Shown one piece after another: positions 1 to 64,000 of a stretch of 64,000 bases of DNA. Within the stretch, counting starts at the first letter, position 1; each line of letters begins with the position of its first letter. The stretch lies in the NCBI GenBank assembly GCA_012517315.1, contig JAAYVE010000017.1, positions 1-64,000 of the forward strand. Direction: 5' to 3'. The translations under genes and the position numbers were made by a program. The stretch comes from Deltaproteobacteria bacterium. GTDB lineage: Bacteria; Desulfobacterota; Syntrophobacteria; Syntrophobacterales; Syntrophobacteraceae. The notes under the pieces were generated by a model. The model made no database searches. It saw only the letters and a program-made list of their open reading frames with translations, and had not been told where the DNA came from.

Positions 1-94
1 CCTGCCTGGAAAAGGAGGTGTTCTCTCGCCCCCGAAACGAGTCAGCTGCCTGCTTGCAGGATGAAGACGGCCATTGAATGCCGGCGCATTCCTG

Positions 95-1795
95 TCAGGA
101 GAATTTGCCCCTTTGCCCGTGTTCGAGGAGTTCCGCAGCATGTTCCAGGGTTTTGGGGGAGATGCTGATACCCCCCAGCATTCGAGCCAGTTCATGGACG
201 CGCTCCTCCGCCGGCAGCTCATGGATGCTGGTGGTGGTGTCGTCCTTACGGGAGACCTTTGAGACCTTGAAATGAGTCTCCCCGTAGCAGGCGATTTGCG
301 GCAGGTGCGTGATGCAAATCACCTGGTGTTTGGATGCGAGCCGCTTTAACTGCAAACCGACCAGCTCCGCGGTCCGGCCTCCGATTCCCGAATCCACCTC
401 GTCGAAAATGAGCGTCTCCGCCTCACCTTGGCGGCTGAGAAGACTCTTGAGGGCAAGCAGGATTCGGGAGAGTTCGCCACCGGAGGCGATGCGCGCAAGG
501 GGTTTGAAAGCCTCGCCGGGATTGGCGGTGAGGAGGAATTCAACACGGTCGAGGCCAGTCGGGGCGAAAAGGACTTCCGGGGCTTCGGATGCATCCCCCG
601 CCCCAATGAAGTCCACCTTGAAGCGGGCATGAGGCATGTCCAGAAGCGCCAGTGTCCTCTCCACCTCATCCTGGAGTCGGCGGGCCGCTTCCTTCCTCAC
701 CCCGGACAAGACCGTCGCCTTCTTGACATATTCTTGCACCCTTTTTTCGAGCGTCTTCGCGAGTTCGGCCTCTCTCTGGTCCACTGATTCCCCCGTGGCG
801 ACGGATTCCTTGAGTTCAGACAGGCGGTGCAGCATTTTTTCGACGTTTTCCCCGTACTTCTTGCTCAGTCGATGGATCAGCCCGAGTCTCTCCTCGACCC
901 TTGAAAGCCTCTGAGGATCGAATGAAACACGACCGGCGTACTGCTGCAGGGAGTGGGAAAGCTCCTCCAGATGAATGCGGGCCTGCTCGTAGTGCTGGAC
1001 CAGGTGCTCCTGGCCCGGATCGATTCTGCGGAGGGTTTCCAGGCGTTTTTCCACTTCGACCAGTTGTTCGAGGATCGATCCCTTTCCGGCGTAAAGACTC
1101 TGATGTGCGGACTGGGCGGCATCCAGGAGTGTTTCCGCGTGCCTGAGGAGATTCCTTTCCTGCTCCAGTTCCAGGTCTTCACCGGCGACCAGGTTGGCAG
1201 ATTCCAGTTCATTGAGCTGGAAACGGATCCATTCCAGTCTGGCCGCCTCTTCCCCCCTGAACCGGCGGAGCTTGTGGAGAGCTTCTCTGCATCGGGACCA
1301 TTCGTCGTGGGCGACCTTTACCTCCCTGCACAGGCCCTCCGTTTTTCCAAAGGCATCCAGCATGCCCAAATGACCATCGGGGTCAAGGAGAAGTTGATGT
1401 TCGTGCTGGCCGGAAATGGAAATGAGACCCCTTGTGACCTGATGCAGTTGCTGGAGGCTGACGGATTGGTCATTGAGGTAGACCCGGTTCCGACCGCTCC
1501 GGTTGATTGCACGGCGGATGACCAGGGTGTCGGAGGTCTCCAGCCCCAGATCCTCAATGGCGAACTTCAGGAGGTCCGACGAAGGAATGGAAAATACACC
1601 CTCCACGATGGCTTCCTGGACGCCCGTGCGGATCATCTCCTGTGCGGCCCGACCGCCCAGGATGAGGTTGACCGCCCCCACCAGGATGGACTTGCCGGCC
1701 CCCGTTTCTCCGGTCAATACGTTGAGCCCGGGTTGAAAAGAGACTTCCAGATGTTGGATGATGGCAAAATTCTCGATGACCAGTTCCTTCAACAC
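95..1795 (-). CDS. recN: DNA repair protein RecN
   Basis: RecN is an SMC-like ATPase that acts on DNA double-strand breaks in the cytoplasm. The 566-aa product begins LKELVIENFAI and has a Walker A motif GETGAGKS at residues 29-36. A long central coiled-coil region rich in E, R, L and Q follows. Near the C-terminus are the ABC signature SGGELSR (about residue 437) and Walker B LIFDEVDSGIGG (about 460). The length fits the family (about 550). The reading frame opens further upstream, but I chose the GTG at 1795 because GGGAG lies nine bases before it and the family motif starts right after it. The gene is divergent from the acyltransferase gene. Short flanking sequence at 1-94 shows no gene. 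The family call is very secure; the start is likely. Confidence 0.96.
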   Translation of the reverse strand: MLKELVIENFAIIQHLEVSFQPGLNVLTGETGAGKSILVGAVNLILGGRAAQEMIRTGVQEAIVEGVFSIPSSDLLKFAIEDLGLETSDTLVIRRAINRSGRNRVYLNDQSVSLQQLHQVTRGLISISGQHEHQLLLDPDGHLGMLDAFGKTEGLCREVKVAHDEWSRCREALHKLRRFRGEEAARLEWIRFQLNELESANLVAGEDLELEQERNLLRHAETLLDAAQSAHQSLYAGKGSILEQLVEVEKRLETLRRIDPGQEHLVQHYEQARIHLEELSHSLQQYAGRVSFDPQRLSRVEERLGLIHRLSKKYGENVEKMLHRLSELKESVATGESVDQREAELAKTLEKRVQEYVKKATVLSGVRKEAARRLQDEVERTLALLDMPHARFKVDFIGAGDASEAPEVLFAPTGLDRVEFLLTANPGEAFKPLARIASGGELSRILLALKSLLSRQGEAETLIFDEVDSGIGGRTAELVGLQLKRLASKHQVICITHLPQIACYGETHFKVSKVSRKDDTTTSIHELPAEERVHELARMLGGISISPKTLEHAAELLEHGQRGKFS

Positions 1796-1966
1796 GCGTG
1801 TAATCTCCCTGCAGGAAAGGCGGTTCTTGAGACAAATGTTCACCGGTCACTCGGGGTTGGGCCGGTATCCGTCAGCATGTGCAGACAGCATATTCTATCC
1901 CGACTGGGAGATCCTCACAAATAGAGATGGGGCGGTGGCGATGGTCGGGCGGCTCTGCTCCCCGGG

Positions 1967-2012
1967 GCTAATAAAACGTTTGGTTTCTTCAATGAATTTT
2001 GCTAATAAAACG
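1967..2012. repeat. 12-bp direct repeat upstream of plsB-like gene
   Basis: The 12-mer GCTAATAAAACG occurs at 1967-1978 and again at 2001-2012, 34 bp apart (about three helical turns). It lies in the divergent recN/acyltransferase gap, ending 53 bp before the acyltransferase start. It may be a pair of regulator sites; this is inference from position and exact identity only. Confidence 0.45.
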
Positions 2013-2064
2013 ATCCTTGCTCAGCATGCTCATTTTCGGAGCATTACCCGGAGGATGGGGCCAA

Positions 2065-4728
2065 ATGAAATCGTGGTTGAAGTCGAGAGGTGAAGGGGAC
2101 CTCACCGTTCAGAAGGACCGTTACGGGTATGCTATTCAAGATAAGCCAAGAATTCCCCTCCAAAGGTGGTTTGAGAGGCTCATCGCCAAGGCCTCCATCC
2201 CCGAGGACCAGCAGCGGGTGCTGGAAGATCTCGCCCAACGAGGCCATGTGGTCTATGCCGTGCGCTATCGCTCCCAATTGGACCTGGTGTACCTCACGTC
2301 GCGTCTGCACCAGTTAGGGCTCCATCAGCCCTCGTTTGTCTTCGACCTCCGTCCCTACCTGTGGCAGCCTCGTTGGTATGCGCTGAAAATCGTCTTGTAT
2401 CACCTGGGGCACCTCCTTAGACAAGGATGCCTTCCGAACCCTTACGATGATGGTTACTACCGCCAAAAGGTGAAAGATGGCCATGCCGGTCTTTTGTTCC
2501 TGGTGGGAAAAAAGGGATATTATCGGCGCACCATCCTTGTAGGCAACGATCCTCTCGAACATCTCATCGAAATCCAGCGAGAGGCGGACAAGCCCATCTT
2601 CGTTGTCCCCTTTTTCTTGCTTTATAGTCGTGCCCCTGGACGGGAAAAGCGCAGGTTTTTCGACCTCTTTTTCGGTTCCAAGGAAGAACCCGGCTTCATC
2701 CGCAAGTTCCTCTCTTTTCTGCGGGGTTACCCCGACGCAGTGCTGGAAGCCGGTGAACCCCTGAACCTCCAGGACATTCTCCCAGAACTCTCGGACATCC
2801 TCTCGGAGAGGCGCAAGCAGGTCTTTCAGTTGCGGCGGGAACTCATCGAATCCATCGACAAGATCAAAAGGGCCGTGGTGGGTCCTACACTCAAGAGCAC
2901 CATCGAACTCAAGGAGATCATCCTGCATCACCCGCGGCTGGAAGCATACATGCAGCGGCGTGCCCGGTCCACGAAACAGGAGATCTGGAAGGTTCGCATG
3001 GAAGCGGACAAATATCTGGACGAAATCGCGGCCACCTATAGCTACACCATGGTGCAGATCGGCGAAAGACTCCTCAGCTGGATATGGAACAACCTCTTTG
3101 ACGGCATCGAAGTGGACGGTGAAAGCCTTCAGCGTCTGAAAAAGGCAGCTCGAAGCAATACCCTTGTCTATGTCCCTTGTCACAAGAGCCACACCGACTA
3201 CCTGATTCTTTCCTACATCCTCTACAGGAATAATCTCTTCACCCCTTTCGTGGCGGCGGGGAAGAACCTGGCCTTCTGGCCCCTCGGTCCGATTTTTCGC
3301 AGAGGGGGAGCGTTTTTCATCCGCAGGAGCTTCAAGGGGATGAAGTTCTACGCAGAGGTGTTCTCCCTCTATGTGAAGACTCTGGTGCAATTGGGCCACA
3401 ACATCGAGTTCTTCATCGAAGGAGGCCGAAGTAGGACGGGGAAGATGGTCCTCCCGAAACTTGGATTGTTGGCCATCCTTGTCCAAGCGGTGGAGGAGGG
3501 GTTCTGCGACGATCTGGTCTTTGTGCCGACAGCCATCTGCTACGACCGGATTCCTGAGGAGGAAGCCTACTTAAAGGAGGTGTCGGGCGGTGCGAAGGTG
3601 GACGAGAGTATCGGACAGCTGGTTCGTGCCAGAAGATTCCTCAAAATGCGGTACGGGCGGGTCTATGTGCGTTTTGCCGAACCGGTTTCGCTCCAGCGTT
3701 ACCTCGAGAAATACCGCAATGGGGCGGAGAACATGCGGCCCAAAGAACGGCATGCCATGTACAGGGATTTCTCGTACCGCGTCATCAACAGCATCAACAA
3801 GGTTTCCCTGGTGACCCCCCATTCCCTCGCCGCTGCGGCCCTTCTCACCACCTCCAGGCACGGGATCTCGCTCATCGAGTTCCGCGAGATCTACAGGACC
3901 TTTTACGACTACCTCATGAATCGGGGAGTCGAGCTTTCAAAGACGTTCCGGAATTATGACGCATCCCTCGAAGAGACCCTCTATGATTTTGAAAAAAGCA
4001 AGCTTGTGGGAAAACTGAAAGACGAGGACGACGACCTGGAGGAAGAGGTGTTCACCATGGAGGACAGCAAGAGGCTGGCCCTCGAGTACTACAAGAACAA
4101 CCTCATCCATTTCCTTCTGCCTGCAGCATACGTGTCCACATCCATCCTGGCCCAGCAGACGTTCCGGTTCGGTCTCGCCCAGATCGTGGAAGACATCGCC
4201 TTCATGAAGAACTTCTTCAAGTATGAGTTCGTATACGACAACGAGGTGAGAGACGAGGAACTCATGGAAGGCGTTCTTCAGGCTTTCACAGACCTAGAGT
4301 TGCTGCATAGAGTGGGGCAGGGGGATCAGCCATACATCCTGGCACACCGGGGCCTCAGGGCGGCCTACTGCTTCCACGGGCTCCTCCGCAATTATTTCGA
4401 GGGGTACTGGCTGGTATTGAGAGCCTTCAGGTATTTTCAAAAAAAGCCCTACTCGGAACGGGACTTCATGAAAAAGGTAATGAATCTCAGCCAGAAGGCC
4501 CTTAAGCTCCAGTTGATCGAGCGCCCCGAATCCATGTCTCGTATCATGTATGCCAATGCCCTGAAGTTTTATCTGGAAAAGGGTGTCATCGAGAAAAGAA
4601 TGGGAGATGACAAGAGCAAGGACAAGGAACAGGAGTGGTATGCCGATGCTGGCAATCGTCATCTGGTCCAATATTACAGCCGCGAAATCGGTCGACTCAT
4701 GCGATCACCGCACCTTGCCCTTCAGTGA
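2065..4728 (+). CDS. plsB: Glycerol-3-phosphate 1-O-acyltransferase, PlsB-type
   Basis: Likely transfers a fatty acyl group to sn-glycerol-3-phosphate at the membrane, the first step of phospholipid synthesis. The 887-aa product resembles PlsB (about 800 aa) in size. The acyltransferase HxxxxD motif is H-KSHT-D at residue 373, inside VPCHKSHTDYLILSY. The substrate-binding block EGGRSRTGK starts at about residue 452, and FIRRS lies between them. An N-terminal region with YAVRYRSQLDLVYL looks like a degenerate second acyltransferase-type fold. The C-terminal third is helical and lacks obvious motifs, as in PlsB. The ATG at 2065 has GGAGG ten bases upstream; the earlier ATG at 1999 lacks a site. 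It is followed by ilvE about 100 bp on. The exact acyl donor cannot be seen. Confidence 0.88.
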   Translation: MKSWLKSRGEGDLTVQKDRYGYAIQDKPRIPLQRWFERLIAKASIPEDQQRVLEDLAQRGHVVYAVRYRSQLDLVYLTSRLHQLGLHQPSFVFDLRPYLWQPRWYALKIVLYHLGHLLRQGCLPNPYDDGYYRQKVKDGHAGLLFLVGKKGYYRRTILVGNDPLEHLIEIQREADKPIFVVPFFLLYSRAPGREKRRFFDLFFGSKEEPGFIRKFLSFLRGYPDAVLEAGEPLNLQDILPELSDILSERRKQVFQLRRELIESIDKIKRAVVGPTLKSTIELKEIILHHPRLEAYMQRRARSTKQEIWKVRMEADKYLDEIAATYSYTMVQIGERLLSWIWNNLFDGIEVDGESLQRLKKAARSNTLVYVPCHKSHTDYLILSYILYRNNLFTPFVAAGKNLAFWPLGPIFRRGGAFFIRRSFKGMKFYAEVFSLYVKTLVQLGHNIEFFIEGGRSRTGKMVLPKLGLLAILVQAVEEGFCDDLVFVPTAICYDRIPEEEAYLKEVSGGAKVDESIGQLVRARRFLKMRYGRVYVRFAEPVSLQRYLEKYRNGAENMRPKERHAMYRDFSYRVINSINKVSLVTPHSLAAAALLTTSRHGISLIEFREIYRTFYDYLMNRGVELSKTFRNYDASLEETLYDFEKSKLVGKLKDEDDDLEEEVFTMEDSKRLALEYYKNNLIHFLLPAAYVSTSILAQQTFRFGLAQIVEDIAFMKNFFKYEFVYDNEVRDEELMEGVLQAFTDLELLHRVGQGDQPYILAHRGLRAAYCFHGLLRNYFEGYWLVLRAFRYFQKKPYSERDFMKKVMNLSQKALKLQLIERPESMSRIMYANALKFYLEKGVIEKRMGDDKSKDKEQEWYADAGNRHLVQYYSREIGRLMRSPHLALQ

Positions 4729-4830
4729 TATTTCTTTTTGACTCAGACTTGGCGGTACCCTGCAGTCGCCCGGCTGCCGGACTGCCGGTCCAGACAACCG
4801 GAACCAGCTGGTCTTGATGGAGGCGCCTTT

Positions 4831-5907
4831 ATGGATATCAGAATTGAACCCGTGGACCCTAGGCACAGACGACCTAAACCGGAAGACGAAACCAAGCTCA
4901 TTTTTGGAAGAACGTTCAGCGACCACATGTTTCTCATGGACTACCAGTCCCCCGACGGATGGAAGAATGCCAGGGTGGTTCCATACGGGCCCCTGAACCT
5001 GGATCCCGCCGCAATGGTACTCCATTACGGGCAGGGCATCTTCGAAGGGCTCAAGGGATATCGCTGGAAGGACGGAGGCATCCACCTCTTTAGGGCTGAA
5101 AAGAACTGGGAGAGGTTCAACCGGTCCGCCCGCCGCATGTGCATGCCAGAAATCGATGCGAATCTGCAGTTCAGGGCAGTGGAGGAGTTGCTCAAGTTGG
5201 ACCGGGAATGGGTTCCCCACCACGTAGGTTCCTCCTTGTACATCCGTCCCACCATGATAGCCAGCGAGGCACACCTCGGGGTCCGGCCCGCCACCCAGTA
5301 CCTCTACTTCATCATTACGGGTCCCGTCGCAGCTTACTACGCCGAAGGGTTCAACCCCGTCCGGATTTACGTGTCCGACCAGTATGTCCGTGCCGTCCGG
5401 GGTGGCGTGGGGGAGGCTAAGACCATGGCCAACTACGCTTCCAGCCTTTACGCCGCTGAGTATGCCAAAAAGAAGGGATTCACTCAGGTGCTGTGGCTGG
5501 ACGCGGTTGAGAGGCGTTTTGTGGAAGAAGTGGGCACCATGAACATCTTTTTCAGAATCAAGGACGAACTGGTCACCCCGCCTCTCAGCGGCTCCATTCT
5601 GCCTGGAGTCACTCGGGATTCGGTCATCCAGTTGGCCCTTCACTGGGGGATCCAGGTGAGCGAACGCCCCATCGCCATTGAAGAGGTCATCGACGCCGTG
5701 GGTTCAGGAGACATGAGGGAAATCTTCGGCACTGGTACAGCGGCCGTTGTGTCTCCCGTGGGTGAAATCTCTTACAAAGACAAGTCCTACCGTGTCCGGG
5801 ATGGGGCGGTTGGGGACTGGGCGAAACGCTTCTACGATGAGATCGTCGGCATACAGTACGGAGAAAGGGAGGACCGGTTCGGTTGGATCCGGCAGGTGAA
5901 GGTCTGA
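4831..5907 (+). CDS. ilvE: Branched-chain amino acid aminotransferase
   Basis: A PLP-dependent class IV aminotransferase for the last step of valine, leucine and isoleucine synthesis (and their catabolism). The 358-aa product matches group II BCAT length. The N-terminal DHMFLMDYQ region, the LHYGQGIFEGLKGYR block and RPTMIASE are typical. The PLP lysine is K197 in GEAKTMANYAS, followed by VEEVGTMNIFF. The ATG at 4831 has GGAGG seven bases upstream; the in-frame extension back to 4738 has none. A strong terminator lies about 110 bp downstream, so the gene closes the plus-strand unit with the acyltransferase. Confidence 0.95.
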   Translation: MDIRIEPVDPRHRRPKPEDETKLIFGRTFSDHMFLMDYQSPDGWKNARVVPYGPLNLDPAAMVLHYGQGIFEGLKGYRWKDGGIHLFRAEKNWERFNRSARRMCMPEIDANLQFRAVEELLKLDREWVPHHVGSSLYIRPTMIASEAHLGVRPATQYLYFIITGPVAAYYAEGFNPVRIYVSDQYVRAVRGGVGEAKTMANYASSLYAAEYAKKKGFTQVLWLDAVERRFVEEVGTMNIFFRIKDELVTPPLSGSILPGVTRDSVIQLALHWGIQVSERPIAIEEVIDAVGSGDMREIFGTGTAAVVSPVGEISYKDKSYRVRDGAVGDWAKRFYDEIVGIQYGEREDRFGWIRQVKV

Positions 5908-6017
5908 TGGCACAGGGGTTGGATGGAATTTACAGTGTGAAACCTTGCATTGGAGGCCACATATAATTACTATATTGCCAAGGTCGACAATAAAGTGACC
6001 TTCTCCAAACCCCTCCT

Positions 6018-6060
6018 AGTCCCGCTCGGCTAACCCCTCCGGCCAAGCGGGACTTTTTTT
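6018..6060 (+). terminator. Rho-independent terminator after ilvE
   Basis: Perfect 9-bp inverted repeat AGTCCCGCT (6018-6026) / AGCGGGACT (6046-6054) with the stem running into a T tract (6054-6060). It is oriented to stop plus-strand transcription from ilvE. The minus strand side has no T tract. Confidence 0.9.
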
Positions 6061-6148
6061 GAGAAGCCGTCTTGGAAAGGGTGTGTCGTGCGTAAAAAAA
6101 GGATCTTCCGGACTGCTCCAACGTTGCCCGGTCACCGCTGCTTCCCCC

Positions 6149-7585
6149 TCATACGTCCTGGCTCTGTCCCCGTTCTGCATTGCCTCCCAATCTTCTGAGG
6201 GTGATGAGAAGGATCTCACCCTTGGTGCGGAATCGGACGGGAACCCCGGAAACGCCTACACCGCAACTCGTGAATCCAAGCATGCCGTCATGGTGCCATT
6301 GGCCATGGCACAGTCTTCGGGGTGCTCGACTGTGAGTGAATACGGGTCCGATGGATGGAACGCAGATCTGGCCGCCGTGGGTGTGTCCGCAAAGATAAAG
6401 CCTGGGATTGTATCGGGCGGCTTCCCGATAGACTTCATTGGAGTGCGACAGGAAGACGCTGAAGGCACCCTGTGGCACATCCTGGAACGCGACACCCAGA
6501 TTGTGGCACCGGAAATGGTGGGGATCGTCGATGCCTACGAACCAGATCTTTTCGCCATTGCGCTCGATGGCCCGTGCGTCGTTGATGAGAAAGCGAATTC
6601 CCAGTCTTTCCATGGGCCTCACCATTTCCAGGCAGTCATGGTTGCCGAGGACACTCAGGATTCCGTCCTCTGAGTGGAGATGGGGGACAAGATCCCGGAT
6701 CTGCGAGAGCACACTGTCGTAGGGACCATAAGTCTCCATCCTGAAATCACCGCCGAGTATGCACAGATCCACGTACACTCTGTCCACCAGGGAACGGATC
6801 CTGTCGGTGAGGCCCGGCAGCCCGTCAAGATGTAGATCCGACATGTAGAGGATGCTGTACCCCTCGAAAGAGACGGGGAGGTCCGGAAAGCGGAAGGTGA
6901 CCTGCCGCGTGGCCAGCTCTAAGGCGTTTTCTCTTCCCTGTTCGTAGATGCCCATGGCCTTGAACGTGGTCTTCATAAGAAAATGGTAATAAAAAGCGTC
7001 TTCGAAGTTCAGAAGATAACGGAGAGGGGAATCCAGCAGTTGGCAGCGTCTCAGCTCCCGCAGTCGGACGCGAGGCTTGATGGGTCTGGGATAATCCGCA
7101 AAGGGTTCTTTCAAAAGAACATGCCTGAGGAACCAAGAACCGGCGAATGCACCTGTGCAGAAGAAGATGACGAGACAGTAGACCTGGCCGGCGCTCAAAG
7201 AGAAATGGGGTTGCAGCACGAGAAAAGGCAGAAAGCCTTCAACGACCTGATCGAATCCGGCGACTCCGCTGCCGCTCGGGAGGGAAAGCCTTCTTTTGAC
7301 GAAACTCGAGGTGATGTCCCCGGCCATGCTGAGAGTCCCTGCGGCGAGCCCGACCCACCAGGGCATCCCCATCATCATGCCCAGGATTGCTCCCACCGCG
7401 ATTGCCCCGGTCGTTCCACGCAGCGTCTTGTGTGGTCCCAGCAAGGGCTTCCCATCGACAAAAGAACTCCCGAAGTCGAGGGGCTGGTTCCACCGGTCAC
7501 CCAGAAAGAATGCGAGTAGGGGCGGCACGAAATTGATGCACCAGAGAAGGGAAAGGATGGCAAGATAATGAAAGATTTCGCTCAT
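6149..7585 (-). CDS. CarS-like CTP-transferase domain fused to metallophosphoesterase
   Basis: A 478-aa two-part membrane protein. Residues 1-165 form several membrane segments carrying GPHKTLRG, then GDITSSFVKRR and GFDQVVEG. That pattern is typical of CDP-archaeol synthase-like (PF01864) CTP:lipid transferases. Residues about 235-460 are a calcineurin-like phosphoesterase of the YaeI/LpxH type: MSDLHLD, GGDF, GNHD, LSHSNE and CGHTHGGQ, so all metal-ligand motifs are present. The arrangement suggests making or remodelling a CDP-activated lipid and hydrolysing a phosphodiester or pyrophosphate at the same membrane face; substrate is unknown. It lies downstream of the sigma factor gene, behind a terminator, so it probably has its own promoter. 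Confidence 0.8.
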   Translation of the reverse strand: MSEIFHYLAILSLLWCINFVPPLLAFFLGDRWNQPLDFGSSFVDGKPLLGPHKTLRGTTGAIAVGAILGMMMGMPWWVGLAAGTLSMAGDITSSFVKRRLSLPSGSGVAGFDQVVEGFLPFLVLQPHFSLSAGQVYCLVIFFCTGAFAGSWFLRHVLLKEPFADYPRPIKPRVRLRELRRCQLLDSPLRYLLNFEDAFYYHFLMKTTFKAMGIYEQGRENALELATRQVTFRFPDLPVSFEGYSILYMSDLHLDGLPGLTDRIRSLVDRVYVDLCILGGDFRMETYGPYDSVLSQIRDLVPHLHSEDGILSVLGNHDCLEMVRPMERLGIRFLINDARAIERNGEKIWFVGIDDPHHFRCHNLGVAFQDVPQGAFSVFLSHSNEVYREAARYNPRLYLCGHTHGGQICVPSIGPVFTHSRAPRRLCHGQWHHDGMLGFTSCGVGVSGVPVRFRTKGEILLITLRRLGGNAERGQSQDV

Positions 7586-7664
7586 GGATCAAGTTGGAAA
7601 AGCACCTGGAAGAGCTGTCCGCAGACGGAAAAAGGAATGACTGCTGATGTCCTTTGACGGAACG

Positions 7665-7707
7665 AAAATTCCCTCACCACGTGAGCATTTCATACATGGT
7701 GAGGGAA
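7665..7707 (-). terminator. Terminator after sigma factor gene
   Basis: Perfect 11-bp inverted repeat TTCCCTCACCA (7669-7679) / TGGTGAGGGAA (7697-7707) with a 17-nt loop. On the minus strand the stem is followed by TTTT (7668-7665), about 60 bases past the sigma factor stop codon. Confidence 0.7.
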
Positions 7708-7769
7708 ACCCGACGACCAGACTCGATGCAATCAACAACTGCCGCTTTCCGGGCCTTGTAGCAGATCCG

Positions 7770-9074
7770 TCACTCCATGAACGTCTTGAGACATGATTGA
7801 CGGTTGGGATTTCTGAGCTTCCGGAGAGCTTTTTTTTCGATCTGCCTGATTCGCTCCTTGGATACCTTGAAGGTCCTGCCGATTTTTTCAAGAGTCTCGG
7901 CCGGTTGTCCATCCAGCCCGAAGCGGAGCCGAAGTATCTTTTCTTCTCGCGGTTGTAAGCTCGACAAGAGGCTTCGGGTCACTTCGGCCAGTTCCCTGTC
8001 GGAGCATTCCTCCATGGGCGAAACCGCCCTTTCGTCCTCTATGAAGTCCCCGAGACGCTGTTCATCCTCACCGATGGGGGTTTCCAGGGAAATGGGCTGA
8101 GCTGCAAGGGTCAGGACCATCTGTACTTTTTCCAAGGGCAGGTTGGCACGGTCCGCGATCTCCTGAGGACTGGGCTCTCTACCGTATTCTTTCAAAAGCT
8201 CGTAAAACACCTTGAAAAACAAGTTCTTCAGTTCAATGAAATGCACGGGAAGACGAATGGTTCGTGTCTTATCGTAAATACCTCGAATGATGCTCTGCCT
8301 CACCCACCATGTGGCATAAGTGCTGAAGCGGTTTCCCTTTGTGTGATCAAAGCGGCCCACAGCCTTGAGCAAACCGAGGTTGCCCTCCTGGATCAGGTCG
8401 TCAAAACTCATTCCCCTTCCACGGTAACGCTTGGCGATACTCAGGACGAGCCGCAAATTGGCCTTGACCATCTCCTGCTTGGCGCTGTCGATAGATTCCA
8501 TTATGGATTTTACGCTACCAAGCATCTGGCTGAAAAGTTCGTTGCCCGGGCATTCGCCGACACCTCTTTCCAGCCCGCGAACGATGACCTTGAGGATCTT
8601 GTCCCTTACTCCAGGGAAACTTTTCTCATGGACCAAAAGCTTGTGCACTTTGTGATGCAGTTCCAGAATGAGGCGGTCTCGAGACGAATTTCTCTTCACC
8701 AGTTCCACCAGTTCGTCCTGACCCTCGCGGATCTTTTGGGCCAGTTCCATTTCCCTTTCCTGGGAGAGCAGCGGGTAATTGGAGACCTCACGCAGGTAAC
8801 AAGTGACGTGATCCTCCTCGAAATCTTCAATGGCTACTGACCCGCCGATGGGCAATTCATCCTCGTCGATGTATTTCATGGACCTCAAAACATCTTCTGC
8901 CTGTTCCTCATCCTGTTCTTCCATGGGCATAGATTCATCCAGCTTCAGTTCAGAGCGATCCTCCTCTCCACTCCCCAGGCCATCTCCAAAGAGACCTGTG
9001 AATTCGTCATTGTCTTCCTTGCCTTGGAAAAGACAATCCATGGCAAGACATTTTCCCTCACCGTACTCTCTCAT
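7770..9074 (-). CDS. RNA polymerase sigma-70 family factor (RpoD/SigA-like)
   Basis: A 434-aa sigma factor. After an acidic N-terminal tail of about 80 residues come region 1.2 (YLREVSNYPLLSQERE), regions 2.1-2.4 (NLRLVLSIAKRYRGRGMSF, DLIQEGNLGLLKAVGRFD, RFSTYATWWVRQSI), region 3 and region 4 (LQPREEKILRLRFG, then KVSKERIRQIEKKALRKLR). It is shorter than many primary sigma factors and has only a modest insert between 1.2 and 2, so it could be an RpoS-like group 2 factor or a short primary factor. The ATG at 9074 has GGAGGAG six bases upstream and is preferred to the GTG at 9155, which has no good site. The family is certain; primary versus alternative status is not. Confidence 0.93.
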   Translation of the reverse strand: MREYGEGKCLAMDCLFQGKEDNDEFTGLFGDGLGSGEEDRSELKLDESMPMEEQDEEQAEDVLRSMKYIDEDELPIGGSVAIEDFEEDHVTCYLREVSNYPLLSQEREMELAQKIREGQDELVELVKRNSSRDRLILELHHKVHKLLVHEKSFPGVRDKILKVIVRGLERGVGECPGNELFSQMLGSVKSIMESIDSAKQEMVKANLRLVLSIAKRYRGRGMSFDDLIQEGNLGLLKAVGRFDHTKGNRFSTYATWWVRQSIIRGIYDKTRTIRLPVHFIELKNLFFKVFYELLKEYGREPSPQEIADRANLPLEKVQMVLTLAAQPISLETPIGEDEQRLGDFIEDERAVSPMEECSDRELAEVTRSLLSSLQPREEKILRLRFGLDGQPAETLEKIGRTFKVSKERIRQIEKKALRKLRNPNRQSCLKTFME

Positions 9075-9217
9075 TCGTATCTCCTCCGCAGGAAATTTTG
9101 GTTCACCCACTCCTGCGGCTTCAACAAGAATCACCCCACTGGGCTGATTGCTCACCTCTAGAGAGGTAATCCCACCCGGCCGGGACCCAATTAAATATTA
9201 TAATAAATTACACCAAT

Positions 9218-9246
9218 AACTTAAGGCCAACGCTTCTGACAGTCAA
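9218..9246 (-). promoter_or_regulatory. Candidate sigma-70 promoter for the sigma factor gene
   Basis: On the minus strand TTGACT (9246-9241) is followed after 17 bases by TAAGTT (9223-9218). An AT-rich stretch containing TATTATAAT lies just downstream (9199-9210). The -35 is good and the -10 is weak. Confidence 0.35.
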
Positions 9247-9659
9247 TTCCTCATAAAACGAACGGACTTCACATTTTCTCCCACGCTGGATCTCCCTGCC
9301 TCAAACGGGGAACGAGAAAGAACGGCTGTCGCTCACCCTGAGGCTTCGGTCAAACGAGAAAAACGCACGTGTCGATCCGGGAACCCTGCGCAAAAATATT
9401 GTAAGCAATAGTAATGCCAAGTAGTCGGCTTCGTTGCCCTCCGGAAAGCTTTTTTGTCCAAATGGGCCCTTTTCCCGCCGGTTGCACGTCATCGCCACCT
9501 GATCGGCCGGATTCAAAGGTTCAACTTGGCCCCCACGCCCCCCTTGAAAAAAGGAGGAACGCCCCCTCGACGCTCCTCCTCTGCCGATACGGCTGCGGTC
9601 AACTGTTGCAACCTCCCGAAGACTTCCTCTCGAGCCTCATTGCTCCCTCCAAGGAGGAG
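9247..9659. other. Intergenic stretch, no gene seen
   Basis: About 410 bases between the sigma factor promoter region and the end of the GTPase gene. Short open frames occur on both strands but none has a ribosome binding site with recognisable protein features. Confidence 0.5.
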
Positions 9660-10646
9660 TCAGATATGGATTTCCACTACATCCCCGTCTCGAAGCACGT
9701 GGTCCTTTTGAACCATTTGGCCGCCAAAGACGGCGGTTCCCCAAATCTTTGCAAATTTCATCCTGCTAACGAAATCTTTATGTATCCTCCCGGCCAGTTC
9801 TTCCAGGGTGCTCCCCACCGGGAGCACGAACGGCGCCTGAAGATTCGGTTCCTTACCCGGGGCTTTTGTGTACACCCTTATGATCCCCGACAGTTCATAG
9901 ACGGTCCTCAGAATCTCCATCAGGCCACGATGCGTTGCGACCGAGACGGGTAAGGAGGGGAGCTTCACTTCAGCCAGTTCCAGGAAGGCCGTAAAGTCTT
10001 CGTCGCCCCTCTTATCGTCTACTTTGTTGACCACGATGAAGGTCTTTTTGATGAATGGCGGTTTCCTCAGATCGTCTGGAATGGGCCATCCCTGCGGGTA
10101 AATCCTGAGGCCTCGCAAAATGGACACGGTGTCTTCCAATTGGCTGATGGGGTCCCCCTGCAGGTCCAGAACCAGTGCCAAGATATCGGCGCGACGAAGC
10201 AGGTCTGCCATGCCCGGGTCGATCCGCTCCCTCGTCACGGGAGGCGTATCCACCAATTGAAACTGGACGTTTTCGTACAACGCCATTCCCGGCGTGGGTT
10301 TCCAGGTGGAATGCGGGAAGTGGGCCACCTCGGGACTTGCATTGGTGAGGGTGGCCACGAGGGACGACTTTCCCGTGTTCGGCGGACCGACAAGGACCAC
10401 TTGGGCGGCCCCCTCCCTTTCGACGGCGAACGCCGTGTCGCGCCGTACTCCGCCTTTCTTCAGCTGGGATTGTTCCTTCACCTTGGCGATACGTCTGCGC
10501 AGGTCGGCCCGCAGCTTGTCCGTGCCCTTGTGTTTGGGCATGATGGTCAGCATCTCTTCGAGAGCCTCCAGCTTCTCTTCCGAGGTTCTGGCCTCTCGAT
10601 AACGCTTTTCCGCCTCGAAATAAGGAGGTGGCAGGTTTGCTGGCAT
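9660..10646 (-). CDS. TGS-domain GTPase (DRG/Obg-related)
   Basis: A 328-aa P-loop GTPase. An N-terminal helical region (residues 1-85) precedes the G domain: G1 GPPNTGKSS, G3 DTPP, G4 NKVD. The C-terminal 70 residues form a TGS domain (VYTKAPGKEPNLQAPFVL ending in GDVVEIHI). This layout matches the DRG-like branch of the Obg superfamily, thought to act on ribosomes or RNA. The ATG at 10646 has GGGGAG eight bases upstream; a GTG three codons earlier is too close to it. It is transcribed toward the sigma factor gene with almost 600 bases between. The cellular role is not known. Confidence 0.85.
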   Translation of the reverse strand: MPANLPPPYFEAEKRYREARTSEEKLEALEEMLTIMPKHKGTDKLRADLRRRIAKVKEQSQLKKGGVRRDTAFAVEREGAAQVVLVGPPNTGKSSLVATLTNASPEVAHFPHSTWKPTPGMALYENVQFQLVDTPPVTRERIDPGMADLLRRADILALVLDLQGDPISQLEDTVSILRGLRIYPQGWPIPDDLRKPPFIKKTFIVVNKVDDKRGDEDFTAFLELAEVKLPSLPVSVATHRGLMEILRTVYELSGIIRVYTKAPGKEPNLQAPFVLPVGSTLEELAGRIHKDFVSRMKFAKIWGTAVFGGQMVQKDHVLRDGDVVEIHI

Positions 10647-10925
10647 TCTTCCCACTCCCCTTGTTGGATGAAACGAAAAAGTTGTGTGGGAGAAGTTTTC
10701 CGGAATTCCCCTTTGCTGTCAATTCGATTTCCTGGCGCTTTTACCCTTGCACGGGACGGGGCATGTTCCGTCACAGGACGGCCGGCTTCCCTGTGGAGGG
10801 AGCTAAAACCATGCATGAGCGGATTCAGATAGGATTTGCCAAATGCCTCAGGATCACTATCATGAAGATCCCTTATCAATGGTTTCGGAGAAACTGAAAC
10901 GTTTGCCTGAGTCAGGAGAGTCCCC

Positions 10926-11093
10926 GTGGAATGCCCTCAATGCAGAAATGAACTCGTCCTCGTTCGATCGTGACGTCGCGTTTTCCTGCGCTGCCGGGAC
11001 TGCGGCGCATCCTATTCCGTTTCAGAGCTCAGTGGAGTGCTTTCGGAGGAGGTGGAAGAGCAACTCCTCTCCTGCCGGGTGGATCGGCTGTAG
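10926..11093 (+). CDS. Small dual-CXXC zinc-ribbon-like selenoprotein (UGA = Sec16)
   Basis: A 55-residue frame starting at GTG 10926, with AGGAG seven bases upstream, contains one in-frame TGA (10971-10973, codon 16) and ends at TAG 11091. It has CPQC at residues 3-6 and CRDC at 23-26, with U at 16 in VRS-U-RRV, and an acidic helical C-terminus. This matches my memory of the RefSeq family called dual CXXC motif small (seleno)protein, in which that position is Cys or Sec. A hairpin suited to a bacterial SECIS follows the TGA. SelD and YedF are encoded in the same window. The function of the family is unknown; metal binding or a redox role is likely. Conventional gene calling would miss it. 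Confidence 0.8.
10987..11009 (+). promoter_or_regulatory. SECIS-like hairpin of the dual-CXXC gene
   Basis: The 8-bp stem TGCGCTGC (10987-10994) / GCGGCGCA (11002-11009) has one G-U pair and a 7-base loop CGGGACT. The loop begins 21 bases after the TGA and has G within its first two bases, as expected for bacterial SECIS elements. Confidence 0.7.
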
Positions 11094-11120
11094 TGCGTGA
11101 CCGACCTAACGGCAGTGAAC

Positions 11121-11145
11121 AAAAAAGGCGGGGTGAACCCCCGCC
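11121..11145 (-). terminator. Rho-independent terminator after alaS
   Basis: GGCGGGG (11127-11133) pairs with CCCCGCC (11139-11145) around a 5-base loop. On the minus strand it is followed by six T (11126-11121), about 30 bases past the alaS stop. It may also slow plus-strand transcripts from the small selenoprotein gene. Confidence 0.9.
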
Positions 11146-11173
11146 CTCTTGTCTCACTGGGGACCTACACCTT

Positions 11174-13834
11174 TCATTTCAGCCGTTCCTCGAGCAGACG
11201 CTCTGCCAGCTCCAGGGCATCGGGCAGTCTCTCAGGCTGGTTCCCCCCGGCCTGAGCCATGTCCGGGCGCCCACCTCCGCTGCCGCCGATCTCCTTCACG
11301 ATCTCCTTGATGAGCTGACCCGCATGAACACGTCCTGCCAGATCGGATGTGACTCCCACGAGGAGGAACGCCTTTCCTGCTTTGGCGGACCCTAACACCA
11401 TGATCCCGTTGGTCATCCGTTCCTTGAACCGGTCGTACATTTCCCGCAGCGCCTTCGGATCGTCGGCCTCCACGCGGCTCACCAGCACCCTTGTCCCGTT
11501 GATCTCCCTTGCTCTCTCCAGGAGATCGTCTGATCTCTTGGTGGCCATGGAAGCCTTGAGGGATTCCAGCTCTTTTTCCAGTTGCCTGTTTTCTGCCAGA
11601 AGCTTCTCCACCCGATCCGGCACTTCCATGGGGGGTGCCTTGAGGAGCGATGCAGCCCGCTGCAGGTGGCCCTGCTGCTGCCGGAGGTGATTCAGAGCAT
11701 GGCGGCCCACGAGGGCTTCGATTCTCCGGACTCCCGCAGCCACACTCGTTTCCTGCAAAATGACAAACAATCCGGCGTCCCCGGTTCGATGGGCATGGGT
11801 GCCGCCGCACAGTTCCCTGCTGAAACCCGGGATTTCCACCATGCGCACTTGATCGCCGTACTTCTCCTCGAAAAGGGCCATGGCCCCAGTCTTGAGAGCC
11901 TCTTCGATATGCATTACCCTGACGCTCAGATCCTGATTTCTGCGGATTTCATCGTTCACCAGGGTTTCGATTTCCACCACTTCTTCAGGCGTGAGGGCTG
12001 AAAAGTGGGTGAAGTCGAATCGCAGCCGGTCAGGGGCCACGAGGGATCCGGCCTGCTTCACGTGATCCCCCAGCACCTTGCGCAGGACTGCGTGGAGGAT
12101 GTGCGTGACGGTGTGATGCTGTTCCGTGTCATGCCGCAACGTCGAGTCCACGATCAGTTCCACCCGGTCACCTGTGCTCACGGTTCCCTCATAGACGCGT
12201 CCCACGTGGACGAATAAATCCCCCGGGAGTTTCTGCGTATCCAGGACGGTGACCCTGCCGGACGGACCGATGATTTCCCCCCGGTCTCCCATCTGGCCAC
12301 CGGATTCTCCGTAGAAGGGCGTTTCCTCGGTGACGATTTCCACTTCCATGCCGGGGGTTGCTTCAGCGACGGTTTCACCACCGTGCACAATAGCGACGAT
12401 GGTGGAGGCAGTCTTCAGGGAATCGTAGCCCACGAACCGTGTGTGGATACCCTTTGCGGCGAGTTGGCGGTAGGCGTCGGAAACCTCCCTCTCACCGCTC
12501 CCCTTCCAACTCATGCGAGACTGCTCTCTCTGGCGCTCCATCCGCTCCTGGAACCCGGGTTCGTCCACCTGAAGGTCCAATCCCCTTGCCGTGTCGGTCA
12601 CAATGTCGATGGGAAAGCCGTAGGTGTCGTAAAGCTTGAAAATGAGGGCTCCAGGGACGATGCGGCTTCCTTCGTCCCGGATGCGCTTGATTTCGTTTTG
12701 GAGAAGCCGCAGCCCGAAGTCCAGGGTTTCGTTGAAACGCTCCTCCTCGTTCAGGATGACCCGCGTGATGAAATTCCGGCTTTCCAGGAGTTCGGGGTAG
12801 GCGTCTTCCATGGATTCCATGACGGAAACGGCCACCTGGTGCAAGAAGGGGCGGTCCAGCCCCAGGAATCGACCGTGTCGCAGGGCGCGTCGCAATACAC
12901 GGCGAAGGACGTAGCCGCGCCCCTCGTTGCTGGGGAGCGCCCCGTCGCCGATAAGAAAAGCGGCCGCCCGGCTGTGATCGGCGATGACCTTGACGGACAC
13001 GTCCTTCTCGGGGTCGGACCCATATCGGTAACCGCTCAATTCCTCGATTTTGGCCATCATGGGCGTGAAGAGGTCCGTGTCGTAATTGGAGGGGACCTTT
13101 TGAATGACTGCAGCAACGCGTTCGAGTCCCATTCCTGTGTCGATGCTCGGTTTGGGGAGGGGTTCCATCACCCCGTCTTCCCGTCGGTTGAACTGCATGA
13201 AGACGAGATTCCACAGTTCCAGGTAGCGGTCGCAGTCACAGCCCGGCTTGCAGTCGGACCGCCCGCAACCGATTTCCGGGCCCTGGTCGATGAGGATTTC
13301 GGAACAAGGGCCGCACGGCCCCGTGTCTCCCATCGCCCAGAAGTTGTCCTTGGTGGAAAAGGCGAGGATGCGGTCGGACGGCAGATAGCGGGCCCAGAAT
13401 CGGCGCGCCTCTTCGTCCGGCCCGAGCTTCATGGCGTCGTCACCCTCGTGGATCGTTGCGTACAGCTTGTCCTTCGGCAATCCCATCTCCCCGGTGAGAA
13501 ACTCCCATGCGTACTCCACGGCTTCTTTCTTGAAGTAGTCCCCGAAGGAAAAGTTTCCGAGCATTTCGAAGAAGGTGTGATGCCTCGCCGTGCGGCCCAC
13601 GTTTTCTAGGTCATTATGTTTTCCACCGGCACGCATGCATTTCTGACTGGTTGCTGCCCGCACGTAAGGCCGCCTTTCCTCTCCCAGAAAAGTGCGCTTG
13701 AACTGGACCATGCCGGCATTGGTGAAGAGCAGGCTGGGATCGTCGTGGGGAATGACGGAGGAACTCTTGACGATGACATGTCCTCTTTGTTGAAAAAAAT
13801 CCAGAAAAGCCTTTCGAATCTGGCTTGCTTTCAT
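11174..13834 (-). CDS. alaS: Alanyl-tRNA synthetase
   Basis: Charges tRNA-Ala and edits mischarged Ser and Gly. The 886-aa protein (family about 875) starts MKASQIRKAFLDFF. The class II core shows LLFTNAGMVQFKR, RAATSQKCMRAGG and HHTFFEMLGNFSFGDYFK. The editing domain has HHTVTHILHAVL and the distal zinc-site pair CGGTHAHRTG, followed by the coiled C-Ala region. The ATG at 13834 has AGGAG nine bases upstream; a longer in-frame start at 13903 would overlap recA and is rejected. It is the last gene of the larC-cinA-thpR-recA-alaS block and is closed by a terminator. Confidence 0.98.
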   Translation of the reverse strand: MKASQIRKAFLDFFQQRGHVIVKSSSVIPHDDPSLLFTNAGMVQFKRTFLGEERRPYVRAATSQKCMRAGGKHNDLENVGRTARHHTFFEMLGNFSFGDYFKKEAVEYAWEFLTGEMGLPKDKLYATIHEGDDAMKLGPDEEARRFWARYLPSDRILAFSTKDNFWAMGDTGPCGPCSEILIDQGPEIGCGRSDCKPGCDCDRYLELWNLVFMQFNRREDGVMEPLPKPSIDTGMGLERVAAVIQKVPSNYDTDLFTPMMAKIEELSGYRYGSDPEKDVSVKVIADHSRAAAFLIGDGALPSNEGRGYVLRRVLRRALRHGRFLGLDRPFLHQVAVSVMESMEDAYPELLESRNFITRVILNEEERFNETLDFGLRLLQNEIKRIRDEGSRIVPGALIFKLYDTYGFPIDIVTDTARGLDLQVDEPGFQERMERQREQSRMSWKGSGEREVSDAYRQLAAKGIHTRFVGYDSLKTASTIVAIVHGGETVAEATPGMEVEIVTEETPFYGESGGQMGDRGEIIGPSGRVTVLDTQKLPGDLFVHVGRVYEGTVSTGDRVELIVDSTLRHDTEQHHTVTHILHAVLRKVLGDHVKQAGSLVAPDRLRFDFTHFSALTPEEVVEIETLVNDEIRRNQDLSVRVMHIEEALKTGAMALFEEKYGDQVRMVEIPGFSRELCGGTHAHRTGDAGLFVILQETSVAAGVRRIEALVGRHALNHLRQQQGHLQRAASLLKAPPMEVPDRVEKLLAENRQLEKELESLKASMATKRSDDLLERAREINGTRVLVSRVEADDPKALREMYDRFKERMTNGIMVLGSAKAGKAFLLVGVTSDLAGRVHAGQLIKEIVKEIGGSGGGRPDMAQAGGNQPERLPDALELAERLLEERLK

Positions 13835-13892
13835 CAGGAAGATCTCCTTGGTGAAAGTTGGGGGGTAAGGGATTCCATCGGCCGGCGCCGGT

Positions 13893-14927
13893 TCAGTCGC
13901 CAACGGCTGATTCCACGGGAAAGACTGGGGACTTTAACTGGTGCAGTTCCCTGAGTTTCTTTTCCACCTCGGCCAGGACATCCGGATGCTCCCGGAGGAA
14001 GTTCTTGGCGTTTTCCCGCCCCTGACCGAGCCTTTCGCCATCGTATGAGTACCATGTGCCTGATTTTTCGACAACCTTCGCCTCCACGCCCAGGTCCAGA
14101 ATGTCTCCTTCCCTGGAAATTCCCCGGCCGTAGATGATGTCGAACTCCACTTCTCGGAAGGGAGGTGCGATCTTGTTCTTGACCACTTTGACCCGGGTCC
14201 GGTTGCCGATGACATCCTGGCCTTCCTTGATGGGGCTGATGCGGCGAATGTCCATGCGCATGGTGGCGTAGAACTTGAGAGCATTCCCACCCGTCGTGGT
14301 TTCCGGCGAACCGTACATGACCCCGATCTTCATACGGATTTGGTTGATGAAAATGACACACGTCTTGGACTTGCTGATGGCGGAAACGAGCTTGCGGAGC
14401 GCCTGGCTCATGAGTCGTGCCTGGAGTCCCACATGGGGATCCCCCATTTCCCCCTCGATTTCGGCCTTGGGAACCAGTGCGGCCACCGAGTCGATGACGA
14501 TCACGTCCACCGCATTGCTGCGCACCAGGATCTCCGCGATCTCCAGGGCCTGTTCTCCGTAGTCGGGCTGGCTGATCAGAAGGTCTTCCACCAACACCCC
14601 CAGTTTCTTGGCATAGTGGACGTCCAAGGCGTGCTCGGCGTCGATGAATGCGGCGAGACCTCCTTGTTTCTGTGCTTCGGCGATGACGTGCAGCGCGAGG
14701 GTAGTCTTTCCCGAGGACTCGGGCCCGAAGATCTCGATGATGCGGCCCCGCGCCACGCCGCCGATACCCAGGGCAAGGTCCAGGGAGAGGCAGCCAGTGG
14801 AAATGGACTGGACTTCCACCTGCTGGGCCCCTTCCCCCAGGCGCATGATGGCTCCCTTGCCACAGGAGCGCTCTATCTGAGAAACGGCCATGTCGATGGC
14901 CTTTTGCCTTTCGTCACCCGATGCCAT
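13893..14927 (-). CDS. recA: Recombinase RecA
   Basis: The DNA strand-exchange ATPase and SOS co-protease. The 344-aa protein has Walker [10 protein letters not shown], the AEHALD segment, Walker [13 protein letters not shown], the L1 loop region [20 protein letters not shown] and the [22 protein letters not shown]2 block. The C-terminal domain ends with the acidic-poor tail SAVGD. GAGGAG lies seven bases upstream of the ATG. alaS follows after 58 bases; the recX that often sits between them is absent. I could not find a convincing LexA box in the 170 bases upstream. Confidence 0.98.
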
Positions 14928-15099
14928 GGAAGGTCTCCTCTGCGCCTTGTTTTTGCGGATGTGTACCGCGGGAATGCATCACCACGAAGTGCCCCGATGG
15001 AGCGTCCCCTTCACGGAGTGTGAACCGGCGTCTATTCCCCGGATCCTGTCCCCCGGAAGGTCTGTATTCCTTTTCCTGGAGATGGTGTGCAACTGGGGA

Positions 15100-15666
15100 T
15101 CACCGAGGGCTGAACTGGGCTCGAAAAAGAGGGGTGTAGCGGGCTCCTTCAGGTCTCAAATCACTTTTATACAACACCACTTCCATCACGTCAAAAGCTT
15201 CCAGCTGGAATCCCTGTTCTTCCAGAAGAGCTTCCTGCAGAGCGTGAAGGTTCTTTTTCCCTTTGACGCGTCCGAGTGTCAGGTGCGGTTTGAATGGGCG
15301 GTTCTCCGGGTCGAACCCCAAGGGGGCGATGGCGGCCTCGACCCTTTCCTGCAAAAACCTGAGAGCGTCCAAATCTCCCTCGAGTCCCACCCAGACGACG
15401 CGAATCTGTTTCATAGTGGGGAATGCACCACAGCCTGAGGGTCTCAACCGGAAGGCCGCGGTTGCAGAAGCGACTGACTGCAGGGCGGTGCGGATGGCGT
15501 CAATTTTTTCAGGAGGGATATTTCCCAAAAATTTGAGGGTGAGGTGAATGCGGTCGGGTTTCACCCAGGAAACGGCGGCACCCGTCCGCTGCAGACGGCT
15601 GCTGAGTTGTCCCAGTTGGACGTGAAGGGAGTGGGGAAGATCCACGGCGACGAAGGTTCGAATCAT
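15100..15666 (-). CDS. thpR: RNA 2',3'-cyclic phosphodiesterase (2H family)
   Basis: A 188-aa 2H phosphoesterase, the family once called 2'-5' RNA ligase. The two catalytic motifs are HLTLKFLG (about residues 41-48) and HLTLGRVKG (about 128-136), with the expected MIRTFVAVDLP start. The ATG at 15666 overlaps the cinA stop codon (ATGA), so translation is coupled. An in-frame extension to 15783 lies inside cinA and is rejected. The cinA-thpR-recA order is common in bacteria. Confidence 0.93.
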   Translation of the reverse strand: MIRTFVAVDLPHSLHVQLGQLSSRLQRTGAAVSWVKPDRIHLTLKFLGNIPPEKIDAIRTALQSVASATAAFRLRPSGCGAFPTMKQIRVVWVGLEGDLDALRFLQERVEAAIAPLGFDPENRPFKPHLTLGRVKGKKNLHALQEALLEEQGFQLEAFDVMEVVLYKSDLRPEGARYTPLFRAQFSPR

Positions 15667-16916
15667 GGGTTCATCGTCTTCCATAGGAGCACCAGAGCGG
15701 CATGGGCGGAATGTTCCTGGATGTCCCCCCGGTCCCCGCGGAAGCGGTGCTTTTCCACCCTCGTTGCCTGTCGGTCGGAACATGCGATGAAAACAGTCCC
15801 AACGGGCTTTTCAGGAGACCCGCCCGTTGGCCCCGCAATCCCGGTCACGGCAAGGGCCACGTCCACGTCGCACTGAGCGCGCATGCCCTCCGCCATGGCG
15901 GCGGCAACCGGTTCACTCACGGCCCCGTGTTCCTCGAGAAGGGATGGAGGCACTTTAAGGAGTTGCATCTTTGCCGCATTGCTGTACACCACGCACCCTC
16001 TGTCAAAATAGTCCGAGGCTCCGGCGACGGCCGTGATCCTACGGGCAATGAGTCCTCCCGTGCAGGATTCGGCCACCGCAAGTTTGAAACCCCGAGCAAG
16101 CAGATCCCGCCCAATCACGGCCTCGATGGGGTCGTCGCTCCGGCCGCTGATGTGATGACGGTCGAAGCGCGGACGAAGCGCCCGTTCCGCCTCCGCGATC
16201 TTCTCCATGGCCGCTTCTGCGGATACCCCGGCGGCCAGAAGGGTCAGCCACACCTCGGGCCATTGAGGCAGATAGCCCATTTCCACCTCCAGGCGTGAAG
16301 GGTCGAAGCCTTCGAGCCGCCGGCTGATTTCCGACTCGTATAAACCCTGTATGCGCAGGAATTCCTTCACGTACCGCAGCCGCCTCGGAAAGCGCTCTTC
16401 CAGGTCGGGGAGAACGACATGGGCCATGAGCCACCGCATCTCCTTGGGCACTCCCGGAAGAAAGTAACAGGGAATGCCCTGGTGCACCAGGCTGAAGCCG
16501 GCCATGCCGACGCCGATCTTAGCGGCATTCTCGGGCAGATACGCCATCTTCCCCACGGCGTCGGACCAAGGGCGACCCGCCGCTTTCAGGCGCTGCCGCA
16601 GCCACTCCATGTATTCTTCGTTAGGCAGAAGAGGCCTGTCCAGAGCCTTGGATACGGCCCCCGGCGTCCGGTCGTCCTCCGTCGGTCCCAAACCGCCGGT
16701 GACAATGAGAAAGCGGCCCCGTTGCAAACAATCCAGGAGAACCTCCACAATGGCATCCTCCTGGTCGCCCACTGTCACCATCCTGCTGAGGAGAAATCCC
16801 CTGGAACGCAGTTCCATCGCAATGTGACGGGAATTTCCGTTGGCGATGTCTCCCAGAAGAAGCTCATCCCCGATGGTGACAAGGCAGCCCGTGACTCGAT
16901 CCGTCGCCATGTTCAT
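15663..16916 (-). CDS. cinA: CinA family protein (nicotinamide-nucleotide amidohydrolase)
   Basis: A 417-aa two-domain protein. The N-terminal COG1058 (MoCF-like, pyrophosphatase) domain shows TIGDELLLGDIANGNS and VTGGLGPTEDDRT. The C-terminal PncC-type nicotinamide mononucleotide deamidase domain shows AVAESCTGGLIARRIT, SNAAKMQLL and ALAVTGIAGPTGGSPEKPVG. It probably repairs and recycles pyridine nucleotides; the link to competence is historical. The frame stays open upstream to 17735, but that extension is antisense-frame noise over larC. The ATG at 16916 has GGAG ten bases upstream. Stop overlaps the thpR start. Confidence 0.93.
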   Translation of the reverse strand: MNMATDRVTGCLVTIGDELLLGDIANGNSRHIAMELRSRGFLLSRMVTVGDQEDAIVEVLLDCLQRGRFLIVTGGLGPTEDDRTPGAVSKALDRPLLPNEEYMEWLRQRLKAAGRPWSDAVGKMAYLPENAAKIGVGMAGFSLVHQGIPCYFLPGVPKEMRWLMAHVVLPDLEERFPRRLRYVKEFLRIQGLYESEISRRLEGFDPSRLEVEMGYLPQWPEVWLTLLAAGVSAEAAMEKIAEAERALRPRFDRHHISGRSDDPIEAVIGRDLLARGFKLAVAESCTGGLIARRITAVAGASDYFDRGCVVYSNAAKMQLLKVPPSLLEEHGAVSEPVAAAMAEGMRAQCDVDVALAVTGIAGPTGGSPEKPVGTVFIACSDRQATRVEKHRFRGDRGDIQEHSAHAALVLLWKTMNP

Positions 16917-16999
16917 GGTGCGCAGACTCCGTATTGACCTTTTGCCCAATGCCCTGGGGGCGTTGGATCCTGCAGGCGTGCAGCGGGCCTCCCTGCAGA

Positions 17000-18169
17000 T
17001 CAATTCCCTCCCTTGAAGGCGAAGAGCACTTCCTCGAAAATCTTGCGGATGGGCACCCCATGTTCCCTGGCGAGGCGCTTGCAATCTTCGTATTCGGGAG
17101 TCACCCGGCTCTCTCCCCCGGCATCCGTGAAGCGCTTGATGCGGCAGTCTCCATAAACGGTCCGGATGGTCTCCATCTGGCGAGGCACCTCCACCCGCTC
17201 CACCTCGTGGATGCGGATTCCCAGGGTTGTGGTTTCCCGAAAGAGGAGGTCCTGGATCGGCTGCTGTATGGCCGGATCCAGAAGCACGCGAAGGAGCACT
17301 CCCGGCCGGTTCTTTTTCATCTGCACCGGGATGAGGCTCACGTCCAGGGCCCCGGCCATGAGGAGCTCTTCCATCACGTAACCGTATATCTCCCCGCTCA
17401 TGTCGTCGATATTGGTCTCCATGACGAGGAGGCGGCGCGAGCGTTGGGGCCGGGCTGTCTCTCCCACCATGACCCGAAGGAGGTTGGGAGGGTCCGTAGC
17501 GGGATCTGATCCTGCGCCGTAACCCGTTGATCGGAGAACCATGGGCGGGACCGCACCGAAAGAATCGGCCAGGGTGCTGATGATGGCCGCCCCCGTGGGG
17601 GTGACCAGTTCCCGCTCCACCCCGCTGTCGTAGACCGGCTTCCCCGTGAGGAGGAGCACGGTGGCGGGGGCGGGAATGGGCAACAAACCGTGCTGGGTGG
17701 AGATGAAGCCGTGTCCCAGGGGCAGAGGGGAACATTGGATGGACTCGATTCCCAGGTGTTCCAGGGCGATGACGCTCCCCACGATGTCCACGATGGAATC
17801 CACAGCCCCCACTTCGTGGAAATGCACCCGGGAGACGGGGACTTGATGAACCCTGGCCTCCGCCTGGGCCAGCTTTTCAAAAACAGCGAGGCTCTTTTCC
17901 TTAACGGAGCCGTCCAGGGTGCTGGAGAGCAAAATGTGTCGAACGTCCTCCAGATGGCGGTGGTGGGGGGACGTGGCGCAATGCACACGCACACGGGTCC
18001 CGGCGACGGCGCCCCGCATTTCCTGATTCGCTTCCAGGGAGAAGCTTTCGATCGGAAGGGCGGACAGCTGCTCCCGAAGGAGTTCCACGGGAACTCCCAC
18101 GTCCACAAGGGCCCCGAGGATCATGTCCCCGCTGATGCCCGAAAAGCAATCGAAGTAGGCGATCTTCAT
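17000..18169 (-). CDS. larC: LarC-type nickel insertion protein
   Basis: A 389-aa DUF111 family protein, the CTP-dependent nickel chelatase that inserts Ni into the pincer cofactor of lactate racemase-type enzymes. It begins MKIAYFDCFSGISGDM and has the HFHEVGAVDSIVDIVG histidine/acidic block and a C-terminal domain with VMETNIDDMSGE. It is single-frame, without the LarC1/LarC2 frameshift seen in some species. No larA, larB or larE is in the window, so its client enzyme must be elsewhere. The ATG lacks a strong binding site. It heads the minus-strand block leading to cinA. Confidence 0.88.
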   Translation of the reverse strand: MKIAYFDCFSGISGDMILGALVDVGVPVELLREQLSALPIESFSLEANQEMRGAVAGTRVRVHCATSPHHRHLEDVRHILLSSTLDGSVKEKSLAVFEKLAQAEARVHQVPVSRVHFHEVGAVDSIVDIVGSVIALEHLGIESIQCSPLPLGHGFISTQHGLLPIPAPATVLLLTGKPVYDSGVERELVTPTGAAIISTLADSFGAVPPMVLRSTGYGAGSDPATDPPNLLRVMVGETARPQRSRRLLVMETNIDDMSGEIYGYVMEELLMAGALDVSLIPVQMKKNRPGVLLRVLLDPAIQQPIQDLLFRETTTLGIRIHEVERVEVPRQMETIRTVYGDCRIKRFTDAGGESRVTPEYEDCKRLAREHGVPIRKIFEEVLFAFKGGN

Positions 18170-18222
18170 GAAAGAGGTGGTCCGCTAGCAATCCAAGAAC
18201 CGAAGGGAGCCTCAGGTGGAAA

Positions 18223-18251
18223 TTGACATCTCCCCCTTCCTATGCTAACCA
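18223..18251 (+). promoter_or_regulatory. Candidate promoter of tRNA-Arg
   Basis: A consensus TTGACA (18223-18228) is followed 17 bases later by TAACCA (18246-18251), with TATGCT overlapping it. The tRNA begins about 40 bases further on. Confidence 0.45.
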
Positions 18252-18292
18252 AAATACAAAAATATCACACAGACGGCTCAAAAGCAAAAACA

Positions 18293-18368
18293 GGGCGACT
18301 AGCTCAGTGGATAGAGCGTTGGTCTCCGGAACCAAAGGTCCCGGGTTCGATCCCCGGGTCGCCCACCA
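18293..18368 (+). tRNA. tRNA-Arg (anticodon CCG)
   Basis: A 76-base cloverleaf with encoded CCA. The acceptor arms are GGGCGAC and GTCGCCC. The D arm contains AGCTCAGTGGATAGAGC. The anticodon stem TTGGT/ACCAA encloses loop CTCCGGA (anticodon CCG, reading CGG). The T arm is CCGGGTTCGATCCCCGG. All stems pair. Confidence 0.97.
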
Positions 18369-18379
18369 AGGAAAATCAA

Positions 18380-18415
18380 GGGCTCAGATGGAAGCGTCTG
18401 GGCCTCTCTGTTCTT
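18380..18415 (+). terminator. Terminator after tRNA-Arg
   Basis: GGCTCAGA (18381-18388) pairs with TCTGGGCC (18397-18404), one G-U pair, 8-base loop, followed by the T-rich TCTCTGTTCTT. Confidence 0.65.
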
Positions 18416-18934
18416 ATCCCCAACACTGTCCCCAACATACCCGGCCAATACCGATCCATTTCCGCGTCGATGCCGAGTTGGCGGTGGGGCTTTGCGCTGA
18501 CACCGGAGGTGTCCGGGATGTGCCTGACCGTCGGCCGACTTCTTCGTAAACGGTATGGAGACGGGCGCGGTCGGTGGCGGATCGCTACCCATTAGGGGGG
18601 ATCCCTCTCATTCTTTTACCGGTGCCTTCTCTCTCGCAGCGGAAACAGCCTTGACTTCCGGAGGAAATACTTGCTATGCAATATACCACAGTGTGGTTAT
18701 TGTGATACTATTCTGGTGGGCGTCGTGCTGCCGCGCGGTCCATTGAATGATCCCCTGGCTTCACACAACCGGCGAAAATGTTGCAAGACTCTCTCATGGC
18801 GAGAATCCATCGAGCTGAGAAGCGTGAAAGGGGAAAGGCAAAAAAGACGGGTCCAACCGCATGGTGATGAGTCCTGGCATAGGAAGGGGCGCCCAGAGGG
18901 CCCATGAGGCGCCCGGTGAGGGGAGGAGAGAACG
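18416..18934. other. Gene-free stretch between tRNA-Arg and HTH gene
   Basis: About 520 bases. It starts with a near-tandem direct repeat CCCCAACA (18418 region, two copies 12 bases apart). It includes the candidate promoter and palindrome listed separately. No open frame here has a binding site plus protein-like features. Its position next to a tRNA makes it a possible integration scar, but I see no integrase. Confidence 0.4.
18651..18697 (+). promoter_or_regulatory. Candidate promoter with downstream palindrome for the HTH-hdr operon
   Basis: TTGACT (18651-18656) and TATGCA (18675-18680) are 18 bases apart. Directly downstream is a perfect palindrome ACCACA-G-TGTGGT (18685-18697), a likely operator. 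The first gene starts about 240 bases later, so a long leader or second promoter is possible. Confidence 0.35.
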
Positions 18935-19372
18935 TTGACGGGCAAAGAGTTCTCTGAAATCAGGCGCCAGTTGGGGAAAACGCAGAGCGCAATGGCGGAT
19001 TTGCTCGGCGTCTCCCACAAAGCGATACAGAGTTTCGAACAGGGGTGGAGAAGGATACCGGCACATGTGGAACGACAGGCTCTGTGGCTTCTTGCTCATC
19101 AGCGAATGGAAAACACAAGAGCCAAAACCTGCTGGACGGTTCGGAAGTGTTCCCTTCTGACCAGGCGGCATTGCCCTGCCTGGGAATTCCAGACCGGGCG
19201 GTTTTGCTGGTTTGTCAACGGAACGGTCTGTCACGGAAAAAGGCAGGGAAGCTGGGAGGAGAAGATGGCCATGTGCAGGCGATGCGACGCTTTCCGGGCC
19301 GTGATGCCTGACTTTTGCCGCGATCCCGCCGCCTCCGACCAACCCCTTCCGAACCATGGGGAGGAGTCATGA
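18935..19372 (+). CDS. Helix-turn-helix protein with two-CW domain
   Basis: A 145-aa protein. Residues 1-55 form an XRE-type HTH (KTQSAMADLLGVSHKAIQSF, then EQGWRRIP). The rest is Cys-rich: TCW, KC, CPAW, GRFCWFVNGTVC and CRRC, matching the two-CW domain known in Desulfobacterota, probably metal-binding or redox-sensing. The start is TTG at 18935 with GGGAGGAGAG directly upstream. Its stop overlaps the ATG of the next gene (ATGA), so the regulator and the iron-sulfur protein are translated together. Likely a redox-responsive regulator, possibly of its own operon; this is inference. Confidence 0.78.
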   Translation: MTGKEFSEIRRQLGKTQSAMADLLGVSHKAIQSFEQGWRRIPAHVERQALWLLAHQRMENTRAKTCWTVRKCSLLTRRHCPAWEFQTGRFCWFVNGTVCHGKRQGSWEEKMAMCRRCDAFRAVMPDFCRDPAASDQPLPNHGEES

Positions 19373-20346
19373 AAGCAGCATCCGATGCATTGCAGCACCA
19401 AAGCGTCAGCGGCCCCGGCGGGTCAGTTGGGTTGACCGGGGAAGGCCCGCCATTGCCTGATGATTTGCGCGCCTGCATCGAACCCGTTTCTCCCTTCAGG
19501 GGGGAATCGGATTCCCTCGACGCATCTCAGCTGAAGCTTTGCTTTACCTGCTGGTCGTGTGCCGTGGAGTGTCCCGTCAACCGGTTCACGAGTCGTTTGA
19601 ACCCGGTGAAGCTCCTGAGGATGGCTCACCTGGGCCTCATGGACGAATTGCTGGAATGCCCCGACATCTGGTACTGCCTCTCGTGTGGGCGATGCTCCCG
19701 CATTTGCCCCATGAAGGTGAAACCCTCGGCCCTCATTGCCCATCTTCGATACCAAGCGGTGGAAATGGGGGTTCGCCCTCCAAACCTTCCAAGTCTCCTG
19801 GCCGACCACAACAGGAAGTTCCAGCGTCGGCGCCGACGGGCGATGTCCGCCTGTGTGGAAGGAAGCCGTTTGCAGGAGTCCCCCGGCGATTGGGAAACGC
19901 CCGGTGAGGCTTCCTCTGGAGGCGAGGCCCATGTTGATATCGTGCTTCCCGAGTTTTCTCAACGAGGGGCTTTCCGGAAGGAAGCGGGCCGGCATCTCGG
20001 CTTTTCCACCGGTTCAAGCCTCTGCTACACCTGCTGTCAATGCCGCAATGCATGCCCGGTGTGCTTCGAGCGGGAGGTCTTCGATCCATTGTTCTTCATT
20101 CGTGTCACAAACCTCGGCCTGCGTCGGCTCGCCCTCAATTCCCCATCCCTCTGGCTGTGCATCCAGTGCGAGAGCTGCACTCATGCATGTCCCATGGGAG
20201 TGAAGGGGCATCTCGTCATCCGTCAACTCCAGAGCATGGCTTGCCGGGAGCGGGTTTTTCCGGGTCGGGTCCTTTCCCAATGGCACGATGTGCAAAAGGA
20301 CCTCTATTGCGCTCACCTGGACAGAATCGACGGGCTTCTCACTTGA
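19369..20346 (+). CDS. Tandem HdrC-like protein with four [4Fe-4S] motifs
   Basis: A 325-aa soluble iron-sulfur protein made of two HdrC-type halves. The first half has C58-x2-C61-x2-C64-x3-C68 and C103-x2-C106-x2-C109-x3-C113. The second has C219/C222/C225/C229 and C264/C267/C270/C274, each ending in CP. Residues 150-215 are a poorly conserved basic/acidic linker. Such proteins pass electrons between heterodisulfide reductase-like modules and other carriers. No HdrA or HdrB is nearby, so partners are unknown. The ATG overlaps the upstream HTH stop. The 3' end overlaps the convergent glucoamylase-like gene by 8 bases. Confidence 0.85.
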   Translation: MKAASDALQHQSVSGPGGSVGLTGEGPPLPDDLRACIEPVSPFRGESDSLDASQLKLCFTCWSCAVECPVNRFTSRLNPVKLLRMAHLGLMDELLECPDIWYCLSCGRCSRICPMKVKPSALIAHLRYQAVEMGVRPPNLPSLLADHNRKFQRRRRRAMSACVEGSRLQESPGDWETPGEASSGGEAHVDIVLPEFSQRGAFRKEAGRHLGFSTGSSLCYTCCQCRNACPVCFEREVFDPLFFIRVTNLGLRRLALNSPSLWLCIQCESCTHACPMGVKGHLVIRQLQSMACRERVFPGRVLSQWHDVQKDLYCAHLDRIDGLLT

Positions 20347-22381
20347 CCTTGCAGGATCCGTGGATGGCGTTGCACGCTTCGATGAAGAGCCGGCCTAGCC
20401 AGTCTTCGCGCCTTGGGAGAGGGGTTCGTCCTTCCAGCTGAATGGCTCGCGTGACGAAGCGCTGAGTGGTGGTGACAAACGTTGCGTGGCTCCAAGTGAG
20501 AGGGGACACGGAAAGGGGCGCCCCTGTGTGGGGATGGATCTGTTCGGCCATGACCCCTGAGGGGAGGGCATGGTCGCAGGCCCAGTGGAGGAGTTCCTCC
20601 GCCTCACGAAGCTTTTCCCGGCTTTCGGCGGTGCTGATGAGGTGGTCTGCGAGCCATAGAGTGGAGATGAACCAGGGGTTCCCCGTCACACGAGGATCGA
20701 CGCGATAATATGGGTCGTTTTCGTAGCGGGCCATTCCGCCGGTCTTGTGGCCCACCCAGAGCTTCTCCCGCAATGCGTTCATGGTGGCCATCACCCGGGG
20801 ATCGTCCGCGTTGTAGACCCCGAAGTTGAAGAGTCCCCACAAGCTGGAATCACACGTTGCGTCCACTTCCAGGGCCCCGTCTTTCCCTCTCGAAATCATG
20901 CGACAGAAGCGACCCAGGTCTTCCCGCCACAAATGATTGGATGCTCCGTCCCGAATCTGGGAAGCGGCCTTCCGGTAGGTGCGGGCCTGTTTCCCGTCGC
21001 CGAAGACTTCGCAGAAAAGAGACGCCGCCGTGAGACCGCCGAAGACGGCTGCCACGGTGAAGCTCAAGATGCCCCTCCGTTCCTCCCACAGGTCGTAGGA
21101 CGGCGCGGGAAGCCCTGTCTCCGCGTCCCGGTAGGAAACCATGAAATCGGCTGCACGCTTGATGAGAGGCCGATAAAGAGGCTTGATGAAATCCATGTCC
21201 CGGTAGAGCACAAAATGCTGCCACAGAGCCCACAACACCAGTGCTGTCTCGTCCTCCTGGATGGGGAGCTGTGTTTCGGGTCCGTCCACCCAGGGGTGCC
21301 AGGAAGACGCGAGGCTCCCGTCGGGGTTGTACTTGTGCAGGAAGTAGCCATCGTCGCCCACGACGGAAGCGGCATAGGCGTAGAAATTCTGGGCGTGGGA
21401 CGGATAGCCGGCCAGGTCCAGGGCATTGGCCGCCAGCGCCCCGTCCCGCGGCCAGACGTAGGAATAAGTGTCCCGATTGTACTGGATCACGTCCGAATCG
21501 TTGCCGGCAAGAATCCCTCCCTGCGAGTCCATTTGGGTGCTGAGGATGAGGAGGCTTCGGCGGTACTGCTCTTGGATCCTTTCCGAAAGATGCCCTTGGG
21601 GCAGGGGTTCTTTGCGGACCCAAAGGGTCCAAAAGTCCTTTGACCGCTGGATGAGAGAGGCGGGGTGCTTGCGCCGAACCAGACCGTCCAGGTGCCGGAC
21701 CTCTTGCCAACTCTCACCTGCGCAGATCCAGTAATAGGCAGATCCCTCAGAGTCTCCCTCCAAGGTGATGTGTAGTCCGATGACCGAGTCCACGGATCCC
21801 TGGGCGATGGGGTTTCCCGACAGGACTCCGTCCTCCGCATCCCGGAAGGTCCCCTCCCTGCCGCCCACGCCCTTGATCCCCACCGCGTACTGGGAGATGG
21901 CGTCCGACCGCTCCGTCATGCCGTTTATCAGGAAGTACCGCTTGCCCTTGTAATGCAGCACACCCCGGGTGAAGGGGTCGAAGACCGCCGTATCCCCGAT
22001 GCGGTTGCCTGAAATGTCCAGGTCGTGGCTGAAAAAGAACCTCACTTCCCGCCGTATGGGACGGAGATTCTCCACGACGATTTCCCTCACGTAAACGTTT
22101 TCGTGGAAGTCCACCACCCCCCGGCAGGTGATGAGAATGCCCATCCGCTCGTGATAGAGATCCGTACGGGATACGAGGGTGTCTTCCTCGTAGAGGGATT
22201 CCTTCCTCCAGGACCCGTCGATCCAGGAAAAAATCCCTTCCACGAACACACCCATGCGGCAGACGTTTCCGTTCAGATGGTTTTCCTGTCCCACGTGGGG
22301 GAAGTACAGGTCGCGGATGGCGCAATCCCCGTCAAAACAAAGGAGCAGCTTGCCATTTCCAAGAGGCACATCGCGAGGCAT
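20339..22381 (-). CDS. Glycoside hydrolase family 15 (glucoamylase-like)
   Basis: A 680-aa cytoplasmic enzyme without a signal peptide. The N-terminal 250 residues form the beta-sandwich domain of bacterial GH15. The C-terminal (alpha/alpha)6 barrel carries YVWPRDGALAANALDLAGY, the likely catalytic acid in SYDLWEERRG, and AEQIHPHTGAPLSVSPLTWSH. Probable activity is release of glucose from alpha-glucans such as glycogen or from trehalose, since some GH15 members are trehalases. It is a single gene, with no glycogen genes in the window. The thioredoxin-like gene lies 110 bases upstream. Confidence 0.88.
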   Translation of the reverse strand: MPRDVPLGNGKLLLCFDGDCAIRDLYFPHVGQENHLNGNVCRMGVFVEGIFSWIDGSWRKESLYEEDTLVSRTDLYHERMGILITCRGVVDFHENVYVREIVVENLRPIRREVRFFFSHDLDISGNRIGDTAVFDPFTRGVLHYKGKRYFLINGMTERSDAISQYAVGIKGVGGREGTFRDAEDGVLSGNPIAQGSVDSVIGLHITLEGDSEGSAYYWICAGESWQEVRHLDGLVRRKHPASLIQRSKDFWTLWVRKEPLPQGHLSERIQEQYRRSLLILSTQMDSQGGILAGNDSDVIQYNRDTYSYVWPRDGALAANALDLAGYPSHAQNFYAYAASVVGDDGYFLHKYNPDGSLASSWHPWVDGPETQLPIQEDETALVLWALWQHFVLYRDMDFIKPLYRPLIKRAADFMVSYRDAETGLPAPSYDLWEERRGILSFTVAAVFGGLTAASLFCEVFGDGKQARTYRKAASQIRDGASNHLWREDLGRFCRMISRGKDGALEVDATCDSSLWGLFNFGVYNADDPRVMATMNALREKLWVGHKTGGMARYENDPYYRVDPRVTGNPWFISTLWLADHLISTAESREKLREAEELLHWACDHALPSGVMAEQIHPHTGAPLSVSPLTWSHATFVTTTQRFVTRAIQLEGRTPLPRREDWLGRLFIEACNAIHGSCKVK

Positions 22382-22492
22382 GATGACAGACCTTACCTTC
22401 CTCTGGATTTCTTGACGACCCTGTGGACGCAGTCGCGGAGGTTTAAGGTTTTCCAGTCCGCTTCCATATCGGTCGGCCCTGCAGGTTGCCGT

Positions 22493-23068
22493 TCACAAGA
22501 GTCGGTACTGGAGAGTCCGAAGGGTCCATTCGCTTCCGGGAAACTTGGACCGGAGCTGCTCGTGAGCCTCTTTCAGGTGGATGGGGGAATGGGTGTGACG
22601 GTAGAGGCAGCGGCCGCGCAGGAAGACGGCCTCGGCCACGGAGAGGCTTTGGGGATTTTTGTTCAGCAGTTCTTCCAGCCTTTCCAGAGCTGGTTGCCAC
22701 TGACCCTGCCGGTAGAGCAGCTTGGCTGTGCCCAACTGAACGAAGGAGGAAAATTCATCCGGGGACAGAACACCCACGGTGCGATGCACCTCAGTCCCTT
22801 GCGGATCCAGGAAAATGAGACAGGGGGTCCGCACTATGTCAAACTGTTCAGCCAGGGGATCGTGATCATGGGGCAGGCGCACCGGGACCAGCCTCTCCGG
22901 CAGCCAGAGCGCCGCCTCCCGCGAGGGATACGTGACCGCATCCATCTGACGGCATCCGCCTCAGCCCGGATTATAGAAATCCAGCAACACCGGTCTCCCT
23001 TGGGCCGAGGCTTGCTTCAATGCGGCACTTAGATCACCTTCCCATTCCCATTGGGCTGAACTGTTCAT
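22493..23068 (-). CDS. Thioredoxin-fold selenoprotein with UGGC active site
   Basis: A 191-residue frame with a single in-frame TGA at 22963-22961 (codon 36). Reading it as Sec gives LLDFYNPG-U-GGC-RQMD, exactly the thioredoxin CxxC site with Sec at the first position. A cis-Pro follows in VRTPCLIFLD. The C-terminal 80 residues look like a TPR-type helical repeat. The ATG at 23068 has AAGGAG nine bases upstream, so the upstream half is a genuine gene start. The half after the TGA continues in frame with conserved thioredoxin features, which argues against a pseudogene. Only a weak stem-loop (22954-22933) follows the TGA. The protein has no signal peptide; a cytoplasmic thiol/selenol reductase role is likely. 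Confidence 0.85.
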
Positions 23069-23157
23069 CTTATCAGACTCCTTCGCCCCGTTATAACGCA
23101 AAGCTCTGCCGTTTACAAAACCCGACCGGCATTCCCAGACCTTGGAATGGCTTTTGT

Positions 23158-23889
23158 TCACCCCACCGGGGTGGGTGGCCGCGATTCCTCTCCAGGAGTT
23201 TTTTTCTTGCTTCCGTACCGGGCCAGAGCCCGTTTCACCGCGATGGGGAAAAGCCCGAGGACGGCAAATGACACGAGCAGGCTGGGAGAGACGATGCCGC
23301 TCAGGGAGTCGATCCTTCCCAGTTCCCTGCCGGCATTCACATATACCACCGTACCTGGAAGCATGCCAAGCTGGGACACCCAATAGTACCTGAACAGAGG
23401 CATTCGGGTGAGTCCCATCACGAGGTTGATGACGAAAAACGGAAAAATGGGAATCAGGCGCAGGGTGAACAGATAGAAGGCCCCTTCTTTCTGGATCCCC
23501 TGGTTGACAGCCGCAAGCTTGTCCTCAAACCGTTTGTGAACCCAGTCCCGCAAGAGAAGCCGTGAGAAAAGACAGGCAAGGGTGGCGCCGATGGTGCTGG
23601 CAAACGAAACCACGACGGTTCCCACCGAAAGCCCAAGGAGTGCCCCGCCGGCAAGGGTCATGACGCTGGCCCCCGGCAGACAGAGGGCGGTCAGCAGCGT
23701 GTAGGTCAGAAAATATGCCCCGATGACTGTGAAGCGATGACCGGCGTAAAGTTGCGCCAGAGAATCCTTCGATTCCTTGAGGTAGGACAAGGTGAGATAT
23801 GGGTTGAGATCCAGGAGGAAAAAGAGCCCCGCCAGGATACCGATCCCCAGGACGATTGCAGGCTTTTGAGGGTGGAAGTGTCTACTCAT
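23158..23889 (-). CDS. TVP38/TMEM64 family membrane protein
   Basis: A 243-aa inner-membrane protein with about six hydrophobic segments. The family core is visible: LTALCLPGASVMTLAGGALL (loop with conserved G/P), then FYLFTLRLIPIFPFFVINLV and YYWVSQLGMLPGTVVYVNAG. Members belong to the DedA/SNARE-associated superfamily, with proposed roles in lipid or ion transport. The ATG at 23889 has GGGAGG just upstream; an in-frame ATG at 23925 lies within the preceding short ORF. It sits in a minus-strand run with the disulfide oxidoreductase, a pairing seen in other bacteria. Confidence 0.87.
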   Translation of the reverse strand: MSRHFHPQKPAIVLGIGILAGLFFLLDLNPYLTLSYLKESKDSLAQLYAGHRFTVIGAYFLTYTLLTALCLPGASVMTLAGGALLGLSVGTVVVSFASTIGATLACLFSRLLLRDWVHKRFEDKLAAVNQGIQKEGAFYLFTLRLIPIFPFFVINLVMGLTRMPLFRYYWVSQLGMLPGTVVYVNAGRELGRIDSLSGIVSPSLLVSFAVLGLFPIAVKRALARYGSKKKTPGEESRPPTPVG

Positions 23890-24013
23890 TGAGCCTCCCG
23901 CCTCCATCCCAGGATACTCCGCCATGGTACTCGGCGAGCAGTGCCGTGAGCAGGCCGTGACTCACCATAAAGAAGAGGGTCAGAATGAGATGGGTGGCTG
24001 AACTGGATCTCAC
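23882..24013 (-). CDS. Possible 43-aa single-span membrane protein
   Basis: A short frame from GTG 24013 to TAG 23882. The GTG overlaps the stop of the upstream oxidoreductase gene (GTGA), and its end overlaps the ATG of the TVP38 gene by 8 bases. It has one hydrophobic stretch (about residues 9-27, LILTLFFMVSHGLLTALLA) and a short glycine-rich tail. The two tight overlaps suggest coupled translation, but length and lack of a recognised family keep this tentative. Confidence 0.42.
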   Translation of the reverse strand: MRSSSATHLILTLFFMVSHGLLTALLAEYHGGVSWDGGGRLNE

Positions 24014-25485
24014 GAGGGAGTTTCCTCAGGGTTCCGCAGTTCGCAGGCCCGTCCTTTCAGGTTGAAGAAAAACTGGATCTTCCTGCGGACGGTCTCGGAA
24101 AAGAGCTTCGAGGCGAGAAGGCTTCCCGCCACCCGTTTGTTGATTTCACCCAGGGTGGGGTATGGGTGTACGGAGCCGGCCAGTGTGGAAACCTTGATTT
24201 TCCCGTTCATGACCGCGACCCACTCGCTCATGATCTCCCCAGCCCGAGGCCCGAGGATCTGGACTCCCACGGGTTTCTCACGCCTGTCCACGATCATCTT
24301 GATGAAGCCCGTGTCGTATCCCTCGGCCAGGGAACGGTCGTTGTTGCGAAACTCCTCCTTCCACACGCTGTATTCCAATCCCGCTTTCTGTGTCTGCTTT
24401 TCGTTCATGCCGATGGAAGCCAATTCGGGGTCTGTGTAGGTGCAATGGGGAAACCAGGTGTAGTCCGCCTTGCGGGGAAGATGCAAAACGGCGTTTGCCA
24501 CGACGATCCCCCCTTCGTAACCTGCGGCGTGGGTGAACTGGTGATGCCCGATCACGTCGCCGGCAGCGTAGATGTGCTTTTGTGAGGTACGGAGCCTTGC
24601 GTCCACCTCGATTCCTTTGGGACTGTAGTCCACGCCGGCACTCATGAGGCCCATTCCGTCAACGTTCACGGAGCGCCCCAAAGCCACGAGGATGGCCTCT
24701 GCCTCCAGGGTGTGCCTGAACCCTTCTCCGTCCTCGAACATGACCCGACGCAACCAGCCCGCATTGCTCACTTCCCTGACAACCGAGTCGAGATGGAAAG
24801 TGAGCCCCTCCTTCATCAGGTGATCCAGCAGGAGGCCCGCCATGTCGGAATCTTCCCGGGAGAGAATCTGGCCGCCACGCTGAATGACTGTCACCTTAGT
24901 CCCCAGCCGGTTGAAGGCCTGAGCCAATTCCACTGCGACGGGTCCGGCTCCGAAGATGACGAGGGATTTGGGGAGGGAGGCCAAGAAGAAGATTTCCTTG
25001 TTGGTCATAAAGGGGGTGGCCTGTAGTCCGGGAATCTCGGGGACAAAGGGGGAGGATCCCGTTGCGATGACCCAGCGTGCCGCCGTCCAACGCCGCCCGT
25101 GGACTTCGACGGTGTGTTCGTCGGCAAATGTTGCGCCCCCGAATTCGACCTGCACACCCAGACTGCAGAAGCGCTCCACGGAATCATGGTGCTGGATCCG
25201 GTCGATGACGCCTCGAATCCTCGAGGCCACCTTGTCGAAGTCCACCGGAGGCGTTTCCACCTGAGGAAGGCCGAAACGGGCGGCGTTTTTCATGAGATGG
25301 TATACATGGGCCGACTGAATGAGGGTCTTGCTGGGAACGCACCCGTAGTGAAGGCAGTCGCCCCCCAGGTGGGGTTCCTTTTCGATGAGGAGCGTTCTGG
25401 CACCCAGCTGGCTCACACCCGCTGCAACGGTCAAGCCTGCGGCTCCGCCTCCGATCACTCCGATGTCATAGTCATACTTGGGCAT
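24010..25485 (-). CDS. Pyridine nucleotide-disulfide oxidoreductase (Mer/LpdA-like)
   Basis: A 491-aa class I flavoprotein disulfide reductase. The FAD site is IGVIGGGAAGLT, the redox disulfide is in GGDCLHYGCVPSKT, the NAD(P) site is LVIFGAGPVAVELAQ and the second FAD motif is IYAAGDVIG. The dimerisation domain ends with HPYPTLGEINKRVAG. It lacks the N-terminal metal-binding domain and the C-terminal Cys pair of mercuric reductase, so mercury reduction is unlikely. Its substrate is unknown. It lies in a redox stretch with the seleno-thioredoxin, TVP38 protein and MsrAB. The start lacks a strong binding site. Confidence 0.85.
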   Translation of the reverse strand: MPKYDYDIGVIGGGAAGLTVAAGVSQLGARTLLIEKEPHLGGDCLHYGCVPSKTLIQSAHVYHLMKNAARFGLPQVETPPVDFDKVASRIRGVIDRIQHHDSVERFCSLGVQVEFGGATFADEHTVEVHGRRWTAARWVIATGSSPFVPEIPGLQATPFMTNKEIFFLASLPKSLVIFGAGPVAVELAQAFNRLGTKVTVIQRGGQILSREDSDMAGLLLDHLMKEGLTFHLDSVVREVSNAGWLRRVMFEDGEGFRHTLEAEAILVALGRSVNVDGMGLMSAGVDYSPKGIEVDARLRTSQKHIYAAGDVIGHHQFTHAAGYEGGIVVANAVLHLPRKADYTWFPHCTYTDPELASIGMNEKQTQKAGLEYSVWKEEFRNNDRSLAEGYDTGFIKMIVDRREKPVGVQILGPRAGEIMSEWVAVMNGKIKVSTLAGSVHPYPTLGEINKRVAGSLLASKLFSETVRRKIQFFFNLKGRACELRNPEETPS

Positions 25486-25628
25486 GGGACGGTTCCCATC
25501 TTGGGACGCTCAAATCATGACCCCCCGGTCACCGTATCCGATGAAGGATCTTCGGCGCTCACCAGAAGAAAGCGACACGATCCTGCGGATTGCGGGAGGG
25601 GATCCCTCCGCCGAGAAGCCGATTGCCT

Positions 25629-26747
25629 TCACTCCCTGGAAAAGAGATGCAGGTACTGACCATATCCTTCCTTTTCCAAATTCTCCACAGGGATGAAACG
25701 AAGAGCGGCCGAGTTGATGCAGTAGCGCATGCCTGTAGGCTTGGGGCCGTCTGGAAAAACATGGCCGAGATGGGAGTCCCCGTGCCTGCTCCTTACTTCC
25801 GTCCGGGTCACGAATAGGCTCCGATCCTGCCTTTCCACGATGTTCCCCGGTTCAACGGGTTTTGTGAAACTGGGCCATCCGGTACCGGAATCGTACTTGT
25901 CCAAAGAAGTAAACAGGGGTTCGCCGGAGACCACGTCGACGTAAAGGCCTACCCGCTTATTGTCCCAAAATTCATTTTGAAAAGGAGGTTCCGTCCCTTC
26001 GTGCTGGGTCACTTTGTACTGGATCGGTGTGAGGCGACGCTTCAGTTCGTCGTCGGAGGGTTTGGCGTATTTGTCTTCCTGGGCTGATCCCGCCGATGGT
26101 CGCCTTGTGTTCCCCCAGGTCCTCTCCAGGAACTGATCGCGGCCACTGCCGCGGCGATACAGATTGTAGCGTCCGGGTTCCTTCTTGTGATAATCCTGGT
26201 GGTATTCCTCCGCCCTGTAAAACCGGGTGTAAGGGAGGATTGGGGTGACAACGGGTCGGTGGAATCTTCCGGACTTTTCCAGTTCCTCCCTGGATTCTTC
26301 GGCGACCTGTTTTTGCTCGTCATCGTGGTAGAAAACGGCAGTTCGATACTGAGGACCACGGTCCACGAATTGGCCGCCGGGATCCGTCGGGTCGATGTGC
26401 CTCCAGAAGTGCTCCAGGAGCTGGCGGTAAGTGACCCTGGACGGGTCGTAGGTGACCTGGATCGCTTCCATGTGGCCGGTAGTCCCCGATGAAACCTGCT
26501 TGTAGGTTGGGTTCTCCTCCGGTCCACCCGTATATCCGGACACCACTTCCACAACGCCGTCGAGTTTTTCGAAGTCGGACGCGATGCACCAGAAACATCC
26601 CCCTGCAAAAGTTGCTCTGAGAAGGCCCCTATCCGTTGATTCCATTGTCTGGTTCCTCCCGTTCACGGTCTCCGCCGGCACAAGAAAGCCAGCCGAAAGG
26701 ACCGCCACCGTTAAGCATATAGCCAACTGGCTCATGATGGTCTTCAT
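25629..26747 (-). CDS. msrAB: Exported bifunctional methionine sulfoxide reductase MsrA/MsrB
   Basis: A 372-aa protein with an N-terminal signal sequence (residues 1-25, hydrophobic [14 protein letters not shown]). The MsrA domain (about 43-205) has the catalytic [12 protein letters not shown]. The MsrB domain (about 230-365) has [21 protein letters not shown] and the catalytic [11 protein letters not shown]. It repairs both stereoisomers of oxidised methionine outside the cytoplasm. The ATG has GAGGAG five bases upstream. Catalytic positions are Cys, not Sec. Confidence 0.95.
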
Positions 26748-27061
26748 GACAACTCCTCGTTCCTCGCATCGTCACCGTGCAAGGATGCACTCGGGTTCAC
26801 CGGAGAAGATAATCAGTCCTGGGGGTTTTGCGTGGTGCAGGGGTGCAAGTGAAAGCAGGGTCTCAAAATCATCCGTTTGATGGCCTGGGAGAGGGCAGGC
26901 CCGGCACTGGGGGACGCGGAGAAGATTTCGGGACGGAAAGATGCAGGGGAGATGTTTCGTCTTGAATGTTCCACGTTGCGATGCATCAGCGCAGGTGCTG
27001 CAGAGTGCCTGAAGGCCGGGCTCAAATGAAAAAGACTGAAAGGGGGAGAGGACGGGTCATG
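26748..27061. other. Intergenic stretch upstream of msrAB, no gene seen
   Basis: About 310 bases between the zinc-binding protein gene and msrAB. No coding frame, RNA or clear terminator was recognised; it should hold the msrAB promoter. Confidence 0.4.
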
Positions 27062-27427
27062 TCACCAGGGTCTCAGGAAAACCCGGTTTCCCCGCTTTTC
27101 GCCCCTCGCCTTTTCCATGTGCCTGAGGGCGGAGAATTCCCTCTCCAATTCCTTGTGGGTGATCCTTCCCCCCAAGCGATCCACCAGGTCTGCAGGCTCT
27201 ATACCGCCCGTGTCCTGCAGGATCCGGAGAATCTCCTCCTGGATGGGGGTGAGAACGGTGCCTCCTGTGGAATGCATTTCAAGATGTTTTGCACTGTGCA
27301 CCGCCCAGGGATCGCAGGTTCTCAACGGGGAGAGGGCATCCATGTAACAATCTTCGCACAGCGTCTGGCCACGGTATTCCCGCTCGTCACCGTCTTCGAT
27401 AGGGGCACCGCACTGGTCACACCTCAT
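27062..27427 (-). CDS. Small zinc-binding protein with LIM-like Cys cluster and winged-helix-like region
   Basis: A 121-aa protein. The N-terminus has CDQCGAPI and LCEDCYMDAL, a four-Cys zinc site resembling half of a LIM domain. The C-terminal region (about 60-121, LTPIQEEILRILQDTGGI then LVDRLGGRITHKEL) looks like a winged-helix DNA-binding fold. ATG at 27427 has AAGGAGG five bases upstream; the longer frame start at 27508 would overlap selD. It lies 77 bases downstream of selD, so it may share its transcript. Possible regulator; no named function. Confidence 0.7.
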   Translation of the reverse strand: MRCDQCGAPIEDGDEREYRGQTLCEDCYMDALSPLRTCDPWAVHSAKHLEMHSTGGTVLTPIQEEILRILQDTGGIEPADLVDRLGGRITHKELEREFSALRHMEKARGEKRGNRVFLRPW

Positions 27428-27504
27428 ACACGCCTCCTTCAGTTGAACGGGTCGCTTTGCCGTTAAGAACTCGCCGGAGGCAGATGGAAACAGCATCCCA
27501 TGTC

Positions 27505-28551
27505 TCACTCCACCTCGATCATCCCTTGGCTCTTGCCCGTCACCACGCCGATGACCGCTGCGCTGTCGATCCCGCTTGCTTTAAGGCGGGAGGCCAGAGC
27601 GTGGGCTTGTTCCTCGGGGAGGGAAATGAGCAGTCCGCCGGACGTCTGGGCATCGGCCAGGATGTCCAGCAGGAGGGCGTCCACGGGACGGACCTGCACG
27701 ATACGATGGGCACAGTAGTTGCGGTTGGCGAAACTTCCGCCCGGCAGGAGACCCATTCCCACGGAATCGACCACCTCAGGGAGGAGCGGGACCTGTTTTG
27801 CGAAGAGCCGTATTGTGCAGCCGCTTGCCATGGCCATTTCCAAAGTATGGCCTAGAAGGCCGAAGCCCGTGATGTCGGTGCAAGCATTCACAGGGTACTG
27901 GAGCATGATTTCAGCGGCATAACGGTTGAGGGCCGCCATGGTCTCCGTTGCCGCCTTCTCTGCCGACTGTGAAACCAGGTTGGCCTTGATGGCGGTGGCC
28001 AGAATTCCTGTGCCGATGGGTTTGGTGAGGACGAGGGCGTCTCCTTCGCGAACACCGGCGTTGGTGAGAATGCTTCCGGGATGGACGATCCCTGTCACCG
28101 AGAGGCCGTATTTGATTTCGGGGTCCTCCACGCTGTGCCCTCCTACGAGCACCGTCCCCGCTTCGTGCACCTTCTCCAGGCCGCCCCGGAGGATTTCTCT
28201 CAGGATTTCACGGTCCATGGTCCGGGTTGGAAAGCACACCACGTTCATGGCGGTGAGAGGTCGCCCCCCCATGGCGTAGACGTCGCTCAGAGCGTTGGCC
28301 GCCGCGATCCGGCCAAAATCGTACGGGTCATTGACCAAAGGAGTGATGAAATCCACCGTCTGGACGAGGGCGATGTCGTCCGTCATGCGATACACTCCGG
28401 CATCGTCGGAAGTTTCTCTTCCCACCAGCAGGTTCGGGTCCTCTTCCAAAGGCAGGGATGAGAGAATTTCGGCAAGGTCCCCCGGACCGATCTTGGCCGC
28501 TCATCCAGCGGCGCGAACTGTTTTCGCCAGTTCGACTCTGGTTTCGCTCAT
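27505..28551 (-). CDS. selD: Selenide, water dikinase SelD containing Sec17
   Basis: Makes selenophosphate from selenide and ATP, the Se donor for Sec-tRNA. The frame from ATG 28551 (GAGGA six bases upstream) has an in-frame TGA at 28503-28501, codon 17. Read as Sec it gives RAAG-U-AAKIGPGDL, the SelD active-site segment where Cys or Sec is found. The rest is typical: DDAGVYRM, TVDFITPLVNDPYDFG, VGGHSVEDPEIKYGLSVTG, and DITGFGLLGH. Total 348 residues, the normal SelD length; without the TGA readthrough the protein would lose its active site. yedF lies 183 bases upstream on the same strand, a classic selenium pair. Confidence 0.95.
28476..28488 (-). promoter_or_regulatory. SECIS-like hairpin in selD
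   Basis: On the minus strand a perfect 5-bp stem GGTCC (28488-28484) / GGACC (28480-28476) holds a GGG loop that begins 17 bases after the TGA. It can be extended by CAA/TTG across a 4-base bulge. This fits bacterial SECIS rules. Confidence 0.7.
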
Positions 28552-28734
28552 GTGAGTTCCTCGTGCCCTGTCCGCGGAAGGGACAGAGTCGTCTCAAAAA
28601 CAATCGCGCACAGGATCCGCAGGATTGGAAACGTCACGGCGGCAGCCACCCTTCGTCCTTTTTTCCGATGTCTGAAGCATTTCCCGAACCAAGGGCGCAT
28701 CGACCCTGAGGCTCCGTGAGCCCCGCCGAAGGAC

Positions 28735-29343
28735 TCAAGACAGACTGATCAACTTGTCGGCCAGCTGCAAGGCCGTGACGACGTCGAGCATGTTGGTGGT
28801 CTCCCCCACCTGTTTTTTTTCCAGGAGGTCGAAATGGTTCAGGCAGGTGCCGCACACGAGGATGTGAACTCCTTCCCGGTCCAGTTCCATGAGAGCGGGT
28901 AGACTCTCCGATCCCTCCACCGCAAGCTTCACGCCGGCGTTTACCAGGATGAGCCGCCACAGCTCACTTCCCATCTCCTTCAGGGTTGCAATGAAATTGA
29001 ACATCAGCTTTTTGCCGAGAACATCGTCTCCCGTTCCCATACGGTCTGTGGCCACCAGCACGGCGATTCGCGTCTCTCCATTTGTTTTGGACACCTGAGG
29101 GGAAATCGCGGGGATCGCCGTTTTCCCCTCGCGTACTCCCACTACCTGGTACACGCCGTCCACCTCGGCATCCTCCACAAGGTAACCACTGCGTGCGAGA
29201 AAACGGCTCACGTTTTCCTTTGCTGCCGGGTTGTCCACCAGGACCGTGATGCGGCGGACGTCGCCTGCTTCAATCCGCGACTTGGTCTGCAGCACAGGAT
29301 TGGGGCAGGCCAGTCCCCTGCAGTCAAGCGTATCGTTTCCCAT
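28735..29343 (-). CDS. yedF: Selenium metabolism protein YedF
   Basis: A 202-aa protein of the TusA-plus-DsrE-like type that accompanies selD. The N-terminal TusA domain has LDCRGLACPNPVLQTK with the CPxP site. The C-terminal DsrE-like domain (about 90-200) has VATDRMGTGDDVLGKKLM and ILVCGTCLNHFDL. It is proposed to handle reactive sulfur/selenium for SelD; the exact reaction is not settled. Start ATG at the beginning of the TusA domain. Confidence 0.92.
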   Translation of the reverse strand: MGNDTLDCRGLACPNPVLQTKSRIEAGDVRRITVLVDNPAAKENVSRFLARSGYLVEDAEVDGVYQVVGVREGKTAIPAISPQVSKTNGETRIAVLVATDRMGTGDDVLGKKLMFNFIATLKEMGSELWRLILVNAGVKLAVEGSESLPALMELDREGVHILVCGTCLNHFDLLEKKQVGETTNMLDVVTALQLADKLISLS

Positions 29344-29808
29344 GAAGATTCCTTCTATTCAAAGCGTCCATGTCCTGCGAAGCAGTCCCCCGGCACCATG
29401 GGCCGCCATGAGGAGGGGGAAGCCCAACGGAAATAAGCCGACCGGCCGCGTATCCCGATACCACACCTTGCGGGAGTCCGGAAAAGCTTGGCGTCAACAC
29501 ATGACTATCGAAAGAAGTTTAGGTGAATGGATACGATGGAGTTAAATGGGTATTTCCGATCGGTTCCGATAAGGTCATGGTATTTTTCGATGAAATGCGA
29601 ACCTTGCCTCGCCAATTCCCTCACGGAATGATCTTCTGACCCGTATACCTCGCAATGCTTGTCTCCCCGACACATAAATCTTGATTTGGGCGCTTATGTT
29701 TTTTAATGTTTCAAAATCGGAACGTTGTGGGATTCAGCACATCGACACAGGCGCATATCCTCGCCGTTGAGGTCAGTTTTCTCCCCATGAGACCCAAGAG
29801 GTTTGGTC
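29344..29808. other. Divergent intergenic stretch, no gene seen
   Basis: About 465 bases between yedF and the sensor kinase gene, which diverge. AT-rich near 29690-29720. It should hold promoters for both; no RNA motif was recognised. Confidence 0.4.
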
Positions 29809-32367
29809 GTGTCTAAGGAAAAAGCGGCCAAGAGGCAAACCGGGCGCGCGAAGGAAGGGGAAAGCTGCGAGTTGGGGCGGGGATTGGTCCGGGCTGAAGG
29901 AGTTCTTGAAAAGGGGAACCACCGGGAGAGGGATGCCACAGGCTCGGCGAACGCCCGTCTTACGTCGGAAACGACCTTCCCTCCCCCTGACTGGGGTTTT
30001 TTTCCCGCCGATCTCATGGGATTGGGTGTTGTGGGACTCACGAGGCATGGCTCCATCACCTGTGTGAATCCCGTCCTTGCTTCCATGCTGGGAGTGGCGC
30101 CGGAGGTCCTCACCGGGACGCTTTTTCTCAAACATATCGTGCCCCTTGAACATGACCGCTTCAAAGCTTTTCTCCAGGACGAGGTGAATCCCTCGCGCAA
30201 GGAGCGGTTCATCCTTCTCGACGAAGAAGGCAGACGGCGGCCGGCCGTGTTTTGCCCTTTTCCTTCCAGCAGCGATGCAGTTCCCTCTTTTCTCTACCTG
30301 GTCCTGGAGATACCGGGGGAAGGGTTCTCGCGCCAGTCTATCCAGCCGTGCCCCAGGATGGATGTGACCCGTGAAACGGTGAGACGCCATGTGGTCATTT
30401 GTGACGAGAGCGGTTGCATCATCCGGACCAGTGGTTCGTTGAGGCAGTTGTGCCCCACTGAACCTCTTCACCGACACTTTGACGAGGTTCTGAGAATCGA
30501 GATTTCTGGCGCGGGGGAAGCTGGGGCGCCCGTGGATGAACCGTTCAGCATTTCACAGGTCCTCGCGGGAAAAACATTTTACGGGGTCCCCGCCATTCTT
30601 CACAAGCCCGACGGTGGACGCCTTCCATGCGCACTCGAGGCCGGCCCCCTTTGCAACCCCGAGGGAACGATTTCGGGGTCTGCGGTGACCTTGTCCGAGG
30701 CGATCCCGGTGCATGGGGTTGCGGGAGAAGACCTCCCCATTGGCAGAAACCTCCACCAAGTCGCCCGTGAAGACAAGTCCTCCGATCTTATCGAGTCTAA
30801 CCTGGCCCTGCAGAGGGAAATCCTTCACCGCAAGCAGATGGAAAATGCTCTCATCGAGAGCGAAAAACGCTTTCGGGCCATTTTCGAGAAGGCCGCCATC
30901 GGGATGGCCCTCGTGGACCTCGACGGAGTCCCCATCGCAGCGAATCCCTCTCTCATCGAGTTGTTCGGCGGCAGCATGGATGATCTTCCGTCCAGTCTGT
31001 GCTCCATCCCGGCTCTGGAAGAAGCCTCTTTGTGGGGTTCCGCCCACCAGGAACGCTCTGATCAGGAAATTTCCAAGGGCGACCACTTTCAGATGGAAAA
31101 GCGTTACATCTTGAAGGGTGGCCGCTTGATGTGGTGTCACATGACCGTGTCGCTCATCCGCGATTCTTTCGGTGACCCGAATTCGGCCGTGGTCATGCTG
31201 GTGGACATCACGGAGCGCAGGCAGGCGGAGAGGGCCCTGCGCCAGAGCGAAGCCAGGTATCGGGCCATTGTTGAGGACCAGGTGGAACTTGTCTCCAGGA
31301 TCTGGGCGGACTATACGTATTCCTTTGTTAACGAAGCCTATTGCCACCGGTTTGGCAAGACCCGGGAACAACTGCTGGGATCGAGCCTGTGGGACCACGT
31401 GCCCCGCAAGGGAAGGCAAAGACTGAAACGGCACTACCTTTCCCTCACAAAGGAAAACCCCGTGGCTGTCATTGAGCATCGGGTGGTCATGCCCAACGGT
31501 GAAGTGGTGTGGCAGCAGTGGACGGACCGGGCCATTTTCGATGACGGGGGAAGGCTGAAGGAAATCCAGTCCGTTGGGAGGGATATCACCAGGGAAAAGC
31601 TCGCAGAAAAAGCGCTGCAGGAATCGGAGAGACAGTTGCGGTATCTTTCGGCTCAGCTGCTGACAGTTCAGGAGAGGGAGAGGAAGCGTATCGCCCATGA
31701 ACTTCATGATAGTGTGGGTCAGTACTTGAGCGCCATCAAATATGGGATGGAAAACCTCCTGCAACTTGCCCAACTGGGGGACAAAGAGATGGTGATCCGT
31801 TCCTTGGAGACACTCGTGCCCCTCACCCGCAACACCATCGAAGAGGTTCGCAGAATCTACATGGATCTGCGCCCTTCCCTCCTTGACGACCTGGGGATAG
31901 TTCCTACCGTCTCTTGGTTCTGCAGGGAGTTCGAATCCATCTACACGGGCATCCAGGTCGAGAGGTCCGTACAAGTCAGTGAAGACGAGGTGCCGGAGCC
32001 GCTCAAGATCGTCCTCTTTCGCATCCTCCAGGAAGCGCTGAACAACGTGGCGAGGCACAGCAAGGCAAAAAAAGTCTCCGTGAAGCTGGGGAAATACCGC
32101 GAAGGTGTGGAGTTTGTCGTTCAGGATGACGGTGTCGGCTTCGACGCCTGTGAGGCGTGGAATCGAACAAAAGGAAGGGGGGGACTCGGTCTCGCGAGCA
32201 TGAAGGAGCGCACGGAACTCTTTGGGGGGGAGTTTCGTGTGGAGTCGTCCCAAGGCAAGGGTGCTCTGATCCGGGCAGCTTGGCCGGACCTGACTCACAT
32301 CAAGGCAAAGGATCAGGAGGAGAACGCCTCGGGAGAATCAGGGCCTCCCCATCCCAAGGCCCAGTGA
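29809..32367 (+). CDS. Multi-PAS sensor histidine kinase (HisKA_3/NarL type)
   Basis: An 852-aa soluble kinase with no membrane segment. A first PAS-like region is near residues 60-170. Typical PAS domains follow at about 345-470 (ESEKRFRAIFEKAAIGMALV, then VDITERRQAERAL) and 470-600 (SEARYRAIVEDQVELVSRIW, then VGRDITREK). The phosphoacceptor is His633 in RKRIAHELHDSVGQYLSAIK. The HATPase has FRILQEALNNVARHSKAK and DDGVGFD, then GGLGLASMKERTELFGG. These kinases partner NarL-type response regulators, but none is adjacent, so it is an orphan. GTG 29809 with AAGAGG seven bases upstream is preferred to TTG 29803. Confidence 0.88.
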   Translation: MSKEKAAKRQTGRAKEGESCELGRGLVRAEGVLEKGNHRERDATGSANARLTSETTFPPPDWGFFPADLMGLGVVGLTRHGSITCVNPVLASMLGVAPEVLTGTLFLKHIVPLEHDRFKAFLQDEVNPSRKERFILLDEEGRRRPAVFCPFPSSSDAVPSFLYLVLEIPGEGFSRQSIQPCPRMDVTRETVRRHVVICDESGCIIRTSGSLRQLCPTEPLHRHFDEVLRIEISGAGEAGAPVDEPFSISQVLAGKTFYGVPAILHKPDGGRLPCALEAGPLCNPEGTISGSAVTLSEAIPVHGVAGEDLPIGRNLHQVAREDKSSDLIESNLALQREILHRKQMENALIESEKRFRAIFEKAAIGMALVDLDGVPIAANPSLIELFGGSMDDLPSSLCSIPALEEASLWGSAHQERSDQEISKGDHFQMEKRYILKGGRLMWCHMTVSLIRDSFGDPNSAVVMLVDITERRQAERALRQSEARYRAIVEDQVELVSRIWADYTYSFVNEAYCHRFGKTREQLLGSSLWDHVPRKGRQRLKRHYLSLTKENPVAVIEHRVVMPNGEVVWQQWTDRAIFDDGGRLKEIQSVGRDITREKLAEKALQESERQLRYLSAQLLTVQERERKRIAHELHDSVGQYLSAIKYGMENLLQLAQLGDKEMVIRSLETLVPLTRNTIEEVRRIYMDLRPSLLDDLGIVPTVSWFCREFESIYTGIQVERSVQVSEDEVPEPLKIVLFRILQEALNNVARHSKAKKVSVKLGKYREGVEFVVQDDGVGFDACEAWNRTKGRGGLGLASMKERTELFGGEFRVESSQGKGALIRAAWPDLTHIKAKDQEENASGESGPPHPKAQ

Positions 32368-32523
32368 GCGCAAGCAGCCGACTTTGTCTTTTTCTGGTCG
32401 ATTTCAAGGGTAAATCGCCAAGGAGCCTATCTGGCCGGACGATCGGAGCGTTTGCGGGGGGGTGATCGGTCTGGCCCGGATATGGTCATGGCCCGTGGGG
32501 GTGACTTGTCACGGGTCACTCCA

Positions 32524-33384
32524 TCAGTCCACCCTCCAGGTACCATTTTCATCGACCATGGACAGAACCCGTTTGTCCTTGCCCTCCCTATAGATCACAG
32601 AGGCCGTTTTACCTCGCACATAGACTCCGATGATCCCTCTTCTGCGAATCTCTTCCGGAGGAATATTCTCTCTGATCTCGTCCAGAAAAGCCTCCGCTCC
32701 CACTTGTTTCATGTATGCCTTCACCGCTTCGAGCCGTTCCTTTGTCGCGTATCGTTCCATCTCTTCCAGCTTCCCCTCCCGCAGGACACGTTCGAATGCG
32801 AGCATTGCCGCGACCTGAGGGCTTCCCCGGGAGGCTTTGCCCAAGTGACGTGCCGTCACCACATCTCGGAAAAGGGGCGCGCTGAACGTGGCATGATAAC
32901 CCATCGACAAAAGGGGTCCACCTTTGAAGGACCAGGATGTCTGGCCCCAAACTCGGTTGTTTCCCATTTCGAACCGCTGGAAGCCTCCTCCCCGTTCTTC
33001 GATCACAAAGGACTGCAGTGAGACACCCCCAGATTGGGAAGGGAGGAGTAAGGTCCCGTGAACGCTGGATCCGGTGGGCCTCCGAGCATCCAAGCGGAGC
33101 AATACGCCCTGCAGGTCACCGTTTTTAACCATTTTTTCAAATAGTTGCAAAAACGGGCCGGACAGGACGGCTTCTGGAACAGGGCGATCCGCGAGGAGTA
33201 TCCGCAGTTCCTGGCGTTCCAGCACCCCCTCTTCATTTCCGAACAGCATTACGGAGGAGTGGCTGAGAGAGACGGTCCTGTTCGCCGCAGTGAGTGTTCC
33301 CCGGGCATATCCGGGATCCAGGGAGATAGCCTCGGAGCATGGGGAGAGGACCAGGAGAGCGAAAATGACTGGCCAGCGTTTCAT
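32524..33384 (-). CDS. Exported protein of unknown function
   Basis: A 286-aa protein with a signal peptide (MKRWPVIFALLVLSPCSEA). The mature part has a beta-rich middle (residues 60-180) and a helical segment near 190-240, then VYVRGKTASVIYREGKDKR and MVDENGTWRVD. The last part resembles the end of DUF4878/NTF2-like lipoprotein folds, but I do not recognise a family with confidence. The frame stays open upstream to 33792; I chose ATG 33384 for its signal peptide and a GAGGGG upstream. It is convergent with the sensor kinase. Confidence 0.6.
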   Translation of the reverse strand: MKRWPVIFALLVLSPCSEAISLDPGYARGTLTAANRTVSLSHSSVMLFGNEEGVLERQELRILLADRPVPEAVLSGPFLQLFEKMVKNGDLQGVLLRLDARRPTGSSVHGTLLLPSQSGGVSLQSFVIEERGGGFQRFEMGNNRVWGQTSWSFKGGPLLSMGYHATFSAPLFRDVVTARHLGKASRGSPQVAAMLAFERVLREGKLEEMERYATKERLEAVKAYMKQVGAEAFLDEIRENIPPEEIRRRGIIGVYVRGKTASVIYREGKDKRVLSMVDENGTWRVD

Positions 33385-33767
33385 GATGCGCTTCCCCTCG
33401 CCGAACGAAATGGCGACATCGGGATGATGGTGTCTCATGGCGGATAACACTTGTCGCAGGCGTCTGCAAGAGATATCAGAAGAAAGCTCCTTGGTAACGG
33501 GCAAAAAGCTACGACAATGGTCCAGGCAAGGGGAACGTGTTTCCACCACTTCATTGAAATGTCCTCGACCCTTGCGGCTGCAAACCTTCAGCCTGCAGAC
33601 CTGTGTTGCATCCCCCCGTAGGGTTTGGAGGGCGTCGTCCGACCTGCCCGGCTCCGTCATGTGAATGCGTGATGCCGCATCACATATCGTTGGTAAGAGG
33701 TGCAACAGGACGTCGGCCGTAACGGCAGAGCGGGCAACGGGGATCATTGTATTTGGGAGGAGAGATT
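33385..33767. other. Divergent intergenic stretch, no gene supported
   Basis: About 380 bases between the exported protein gene and the radical SAM gene. An open minus-strand extension covers it but has no protein-like composition; probably promoters only. Confidence 0.4.
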
Positions 33768-35663
33768 TTGGCGAGAAAAGAAAAGGCGCCACCGGAGGCA
33801 GTGGTCCTCGTTTCCGCGCCCTGGCCCCTTTACAGCCAGCCGTCCATTCAGCTGGGGACGCTCAAGAGTTACCTCAGAAATCATTATCCGGAAATCAGGG
33901 TCGACGCGCGCCACTTCTATCTCCAGGTTGCCGAAAGCCTTGGATACGAATGGTACCGCGTGATTTCCGAGAGAGTGTGGTCCGCTGAGAGTTGCTTTGC
34001 GGCATTGATGTTTCCCGAGCGCCTGGATGCCATCGAGAGGCTTTTCTACAGGGAGACGGCAAAGAGGGGGCGCTTTCGGGGAGAAATGAATTTCAGGAAG
34101 GTGGTCGAACTCCTCGGGAGCCTCTCGGAAACGTTCGTGAGGGGCACGAACTGGGGAGAATACGGTCTTGTGGGCTTTTCCATCTGCCTGTGCCAGCTCA
34201 CCTCCAGCCTGTATCTCATGAAACGGATCAAGGAGGAACATCCACGGGTTCCCACCGTGGTGGGAGGGTCGGCCCTGGGAGGCAATCCGGGGCGGGGCTT
34301 TTTCAAAGCCTTTCCATGGGTGGACTATCTGGTGCCCGGGGAAGGTGAACGGCCCTTGGCGGAACTCATCGGTTTGCTGCGGACTTCCTCCGGATCCCCG
34401 GATGCATCGGGGGTGCAGGGTGTCATCACCGGCAGCAGTGGTTCGAGAGAACCGGATGTGGGCTCCATCCAGCTGCCCCGCCTGAATGATCTGCCCACGC
34501 CGGACTACGACGACTACTTTGCGCTTTTGCAGACATTCCCTTCCCAAAAGCGGTTTTTCCCGACCCTCCCCGCCGAAATGTCCAGGGGGTGCTGGTGGCG
34601 TCGCCCATCCACGGCAAGACGCCCTTCCGGGTGCGCGTTCTGCAATCTCAACCTCCAATGGGAGGGATACAGGGCCAAGGATCCCTCCCGCATCGTTTCC
34701 GAGGTGGATTCCCTGACGAGCAGGCACAAGGTGTTGTCTGTGGCTTTCATGGACAACGTACTGCCGGCCAACGGGAGCGAGAAGGTCTTCCAGGGATTCA
34801 TGCGCCTTGGAAAGGATCTCCGCCTTTTCGGCGAGATCCGTGCCGCCACCGCGGCGTCTCGCTTGCGGATGATGAAGGCGGCCGGTTTCCATGATCTGCA
34901 GATCGGCATTGAAGCCCTTGCCACCTCACTGCTCAAAAAAATGAGAAAGGGGAGTTCCGCCATCCGCAACCTGGAAATCATGAAAAACTGCGAGGAAAGC
35001 GGCTTGGTGAGCCATTCCAACCTGATCCTCGAGTTTCCGGGAAGCGACGAGGCAGATGTGGAGGAGACTCTGCGCTGTCTGGATTACGCTCAAGTTTTCC
35101 GCCCGCTCAGGGCGGTGAGCTTCTGGTTGGGTCTTGGAAGCCCCATTGCGTGCGATCCCGCTTCATTCGGCGTCAAAGCGATATACAACCATCCCAATTA
35201 CCGGGTACTTTTTCCACCCGCCATCGTCGCTTCCGTTCCTTTCATCATTCAGGGATTCCGCGGGGAGAGAACCCGTCAGAAGAGGCTCTGGCTTCCCGTG
35301 AGGGAGAAGCTCAAGGATTGGAAGAGTCTCCACGAGGGTATGAACCAAAGTGGTGGCGGTGAGGCTCCGCTCTTTTACAGGGATGGCCGCACCTTTCTCA
35401 TCGTTCATCAAAAGCGCCCGGGACAGTCTCCCATCACCCATCGCCTGCCCCCCCTTTCCAGGGAAATCTATCTCTTTTGCAGAAAGACGCGATCCCTCAA
35501 AGGGATTTTGGGGAGATTCCCAAAAGTCACCGAGGAAAAGCTCGTGCCGTTCCTCAGGATGATGGAGGACAAAAGGCTCATGTTCCGTGAAAGGGACGAG
35601 GTACTAAGTCTCGCCCTGTCGGCAAGGGATCGGGAGCGTATCGTCATAGGCGGGTGCAGTTGA
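33768..35663 (+). CDS. B12-binding radical SAM protein, RiPP-maturation type
   Basis: A 631-aa protein. Residues 12-220 look like a cobalamin-binding Rossmann-type domain (VLVSAPWPLYSQPSIQLGTL, GLVGFSICLCQLTSSL, VVGGSALGG). The radical SAM cysteines are C275, C289 and C292 in SRGCWW and SGCAFCNLNLQW, spacing C-x13-C-x2-C. RGCWW plus the C-terminal FYRDGRTFLIVHQKR and REIYLFCRKTRS match my memory of the RiPP maturation radical SAM C-methyltransferase family (TIGR03975-like). That would make it a peptide-modifying methyltransferase. I see no precursor peptide next to it. Start is TTG at 33768 with GGAGG seven bases upstream. The downstream MFS exporter is convergent, so not in the same operon. 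Confidence 0.75.
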   Translation: MARKEKAPPEAVVLVSAPWPLYSQPSIQLGTLKSYLRNHYPEIRVDARHFYLQVAESLGYEWYRVISERVWSAESCFAALMFPERLDAIERLFYRETAKRGRFRGEMNFRKVVELLGSLSETFVRGTNWGEYGLVGFSICLCQLTSSLYLMKRIKEEHPRVPTVVGGSALGGNPGRGFFKAFPWVDYLVPGEGERPLAELIGLLRTSSGSPDASGVQGVITGSSGSREPDVGSIQLPRLNDLPTPDYDDYFALLQTFPSQKRFFPTLPAEMSRGCWWRRPSTARRPSGCAFCNLNLQWEGYRAKDPSRIVSEVDSLTSRHKVLSVAFMDNVLPANGSEKVFQGFMRLGKDLRLFGEIRAATAASRLRMMKAAGFHDLQIGIEALATSLLKKMRKGSSAIRNLEIMKNCEESGLVSHSNLILEFPGSDEADVEETLRCLDYAQVFRPLRAVSFWLGLGSPIACDPASFGVKAIYNHPNYRVLFPPAIVASVPFIIQGFRGERTRQKRLWLPVREKLKDWKSLHEGMNQSGGGEAPLFYRDGRTFLIVHQKRPGQSPITHRLPPLSREIYLFCRKTRSLKGILGRFPKVTEEKLVPFLRMMEDKRLMFRERDEVLSLALSARDRERIVIGGCS

Positions 35664-35781
35664 CCCGCGATTCTTGGCCAGGAATGCCGTGGGAACGGAA
35701 AGATCACGGGAGCGCGATGATGCCGTGCCGGGTGCACAAGGGCTTGAGGAGGATCAATCAGGGGGAGGCCGCGAGGGGTCA

Positions 35782-37020
35782 TTAGGCGGTAAGCTGAAAG
35801 CGACTGGTGAAAAGCACCCCGGCGGACAGGACCCCAGCCGAGGAGAGCAGCGTGGCGCGGGTGCCGGCAAAGGATGCCACGGCGCCCCACAGAAGACTCC
35901 CGGCGGCCATGCCCCCAAAAAAGACCAGCATGTAATAGGCTAGCGCCCGGCCTCTGACCCAGGAAGGTGCTGAAGTCTGCACACTGCTGTTGAAACTGGA
36001 CAGAATAGCGAGCCAGCTGCCCCCTCCGAGGACGAGTAAGCCGCATAGGACGGGGAACGGCCTGAAGAAGGGGAGCAGGCAGAGAACCAGAGCGAAAAGC
36101 ATTGTGGCTAGGGTGACCATTGTGTTGATGGAGAGCCTTCTCCGGATGGTCGGCAGCAAACCGGCCCCCGCGACCGCCCCGGCGCCGAAAGAACCCACCA
36201 GGAGCCCGTAGCCTGCTGAATCGAGTCCCAGTTCATGCTTGGCGAGGAGGGGCAGAAGGGCCATAAGGGCGCTTGCGCCGAGAGCAAAGGAAACGGTGCG
36301 CACGAGGACGGTGCGCATGACGGGCGCCTTTGCGGCATAGCGGAATCCCGACTGAATGGCACCCAGGATCCCCTCGCTGGAGATTCCGCTCGCATCCGCA
36401 CTTCTGTTCCATGTGGAGACAACAAGGATGACCCCCAGATAGGTGACGGCATTCATGAGAAAGGCCACGCCGAATCCTGCCAGACCGATGATGACACCCC
36501 CCAATGCCGGTCCCACCGATCGCGCCACGTTGAAGTTGGCACTGTTGAGAGCGACCGCCGCCTGGATTTCCGATCGATCCACCAGTTCCGGAACAATGGC
36601 CTGCCAGGCGGGAGCGTTGAGAGCGGCCCCGAAGCCGAGAAGCAGGGTGAAAAGGAGCAGAACCCAAGGCGTCGTGTGTCCCATGATGGTGAGCACTCCC
36701 AATGCGGCTGAAGCACCAAGCATCCAGCTCTGGGTGAGGAGGATGAGCTTGCGCCGGTCGCAGACATCCGCCAAGGCCCCTGCCGGAAGGGAGAGGAGAA
36801 AAACGGGAAGGGTTATGGCGGTTTGGACCATGGAAACCATGAGTGGCTGAGTGGTGATGGAGGCCATGAGCCATGCCGAGGCCGTGCTGTGCATCCAGGT
36901 GCCGACGTTGGAGACCAGTGTCGCGATCCACAGGGCGCGGAACAGCCGCCGTCGCAATGGACACCATGGTCCCGTCGGTCCCCCCGGATGGTTTTGGGTC
37001 TTTTCGCCCATTCTTTGCAT
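35782..37020 (-). CDS. MFS exporter (MFS_3/EntS-like)
   Basis: A 412-aa major facilitator with about 12 membrane spans. The N-terminal half has NVGTWMHSTASAWLM and LPAGALADVCDRRKLILL (the loop 2-3 motif). APAWQAIVPELVDR and the NSANFNVARSVGPALGG segment are typical of the enterobactin-exporter-like branch. It lacks the C-terminal extension of longer homologues. The substrate is unknown. ATG at 37020 has AAGGAT nine bases upstream. Confidence 0.85.
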   Translation of the reverse strand: MQRMGEKTQNHPGGPTGPWCPLRRRLFRALWIATLVSNVGTWMHSTASAWLMASITTQPLMVSMVQTAITLPVFLLSLPAGALADVCDRRKLILLTQSWMLGASAALGVLTIMGHTTPWVLLLFTLLLGFGAALNAPAWQAIVPELVDRSEIQAAVALNSANFNVARSVGPALGGVIIGLAGFGVAFLMNAVTYLGVILVVSTWNRSADASGISSEGILGAIQSGFRYAAKAPVMRTVLVRTVSFALGASALMALLPLLAKHELGLDSAGYGLLVGSFGAGAVAGAGLLPTIRRRLSINTMVTLATMLFALVLCLLPFFRPFPVLCGLLVLGGGSWLAILSSFNSSVQTSAPSWVRGRALAYYMLVFFGGMAAGSLLWGAVASFAGTRATLLSSAGVLSAGVLFTSRFQLTA

Positions 37021-37297
37021 GTGTTGCCGATCCTTTGTTCACGCAGCCGGTTAAGTGACTTGGCAACTCGATGCCAATCGGTGGCTGTCCTCTGTAAAGT
37101 GCATCGAAGCTATCGATTTTCGCCGCCGGCTGTGCTAACGATGAGTCCTCCCTTGACCCTGCCGGCATCGTTTCTGATTCCTTCGGTCTCCATCCGGCGG
37201 AGGACAAGGTTCCACTGATTCTTTTGTCCTGTTACTTCAGGGATAACTACAGGCCGGTTCGCGCTGCAGCAACGATGGAACCGGAGGCCGTCCGCCC

Positions 37298-38023
37298 ATG
37301 CGCTTTGCCATTGTATCGGACATACACGGCAATCTCGAAGCATTTCTGGAAGTGATGGAAGACATGAAGCATCTCGCTGTGGAAGAGGTGGTCTCCCTTG
37401 GGGACAACATTGGTTATGGGCCCGATCCTGAAGAGGTGCTCCATCGTCTTGTCGCCAGAGGAATCACCTCCATCATGGGGAATCACGAACTGGGCATCGT
37501 GGACCCCACCTTCCTGGAGTGGTTCAACACCTCCGCACGTAGATCCCTTCTCATCACAACGGACCTTCTTTCCCCCTGGAGCCTCGAGTTTATCAGGACC
37601 CTGAAGCCAGCTTATGAACTCCACGGTGCCCTCTGTGTCCACGGCTTCCCCCCCGAGTCGGTCACCACCTACCTCTTCCAGGTGAATGAAGGGGAGTTGC
37701 TCCGCCATTTTCGATCATCTCCGTTTTCGATCACATTCGTGGGACACACCCACGAACTCGGCCTCATCGTGTTCGACGGCGTGCGGGTGCAACACCGGTC
37801 CCTTCCCGTCGGGTTGACAACCCTGGAAGCCGACCGAAAATACATTGTCAATGCCGGCAGCGTGGGGCAACCGAGAGACGGCAGCAACCGGGCGAAATAC
37901 CTCGTGTGGGACGATCGTTCCATGACCCTGGAAGTGCGTGCCGTCGCATACGATATCGCAACCACCGCGAGGAAAATCCTGGAGCGGGGTTTTCCCCGGA
38001 TCAATGCAGATCGGCTTTGGTGA
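37298..38023 (+). CDS. Metallophosphoesterase (PF12850-type)
   Basis: A 241-aa cytoplasmic phosphoesterase. Metal motifs are IVSDIHGNLEA, LGDNIGYGPDP, MGNHELG, VHGFP and VGHTHELG, then NAGSVGQPRDG, as in the YfcE/Ap4A-like group. GGAGG lies ten bases before ATG. The Ser/Thr kinase gene starts 17 bases downstream, so the two are co-transcribed. A phosphatase role opposite the kinase is possible but unproven, since this family often acts on nucleotides or phosphodiesters. Confidence 0.85.
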   Translation: MRFAIVSDIHGNLEAFLEVMEDMKHLAVEEVVSLGDNIGYGPDPEEVLHRLVARGITSIMGNHELGIVDPTFLEWFNTSARRSLLITTDLLSPWSLEFIRTLKPAYELHGALCVHGFPPESVTTYLFQVNEGELLRHFRSSPFSITFVGHTHELGLIVFDGVRVQHRSLPVGLTTLEADRKYIVNAGSVGQPRDGSNRAKYLVWDDRSMTLEVRAVAYDIATTARKILERGFPRINADRLW

Positions 38024-38040
38024 GAAGTTTGTAGGGATAC

Positions 38041-39408
38041 GTGAAGACCATCGGGAAGTACGAGATTAGGGGACTTCTGGGGCGGGGAGGAATGAGCGCG
38101 GTCTACAAAGCGCGGCTTCCCGTGGTGGGTAAGCTGGTGGCCCTGAAGCTCCTCGCGCCTCATCCCCACCTTTCCCAGTTGTTGGGGAACGCGGAAATAG
38201 AGCGCAGGTTCATCGCGGAGGCCAAGACCATGGGGAAGCTCCGGCACCCCAACCTGGCGGAGCTTTTGGATTTCGATCGCCACGATGGCAGGCCGTTTTT
38301 TACGATGGAATATTACTGTCACAACCTTGGACTCGTCATGGGAGAAGGAATCCGTGCGGAAATCCCGTCGAGGGTCCTTAGCCTGGACCGGGTCCTTCGC
38401 TATTCACGGCAGATGTTACTCGGACTCTCCCGCCTCCACCGGGCGGGCGTGGTGCACCGGGATATCAAGCCGTTCAATCTGCTCATCACGGACCAGGATC
38501 AGGTCAAGATCTGTGACTTCGGTTGCTCGCGGCTTCGGGGAGAGTTTTTCAAAGAACACGGGGGAATCGTGGTGGGATCGCCGTATTACGCGGCTCCGGA
38601 GCAAGAGCGCCATCCGGAAGATGTAGATGCTCGAGCCGACGTCTACTCGGCCGGGGTGGTGATCCATCGTATGCTGACCGGATTGCTTCCCGGTGAGAGA
38701 GAGGCCAGGCCCAGTGAAATCCATCCCGATGCGGACACCCACTGGGATGATTTCGTGGCCAGGGCTCTTGCTCAGGGCAGGGAGGAACGGTTCCCGTCCG
38801 CCCAATCCATGCTGGAAGCGGTGGACGATTTGGAAATCCGCTGGGCGCGAAGGAAAGGGGAGCTTTGCTCCGGCTTGGACCTGGGAATGATGGATTTGGG
38901 ACAGACCGGTGCGGCACGTCCCCCCTTGAGGAGTGATCCCATAAAGGTTGGGTCCGCAGAGGCCTGCGACAGCTTTTCCTGCGACGCCCTGGGTAGGCCC
39001 CTCATGCACTTTCGGCATGATTTCGTGTATCAGCCGCACCTGGACACGGTGTTCGACCGCGGGACCGGCCTGCTGTGGCAGCGCTCCGGTTCTCCCGATC
39101 CGTTGGAATGGACTGAGGCCCAGGCGTATATCGACGCCCTCAATTCCTTGAACCATGGTGGCGTGTCTTGCTGGCGCCTTCCCACCGTTCCGGAGCTCTT
39201 CACTCTCCTCTCCCCCTATAGCTTCTCTCGGGAGGACTGCGTGGGGGCCCCTTTCGAGATGGGAAAAAAACGGTTCTGGAGCGCCGACAGGCGATCTTTT
39301 ACGGCTGCCTGGTACGTGGATGCGGAGCTGGGATTCGCGGGCTGGGGCGACTTCACCTGCCGCTGCGATGTTCGAGGGGTCTGCAGAGCGAAAGGGAAAC
39401 CTGTCTGA
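38041..39408 (+). CDS. Ser/Thr protein kinase fused to DUF1566 domain
   Basis: A 455-aa protein without membrane spans. The Hanks-type kinase (about residues 5-262) has GRGGMSAVY, VALKLL, catalytic HRDIKPFNLL, DFG in KICDFGCS and the APE motif in YYAAPEQE. The C-terminal domain (about 335-450) has TVFDRGTGLLWQR, WTEAQAYIDALN and CWRLPTVPELFTLL, a DUF1566/Lcl-type domain usually seen in exported or surface proteins. The start is GTG with only a modest binding site (TAGGGA). Co-directional with the phosphoesterase 17 bases upstream. Confidence 0.86.
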   Translation: MKTIGKYEIRGLLGRGGMSAVYKARLPVVGKLVALKLLAPHPHLSQLLGNAEIERRFIAEAKTMGKLRHPNLAELLDFDRHDGRPFFTMEYYCHNLGLVMGEGIRAEIPSRVLSLDRVLRYSRQMLLGLSRLHRAGVVHRDIKPFNLLITDQDQVKICDFGCSRLRGEFFKEHGGIVVGSPYYAAPEQERHPEDVDARADVYSAGVVIHRMLTGLLPGEREARPSEIHPDADTHWDDFVARALAQGREERFPSAQSMLEAVDDLEIRWARRKGELCSGLDLGMMDLGQTGAARPPLRSDPIKVGSAEACDSFSCDALGRPLMHFRHDFVYQPHLDTVFDRGTGLLWQRSGSPDPLEWTEAQAYIDALNSLNHGGVSCWRLPTVPELFTLLSPYSFSREDCVGAPFEMGKKRFWSADRRSFTAAWYVDAELGFAGWGDFTCRCDVRGVCRAKGKPV

Positions 39409-39560
39409 ACGGAGACGGCGAAGGGCCCTGTGACGGAACGGCCGGTGGGTCTTCTCCACCCCGTAAACTCCATGGGGCGGTCAGCGGGGCGGTTTCAATT
39501 TTGGAACGGCAGATCTAGGTGAATATGGCGCGGCGCGGTCCATGCCTGGAGGTGGTTCCG

Positions 39561-40274
39561 ATGATCGAAGTATTGTACGAGTTCTTCAACCGGCTCGGCT
39601 ACACGCATCCCCTGCATCCCCCTCTCACCCATCTGCCGCTGGGATTGCTCATGGGCGCTCTTATATTCGGGGCCGTGGCAGTCCTGCGGAGGCATTCCGA
39701 TATGGGCGTTACGGCTCATCATTGCACAGTTCTCGCCCTGATCGGATTCTTTCCCACCGTCCTGCTGGGCTACCTGGACTGGCAACACCACTATAAGGGA
39801 GCCATGCTCTTTGAGATAAGGATCAAGCTCATCCTTGCAGCCGTTCTCTTTGTGGCACTCATCCTTGCGGTCTTCCTGGGACGCAGGGACCGGGACACCT
39901 CACGCCTGACTTTGGTGTCTTACGTGCTTTGCTTGGCCCTCGCGGGAGGAATGGGGTATTTCGGTGGGGAACTTGTTTTCAAGGGGGGACGTTCCCTGGC
40001 CACCTCCGCCTCTCTCTCGGACCTTGCGAAGGAAGGGGAGCATCTCTTCATGCAGAACTGTGCTGCATGCCATCTCACGGACAGTACCGAGGCCAGGTTG
40101 GGGCCGGGCCTCAAAGGGCTTTTCCAGAGGAATACACTGGTTTCCACCGGTCAGCCTGTCACAGAGGAGGCGGTGCGTCGGCAGATCCGGGAACCCACAA
40201 AGTTGATGCCTCCCTTTCCCTCACTCACTGCGGAACAGATGGATGCCCTTTTGGCCTACCTCAAAAGCATCTGA
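39561..40274 (+). CDS. DUF2231 membrane domain fused to cytochrome c
   Basis: A 237-aa membrane protein. The N-terminal DUF2231-type four-helix part contains PLHPPLTHLPLGLLMGA with conserved histidines and LDWQHHYKG. It is followed by a monohaem cytochrome c domain: C167-AACH with LGPGLKGLF and the distal M in LMPPFPSLT. The ATG at 39561 has GGAGG eight bases upstream. Likely passes electrons across or at the periplasmic face; partner unknown. It precedes leuS. Confidence 0.85.
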   Translation: MIEVLYEFFNRLGYTHPLHPPLTHLPLGLLMGALIFGAVAVLRRHSDMGVTAHHCTVLALIGFFPTVLLGYLDWQHHYKGAMLFEIRIKLILAAVLFVALILAVFLGRRDRDTSRLTLVSYVLCLALAGGMGYFGGELVFKGGRSLATSASLSDLAKEGEHLFMQNCAACHLTDSTEARLGPGLKGLFQRNTLVSTGQPVTEEAVRRQIREPTKLMPPFPSLTAEQMDALLAYLKSI

Positions 40275-40438
40275 TCCCGGGCGCGTGCCCGGAGGTCTCG
40301 GTATTGCGAAACACGGGACCCTGTGCTAAAAAATCCAAGCTTTGCGGGGGGAAGACCCTGAAGGTCAGGGGCCCGCAAGCGGCGGGCGGCGATAGGGAGG
40401 GAACGGAGGGCGTTTTCATGGGGGGACGAATCTGACCG

Positions 40439-42934
40439 ATGGAATCCAGATACGCACCGAAAAACATCGAAAAGAAATGGCAGGATTGGTGGGAGCGCGA
40501 GAACCTCTTCGCGGTGAAAGAAGACCCGCAAAAGAAGAAGTACTACCTTCTTGAAATGTTCCCCTATCCTTCCGGACGTATCCACATGGGGCATGTGCGC
40601 AATTACTCCATCGGCGACGTGATGGCCCGATTTCTGAGAATGAACGGATATAACGTCCTGCATCCCATGGGTTGGGACGCCTTCGGGATGCCCGCCGAAA
40701 ATGCCGCCATCAAGGCCAACACCCACCCGGCCAGGTGGACCTATGAGAACATCGATTACATGAGAGTCCAGTTGAAAAAGCTGGGCTTCTCCTATGACTG
40801 GTCCCGGGAGTTCGCCACCTGCGACGTCTCCTATTACCGATGGGAGCAAATGATCTTCCTGAAAATGTATGAAAGAGGGTTGGCCTACCGAAAGGCTTCC
40901 TACGTCAACTGGTGTGAAACCTGCCACACGGTTCTGGCTAATGAGCAGGTGGAAGGGGGCGCTTGCTGGAGATGCGATCAGCCGGTGATCCAAAAAGAGA
41001 TGGACCAGTGGTTCTTCAAGATCACCGACTATGTGGAGGAACTGCTGGATTACACGACGAGGCTGCCCGGGTGGCCGGAACGGGTGCTCACCATGCAGCA
41101 GAACTGGATCGGGAAGAGCACGGGGAGCAGGATCCTTTTCCCTCTCGCGTCGGGCGACGGTTCCATCACGGTATTCACCACCCGGGCAGACACCCTTTTC
41201 GGGGCCACTTTCATGAGTCTCGCCCCTGAACATCCCATGGTGGAACGGCTCTGCCGCGGAACCCCCCAGGAAAGGGACGTGTTGTCTTTCGTGGAGCGTG
41301 CCAAGCTTGCGAAACGAAGCGACAGGGAAGCGGAATTCCTGGAAAAGGAGGGGGTTTTCACCGGCGGCCATTGCATCAATCCCATGACCGGTGAAACGAT
41401 GCCCGTGTACGTGGCCAATTTCGTTCTCATGGAGTATGGCACGGGAGCGGTCATGGCCGTTCCCGCCCACGATCAGCGTGACTTTGAATTCGCCCGGAAA
41501 TACGGGCTGCCGATCCGGGTGGTGATCGTGCCACAAGGTTCCTCGGAGGTTCCGCGGGCGGAGGAGATGGACGCGGCTTTCGAGGAGGACGGTGTCCTGG
41601 TGGAATCGGGTGCTTTCAGCGGCCTGACTTCTTCCGAGGCTCGGAATGCCGTCACCCGGGCCCTTAAGGAAAAGGGGCTGGGGGATTTCACGGTCCAGTA
41701 CCGCCTGAGAGACTGGGGGATTTCCCGGCAGCGATACTGGGGGGCTCCCATTCCCATCGTCTACTGCGAGGACTGCGGGATCGTTCCCGTGCCGGAGAGG
41801 GACCTTCCAGTGGTGCTCCCGACGGACGTGGCCCTTCTTCCCAACGGCGCATCCCCTCTGCCTGTGCACGAGCCTTTTTTCAAGACCCGATGCCCTGCGT
41901 GCGGGAAACCGGCCCGCCGGGAAACGGACACCATGGACACTTTCGTTGAGTCCTCCTGGTATTTTGCCCGGTTCGCCTGTGCCGACCATCATTCCGCCCC
42001 CCTCGATCTGGAGCGCGTGGGCTACTGGCTTCCCGTCAACCAGTACATCGGCGGCATCGAACACGCCGTTCTCCACCTCCTCTATTCCCGCTTTTTCACC
42101 AAGGTTCTGAGGGACATGAACCTGCTTCAAATCGACGAACCCTTCGAGAACCTTCTGACCCAGGGAATGGTCATCAAGGACGGGGCGAAGATGAGCAAGT
42201 CCAAGGGGAATGTCGTGGACCCCGATGAGATGATCGAGGCTTACGGTGCCGATACGGTGCGGCTCTTCTGCCTTTTCGCCTCACCTCCCGAGAAAGACCT
42301 GGAGTGGAGCGAACAGGGTGTGGAGGGATCTTTTCGGTTCCTCTCGCGCATATGGCGTCTGGTGGCCGAGAACCGGCAAGCCCTGCTGGCAACCCAACCG
42401 TTTGCAGGGGGCAACGGGCTGCCCGAAGACCTGGCATTGCTTCACCGCAAGACTCACCAGACCATCCGGAAAGTCACAGAGGACATCCGGGACCGGTTCC
42501 ACTTCAACACGGCCATTGCCGCCGTCATGGAACTGGTCAATCAGATATACCAGTTACTGGACAGCCCCGGAAAGGGAACGCAGAGGGATTTCTGGCCCGT
42601 CATGCGGGAAGCGGTGGAAAACATGGTCCTCCTCGTCTCCCCCATCGTCCCCCACATTGCAGAGGAACTCTGGAGTGTTCTGGGACACGGGGGGAGCGTT
42701 CTCAACGAACCGTGGCCCACGTGGAGCGAAGATGCCCTGGCAGCCGATGAGGTCCTGGTGGTGGTCCAGGTGAACGGAAAGCTGAGGAGCCGCATCATGG
42801 TTCCGGCGGATGCCGGCAAGGAAGCGATGGAGCAGGCTGCCCTCTGTGATCCTCGTATCCTGGAATTCATCGGCGGGAAACAGGTGAAAAAGGTGGTGGT
42901 GGTCCCCGGCAAGCTCATCAATATTGTTGTGTAA
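40439..42934 (+). CDS. leuS: Leucyl-tRNA synthetase
   Basis: An 831-aa class I synthetase. The HIGH motif is [19 protein letters not shown] (HMGH) and KMSKS is in [17 protein letters not shown] zinc ribbon has CETCHT and CWRCDQP. The CP1 editing domain has [13 protein letters not shown] second ribbon with CEDCG and CPACGKP precedes METDTMDTF-type tRNA-acceptor residues ([14 protein letters not shown]). First gene of leuS-lptE-holA. Confidence 0.98.
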
Positions 42935-43009
42935 GCAGGTTTTTCACTGGCCGAGGGATTGGGTCGCCGGGTTCCCGCCGAGAACTCCAAAGAGAACCGG
43001 AGAACTCCC

Positions 43010-43528
43010 ATGGAACGACTGAAAGCGCTCTCTCTAACGGTTTTCCTGGTGTTCATTCTCCATGGCTGCGGGTATCATTTTTCAGGTGAGGGTCCCGGGC
43101 CGAAGCCAGGCCTGAAAAGGATCGCTATCCCTGTTTTCGAGAACCGAACGGGGGAGCCCGAACTGGGAAGTCTTTTTGCGGCGGCCCTGCGGCAACAGTT
43201 TTTCATGAGGGGAAATCTCCAGGTGGTGCCCGAGGACCAGGCGGAAGTCATCTTTCGCGGACGTATCACGGACATCTACACCTCTTCCGTCGCCCACATC
43301 GACGTGCAGCAGACCATTCAGACCCGCCTTTACGTGACCCTGGACATCAGGTGCCAGGACGCTCAAACAGGCAAGGCCATCTGGCAGGACCCACAGTTCA
43401 CCTACTACAAGACATATCTCATGGTACCCGATCCCATTGCCAGTTTCGACAACCGGCGGGAGGCCTTCGAATTCCTGGCCAAGGAGATGGCCATTCGCAT
43501 TCACGATCGATTCCTGAGCAATTTCTGA
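43010..43528 (+). CDS. lptE: LPS-assembly lipoprotein LptE
   Basis: A 172-aa outer-membrane lipoprotein that works with LptD to insert LPS. The signal peptide ends at the lipobox L-H-G-C20, followed by GYHFSG, the family hallmark. IAIPVFENRTGEPELG and a C-terminal helix are typical. The ATG at 43010 has GGAG seven bases upstream. Position between leuS and holA is the conserved one. Confidence 0.92.
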   Translation: MERLKALSLTVFLVFILHGCGYHFSGEGPGPKPGLKRIAIPVFENRTGEPELGSLFAAALRQQFFMRGNLQVVPEDQAEVIFRGRITDIYTSSVAHIDVQQTIQTRLYVTLDIRCQDAQTGKAIWQDPQFTYYKTYLMVPDPIASFDNRREAFEFLAKEMAIRIHDRFLSNF

Positions 43529-43534
43529 GAAAGC

Positions 43535-44533
43535 ATGCACTTCAGCCGGTTCAGACTTCACCTGGAAAAGGAAACCGTTGCTCCCGTCTACCTCTTTACC
43601 GGGGAAGCGGAATTCTTTATGGAGGAAGCTTGGCGCGAACTGGTGGCCCGAATCGTCCCCCCCAAGGCTCGAAATTTCAACGGAGAGCGTCTCCAGGCTT
43701 GGGAACACTCCGCTCTGGAGCTACTCAACCGCCTCAATACGCTCATTCTTTTCGGAAAACGAAGACTGGTTCTGGTGGAGCAAGTCGATGCCTGGCCCAG
43801 GGACCAACGCAAGGTCATCATGGAGTATCTGAAAAAGCCATCCCCCTTCAGTTGCCTGGTCATGACCAGAAAACAGAAGAAAGGATGGGAGGACCTCGTC
43901 GCAGCGGTGGAAAAGGTGGGGTTGGTGGTTCAGTTCCCTCTCCCATCAGAGAGGGACTTGGCGGGGTGGCTGCAAGAGAGGGCGAAAGCTGCCGGGAAAA
44001 TACTGGCACAAGATGCGGCTTCGCACATGCTGGACCAGGTGGGTATAGACCTGTATCCATTGGTGCGGGAATTGGAAAAGCTCCTGGCCTATGTGGGGGA
44101 AAAGGAAAAGATCACCCTGGACGATGCCCGGCAGGTGGTGAGCCGGCAAAAGATCTTCACGGTTTTTGAACTGCTGGACCATGTGTCCGGGAACCGACCG
44201 CGGCACTCCCTCGATTCCCTTCGAGCCCTGCTTCTGGCCGGTGAAAACCCTCTCGGTGTGTTGGCCCTTCTTGCCCGACAGATCCGGCTCCTTTGGCAGG
44301 TGAAAGACGCCTTGGAAAGAGGGCTCCCCTTCGCTCAGCTGGCTGCGCATGTGAAACTTCCTGCATCTGTTTTGAGGAAGTACGCCGAACAGACTTCCCG
44401 CTTCACCCAAGAGGATCTCCACCGGATCCACAGGGCCATCGCCCAGGCCGATCTCACTATGAAGAGCTCTGCTTCCTCCCCCGAATGGGTCCTGGAAGCC
44501 CTCGTCTTTTCCCTGGCCGGAGGAGGCGAGTGA
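43535..44533 (+). CDS. holA: DNA polymerase III subunit delta
   Basis: A 332-aa clamp-loader delta subunit. It has the typical N-terminal PVYLFTGEAEFFMEEAW, the LVLVEQVDAWP strand, the helical domain and FELLDHVSGNRP, then QIRLLWQVKDAL. Starts six bases after lptE. Function: loading of the sliding clamp at replication forks. Confidence 0.93.
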   Translation: MHFSRFRLHLEKETVAPVYLFTGEAEFFMEEAWRELVARIVPPKARNFNGERLQAWEHSALELLNRLNTLILFGKRRLVLVEQVDAWPRDQRKVIMEYLKKPSPFSCLVMTRKQKKGWEDLVAAVEKVGLVVQFPLPSERDLAGWLQERAKAAGKILAQDAASHMLDQVGIDLYPLVRELEKLLAYVGEKEKITLDDARQVVSRQKIFTVFELLDHVSGNRPRHSLDSLRALLLAGENPLGVLALLARQIRLLWQVKDALERGLPFAQLAAHVKLPASVLRKYAEQTSRFTQEDLHRIHRAIAQADLTMKSSASSPEWVLEALVFSLAGGGE

Positions 44534-44615
44534 AAAAAGCCGATTTCGGGGAAGGAGGAGGTAATCCGAGGTGATCGTGGTTCAGCGTGCTCTCGATGTG
44601 GGATGAAGAGGAGTT

Positions 44616-47033
44616 TCAGGAACTGGACCGGGGAGCTTCCGGGGAGGGGGATTCTACTGTCTGGTCTTTAAGCGATGAGAGGAGTTGAAACGTAATGTCC
44701 TTTATGGCCAGGTAGTGGGGGTTGCAGGGGTAAAGTTCCATTGCCTTTCCGAATGCCTCAACGGCTTCCTGTGGCTTGTTTGCTCTTGCGAGGAAAAAGC
44801 CCAATCCTAACCATGCCTTGGCGAAATCAGGGTCGATGTGGATCGCCCTTTGAGCTTCTCTCAGAGCGTCTTCCATTTCATTGCGTTCGAAGTGATACCA
44901 TCCTTTAAGAAGATGGGCATCCGCCGAATCGGGCTTTAGCTTCAGGGCTTGATCGAGGAGTCTCTCGCCGATTCTCGTGAGCTTAGGAGAAAGCTTTTTC
45001 TCCCTAGCGTAATATGCACCGGCCATGCAAAGGTTGAAACGGGAGAACGGGCGGTGCAGGTACTTTTGCTCGAAGCTGGACTTGGCTTGTTGCAGCCGGC
45101 TTTTTTCCTGGTCTCGAACAAGGTTCTCCAACAACTTACGGGACTCCCCGTCGGCACTGTCCTTCCTGGCCACTTCGAGGAGGAGTTCTCTTGCTTTTTC
45201 CCGCTCCCCCATGCGCAGCAGCAACTTGGCGATCCAGATCCCCGTTCCCGATTCGCCGGGATCGGGGGTGTCATCTTCGTCCACATCAAGAGCAATCCCC
45301 GATAGCCTGATTTTCTCCAGGATAGCGTGCAGTGCATTGATGCCGGCATCCTGGAGGTGTGGGAGGCGCATGCTGAGCCTTTGCTCGAAAGACAGCCCTC
45401 GCAGCACGGCTTTGAAGGCCTCTTCAAGCTTGCCCATCTCGTTGTAGGCGTAACCGATGGCAAGCCATGTGGACGGGAGAGCCATGGAACCGGATTTCTC
45501 CGGTTTCTCACGCAAGAGTCGTTCCCCTTCTTTCACGGCCGTTTCGTAATCATTCATACCGTAATAGGAGAGGACGATGGTGTTGGCAGCTTCGCAGTAG
45601 GATTCAAAATTGGGCTTGCCCACGCTGATAGCAAGTTTCGCCTGTTCGATGGCTTCTTCATACCTGCCCCTTTGGGAGAGGGCAACCGCATAATTGGCCA
45701 GAGCCCTGTGATTCTTTGGTGCTTTCAAAGCATTGTCGCGATTCAGCGTCAGGCTGTCCCGCCAGTCGCAATTTCGGGCAAATGTGGCAAGTGAAAGGAA
45801 GGATGCCGTGATGGCGAAGCATGACCAGGCGAGTTTTCTAAAGTCTCTCTCGGTCATTCTGTCCAAGAGCGAAGAGAGAAGAAGATGAAACGCCCCAACG
45901 AGGCTGAGTGTAAGACCTGCGGAGGCGAAGTACATGCGATGCTCAAAAATGAGTTCCAGGGGAATGACCGTCGATTCGACGGAGAGAGCGGCAAAAAACC
46001 AGAGGATGCCGTAAGTGATGAGAGGGTATCGCCGTCGGAAACGGAGTGAGAAAAAGCACAGCAAGCCTATTAGCAACACCGACCCAAGTGTTGAGATGGG
46101 GGACAAAAGGGATGTGGAAAGCTCGACGTCGTGTTCCAGGGATAGTTTGCGGGGGTTTGGCCAAAGGATGGCCATGATGTACCAGACGATGATCCTGGAT
46201 TGGGTGAGCAACCGCTCCTCCAGGGAAAAATGACGCCCAGCATACCCCGCCTGAACGCTTGGCCACAGATGGAAAACGGTGCCAAAGAACATGAGCAATA
46301 CCGCCATCGACCAGATCCAGTGTTTGCGGGCGAAAGCGAGTGCGCGTCGCGGAAGGTCTTCCCGAAAAAACCAGATTTCCGTGATGATGATGAGCAAAGG
46401 GACCACGGCGGCGTTCTCTTTTGACAACAACGCCATGAGGAAGAAGAGTCCGCTGAGGCCGAATCGAGAGGCCGCCCCTTTTGGGAGTGTCTGTCTAGTT
46501 ACCATGATGGAACGCCCGGAGACATAGAAAGCGATGGACATTACCGAGAAAAGGGTGACTAGGGATGCCATCCGCTGGACAATATAGGTGACGGCGTTGG
46601 TCTGGACCGGATTCAGAGCCCAAAGTGATGCGGCCCAAAAAGCCAGGGTCAGAGGGGGGGGGAGTCTCCCGGACGTGTCACGGTTCTGGGGCGTGACAAG
46701 CAGTTTGTGGAAAAGGAAAAAGAGTGCGAAGAAGCAAAGCAAGTGAATCAATAGATTGGTCAGGTGGAGATAGAAGAGCTCGCCCTTGCCAATCATGATG
46801 TCCCACGAAAGGGTAACCATGGGGATCCAACGGGTGATGCCGAACTTTGTGTTGGCGAGTGAGAGGATTTCTTCTGAAGAGAGGCTCTGCTTTCGAAGGG
46901 ATGGATCATGAATGAATGAGTGAAAATCGTCTAGAACGGGTGGAGAATTGAAGGTGTTACTATAGGCGAAGAAGAGCATGATGCCGATCAATAGCAGGAA
47001 GATCAGAGTCATCTTTCCAGGCTTGTCGTTCAT
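44616..47033 (-). CDS. GT-C-like membrane protein with C-terminal TPR repeats
   Basis: An 805-aa protein with about 12-13 membrane spans in residues 1-440 and TPR repeats in 450-790 (for example SADAHLLKGWYHFERNEMED). The first periplasmic loop has PVLDDFHSFIHDP, an acidic pair like the catalytic DD of GT-C glycosyltransferases. LFEHRMYFAS in the last loops is the typical PMT/TMTC-type signature. It lies just downstream of the pilin gene and reads in the same direction, suggesting a pilin O-glycosyltransferase. ATG at 47033 has GAGAGG upstream; an ATG at 47102 falls inside a terminator hairpin and is rejected. Confidence 0.78.
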   Translation of the reverse strand: MNDKPGKMTLIFLLLIGIMLFFAYSNTFNSPPVLDDFHSFIHDPSLRKQSLSSEEILSLANTKFGITRWIPMVTLSWDIMIGKGELFYLHLTNLLIHLLCFFALFFLFHKLLVTPQNRDTSGRLPPPLTLAFWAASLWALNPVQTNAVTYIVQRMASLVTLFSVMSIAFYVSGRSIMVTRQTLPKGAASRFGLSGLFFLMALLSKENAAVVPLLIIITEIWFFREDLPRRALAFARKHWIWSMAVLLMFFGTVFHLWPSVQAGYAGRHFSLEERLLTQSRIIVWYIMAILWPNPRKLSLEHDVELSTSLLSPISTLGSVLLIGLLCFFSLRFRRRYPLITYGILWFFAALSVESTVIPLELIFEHRMYFASAGLTLSLVGAFHLLLSSLLDRMTERDFRKLAWSCFAITASFLSLATFARNCDWRDSLTLNRDNALKAPKNHRALANYAVALSQRGRYEEAIEQAKLAISVGKPNFESYCEAANTIVLSYYGMNDYETAVKEGERLLREKPEKSGSMALPSTWLAIGYAYNEMGKLEEAFKAVLRGLSFEQRLSMRLPHLQDAGINALHAILEKIRLSGIALDVDEDDTPDPGESGTGIWIAKLLLRMGEREKARELLLEVARKDSADGESRKLLENLVRDQEKSRLQQAKSSFEQKYLHRPFSRFNLCMAGAYYAREKKLSPKLTRIGERLLDQALKLKPDSADAHLLKGWYHFERNEMEDALREAQRAIHIDPDFAKAWLGLGFFLARANKPQEAVEAFGKAMELYPCNPHYLAIKDITFQLLSSLKDQTVESPSPEAPRSSS

Positions 47034-47092
47034 CAGTCCCTCTCGCTCATGATGGTTCCCTATTGATGTGTCAATGGCTATGCCATGCAATC

Positions 47093-47134
47093 CAAAGAAC
47101 AAGAAGGCTGTGATGTTGAATCACAACCTTCTTG
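47093..47134 (-). terminator. Strong hairpin terminator after the pilin gene
   Basis: CAAGAAGG-C-TGTGAT (47100-47114) pairs with ATCACA-A-CCTTCTTG (47120-47134), 14 of 15 pairs, 5-base loop. On the minus strand it is followed by TTCTTTGG. It should cut most pilin transcripts before the TPR membrane protein gene. Confidence 0.8.
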
Positions 47135-47159
47135 CACTTGGACAGGGGAGTTGTTGTGG

Positions 47160-47600
47160 TTATTTCAAGCCGAGTTCGTCAGCCAGTTCCCCACTGAGCA
47201 CCCACGCCGTGATCTTTCCTGCTGTAGTCTGCGCAGTCGCCTCCAGGGTCTTTCCGTGGAGCTTGGCAAGAGGGCTGGTGGCGCCAGGGCTGTTGATCTG
47301 GAAGGAGAGTCTCGCGTTGGAGGCATCAAGCTGCATATTCGAGAAGTAAGTCAGGTCGGCATCCCTGGTAAATGCGGGAAGCTGTGCATTCTCGGGGAAA
47401 GAATTCCGCACGGCATAGAAGGCGCCGATATTGGTCTCGACGGAATGCATGCCGGGCCACACAAGGCTGGTCAGTCTCGCTTTCTGAACGTACCTTTGGT
47501 AGAAGGGCACCGCCACGGCAGCCAGGATACCGATGATGGCCACGACGATCATGAGTTCTACGAGGGTGAAGCCTTTGTTTTCTTTCATTTTCATCAACAT
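47160..47600 (-). CDS. pilA: Type IV major pilin-like protein
   Basis: A 146-aa type IVa prepilin. The leader [10 protein letters not shown] is cut before [20 protein letters not shown]; Glu5 of the mature protein is present. The 136-residue mature protein contains no cysteine, so it lacks the usual C-terminal disulfide loop. It is longer than the short Geobacter-type conductive pilins. ATG at 47600 has AAGGAG nine bases upstream. The gene has a 575-base upstream gap and a strong terminator, as expected for a highly expressed monocistron. Confidence 0.9.
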
Positions 47601-48175
47601 GGTTCTAAACTCCTTCTTTTCAATTTTTGTGAATTTGATGTTGTGACTTTCCAAACCTGCTGCTAGACCTTTTTCGGTTCGTTTCTTTTTTTTCTTTAGC
47701 CTCCCTCCTTCGTTTTTTTTGATAAGCTCTGACGGACTTTCCGTTTTCTTGGCTCCGATTTCGTGCGAAGGTAGAAGCAACAGAGATGCCAAATTCATTT
47801 TTATTAACAGAATCAATTGGATAGTGATAAATGATGGTTCCATTGGAAAAAGAAGCTGGAGTGCGCAACTGTGAGCCGCTGAGGCGAATCCCGAACGGGC
47901 GAAGGAATTGCGGCCAGTTGACGCACAGCACACGAGCCTGCCGCAGATTGGCAGACCAGCAAAAATTGTCAGTCTTGAGGCAAAGAATGTCGGTTGCGGG
48001 ACTTGCGGTTAGCGAAAGTCCTCCCGGAGAACGACAAAGGAGAGCGGACCGTCTGTCCAAGCCCATCATCCCGCTTTCCGCAGCTCAGGATGGAATGGGT
48101 GGAGTCGCGAGGCCGACTCACGGGGTGAGGCATTGGATGGGTGCTGACTCAGAATTTTGGGACGGGATGTGAGAG
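47601..48175. other. Long divergent intergenic region upstream of pilA
   Basis: About 575 bases between pilin and the glycosyltransferase gene, with no supported gene. It has an inverted repeat GGACTT/AAGTCC (48000-48021) around TAGCGAAA-type sequence and CTGCC/GGCAG (47938-47954). It could contain a structured leader or regulator sites. I looked for a sigma-54 site and found no good match. Confidence 0.4.
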
Positions 48176-49048
48176 ATGGCGAAATTTGCAAAGATCAGCG
48201 TGGTCATACCGGCCTTCAACGAAGAACCGGTCATCGGCAGGGTGATTCGAGAGGTCATTGAGGTCCTCGCTTCACACAAGCTTTTTTGCGAAGTCATCGT
48301 GGTGGATGACGGATCCACGGACAACACGAGCCGGGTCGCGGCGGAGGCCGGGGCGATGGTTATCCGCCATCCCTATAACATCGGAAACGGTGCGGCCGTG
48401 AAACGGGGCATCCGGGTGGCCACGGGTGACGTCATCGTGATGATGGACGGGGACGGACAGCACAATCCTCAGGATATTCCCAGGTTCCTCGAACACATGC
48501 CGCATTACGAGATGGTGGTGGGAGCGAGGACGGCGGAATCGGAGGGAAAGGTTCACCGGAACCTGGCCAACCGGCTCTACAATTCCATCGCTTCCTACAT
48601 TGCTGGAAAAAGGGTGGAAGACCTCACATCGGGTTTTCGAGCCATGAATGCGAAAATCGCCAAGAGCATCGCCTACCTTTTTCCGAGGGGCTATTCTTAC
48701 CCTTCCACGGCCACGATCGCCCTGTTCCTGGGGGGATACACCGTGAAGTACATTCCCATCAAGGCATCTGCCAGGATAGGCAAAAGCAAGATCAGGTTGC
48801 TTTATGATGGCTTAAAATTCCTATTTATATTGGCTCGTGTAGGGACCTTCTACACGCCTCTGCGCCTCTTCGTCCCTTTGGGAGGACTGATCTTCTTTCC
48901 CGGTTTCTTCTACGCCATCTACAAGCTGATCATCGGAAAACCTTGGACGCTCCCCATCGTGATCTCCATCACGGGGGGGCTCCTCGTGTTTATCTTGGGC
49001 CTCATCTCGGAGCAGATCGCCCTCTTACGCATCAGTCGATCGGATTGA
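48176..49048 (+). CDS. Family 2 glycosyltransferase, polyprenol-phosphate type
   Basis: A 290-aa GT2 with two C-terminal membrane helices. The GT-A core has VVIPAFNEEPVIG, VIVVDDGSTDNT and MMDGDGQHNP (DxD). VEDLTSGFRAMN and RIGKSKIR are as in dolichyl/undecaprenyl-phosphate sugar transferases. Probably makes an undecaprenyl-phosphate-linked sugar for surface glycan or the pilin-glycosylating enzyme. First gene of the polysaccharide region. Confidence 0.88.
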   Translation: MAKFAKISVVIPAFNEEPVIGRVIREVIEVLASHKLFCEVIVVDDGSTDNTSRVAAEAGAMVIRHPYNIGNGAAVKRGIRVATGDVIVMMDGDGQHNPQDIPRFLEHMPHYEMVVGARTAESEGKVHRNLANRLYNSIASYIAGKRVEDLTSGFRAMNAKIAKSIAYLFPRGYSYPSTATIALFLGGYTVKYIPIKASARIGKSKIRLLYDGLKFLFILARVGTFYTPLRLFVPLGGLIFFPGFFYAIYKLIIGKPWTLPIVISITGGLLVFILGLISEQIALLRISRSD

Positions 49049-49157
49049 TGAAAGGGGGGGTGCTGCTTTCAAAGAGACTCTGTCAAAAGGCAATGGCAGG
49101 TGGAATGATGGGCAGGGGTTGGTCGATCCCACCCTTCAGGAGAAGAGGGGAGTCGTT

Positions 49158-49547
49158 ATGCCTAATCGTTGCCGGGATTGGTTTAAACAGGCTGTGAGAG
49201 ATCTCCAGCAGGCTGACGATTGCCGTCGCGCGGAACGCCACGAGTGGGCTTGCTTTGCCGCACAGCAGTCTGCTGAAAAGGCTGTGAAGGCATTGCACCT
49301 TTATTTGGGGCAAGAGGCGTGGGGTCATGTCATTGCGAGGTTGCTTCGAGAGCTGCCGGAGACGGTTCCAGTGGGGGAGGATCTGGTGGAAAAGGCGCAC
49401 GTCTTGGATGGCTTCTACATTCCCAGTCGCTATCCCAACGGCCACCCGGAAGGCCCGCCTTTTGAGCATTACGGACGGTTGCAGAGTGAGGAAGCAATAC
49501 GCTATGCCGGTGAGATCATTGAGTTCGTCCGTTGCCAAATGGCCTGA
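49158..49547 (+). CDS. HEPN domain protein
   Basis: A 129-aa HEPN (PF05168) protein with the pattern WFKQAVRDLQQAD, CFAAQQSAEKAVKAL and FYIPSRYPNG. Such proteins pair with minimal nucleotidyltransferases as toxin-antitoxin or regulatory modules. Here the sequence RYPNGH forms an Rx4H arrangement of the kind seen in HEPN RNases. ATG 49158 has GGGGAG five bases upstream. The nucleotidyltransferase frame overlaps its end. Confidence 0.85.
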   Translation: MPNRCRDWFKQAVRDLQQADDCRRAERHEWACFAAQQSAEKAVKALHLYLGQEAWGHVIARLLRELPETVPVGEDLVEKAHVLDGFYIPSRYPNGHPEGPPFEHYGRLQSEEAIRYAGEIIEFVRCQMA

Positions 49548-49893
49548 CGCAAGGACCGTTCAGGAGAAATTGCGCACGTGGGTGAAAGGGGTTTTGCCGA
49601 ACCGAGCGGATCTTCTTCGGGTTGGCTATTTCGGTTCATATGCCCGCGGTGACTGGGGCGTTGGGAGCGACCTGGACCTGTTGATCATCGTGCGCACTTC
49701 GTCTCAACCTTTTGAAAGGCGCGCAGCCGAATGGAATACAATGGATCTGCCGGTCCCGGCAGATGTGCTGGTCTATACGGAGGAGGAATGGCAAGCCCTG
49801 ATGCGTCGGGTAGGTCGGTTTTCAGAAATGCTTCGGCGCGAAGTCATTTGGATTCATGCAGAAAAAGAGGAGGCAGGAGGCTCAGATAGGTAG
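49504..49893 (+). CDS. MNT-type nucleotidyltransferase
   Basis: A minimal nucleotidyltransferase of about 129 aa. Catalytic GYFGSYARGDWGVGSDLDLLI gives GS plus DxD, and ADVLVYTEEEW supplies the third acidic residue. These partners of HEPN proteins may AMPylate or neutralise them. The exact start is uncertain: ATG 49504, GTG 49510 or TTG 49519, all overlapping the HEPN gene. The frame is open further upstream, but that part is the HEPN gene read in another frame. Confidence 0.82.
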   Translation: MPVRSLSSSVAKWPDARTVQEKLRTWVKGVLPNRADLLRVGYFGSYARGDWGVGSDLDLLIIVRTSSQPFERRAAEWNTMDLPVPADVLVYTEEEWQALMRRVGRFSEMLRREVIWIHAEKEEAGGSDR

Positions 49894-50315
49894 CTTTCCT
49901 CAAGATATACTTGACGGTGCTTCGGTTCTTGTCCTGTCAACCCATCCTTTCCCCCATCTTTTCTTTCTATTGTCGTACATCGGCGAGCCGTCCGTTTTCA
50001 GTACTGTCTTCCCCTAGGTGTGACTGCACGGACCGAAACCTTGCACGGATTTCGGCAGATTCCTCGGCGATGCTGGAGAATCGTGGCACCATAAGTGCTA
50101 TTCCAAAAAGGGGGCATTCGTGGAGCGGTTCGATAGGACGTGCGCTATCCTATCATGAAGCCATGGAGCATCCTCCCCGATGGAAAGCGCATCAGCACGG
50201 GGTATCCGGGCTTTGCAATTCCGCATGCTTGTGAAGAAGATGGAAACCTTACCTCACGAGCGCCGGAAGCAAAAGCCGAAGTATTCTTCACAGGAAGCGG
50301 ATCAATTCCCTGACG
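49894..50315. other. Intergenic stretch, no gene seen
   Basis: About 420 bases between the HEPN/MNT pair and the next glycosyltransferase. Pyrimidine-rich near 49935-49975. No protein-coding or RNA feature recognised. Confidence 0.4.
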
Positions 50316-51557
50316 ATGGAATCCATGCAGAACAATCGATCGGCAAACCCCAGTCTGCTCTTGGTAACACGCAACTTCCCTCCGCTTGTGGGGGGGATGG
50401 AACGATTGCTTTTCAACGTCTTCAAAGAACTTGGAAAATCCTTCTCTGTCTCGCTGGTGGGGCCTGCCGGGTGCGGTGAGCACGTGCAGCCCGGAACCCC
50501 TTTGGCTGTCTGCCCGCACAGGCCTGTCTGGAGGTTTCTCCTCCGATGCCAGTGGAACACCTTGCTCCTTGCCAAGAGGACAAATCCTCATCTCGTTTTT
50601 TCGGGGAGCGGGGTGACCGTGCTTGCCGCCCTCATAGCGGGACGGCTGTTGAAGGTACCGGTCGTGACGTATCTGCACGGGCTGGACATCGTGGCAGACA
50701 GCATTGTGTATCGTTCCTGCTTCCTTCCCGCCATCAGGAAGGTTGACGGGATCATCTGCAACAGCCGACATACAGCCCGGCTGGCAAGGGACGCAGGGAT
50801 ATCTGCAGCCGTCAATATTTTGTATCCGGGGGTGACACTCCCGGTAAGAGTCGGTCCCATTGGAGGCGGGGCTTTCAGGGAGAGAATCGGGGCCATGGGA
50901 AGACCGATACTGCTGAGTGTCGGGAGATTGACACCGCGAAAGGGAATCGCCGAGTTCGTGGAGAAAAGTTTACCTGCCATCGTGGCGGTTTATCCTGAAG
51001 TGCTCCATGTGATCGTGGGGAGCGAACCCAAGGACGCCATCGGTGCCGGTGGGGGAATGCGCAAGAGAATCATGGACACGGCGAAACGACTCGGCCTCGG
51101 CGGGAATATCCTTCTTTTGGGCAATGTGGATGACCAGACCCTGGAAAAGGCTTATGAAGCGGCCCTCGTCCATGTTTTTCCCGTTATACACCAACCGGGC
51201 GACGTGGAGGGCTTCGGCATGGTGGCCGTGGAGGCGGCTGCCCACGGTCTTCCCACGGTGGCTTTCGCCCAAGGAGGCGTTGTGGATGCGGTGAGAGACG
51301 GTGTTTCTGGGGTTTTGGTGCCCGAAGGTCATTATGAAGCCATGGCCGAGGTGATCCTGAAATACCTGAGGGGAGGCGATGCCATGCCCTCTCGGGATTC
51401 ATGCATTGGGTTCGCCGAGGGTTTTTCATGGGAGATTTTCGGGGAGAAACTCCGTGGCATTTGCCGGGGTTATCTTCATGGAAACCCTTTGCGAAGCCAC
51501 GGTTGGCCCGGTGCTGGATGTGGAGGTCGGGCGGAAGCCGCCGGCAGAAGAAAGTGA
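50316..51557 (+). CDS. Family 4 glycosyltransferase
   Basis: A 413-aa GT-B enzyme. The N-terminal acceptor half has NFPPLVGGMERLLFNVF (the typical PP.GG.E loop) and TYLHGLDIV. The C-terminal donor half has LSVGRLTPRKG and the EX7E site in DVEGFGMVAVEAAAHGLPTV. Retaining sugar transfer to a surface glycan is likely; the sugar cannot be told. ATG at 50316 or 50325; neither has a close binding site. The last 25 residues are low-complexity Gly/Arg. Confidence 0.85.
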   Translation: MESMQNNRSANPSLLLVTRNFPPLVGGMERLLFNVFKELGKSFSVSLVGPAGCGEHVQPGTPLAVCPHRPVWRFLLRCQWNTLLLAKRTNPHLVFSGSGVTVLAALIAGRLLKVPVVTYLHGLDIVADSIVYRSCFLPAIRKVDGIICNSRHTARLARDAGISAAVNILYPGVTLPVRVGPIGGGAFRERIGAMGRPILLSVGRLTPRKGIAEFVEKSLPAIVAVYPEVLHVIVGSEPKDAIGAGGGMRKRIMDTAKRLGLGGNILLLGNVDDQTLEKAYEAALVHVFPVIHQPGDVEGFGMVAVEAAAHGLPTVAFAQGGVVDAVRDGVSGVLVPEGHYEAMAEVILKYLRGGDAMPSRDSCIGFAEGFSWEIFGEKLRGICRGYLHGNPLRSHGWPGAGCGGRAEAAGRRK

Positions 51558-51634
51558 AAGGACTTTCTTGGCATGTGTCGTGCTTGAGGAAGCCCGCTGT
51601 GCGCAGCAAACTCTATCGAGAAAGCTGGTTAGAG

Positions 51635-52072
51635 ATGGCTGACATGCAACAACCGGGTATTGAAAACATCGTGCACGGGCTTGAGCCCATTGCTCTAATC
51701 ATCCGAGCCACATACGACGAGCCGGGTGTGCATTTCTTCACCCCGCCCAATTTCTCCCAGCAACTGGCGTTCATGAAGCATGAAAGAGGAAAGAGGATAT
51801 CGGCCCATATCCACAATCCCTTGTCGCGACAGGTGCTGTATACCCAAGAAGTATTGTTTGTGCGCAGGGGGAAAGTTCGGGTGAATCTCTACTCCTCGAA
51901 CAAGGAATACCTCTGCTCCAGGGAATTGGGGCCGGGTGACGTGATCCTGTTGTGCGGCGGTGGGCATTCATTTGAAATGCTGGAAGAGACGGCCATGATC
52001 GAAGTGAAACAGGGCCCTTATGCTGGGGATGGCGACAAAACGCGCTTCGACGAGAGTCTTGAATGGAAATGA
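51635..52072 (+). CDS. Cupin-fold protein of polysaccharide locus
   Basis: A 145-aa protein. The cupin pattern is SAHIHNPLSRQVLYTQEVLFVRRG split over residues 52-80, with the later GPGDVILLCGGGHSFEML. It resembles WbuC/cupin proteins beside nucleotide-sugar aminotransferases, possibly an epimerase or isomerase-like enzyme. The stop overlaps the aminotransferase start. The frame is open upstream to 51401, but that part overlaps the GT4 gene and is rejected. Confidence 0.72.
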   Translation: MADMQQPGIENIVHGLEPIALIIRATYDEPGVHFFTPPNFSQQLAFMKHERGKRISAHIHNPLSRQVLYTQEVLFVRRGKVRVNLYSSNKEYLCSRELGPGDVILLCGGGHSFEMLEETAMIEVKQGPYAGDGDKTRFDESLEWK

Positions 52073-53208
52073 TACCGGTAAATGAACCATTGTTCGGTGA
52101 CAGAGAACTGGAATTCGTGGGGGAATGCATACGTACAGGGTGGATTTCCTCTTCCGGTCGCTTCATCGAGGAGTTTGAAGAGCAGTGGTCAGCGTTTTGC
52201 GGGATGCCTCACGGCGTTGCGGTGAGCAACGGCACGACGGCCCTGCAGGTGGCTTTGCGTTGCCTTGAACTGGAACCGGGTGACGAGGTGATCATGCCGA
52301 CGTTCACCATTATTTCCTGCGCGCTGGCTGTGGTGGAATGGGGGGGGGTGCCGGTGCTGGTAGACTGCGATCCGTCAACCTGGTGCATGGATGTTTCCCA
52401 GGTGGAAGGCAAAATCACCCCGCGCACACGGGCCATCATGCCGGTGCATATCTACGGTCACCCTGTGGACATGGACCCGTTGCTGGCTCTTGCAGACAAA
52501 TACAACCTGTTCGTGGTGGAAGACGCTGCTGAGGTACACGGCGCGGAATACCTTTCAGGACGGCACGGCACGGTGACAAAATGGAAGCGCTGCGGGGGGC
52601 TTGGGCATATCAGTACGTTCAGCTTTTACGCCAATAAGCTCATCACCACGGGAGAAGGCGGGATGGTGTTGACTGCCCGGCAGGACCACGCGGAAAGGGC
52701 CCGCAGCCTGCGCAATTTGTGTTTTCGCCGGGACAGGCGTTTCTATCACACGGACCTTGGATACAACTTTCGCATGACCAACCTGCAGGCGGCCATTGGT
52801 CTGGCGCAAATGGAAAGGATGGGGGCGATCATCTCCAGAAAGCGTTGGATGGGGCAAGCGTACTCAGAGCGGCTTCGGGATATTCCCGGCCTGCAGTTGC
52901 CCGTGGAGGAACCCTGGGCGAGACAGGTTTATTGGATGTACGGGCTCGTGCTGGACGAAAGCCTGGGTATGGATGCCAGGGAGTTTGCCAGGCGCTTGGT
53001 CGATTTGGGGGTTGAGACCCGCCCGTTTTTCCTGGGAATGCACGAGCAGCCCGTCTTGCTGGAGCGTGGTCTTTTCAGGGGCGAAAGGTACCCGGTCGCT
53101 GAACGCATCGCACGCCAAGGGCTCTACCTGCCATCGGGCGTTGCACTGACCGAGGATCAACTGGACCGGGTTTGTGAAGCGGTCAGGCAGGTGATAACGT
53201 GCAGGTGA
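52063..53208 (+). CDS. DegT/DnrJ-type sugar aminotransferase, PerA-like
   Basis: A 381-aa PLP enzyme. It begins MIPVNEPLFG after a two-residue extension. It has GWISSSGRFIEEFE, VSNGTTALQVAL, PVHIYGHPVDMDP and VVEDAAEVHG. The PLP lysine is in FSFYANKLITTGEGG. C-terminal ETRPFFLGMHEQP matches the GDP-perosamine synthase (PerA/RfbE) pattern closely. With Gmd in the same locus, GDP-4-keto-6-deoxymannose is the likely substrate, giving GDP-perosamine. The exact product is inference. Confidence 0.85.
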   Translation: MEMIPVNEPLFGDRELEFVGECIRTGWISSSGRFIEEFEEQWSAFCGMPHGVAVSNGTTALQVALRCLELEPGDEVIMPTFTIISCALAVVEWGGVPVLVDCDPSTWCMDVSQVEGKITPRTRAIMPVHIYGHPVDMDPLLALADKYNLFVVEDAAEVHGAEYLSGRHGTVTKWKRCGGLGHISTFSFYANKLITTGEGGMVLTARQDHAERARSLRNLCFRRDRRFYHTDLGYNFRMTNLQAAIGLAQMERMGAIISRKRWMGQAYSERLRDIPGLQLPVEEPWARQVYWMYGLVLDESLGMDAREFARRLVDLGVETRPFFLGMHEQPVLLERGLFRGERYPVAERIARQGLYLPSGVALTEDQLDRVCEAVRQVITCR

Positions 53209-53214
53209 TAACGT
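53187..53214. repeat. 14-bp tandem repeat at a gene junction
   Basis: GCAGGTGATAACGT is present twice in tandem (53187-53200 and 53201-53214). It covers the end of the aminotransferase gene and the start of the methyltransferase gene, duplicating a stop codon context and a GTG start. Confidence 0.85.
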
Positions 53215-54004
53215 GAAGGAACAAGTCTTCGGAGAGGTGTACGCAGGGCATTACGATCAGCTTTATGGCGACAAGGACTACGAGAGGGAATGCGATCTCA
53301 TAGAGGACGTTTTTGGGCGCTACACCTCGAAACGGGTCCAGACGGTCCTCGACCTGGGGTGTGGGACGGGAAGTCATGCCATTCCCCTGGCAAGACGAGG
53401 CTTGAGAGTTGTCGGGGTCGACCGTTCCCCTGACATGCTTGAACGAGGGAGGAAGAAGGCTGCCGATGGAGGGCTTCCTCCGGGACGCCGTCCCCCGGAG
53501 TTCGTGCTGGGAGATGTGCGCTCAGTGGAATTGGGACGTCGCTTCGATGCCGTCCTCATGATGTTTGCGGTGCTGGGTTACCAATTGACGAATGAAGACG
53601 TGCTCTCGGCTCTGTGTACCGTGCGGAAACATCTCCAGCCTGGAGGCCTCTTCATCTGTGATGTCTGGTACGGCCCGGCAGTGCTCTCCATCGGTCCCAG
53701 TGAACGCGTCAAAGTCATCCCCACCGCGGATGGGCAGATCATCCGTGCTGCAAAGGGATCACTGGACACCTACCGCCATCTCTGCCGGGTGGACTACCAC
53801 CTCTGGGAACTGGCAGGTTCGCAGTTGGTCGGTGAGACCAGGGAATCCCACGAGATGCGCTACTTTTTCCCCCAGGAGTTGAGCTTTTTCATGGAGCGGG
53901 CTGAGTTATCAATGGAATGTATCTGTGCGTTTGGCCATCCGTATGAATTGCCGTCAGAGGCAACTTGGAATGTACTCGTAACGGGCAAATGTAAGAACAC
54001 ATAG
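53213..54004 (+). CDS. Class I SAM-dependent methyltransferase
   Basis: A 263-aa methyltransferase. Motif I is VLDLGCGTGSHAIPLA, followed by VVGVDRSPDML, VLGDVRSVELG and the LQPGGLFICDVWYGP block. Likely methylates a sugar of the glycan. Start is GTG 53213 in the second repeat copy, right after the aminotransferase. Confidence 0.82.
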   Translation: MKEQVFGEVYAGHYDQLYGDKDYERECDLIEDVFGRYTSKRVQTVLDLGCGTGSHAIPLARRGLRVVGVDRSPDMLERGRKKAADGGLPPGRRPPEFVLGDVRSVELGRRFDAVLMMFAVLGYQLTNEDVLSALCTVRKHLQPGGLFICDVWYGPAVLSIGPSERVKVIPTADGQIIRAAKGSLDTYRHLCRVDYHLWELAGSQLVGETRESHEMRYFFPQELSFFMERAELSMECICAFGHPYELPSEATWNVLVTGKCKNT

Positions 54005-54231
54005 GGCATCCAGATGATACTGCAGCAACTCCCGAAGTTGCTTTGGATTGCCCATCCATGCGGATCGATGAATGGATCCTTTGTGGAACGTCAGGGAGCA
54101 ACGTCCGGCTAATGGCTTCAGAAGCCATTTCAGCTCCGGAAATTGCTGCTGCTACTGAGATGAGGCAGTCGCATCTTAAGGATGATGTAGAAGGAAAATT
54201 ATTGATTGAAGTCTAGGTTAATGCTTTTTCA

Positions 54232-55461
54232 GTGGCGACAAGAAATTTGGTTATTCCTATGATGATAAAATTCAGAAAGTATTCTCTCATTTTCCAACGA
54301 ATCCTTTGCGGAGAAATTCATCGACGATTTCTGCTTCCAGTCATGGTGGCACGGATTCGAACACATTGGGAGAATGCGACTCTGGAAAGGTTTCAAGGTT
54401 TTCGGGATGCAACGCTTTCTTTCGTGAGTTCCAATCACGACGCATCTAGAGGTGTGGGGTTCTACTCTTACGTTCCTGGAGGTCCCCCATTATTGTATGC
54501 ATCTTGTTATGCAGCATTGATAAAGCATTTATACGGATGCCTGGATTCTTTTTCCCAGCAGGAAAGGAGTGAGTGGACGAACTACCTTCTGAACCATCAG
54601 TCAGATGATGGGTTGTTCCGCGACCCGATAATAGCTTGCCCGGAGGCTGAGAATCTTGACTGGTGGGGGTGGAGGCACTTGACAGTTCATGCCCTGATGG
54701 CCCTCACGGCCCTAGGTGGGGTAGCACCGAAGCCGTTCCGCCTGCTCGATATTTTTCGCAAGCGAGGAGGCATTGCTTCATGGCTGGAGCGGCGAGACTG
54801 GAAACAAGATGCAACTGCTGTGAGTAATGAGATTCAGAATTACGGCACCATGCTCCAATACGCTCGAGACTTTCAAGGTGAAAGTTGGTGTGAGGATGCT
54901 CTCACGGAGATGTTTGCCTGGCTCGATCAAAAGCAGAATCCGGAAACAGGTTATTGGGGATACGATTCGTCCTCTCCCTGGCAAGTGTCTCTGGGAGTTC
55001 AGACAGGCTATCACCTGTGGTGTCTCTATCTATATGATGGGCGACCACTCCAGTATATAGAGCAGATCATCGACAGTTGCCTGTCCACTCAGAACGCTCT
55101 CGGGGGGTTCGGAGTGCCCGTCAATTCAAGTGCCTGTGAGGATATTGACTCACTATTTCCTCTTGTCTGTCTCTCCTTCCTTTCCGACTACCGGCGGGAT
55201 GACATTGAGAGAGCACTCACCGATGCCTTTTTCTGGATCATTGCCAATTTCAACCCGGACGGGGGTGCTGTATTTCGGCGTGGTGAGGATTTTCGTTACG
55301 GTCATGACCTCATGTGGACCCGCGCCAACCAGAGTTCCATGTTTGCCACTTGGTTTCGGACCCTGAGCCTTGCTTATGCGAGCAGAGTATTGTCTACCGG
55401 GTCGCTTGCAAAGCTGGGATGGGGATTTCCGAATTGCCCCGGTTATCAATTCTGGAGATGA
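54232..55461 (+). CDS. Alpha/alpha-toroid protein of unknown function
   Basis: A 409-aa protein rich in helices and aromatic residues with repeating signatures such as YLLNHQSDDGLF, WLDQKQNPETGYWGY, STQNALGGFGVP and NFNPDGGAVF. These QxxDGGF/W-like repeats fit the (alpha/alpha)6 toroid fold of prenyltransferases, cyclases and some glycan lyases or hydrolases. No catalytic motif could be fixed. No signal peptide. It is translationally coupled to the flippase gene by an ATGA overlap, so a role in glycan assembly is likely. Start GTG 54232 or ATG 54259/54262. Confidence 0.6.
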   Translation: MATRNLVIPMMIKFRKYSLIFQRILCGEIHRRFLLPVMVARIRTHWENATLERFQGFRDATLSFVSSNHDASRGVGFYSYVPGGPPLLYASCYAALIKHLYGCLDSFSQQERSEWTNYLLNHQSDDGLFRDPIIACPEAENLDWWGWRHLTVHALMALTALGGVAPKPFRLLDIFRKRGGIASWLERRDWKQDATAVSNEIQNYGTMLQYARDFQGESWCEDALTEMFAWLDQKQNPETGYWGYDSSSPWQVSLGVQTGYHLWCLYLYDGRPLQYIEQIIDSCLSTQNALGGFGVPVNSSACEDIDSLFPLVCLSFLSDYRRDDIERALTDAFFWIIANFNPDGGAVFRRGEDFRYGHDLMWTRANQSSMFATWFRTLSLAYASRVLSTGSLAKLGWGFPNCPGYQFWR

Positions 55462-56954
55462 AACCCGGTCGGATGGAAGCAACGGCAAGAGTCAACATTG
55501 CCCATGTCGAGCAGAAAGCGCTGCATTCTGTCAAATGGTCAGTCTTGATCGAGGCGGTTTCTCGTACGGCGAATCCGTTAATTCTGCTGATTCTGGCACG
55601 CTTTCTGACTCCATCGGATTTTGGGGTCATTGCCACGGCAATGATCGGCATCAGCTTCGCACAGCTCTTTGCAGACGCCGGCCTGAGCAAGGCACTCGTT
55701 CAGACGGAATCGGAATCCAGGGAAGCGGCTGTCGTCGCTTTTTGGCTCAATACTGCGCTGGGAGTGTGTACTTACATCGTATTCTTTTTCGCTGCACCGT
55801 TTTTTGCAGAATTCTTCAACGTCTCAGGTTCCAGCCTTGTCCTGAGGGTCTTGGGGTTGCAGATCATCCTGGCCTCTGCTTCGTCCGTGCAGCAGGCTCT
55901 GCTTGTGAGGGAACTCGATTTTAGGCCGCTCTTTTGGGCCAAATTCTTTTCCGCATTGGTGCCCGGGGTTTTTTCCATCCCCCTTGCATTCTATGGTTTT
56001 GGCGTATGGGCACTTGTAGCCGGGGCTCTGAGCGGGCAATCGCTCAATTTGCTGATCCTCTGGTCCCAAAGCAGTTGGCGACCCGCTATGCGGATGGATT
56101 TGCGACTGACCAAGAAACTGACCGGCTTCGGCTTCTGGGTTCTTGCCGAGGGCTTCGGTGCCTGGTTGATCACTTGGGGGGATTGCCTGCTTTTGGGTAA
56201 ATTCCTGGGCGTATACGAATTGGGTGTGTACAGAACCGGCTGGACACTGGTGACGATTATCTTTGGCTTGGCCTTGAACCCCTTCCTTCCCGTAGTGTAT
56301 TCCAGTCTGTCTCGCCTGCAGGGCGACAAGGCCGCAGTGCTCCATGGGTTTCGCAAGGTCAACCGCGTTGTCATAGGGGTGGCCATGCCCATGGGTATCG
56401 GACTGATGCTGCTTGGACCGGAGATGTCCGCCCTCCTTTTTGACGCCAAATGGTTGGGACTAGGGCAGGTGCTGAGTATTTTGGGCTTGATGGTGGGGCT
56501 GTCATGGCTGGTGGGAATCAACTCCCAGCTGTATACGGCAATTGGAAGGCCACAAATAAACAGCAAAATAATATTCATGGCCATATTGTATTACCTTCCA
56601 TGTTATGCCATTGCTGCTCAGAAAGGATTGGAAGTTTTTCTATACACTCGACTTGTTGTTTCTTTGTTTGCATTGATCATTCATTTTTTGGTATGTAAAA
56701 GAATGTTAGAGATGAGTTTTTTTTATATTTGGAACGATGCTAAATATCAAATAACATCTTCTTTTGCCATGGGAATTGCATTGGCCATCATTAAACAGCT
56801 CTTGTATTTCATTATTCCAGAAGTTCCTCCTTTCATCATGTTAGTTTCTCTTTTTTTAAGTGGTGTGGGAATTTATTTGTCTCTCCTGTGGCTCATGGAT
56901 CAGACATTTATCAATCAGACATTGCGACTCATCAAAGAGGCCGCCGTAAGTTGA
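55458..56954 (+). CDS. Wzx-type oligosaccharide flippase
   Basis: A 498-aa membrane protein with about 14 spans of the polysaccharide-transporter (MOP) superfamily: ILARFLTPSDFGVIATAMIG, AGLSKALVQ and GKFLGVYELGVYRTGW. It flips lipid-linked glycan to the outer leaflet. The ATG overlaps the upstream stop (ATGA). The last 400 bases are clearly more AT-rich than the rest of the gene, pointing to recombination or foreign origin. Confidence 0.87.
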   Translation: MKPGRMEATARVNIAHVEQKALHSVKWSVLIEAVSRTANPLILLILARFLTPSDFGVIATAMIGISFAQLFADAGLSKALVQTESESREAAVVAFWLNTALGVCTYIVFFFAAPFFAEFFNVSGSSLVLRVLGLQIILASASSVQQALLVRELDFRPLFWAKFFSALVPGVFSIPLAFYGFGVWALVAGALSGQSLNLLILWSQSSWRPAMRMDLRLTKKLTGFGFWVLAEGFGAWLITWGDCLLLGKFLGVYELGVYRTGWTLVTIIFGLALNPFLPVVYSSLSRLQGDKAAVLHGFRKVNRVVIGVAMPMGIGLMLLGPEMSALLFDAKWLGLGQVLSILGLMVGLSWLVGINSQLYTAIGRPQINSKIIFMAILYYLPCYAIAAQKGLEVFLYTRLVVSLFALIIHFLVCKRMLEMSFFYIWNDAKYQITSSFAMGIALAIIKQLLYFIIPEVPPFIMLVSLFLSGVGIYLSLLWLMDQTFINQTLRLIKEAAVS

Positions 56955-56969
56955 AATGCGGGAAAATCC

Positions 56970-57608
56970 ATGACAAGGGACCTCTTGGCAAAGTGTTTCA
57001 AACTGATCGGGAATTCTTGTCTGAGCATGCGTTGGCTCCCGATGCGCATCCGCTTCCATAGGAAAGGACATGGGCATGCCTGGCGTATCTTCACGCATCT
57101 TACGGCGCAAGAACGCCTGTTCCTGTACTGGCTGGCATCGCAACAGCCGGCGGGTTCCATCCTTGTGGAGGTGGGAAGCTATCTTGGGGCGAGTGCGTGT
57201 TTCCTTGCTGCCGGAGCTCTGGAAGTCGAGGGAGGCGCCCGCCTCCATTGTGTGGACACCTGGCGGAACCATGCCATGAGCGAAGGGGTACGGGACACGT
57301 GGAGGGAGTTCCAAAGGAACACACAGATTTATTCATCCCAAATAGTCGTCCATCGAGGTCTGTCGACGGAAGTTGCCAAGTGTTTCCCCGGGGAGATCCA
57401 ACTCCTATTTCTCGATGGAGATCATTCGTATGAAGGGTGTCGCAATGACGTTGTTGCCTGGTTGCCCCACTTGAAAAAAGGAGGACTGCTTGTGATGCAC
57501 GACTATGCGTGGGCTGAAGGGGTGCAGCGCGTCGTCCGTGAAATGGTGAAACCGCTGGAAAGCAGCAGGGGCCGGGTCATGCAGAACACTTATTGGGCCA
57601 GGATGTGA
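56970..57608 (+). CDS. Class I methyltransferase (Methyltransf_24-like)
   Basis: A 212-aa SAM-binding protein with ILVEVGSYLGASACFLA, LHCVDTW, LLFLDGDHSYEGCRNDV and KGGLLVMHDY. Such enzymes methylate sugar hydroxyls in LPS and rhamnose-containing glycans. The next gene begins immediately after its stop. Confidence 0.82.
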   Translation: MTRDLLAKCFKLIGNSCLSMRWLPMRIRFHRKGHGHAWRIFTHLTAQERLFLYWLASQQPAGSILVEVGSYLGASACFLAAGALEVEGGARLHCVDTWRNHAMSEGVRDTWREFQRNTQIYSSQIVVHRGLSTEVAKCFPGEIQLLFLDGDHSYEGCRNDVVAWLPHLKKGGLLVMHDYAWAEGVQRVVREMVKPLESSRGRVMQNTYWARM

Positions 57609-58613
57609 ATGGAAGCTTCGGTGATTATCCCCACATTCCGCAGGACGGCGTTTCTCCTCGATACCCTCGCAAGTGTGGGCAATCAGGCGCTGAGCGGTGA
57701 TCGCTACGAAGTGATCATTGTTGACAATGCTCCAGATGCCACCCCGGAGTTGCAAGTCCTGCAGAATGAGGGGGCAATGCCCCCAATTCGCTACATGCAC
57801 GAACCTTTGAACGGCCTCCATAACGCCCGTCATGCGGGAGCTCGTCATGCGAGAGGGGAGATTCTCGTCTACGTTGACGATGACGTGTTATGTCCTTTCT
57901 CGTGGTTAGGGGAAATGCTCGCACCTTACACTCAAAGCGATGTGGCCCTTGTGGCGGGGAAGGTAGTGTTGCGCCATGAGGTGGAGCCGCCCCCTTGGTT
58001 GGGGCAGTTCAGCGGCATCTTGAGTGCGCTGGATAGGGGTGACACGGCGCACCGTGTTGAGCCCTATGGAAGTCCGGTCGGTTGCAACATGTCAATTCGA
58101 AAGTCGGTTCTTTTTTCGGTAGGAGGTTTCAACCCGGACGGCTTTGGTGATCCGTCCCTTCTTCATCTTCGGGGTGACGGGGAATGTGGCCTTGCACGCA
58201 AAGTACATGATGCGGGATGGACAGTCTGGTATGCACCGGAAGCCTGGTTGGAGCACCGTGTGCCATCGGGACGGATGACGCGGGAGTATATCGAGTGGCG
58301 TAGTGCCATCGGGGGAATCGAGGCGGCGTACGCCGATCTTCGGTACCATCGCCGCAGCACGCTGGGGCTTTTGACAAGAGCTCTATTCTTTGCATCCTGT
58401 TCGCTTGCCCACAGGGTTTGGGCAGAAATTTTCAGTCGAGACAGTTCAAACCGGATGCGCTCTATCGCATTGGCGAAGCGATATCAGTATCAAAGCATTC
58501 AGAGGTGGAGGCAAGCGGCGTCCGAGAATCTTCGCAGAGAGACCTTTCGTTCGGATTATCTCCACACGGTTGCCCGAGGATCCACAGCAGCAAAGCTGCT
58601 TCAACCGGAATAA
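57609..58613 (+). CDS. Family 2 glycosyltransferase
   Basis: A 334-aa GT-A enzyme with ASVIIPTFRRTAFLLDTL, VIIVDNAPDAT, the DxD in VYVDDDVLCPF, and GCNMSIRKSVLFSVGGF and GDGECGLARKVHDAGW. No C-terminal membrane span is clear. Directly abuts the methyltransferase gene. Confidence 0.86.
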   Translation: MEASVIIPTFRRTAFLLDTLASVGNQALSGDRYEVIIVDNAPDATPELQVLQNEGAMPPIRYMHEPLNGLHNARHAGARHARGEILVYVDDDVLCPFSWLGEMLAPYTQSDVALVAGKVVLRHEVEPPPWLGQFSGILSALDRGDTAHRVEPYGSPVGCNMSIRKSVLFSVGGFNPDGFGDPSLLHLRGDGECGLARKVHDAGWTVWYAPEAWLEHRVPSGRMTREYIEWRSAIGGIEAAYADLRYHRRSTLGLLTRALFFASCSLAHRVWAEIFSRDSSNRMRSIALAKRYQYQSIQRWRQAASENLRRETFRSDYLHTVARGSTAAKLLQPE

Positions 58614-58622
58614 GATCAGAGA

Positions 58623-59810
58623 ATGACCAAAAAGATCGGTTTGTTTCTGAATTCCCACCCCTCCCAGGGAGGGGCTTTTCAATACTCTCAATCGGTTCTC
58701 GGGGCTTTGGCCGCTCTGCCTGATTCGGATTATGAGAAGCTGGTTGTCTACACCCGCGATGAATGGTTTGGATATCTCAGGCCTTACAACGTGGGTTCCT
58801 TGCATGTCCCACTCGGTATCTGGCAAAGCCTTCACGGCAAGCTGGCAAGCAGCTTTCTGCCCGTGGAGCTCTGGCGTTCCCGTTTGTCCCGACTTCATCG
58901 AGTTGCACAAGTCTTGAAGCGCCAGATGTGTGACCTCTGGGTGTTTCCCGCTCAGGACACCTGGAGTTACCTCATGCCGGTCCATGCGCTGGGGACCATT
59001 CACGATCTGATGCACAGATACGAAAAGCGATTCCCGGAGGTGGGGAGGGAATACAGGATCAGGGAAAAACATTACCGCAACATGTGCCGATGGTGCAGGG
59101 GAGTTTTGGTGGACTCCCGCGTGGGGAAGGAGCACGTGATGGAGAGCTACGGGTTGGATCAAAGACGGATTCATGTGCTGCCTTTTGTGGCGCCGGCATA
59201 TATTTGCTCAGGAGGCGAAGACCCCGGTTTCTGCCGGCGTTACCGCCTTCCTCGCAAGTTCATTTTTTATCCCGCTCAGTATTGGGAGCATAAGAATCAC
59301 AAAGGCCTTGTTCTGGCCGCTGCCAGGTTGAAGGAGGCCGTCCCCGACCTCAAGGTGGTGTTTGTGGGCTTCAGGAAGAACGGATATGCCTCCACATGGA
59401 AGCTCATTCAGGAACTCGGCCTCAGGGATCGGTTTTTCTATTTCGACTATGTGCCTGAATCGGACATGGTGGGTTTCTACAGGCGTGCCCGGGCCATGGT
59501 GATGCCCACATTTTTCGGCCCTACGAACATTCCCCCTCTGGAGGCCATGGCACTTGGAACTCCCATGGCGGTTTCCGCCGTTTACGGAATGGAAGAGCAA
59601 CTGGGGGATGCGGCCTTATATTTCGATCCGTCCTCAGTGGATGCCATCGCTGAAGCGCTGCGGCTCCTGTGGACCGATGACCGGCTGTGCAGGGATCTGT
59701 CCGCGCGAAGCCTGGCGCGGGCCTCTCAATGGGGGCCTTTGCATTTCAACCAGCGGTTTCAGAATATCATTGAAGATACCTTGGTGCCCGAGGGCAATGG
59801 GCGTTATTGA
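58623..59810 (+). CDS. Family 4 glycosyltransferase
   Basis: A 395-aa GT-B enzyme. Donor-half motifs are FIFYPAQYWEHKNHKGLVLA, LKVVFVGFRKNG, YFDYVPESDMVGFY and FFGPTNIPPLEAMALGTPM. The GlyGly-type N-terminal loop is HPSQGGAFQYSQ. Probably transfers mannose or a related sugar. Confidence 0.85.
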   Translation: MTKKIGLFLNSHPSQGGAFQYSQSVLGALAALPDSDYEKLVVYTRDEWFGYLRPYNVGSLHVPLGIWQSLHGKLASSFLPVELWRSRLSRLHRVAQVLKRQMCDLWVFPAQDTWSYLMPVHALGTIHDLMHRYEKRFPEVGREYRIREKHYRNMCRWCRGVLVDSRVGKEHVMESYGLDQRRIHVLPFVAPAYICSGGEDPGFCRRYRLPRKFIFYPAQYWEHKNHKGLVLAAARLKEAVPDLKVVFVGFRKNGYASTWKLIQELGLRDRFFYFDYVPESDMVGFYRRARAMVMPTFFGPTNIPPLEAMALGTPMAVSAVYGMEEQLGDAALYFDPSSVDAIAEALRLLWTDDRLCRDLSARSLARASQWGPLHFNQRFQNIIEDTLVPEGNGRY

Positions 59811-59843
59811 TCAGCGGCCACCTCGTCTCCGAAAGAGTGGGTT

Positions 59844-61055
59844 ATGAAAATCTGCTTCTTTTCCAAACGAAGACCGATGGGGAGAGATCTCATCACCCGA
59901 CCCTATGGACGCTTTTATCACTTGCCCCGGATCATGGCCGCTAAAGGGCATGAGGTGTTCGTGCTTCTCCTGAGCCATCGGCGGGACGGGCGCCTGCGAG
60001 TGGAGAAGGATGGAGTCACGTGGATGTCCGAGAGCCTTTATCCGGCCGGACCGCTCCCTTACCTGAAGCACGCCGATAGCCTTGTTCGGCGGATCAGGCC
60101 CGACTGGTTGGTGGGTTTTTCAGATACGTATTACGGGATTCTCGCCGCAAGATTGGCTGGAAGATACGGGTTGAAGTCGGTCATCGATGCCTACGACAAT
60201 TATGAAAGTTATATGGAATGGTTGAGGCCATTGCATGCCCTTTGGCGCAAGGCCATCTCTCGAGCCGATGTCGTCACGGCAGCCGGCCCTCAGCTGGGAG
60301 AGTATATGGATGCCTTTCGCCCGGTTCAGGGGAGGAAGGCTTTTGTGGTTCCCATGGCGGCCGATCCGACAGGCTTCGTCCCTCTTGACCGTGGAAAATG
60401 CAGAGCTGAGTTGAACCTGCCTTTTGATCAGAAGCTTGTTGGGTACTGCGGCTCCCTCCATCGGAATCGTGGAATTGAGACCCTCTTCGAGATGTTTCAG
60501 CACTTGAGGAAAATCCATCCCGGTGTCGAAATGGTGCTCACCGGGCGGAAGGACAGGACCGTGCGCCTTCCTTCCCATGTGAGGTGGCTGGGGTACGTTC
60601 CCGATGACAAAGTGGCTCTCGTTTTGAACAGCGTGGATGTCCTGCTGGTGGTAAACCAGCTTTCGACATTCGGACGATACAGCTATCCGGTCAAACTCTA
60701 TGAGGCGATGAGCTGCCAAGTCCCCGTCGTTGCCTCTGCCACGGAGGCTGCAAGTTGGATACTTCGCGGGAAAGTGGAGTGCCTCGCCCAAGCGGGGGAC
60801 CCCCGGGATCTGGCCGAGAAGGTCGGACGCCTCCTGTCGACTGGGCGCATCGATTACGGTGTGCAAAATACCTGGGAAGGGTCCTGCGAGCTTTTCCTGG
60901 AAGCTCTCACAAGCAATGGGACCCCGGTCACGGCCAATCCATTGCAGAGCACACAGGAGAACAATTCCCGCGATGGATCAATGGGTCCTCTCGTAAGGAA
61001 AGGCAGCTTTTCAGGGCATTTTCCCCTTGAACAACACTCAGGGGGTTCATTCTGA
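59844..61055 (+). CDS. Family 4 glycosyltransferase
   Basis: A 403-aa GT-B enzyme. N-terminal [20 protein letters not shown], and donor half [32 protein letters not shown] and [17 protein letters not shown]. The C-terminal 35 residues (Ser/Gly/Asn-rich) are beyond the fold. Confidence 0.84.
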
Positions 61056-61131
61056 AGGACGCTCACGGGCGAGGGTATTCCCCTGCTCACAATGCAAGCG
61101 AAATGGCCAACAGGCCAGAGGAAGGTCGAAC

Positions 61132-62301
61132 ATGGGTCCCAGTTCAAAGCGAGTGGCTCTCCTGACGGGAATCACCGGACAGGACGGCGCATACCTTGCA
61201 CAATTCCTTATGGACAAGGGTTACACGGTCCACGGCATCAAGCGCAGGGCCTCCCTCTTCAACACCCAGCGCATCGATCATCTTTACGAAGATCCCCACA
61301 AGGAGGGACGTCGTTTTATCCTGCACTACGGGGATCTCACCGATGCCACGAACCTCATCCGCATTGTCCAGGAAGTCCAGCCCGACGAAATCTATAATCT
61401 CGCCGCTCAGAGCCACGTGAAGGTCTCCTTCCAAACGCCGGAATATACGGCGGATGCCGACGGCCTGGGAACGCTTCGCATCCTGGAAGCCATCCGTATC
61501 CTTGGACTCGAGGGCAAAACACGGTTCTATCAGGCGTCCACATCGGAACTGTTCGGCAAAGTCCAGGAGATCCCTCAGACGGAACGCACGCCCTTCTATC
61601 CCAGGTCCCCTTATGCCTGTGCTAAGCTCTACGCCTACTGGATCACCGTCAATTACCGGGAGTCATACGGCCTTTTCGCCTGCAACGGCATCCTGTTCAA
61701 TCATGAGTCGCCCGTTCGCGGGGAAACCTTCGTCACGCGCAAAATCACACGGGGTGCGGCACGGATCGCTCTCGGGCTTGAGGACTGCCTGTACCTGGGA
61801 AACCTCAATGCCATGCGGGACTGGGGGCATGCCAGGGATTACGTGAAGGCCCAGTGGCTCGTCCTGCAGCAGGAGAAACCGGATGACTACGTGATTGCCA
61901 CGGGGGAGCAGCATTCGGTGCGGGAATTCTGCCATCAAGCGTTCGCGGAGCTGGGAATCCACCTGGATTGGCGCGGTCTGGGAAAAGAGGAACAGGGGAT
62001 CATCGCCCGTTTTGAGCCGTCACCGCTCCTGGATCAGTACACGCGGCACGGCATTCTCCCGTCGCAGAGAGTCGGAACCCCTGTCGTGAAGATCGATCCC
62101 GCCTACTTTCGCCCCACCGAGGTGGATACGCTCATCGGAGATGCCAGGAAGGCGAAATCGGTCTTGGGATGGGAGCCGAGCGTGACTTTCCCGGAACTGG
62201 TGAGGGAGATGGTTGCCTGCGACCTGAACGAAAGTGTTCGAGAGAGCATCTGCAGGCGTGACGGCTTCCCTTTGCCTGCCAGTTGTGAGGCGGGTATGTG
62301 A
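61132..62301 (+). CDS. gmd: GDP-mannose 4,6-dehydratase
   Basis: Converts GDP-mannose to GDP-4-keto-6-deoxy-D-mannose. The 389-aa protein has the NADP site [32 protein letters not shown], the YxxxK pair in [12 protein letters not shown] and [17 protein letters not shown]. It is slightly longer than usual (about 370), with an extra segment around [14 protein letters not shown] 61132 has GAGGAAGG six bases upstream; the frame open to 61027 is rejected. It precedes fcl. Confidence 0.96.
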
Positions 62302-62358
62302 CGGTTGCTGCCGAAAGCCAAGAGTTTCTCCTCCATATGGGGATATCCGGATCAAAAC

Positions 62359-63411
62359 ATGGACAAGCATTCAAGAATTTATGTGGCTGGACACCGGGGT
62401 CTCGCCGGATCCGCCATTTTGCGACGCCTGAAGGGCGGGGGCTATGTTAATGTCTTGGGCCGCACTCACCGGGAGTTGGATCTCTGCAGTGCCCACGATG
62501 TCCAGCGATTCTTTGCCGATGAGCGACCAGAGTGGGTCTTTCTCGCGGCGGCCAGGGTGGGCGGGATCTATGCCAACAGCCGGTTTCCCGTGGATTTTCT
62601 TCTGGAGAACCTGAAGATTCAGAACAACGTGATGGAGGCCGCCTGGCAATTCGGCGTCAATGGACTCCTTTTTCTGGGCAGCTCCTGCATCTACCCCCGG
62701 AACGCTCCCCAACCCATCATGGAGGAATCTCTTCTCACAGGTCCACTCGAGCCCACCAACCAACCGTACGCCATTGCCAAAATCGCCGGCATCGAACTGT
62801 GTGAAGCGTTCAACCGGCAGTATGGTACCCGTTTCCTGAGCGTGATGCCCACGAATCTTTATGGGCCCAATGACCACTACGACTTGGAGCACTCCCATGT
62901 GCTCCCGAGCCTCATCAGGAAGTTCCATCTTGCCCATTTGGCCCATCGGGGAGACTGGGAAGCCATCCGACTTGATGAAGCCAGGCATGGCCTCATTCCT
63001 GGTGACGTGCTCGAGGGTTTGCGAAAGTCTCCGCCGTTGGTGCGCCTCTGGGGAAGCGGGGAACCGCGCCGCGAATTTCTTCATGCGGATGATCTGGCCG
63101 ACGCCTGCGTTTTTCTCATGGAGAGAATGGACGAGGTCTTCTCCCGGAGTTCCCTCTTTCCAGACGGGCGCCATGTGCTGAATATCGGTTGCGGGGTCGA
63201 CCTGAGTGTTCGTGAACTGGCCGCGCTGGTGGCAGATTCGGTGGGTTTTCAGGGGGCTGTGGAATGGGATCGGAGCAAGCCCGATGGAACACCCCGAAAA
63301 CTCCTCAACATCGACCGGCTCTCCAGCATGGGTTGGCGCAGCAGGATCAGTTTGACAGAAGGGATTCGGCGAACGGTTGAGGACTATGGGCGAGTTGGCG
63401 ACTTTGAGTAG
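62359..63411 (+). CDS. fcl: GDP-L-fucose synthase
   Basis: Epimerase/reductase that makes GDP-L-fucose from the Gmd product. The 350-aa protein has YVAGHRGLAGSAI, the SSCIYP serine site, YxxxK in QPYAIAKIAG and LYGPNDHYDL. It has about 28 extra residues after LPSLIRKFHLA compared with the usual 320-aa enzyme; the insert lies before the REFLHADDLADA block. Active-site residues are intact. Confidence 0.92.
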   Translation: MDKHSRIYVAGHRGLAGSAILRRLKGGGYVNVLGRTHRELDLCSAHDVQRFFADERPEWVFLAAARVGGIYANSRFPVDFLLENLKIQNNVMEAAWQFGVNGLLFLGSSCIYPRNAPQPIMEESLLTGPLEPTNQPYAIAKIAGIELCEAFNRQYGTRFLSVMPTNLYGPNDHYDLEHSHVLPSLIRKFHLAHLAHRGDWEAIRLDEARHGLIPGDVLEGLRKSPPLVRLWGSGEPRREFLHADDLADACVFLMERMDEVFSRSSLFPDGRHVLNIGCGVDLSVRELAALVADSVGFQGAVEWDRSKPDGTPRKLLNIDRLSSMGWRSRISLTEGIRRTVEDYGRVGDFE

Positions 63412-63489
63412 ATTTGCTCGTCTTGCGTGTATGGATGGACGTTCTTCTGTGGTATGATTCTGCATCGGAAGATGGATGGGCCCGCGGCC

Positions 63490-64000
63490 ATGAAAAGTGC
63501 AGCACCGAACATGTCCCTGAAATCTCTGAACAAGGCATACCAGACCGATTATTCACGGTTCCTGCCGGGAGCCATGTATAACGTGGATCAAAGACGGCAG
63601 AAGGCGAAAAAGATACTTGCTGTGCTTGCCGATGCCCTGAACGGAAAAATGGCTGGTCTCAGGGTCGTTGATGTCGGATGTTCCACTGGGATCATGACAG
63701 CGTTCATGGCCGGCCATTTCGGCATGACCGTGGGATTGGACATCGACAAGGAGGCGTTGGCGTACGCCGCGGCAAGGCACGGGTCACAAGGCCTCTTTTT
63801 CGTAAACAGCGACGCCCTGCATCTACCGGTGGCGGACGAAAGTTTCGACGTGGCGGTCTGCGCCCATGTCTATGAACATGTACCGGATGCGGAGCAAATG
63901 ATGGGAGAAATCCGACGGGTTTTGAAACCCGGTGGGCTCTGTTTCTTTTCCGCCGGAAACCGCCTCAGCTGGATGGAACCCCATTATCAGCTCCCACTCC
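63490..64000 (+). CDS. SAM-dependent methyltransferase, 3' end cut by window
   Basis: A partial class I methyltransferase with no stop before the window end. Motif I is VVDVGCSTGIMTAFMAGHFG, then VGLDIDKEALAYAA, NSDALHLPVADESFDVAVC and VLKPGGLCFFSAGN. In-frame ATGs at 63454, 63472, 63490 and 63511 are all possible starts; 63490 has the best upstream site. Probably part of the glycan locus. Confidence 0.78.
   Translation, partial: MKSAAPNMSLKSLNKAYQTDYSRFLPGAMYNVDQRRQKAKKILAVLADALNGKMAGLRVVDVGCSTGIMTAFMAGHFGMTVGLDIDKEALAYAAARHGSQGLFFVNSDALHLPVADESFDVAVCAHVYEHVPDAEQMMGEIRRVLKPGGLCFFSAGNRLSWMEPHYQLPL

Follow-up and report, generated by a model that had tools for sequence, protein, structure and literature searches.

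A probable selenocysteine-decoded member of the dual-CXXC small (seleno)protein family NF041197 in a Syntrophobacteraceae genome

The described family and the gene in the window

The closest described system is the NCBIfam family NF041197, 'dual CXXC motif small (seleno)protein'. In its available part, a 2026 review (PMC13188914) lists this family as OS_HP3, with the motif RxU, and also as 'hypothetical protein DW', with the motif GxU. One protein, SMF39960.1, is assigned different names in the available passages of PMC9312934 and PMC13188914. No function of the family is found in the literature searched, as far as its accessible text extends. Since OS_HP3, with its RxU motif, has already been published (PMC13188914, available part), the gene described here is a further member of a published kind; with it, a still uncharacterised selenoprotein family gains a case tested by comparison. 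Its product shares with OS_HP3 the length, both CxxC motifs, RxU, the intervening Sec and the C-terminal DRL, and we find nothing that sets it apart.

The gene occupies positions 10926-11093 on the plus strand of the window, the 64,000-nucleotide stretch of DNA that was analyzed. It is a frame of 55 codons with a GTG start, a TAG stop and a single in-frame TGA (codon 16, positions 10971-10973), and it translates to VECPQCRNELVLVRS-U-RRVFLRCRDCGASYSVSELSGVLSEEVEEQLLSCRVDRL*. A Shine-Dalgarno-like AGGAGA (10914-10919, plus strand) lies 6 bases upstream of the GTG, and a similar motif precedes the in-frame start in 29 of the 33 Sec-form homologues examined. The initial annotation had described this frame, its binding site and the one TGA between CPQC and CRDC, and all of them are present. 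Two CxxC pairs flank the Sec (C3, C6, U16, C23 and C26). The segment from CPQC (residues 3-6) through Sec16 to CRDC (residues 23-26), encoded at 10932-11003 on the plus strand, has the look of a zinc-ribbon core in sequence, alignment and predicted model, with zinc binding presumed. Candidate signals on the same strand come from consensus matching: a promoter-like TTGCCA-16-TATCAT at 10836-10863 (1 found against 0.2 expected) and a terminator-like hairpin at 11127-11145 (1 found against 0.7 expected), between the selenoprotein gene and the convergent alaS. The stretch had also been described as hidden and blank in ORF calling. Ordinary calling does miss the selenoprotein gene, but the mechanical ORF list holds two other plus-strand frames that overlap it, 10843-11100 (85 aa) and 10970-11395 (141 aa), and the family itself is already published. 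These overlapping frames stay open in just 12/43 and 2/43 Sec-form genes, respectively.

The 55-residue product, with C given for U, matches NF041197 with 58.2 bits (E 6.7e-16, profile positions 1-53 of 53) against a curated cut-off of 40 bits. This is the same family that had been guessed from the letters of the sequence. In the genome search, read through the TGA, the score is 48.8 bits, also above the cut-off. The remaining NCBIfam and Pfam matches of the product all fall under their own cut-offs and belong mostly to zinc-binding families. A profile search of the genomes of 59 relatives gives matches in 45, above the cut-off in 42, and each of the 47 listed matches contains exactly one TGA (47/47), whereas none of 14 control genomes has a match. 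Across the phylum, 112 of 395 genomes match (88 above the cut-off), with TGA-containing as well as stop-free rows. A separate scan returns six loci in named relatives, in five MAGs (four Syntrophobacteraceae and one Desulfobacteraceae) and in Desulforhabdus sp. TSK. The sole locus from a viral scan, L137, is a weak match and is judged from its DNA to be a chance one. The invariant columns in 30 aligned Sec forms, an alignment that leaves out L132 and L116, are the four CxxC cysteines, the Sec and E44. Profile match, homologue alignment and translation place the gene in this family, and the comparison of sequences makes it very probable that it is a Sec-decoded member of NF041197 of the OS_HP3 type. 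The gene is dispensable, because 14 of the 59 relatives have no match though 13 of those have selA.

The GxU type of the family likewise has two CxxC pairs with a Sec between them. It differs from the window protein in carrying a GGxAxIxGRU-like motif rather than RxU and in its C-terminus, and it forms its own clade of 19 members (support 0.98). Judged from its motif, it is probably the 'hypothetical protein DW' of the available part of PMC13188914. Among 22 sub-threshold loci, 19 are of the GxU type and three (L086, L089 and L096) are RxU with CxC replacing the first CxxC. The sub-threshold group was considered as an undescribed paralogue; this idea was dropped because PMC13188914, in its accessible text, gives the NF041197 accession to a GxU protein too, and because 5/7 of the group's proteins tested pass the NF041197 cut-off with C for U. 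Of the GxU loci read, 18/19 carry TGA and 1/19 carries Cys. A Fitch count gives 3 U/C changes on the tree against a shuffled mean of 22.8 (lowest 18), which shows merely that the U/C state follows clades. The GxU loci (L077-L085, L087, L088, L090-L095, L134 and L136) have hairpins of their own, and some adjoin topA or dnaX, as named by eye. At several of them a shifted hairpin, GGTGAG...CTCACC or also GGTAAG...CTTACC, follows the TGA.

Codon 16 and the hairpin after the TGA

Sec and Cys exchange at codon 16. The initial annotation had proposed a search for Cys or Sec at this position in homologues, and both are found: Sec (TGA) in relatives, and Cys in 25/25 stop-free homologue loci read, in L076 after a one-residue insertion. 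One genus holds both forms, Sec in L073 and Cys in L066 (genomes G093 and G340). The frame was also said to be protein-like on both sides of the TGA, and this agrees with the pattern of nucleotide differences at first, second and third codon positions, 32/16/77 before the TGA and 76/58/207 after it, summed over 15 gene pairs of which some share a member. The third-position excess is present on both sides, so change of the kind expected for coding sequence continues past the TGA.

TGA is a stop in the standard code, and a true stop here would leave a 15-residue peptide alone, or mark a decayed gene. Homologues ending at the TGA, which the initial annotation took as evidence against its own claim, are not seen among the matches. 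However, a search with the whole profile is biased towards homologues that run on beyond the TGA and tends to miss those that truly end there; it is poorly suited to detect them, and their absence is weak evidence because the whole-profile threshold probably excludes them. As truncated forms could be missed in this way, the case against them rests on post-TGA conservation and on the Sec/Cys exchange. With a third-position bias that persists past the TGA, Cys instead of TGA in 25 homologues and a hairpin that exceeds coding constraint solely in the TGA forms, a true stop has a negligible probability. Translation, TGA in relatives, Cys in homologues and conservation beyond the codon all point to codon 16 being read as selenocysteine.

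A SECIS-type hairpin of 8 bp with the 7-base loop CGGGACT is located at 10987-11009 on the plus strand. Its arms are 10987-10994 and 11002-11009 and its loop is 10995-11001; the TGA lies 13 bases ahead of the stem and 21 bases ahead of the loop. An 8-bp hairpin at SECIS distance had been claimed, and it is indeed there; it is ordinary when folded alone, and its conservation across homologues exceeds coding constraint. Dinucleotide shuffles match the 50 bases of the window from the TGA in stability (z -0.49; 55/200 at least as stable), and over a longer stretch a different fold is preferred (-14.8 against -13.3 kcal/mol). Rfam offers no family for the hairpin, nor any that reaches its gathering score around the gene. 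The case for the hairpin therefore comes from comparison.

In 43 Sec-form genes, a set that includes the window gene, the mean pairing is 6.49 of 8 pairs, compared with 5.46 ± 0.16 for synonymous shuffles (0/300 reach it), and the stem energy has a z of -8.1. The 25 Cys-form genes, which serve as the negative control, give 4.68 compared with 4.63 ± 0.13 shuffled (117/300 reach it; z -0.1). The 60 bases from the TGA align without gaps in 42 Sec-form genes. In these 42 sequences the covariation score is 0.262 against 0.194 shuffled (0/500), with its maximum at slide 0, and 81.0% of the cells are paired against 76.5% shuffled (1/500), again with the best value at slide 0; pairs changed on both sides number 5, a count that 86/500 shuffles equal. 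In this register, all 8 pairs are formed in 13/43 Sec-form genes and four or fewer in 5/43. G occupies the second loop position in 30/43 Sec-form genes versus 4/25 Cys-form genes. These comparisons indicate a SECIS-like hairpin behind the TGA, conserved beyond coding across the family. The loop starts with AGGTC in at least 11/43 Sec-form genes, a loop type that we take to resemble the E. coli fdhF SECIS; the window loop, CGGGACU, differs from it.

Several points define these sets. L032 is the window gene itself and is removed from the hairpin and tree sets as a duplicate. L132 is absent from the gap-free alignment of 42 genes and is included in the hairpin-pairing sets and in the tree set. 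L139-L141 and L143 lie on contigs equal in length to those of L022, L021, L018 and L019 and are probably the same genes, and just L138 and L142 are added to the SECIS set.

Decoding genes in the host genome

The canonical selA, selB and tRNA-Sec genes are present in the host genome, where selA, selB and selC had been suggested as genes to look for: selA with 632.8 bits, selB on contig C25 with 377.9 bits, and a tRNA-Sec with a UCA anticodon on contig C56 with 74.2 bits. SelA, SelB and tRNA-Sec would place selenocysteine at codon 16, with the hairpin at 10987-11009 as the guiding signal. Since selA is near-universal in this lineage (58/59 relatives, and 359/395 genomes in the phylum), its co-occurrence with the family is uninformative there. 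At least two phylum genomes have a TGA form and no selA match, G059 (79% complete) and G095 (67% complete), a count that draws on 20 genomes named among the 36 selA-less ones. A selB-like row on contig C53 was considered as a partial selB; comparison suggests a frame of about 400 aa that resembles EF-Tu, and the row is excluded from the selB count. Two further selB-like genes score above the cut-off, one on contig C28 and one on contig C43 (neighbours included in the frame).

A different decoder of UGA is described in the available passages of PMC7609411, where selC* tRNA-Cys occur with SelB* and CysRS* and some of them, in Desulfobacterales, have an opal anticodon; the selC* tRNAs are cysteine tRNAs shaped like tRNA-Sec. 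The discriminator base is G73 in tRNA-Sec and U73 in tRNA-Cys (PMC5330540 and PMC7609411, in their accessible text). The host set fits the selC*/SelB* description, and differs in that the combination of UCA, A73 and an altered GTPase is absent from the passages of PMC7609411 on selC*. On contig C43 of the host genome (G000), a tRNA-Sec-like gene at G000:C43:55593-55682 has the anticodon UCA, A73 and 55.8 bits to tRNA-Sec. The SelB-like gene at G000:C43:53507-55513 (L144) is 79 bases from this tRNA and shows altered GTPase motifs, with GHVAHGKT and no RGLTI.

Similar tRNA-SelB pairs are found in the relatives G001 and G036 (L187 and L188). In the host and in G001, a formate-dehydrogenase-like gene adjoins the pair and carries Cys, not TGA, at the usual place of Sec. 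Seven other relatives (L189-L195) show at 7/7 loci a tRNA-Sec-like gene (GCA, U73), then a CCxWCSY protein, which we take to be MvhD-like, then a SelB-like gene. Altogether, ten tRNAs are linked to SelB* (nine relatives and the host); seven are GCA with U73 and three (G000, G001 and G036) are UCA with A73, where the assignments of the 73rd base are our own reading. Among the other tRNA-Sec-like hits, the anticodons read are those in G000 and L196-L197. The three UCA-linked SelB-like proteins lack both the D of GHVDHGKT and RGL(T/S)I, while the other seven retain both, as does the copy on C28.

A short CysRS-like gene lies at G000:C34:19106-20356, a 424-aa frame that matches model positions 1-405 of 466 with 271.7 bits, below the cut-off; it probably lacks the anticodon-binding part. 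A similar short CysRS occurs in G001 with one stop in the match, and none is found in the relatives G036, G003 and G028.

With this set, TGA in the genus could be read wholly or partly as Cys by a selC*-type UCA tRNA together with SelB* and the short CysRS. The closeness of the UCA tRNA to a SelB-like gene, the short CysRS-like gene in both the host and G001, and the opal selC* tRNA-Cys with SelB* and CysRS* in the available passages of PMC7609411 speak for it. However, the TGA form is present in 45/59 relatives, and a close SelB* (at least 39% identity, nearly full length) is listed in 10/59; 7/10 of the SelB*-linked tRNAs are GCA and 3 are UCA; G036 has the UCA form yet neither a short CysRS nor an NF041197 match; A73 in the UCA tRNAs is neither the base of tRNA-Sec nor that of tRNA-Cys; and a tRNA-Sec/SelA/SelB set is present. 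We regard decoding as Cys as very unlikely. It is also improbable that two UGA decoders compete in the genus, so that this site, and other UGA genes too, may carry Sec or Cys depending on selenium supply. A genome that also carries a selC*/SelB* set offers a setting in which to ask which decoder serves a particular UGA.

Structural model and gene neighbourhood

The predicted model, built from seven sequences, has a mean pLDDT of 72 and a pTM of 0.50. It places strands at residues 9-14 and 19-23, residue 16 in the intervening turn and a helix at 41-48. Its structural matches are weak: none has E ≤ 0.001, the best Z is 4.3, and most are RNA polymerase chain I, which we assume to be the RPB9 zinc ribbon, and translation initiation complexes. 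The family profile aligns with 2jrp, a structure of the YfgJ type (E 8.6e-6; 0.0011 for the best single stretch). YfgJ (PF07191; 2jrp and 2jne) is a double zinc ribbon without Sec, and its similarity to the window protein is remote; it is the second ribbon of 2jrp that aligns, with Cys at the Sec place. The window protein itself scores 14.1 bits against PF07191 (E 0.049), under the Pfam cut-off of 25, and 14 of the 30 Sec forms reach E ≤ 0.01, the best of them 0.00028. Among 198 genomes, 53 have a PF07191 match, mostly in short parts of long frames. The literature search found no paper on YfgJ and the zinc ribbon together.

A single zinc ribbon is the most likely arrangement, in which CPQC and CRDC would bind one metal ion. 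Sec16 would then sit in the β-hairpin turn between the CxxC pairs, beside Arg14 and Arg17, presumably exposed and apart from the metal. A partner protein or a small thiol may be the redox counterpart of its reactive selenol, by way of a selenenylsulfide or a selenenic acid. Oxidised Sec would need such a partner, because the 30 Sec forms have no invariant Cys beyond the four of the CxxC pairs and the Sec position. The modelled Sec site is the turn of a zinc-ribbon-like hairpin, not a CxxU redox pair. We propose this one-zinc ribbon presenting a selenol in a hairpin turn tentatively, as a reading whose chances fall somewhat short of even; zinc, exposure of the Sec and the redox role are its conjectural parts.

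Sec16 of the Sec-decoded protein might instead be a metal ligand, or part of a site that carries or senses metal or selenium, as in a metallochaperone or a sensor. Five soft ligands within 24 residues are suggestive of this, as are the Cys at the Sec place of the YfgJ-type ribbon and the lack of another invariant Cys in the 30 Sec forms. On the other hand, the two CxxC pairs already supply four ligands, the model sets Sec16 in a turn between two strands, and no metal gene is among the 14 neighbour proteins read. We consider a metal site rather unlikely, and prefer the redox role of an exposed selenol.

In the ORF list and by Pfam, the neighbours of the gene are a divergent GTPase with a TGS domain (9660-10655, minus strand) and a convergent alanyl-tRNA synthetase (11174-13903, minus strand). 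Since both are on the other strand, the selenoprotein gene stands alone. Together with the occurrence of Sec and Cys forms in one genus (L073 and L066), this makes the family convenient for study. The genes around the locus, as assigned by Pfam, are the TGS GTPase, alaS, recA and a sigma-70 factor. In the 39 main-type loci mapped, AlaRS is nearby in 8/39 and the TGS GTPase in 7/39; def, pyrE, glmS, topA and dnaX, named by eye, are found near family loci elsewhere. No constant partner gene is seen among the 39 main-type and 22 sub-threshold loci mapped and the 14 neighbour proteins read, where the Pfam run covers the neighbours in the window alone. The sole RNA gene in the window, by Rfam gathering score or ARAGORN, is a tRNA-Arg (CCG) at 18293-18368.
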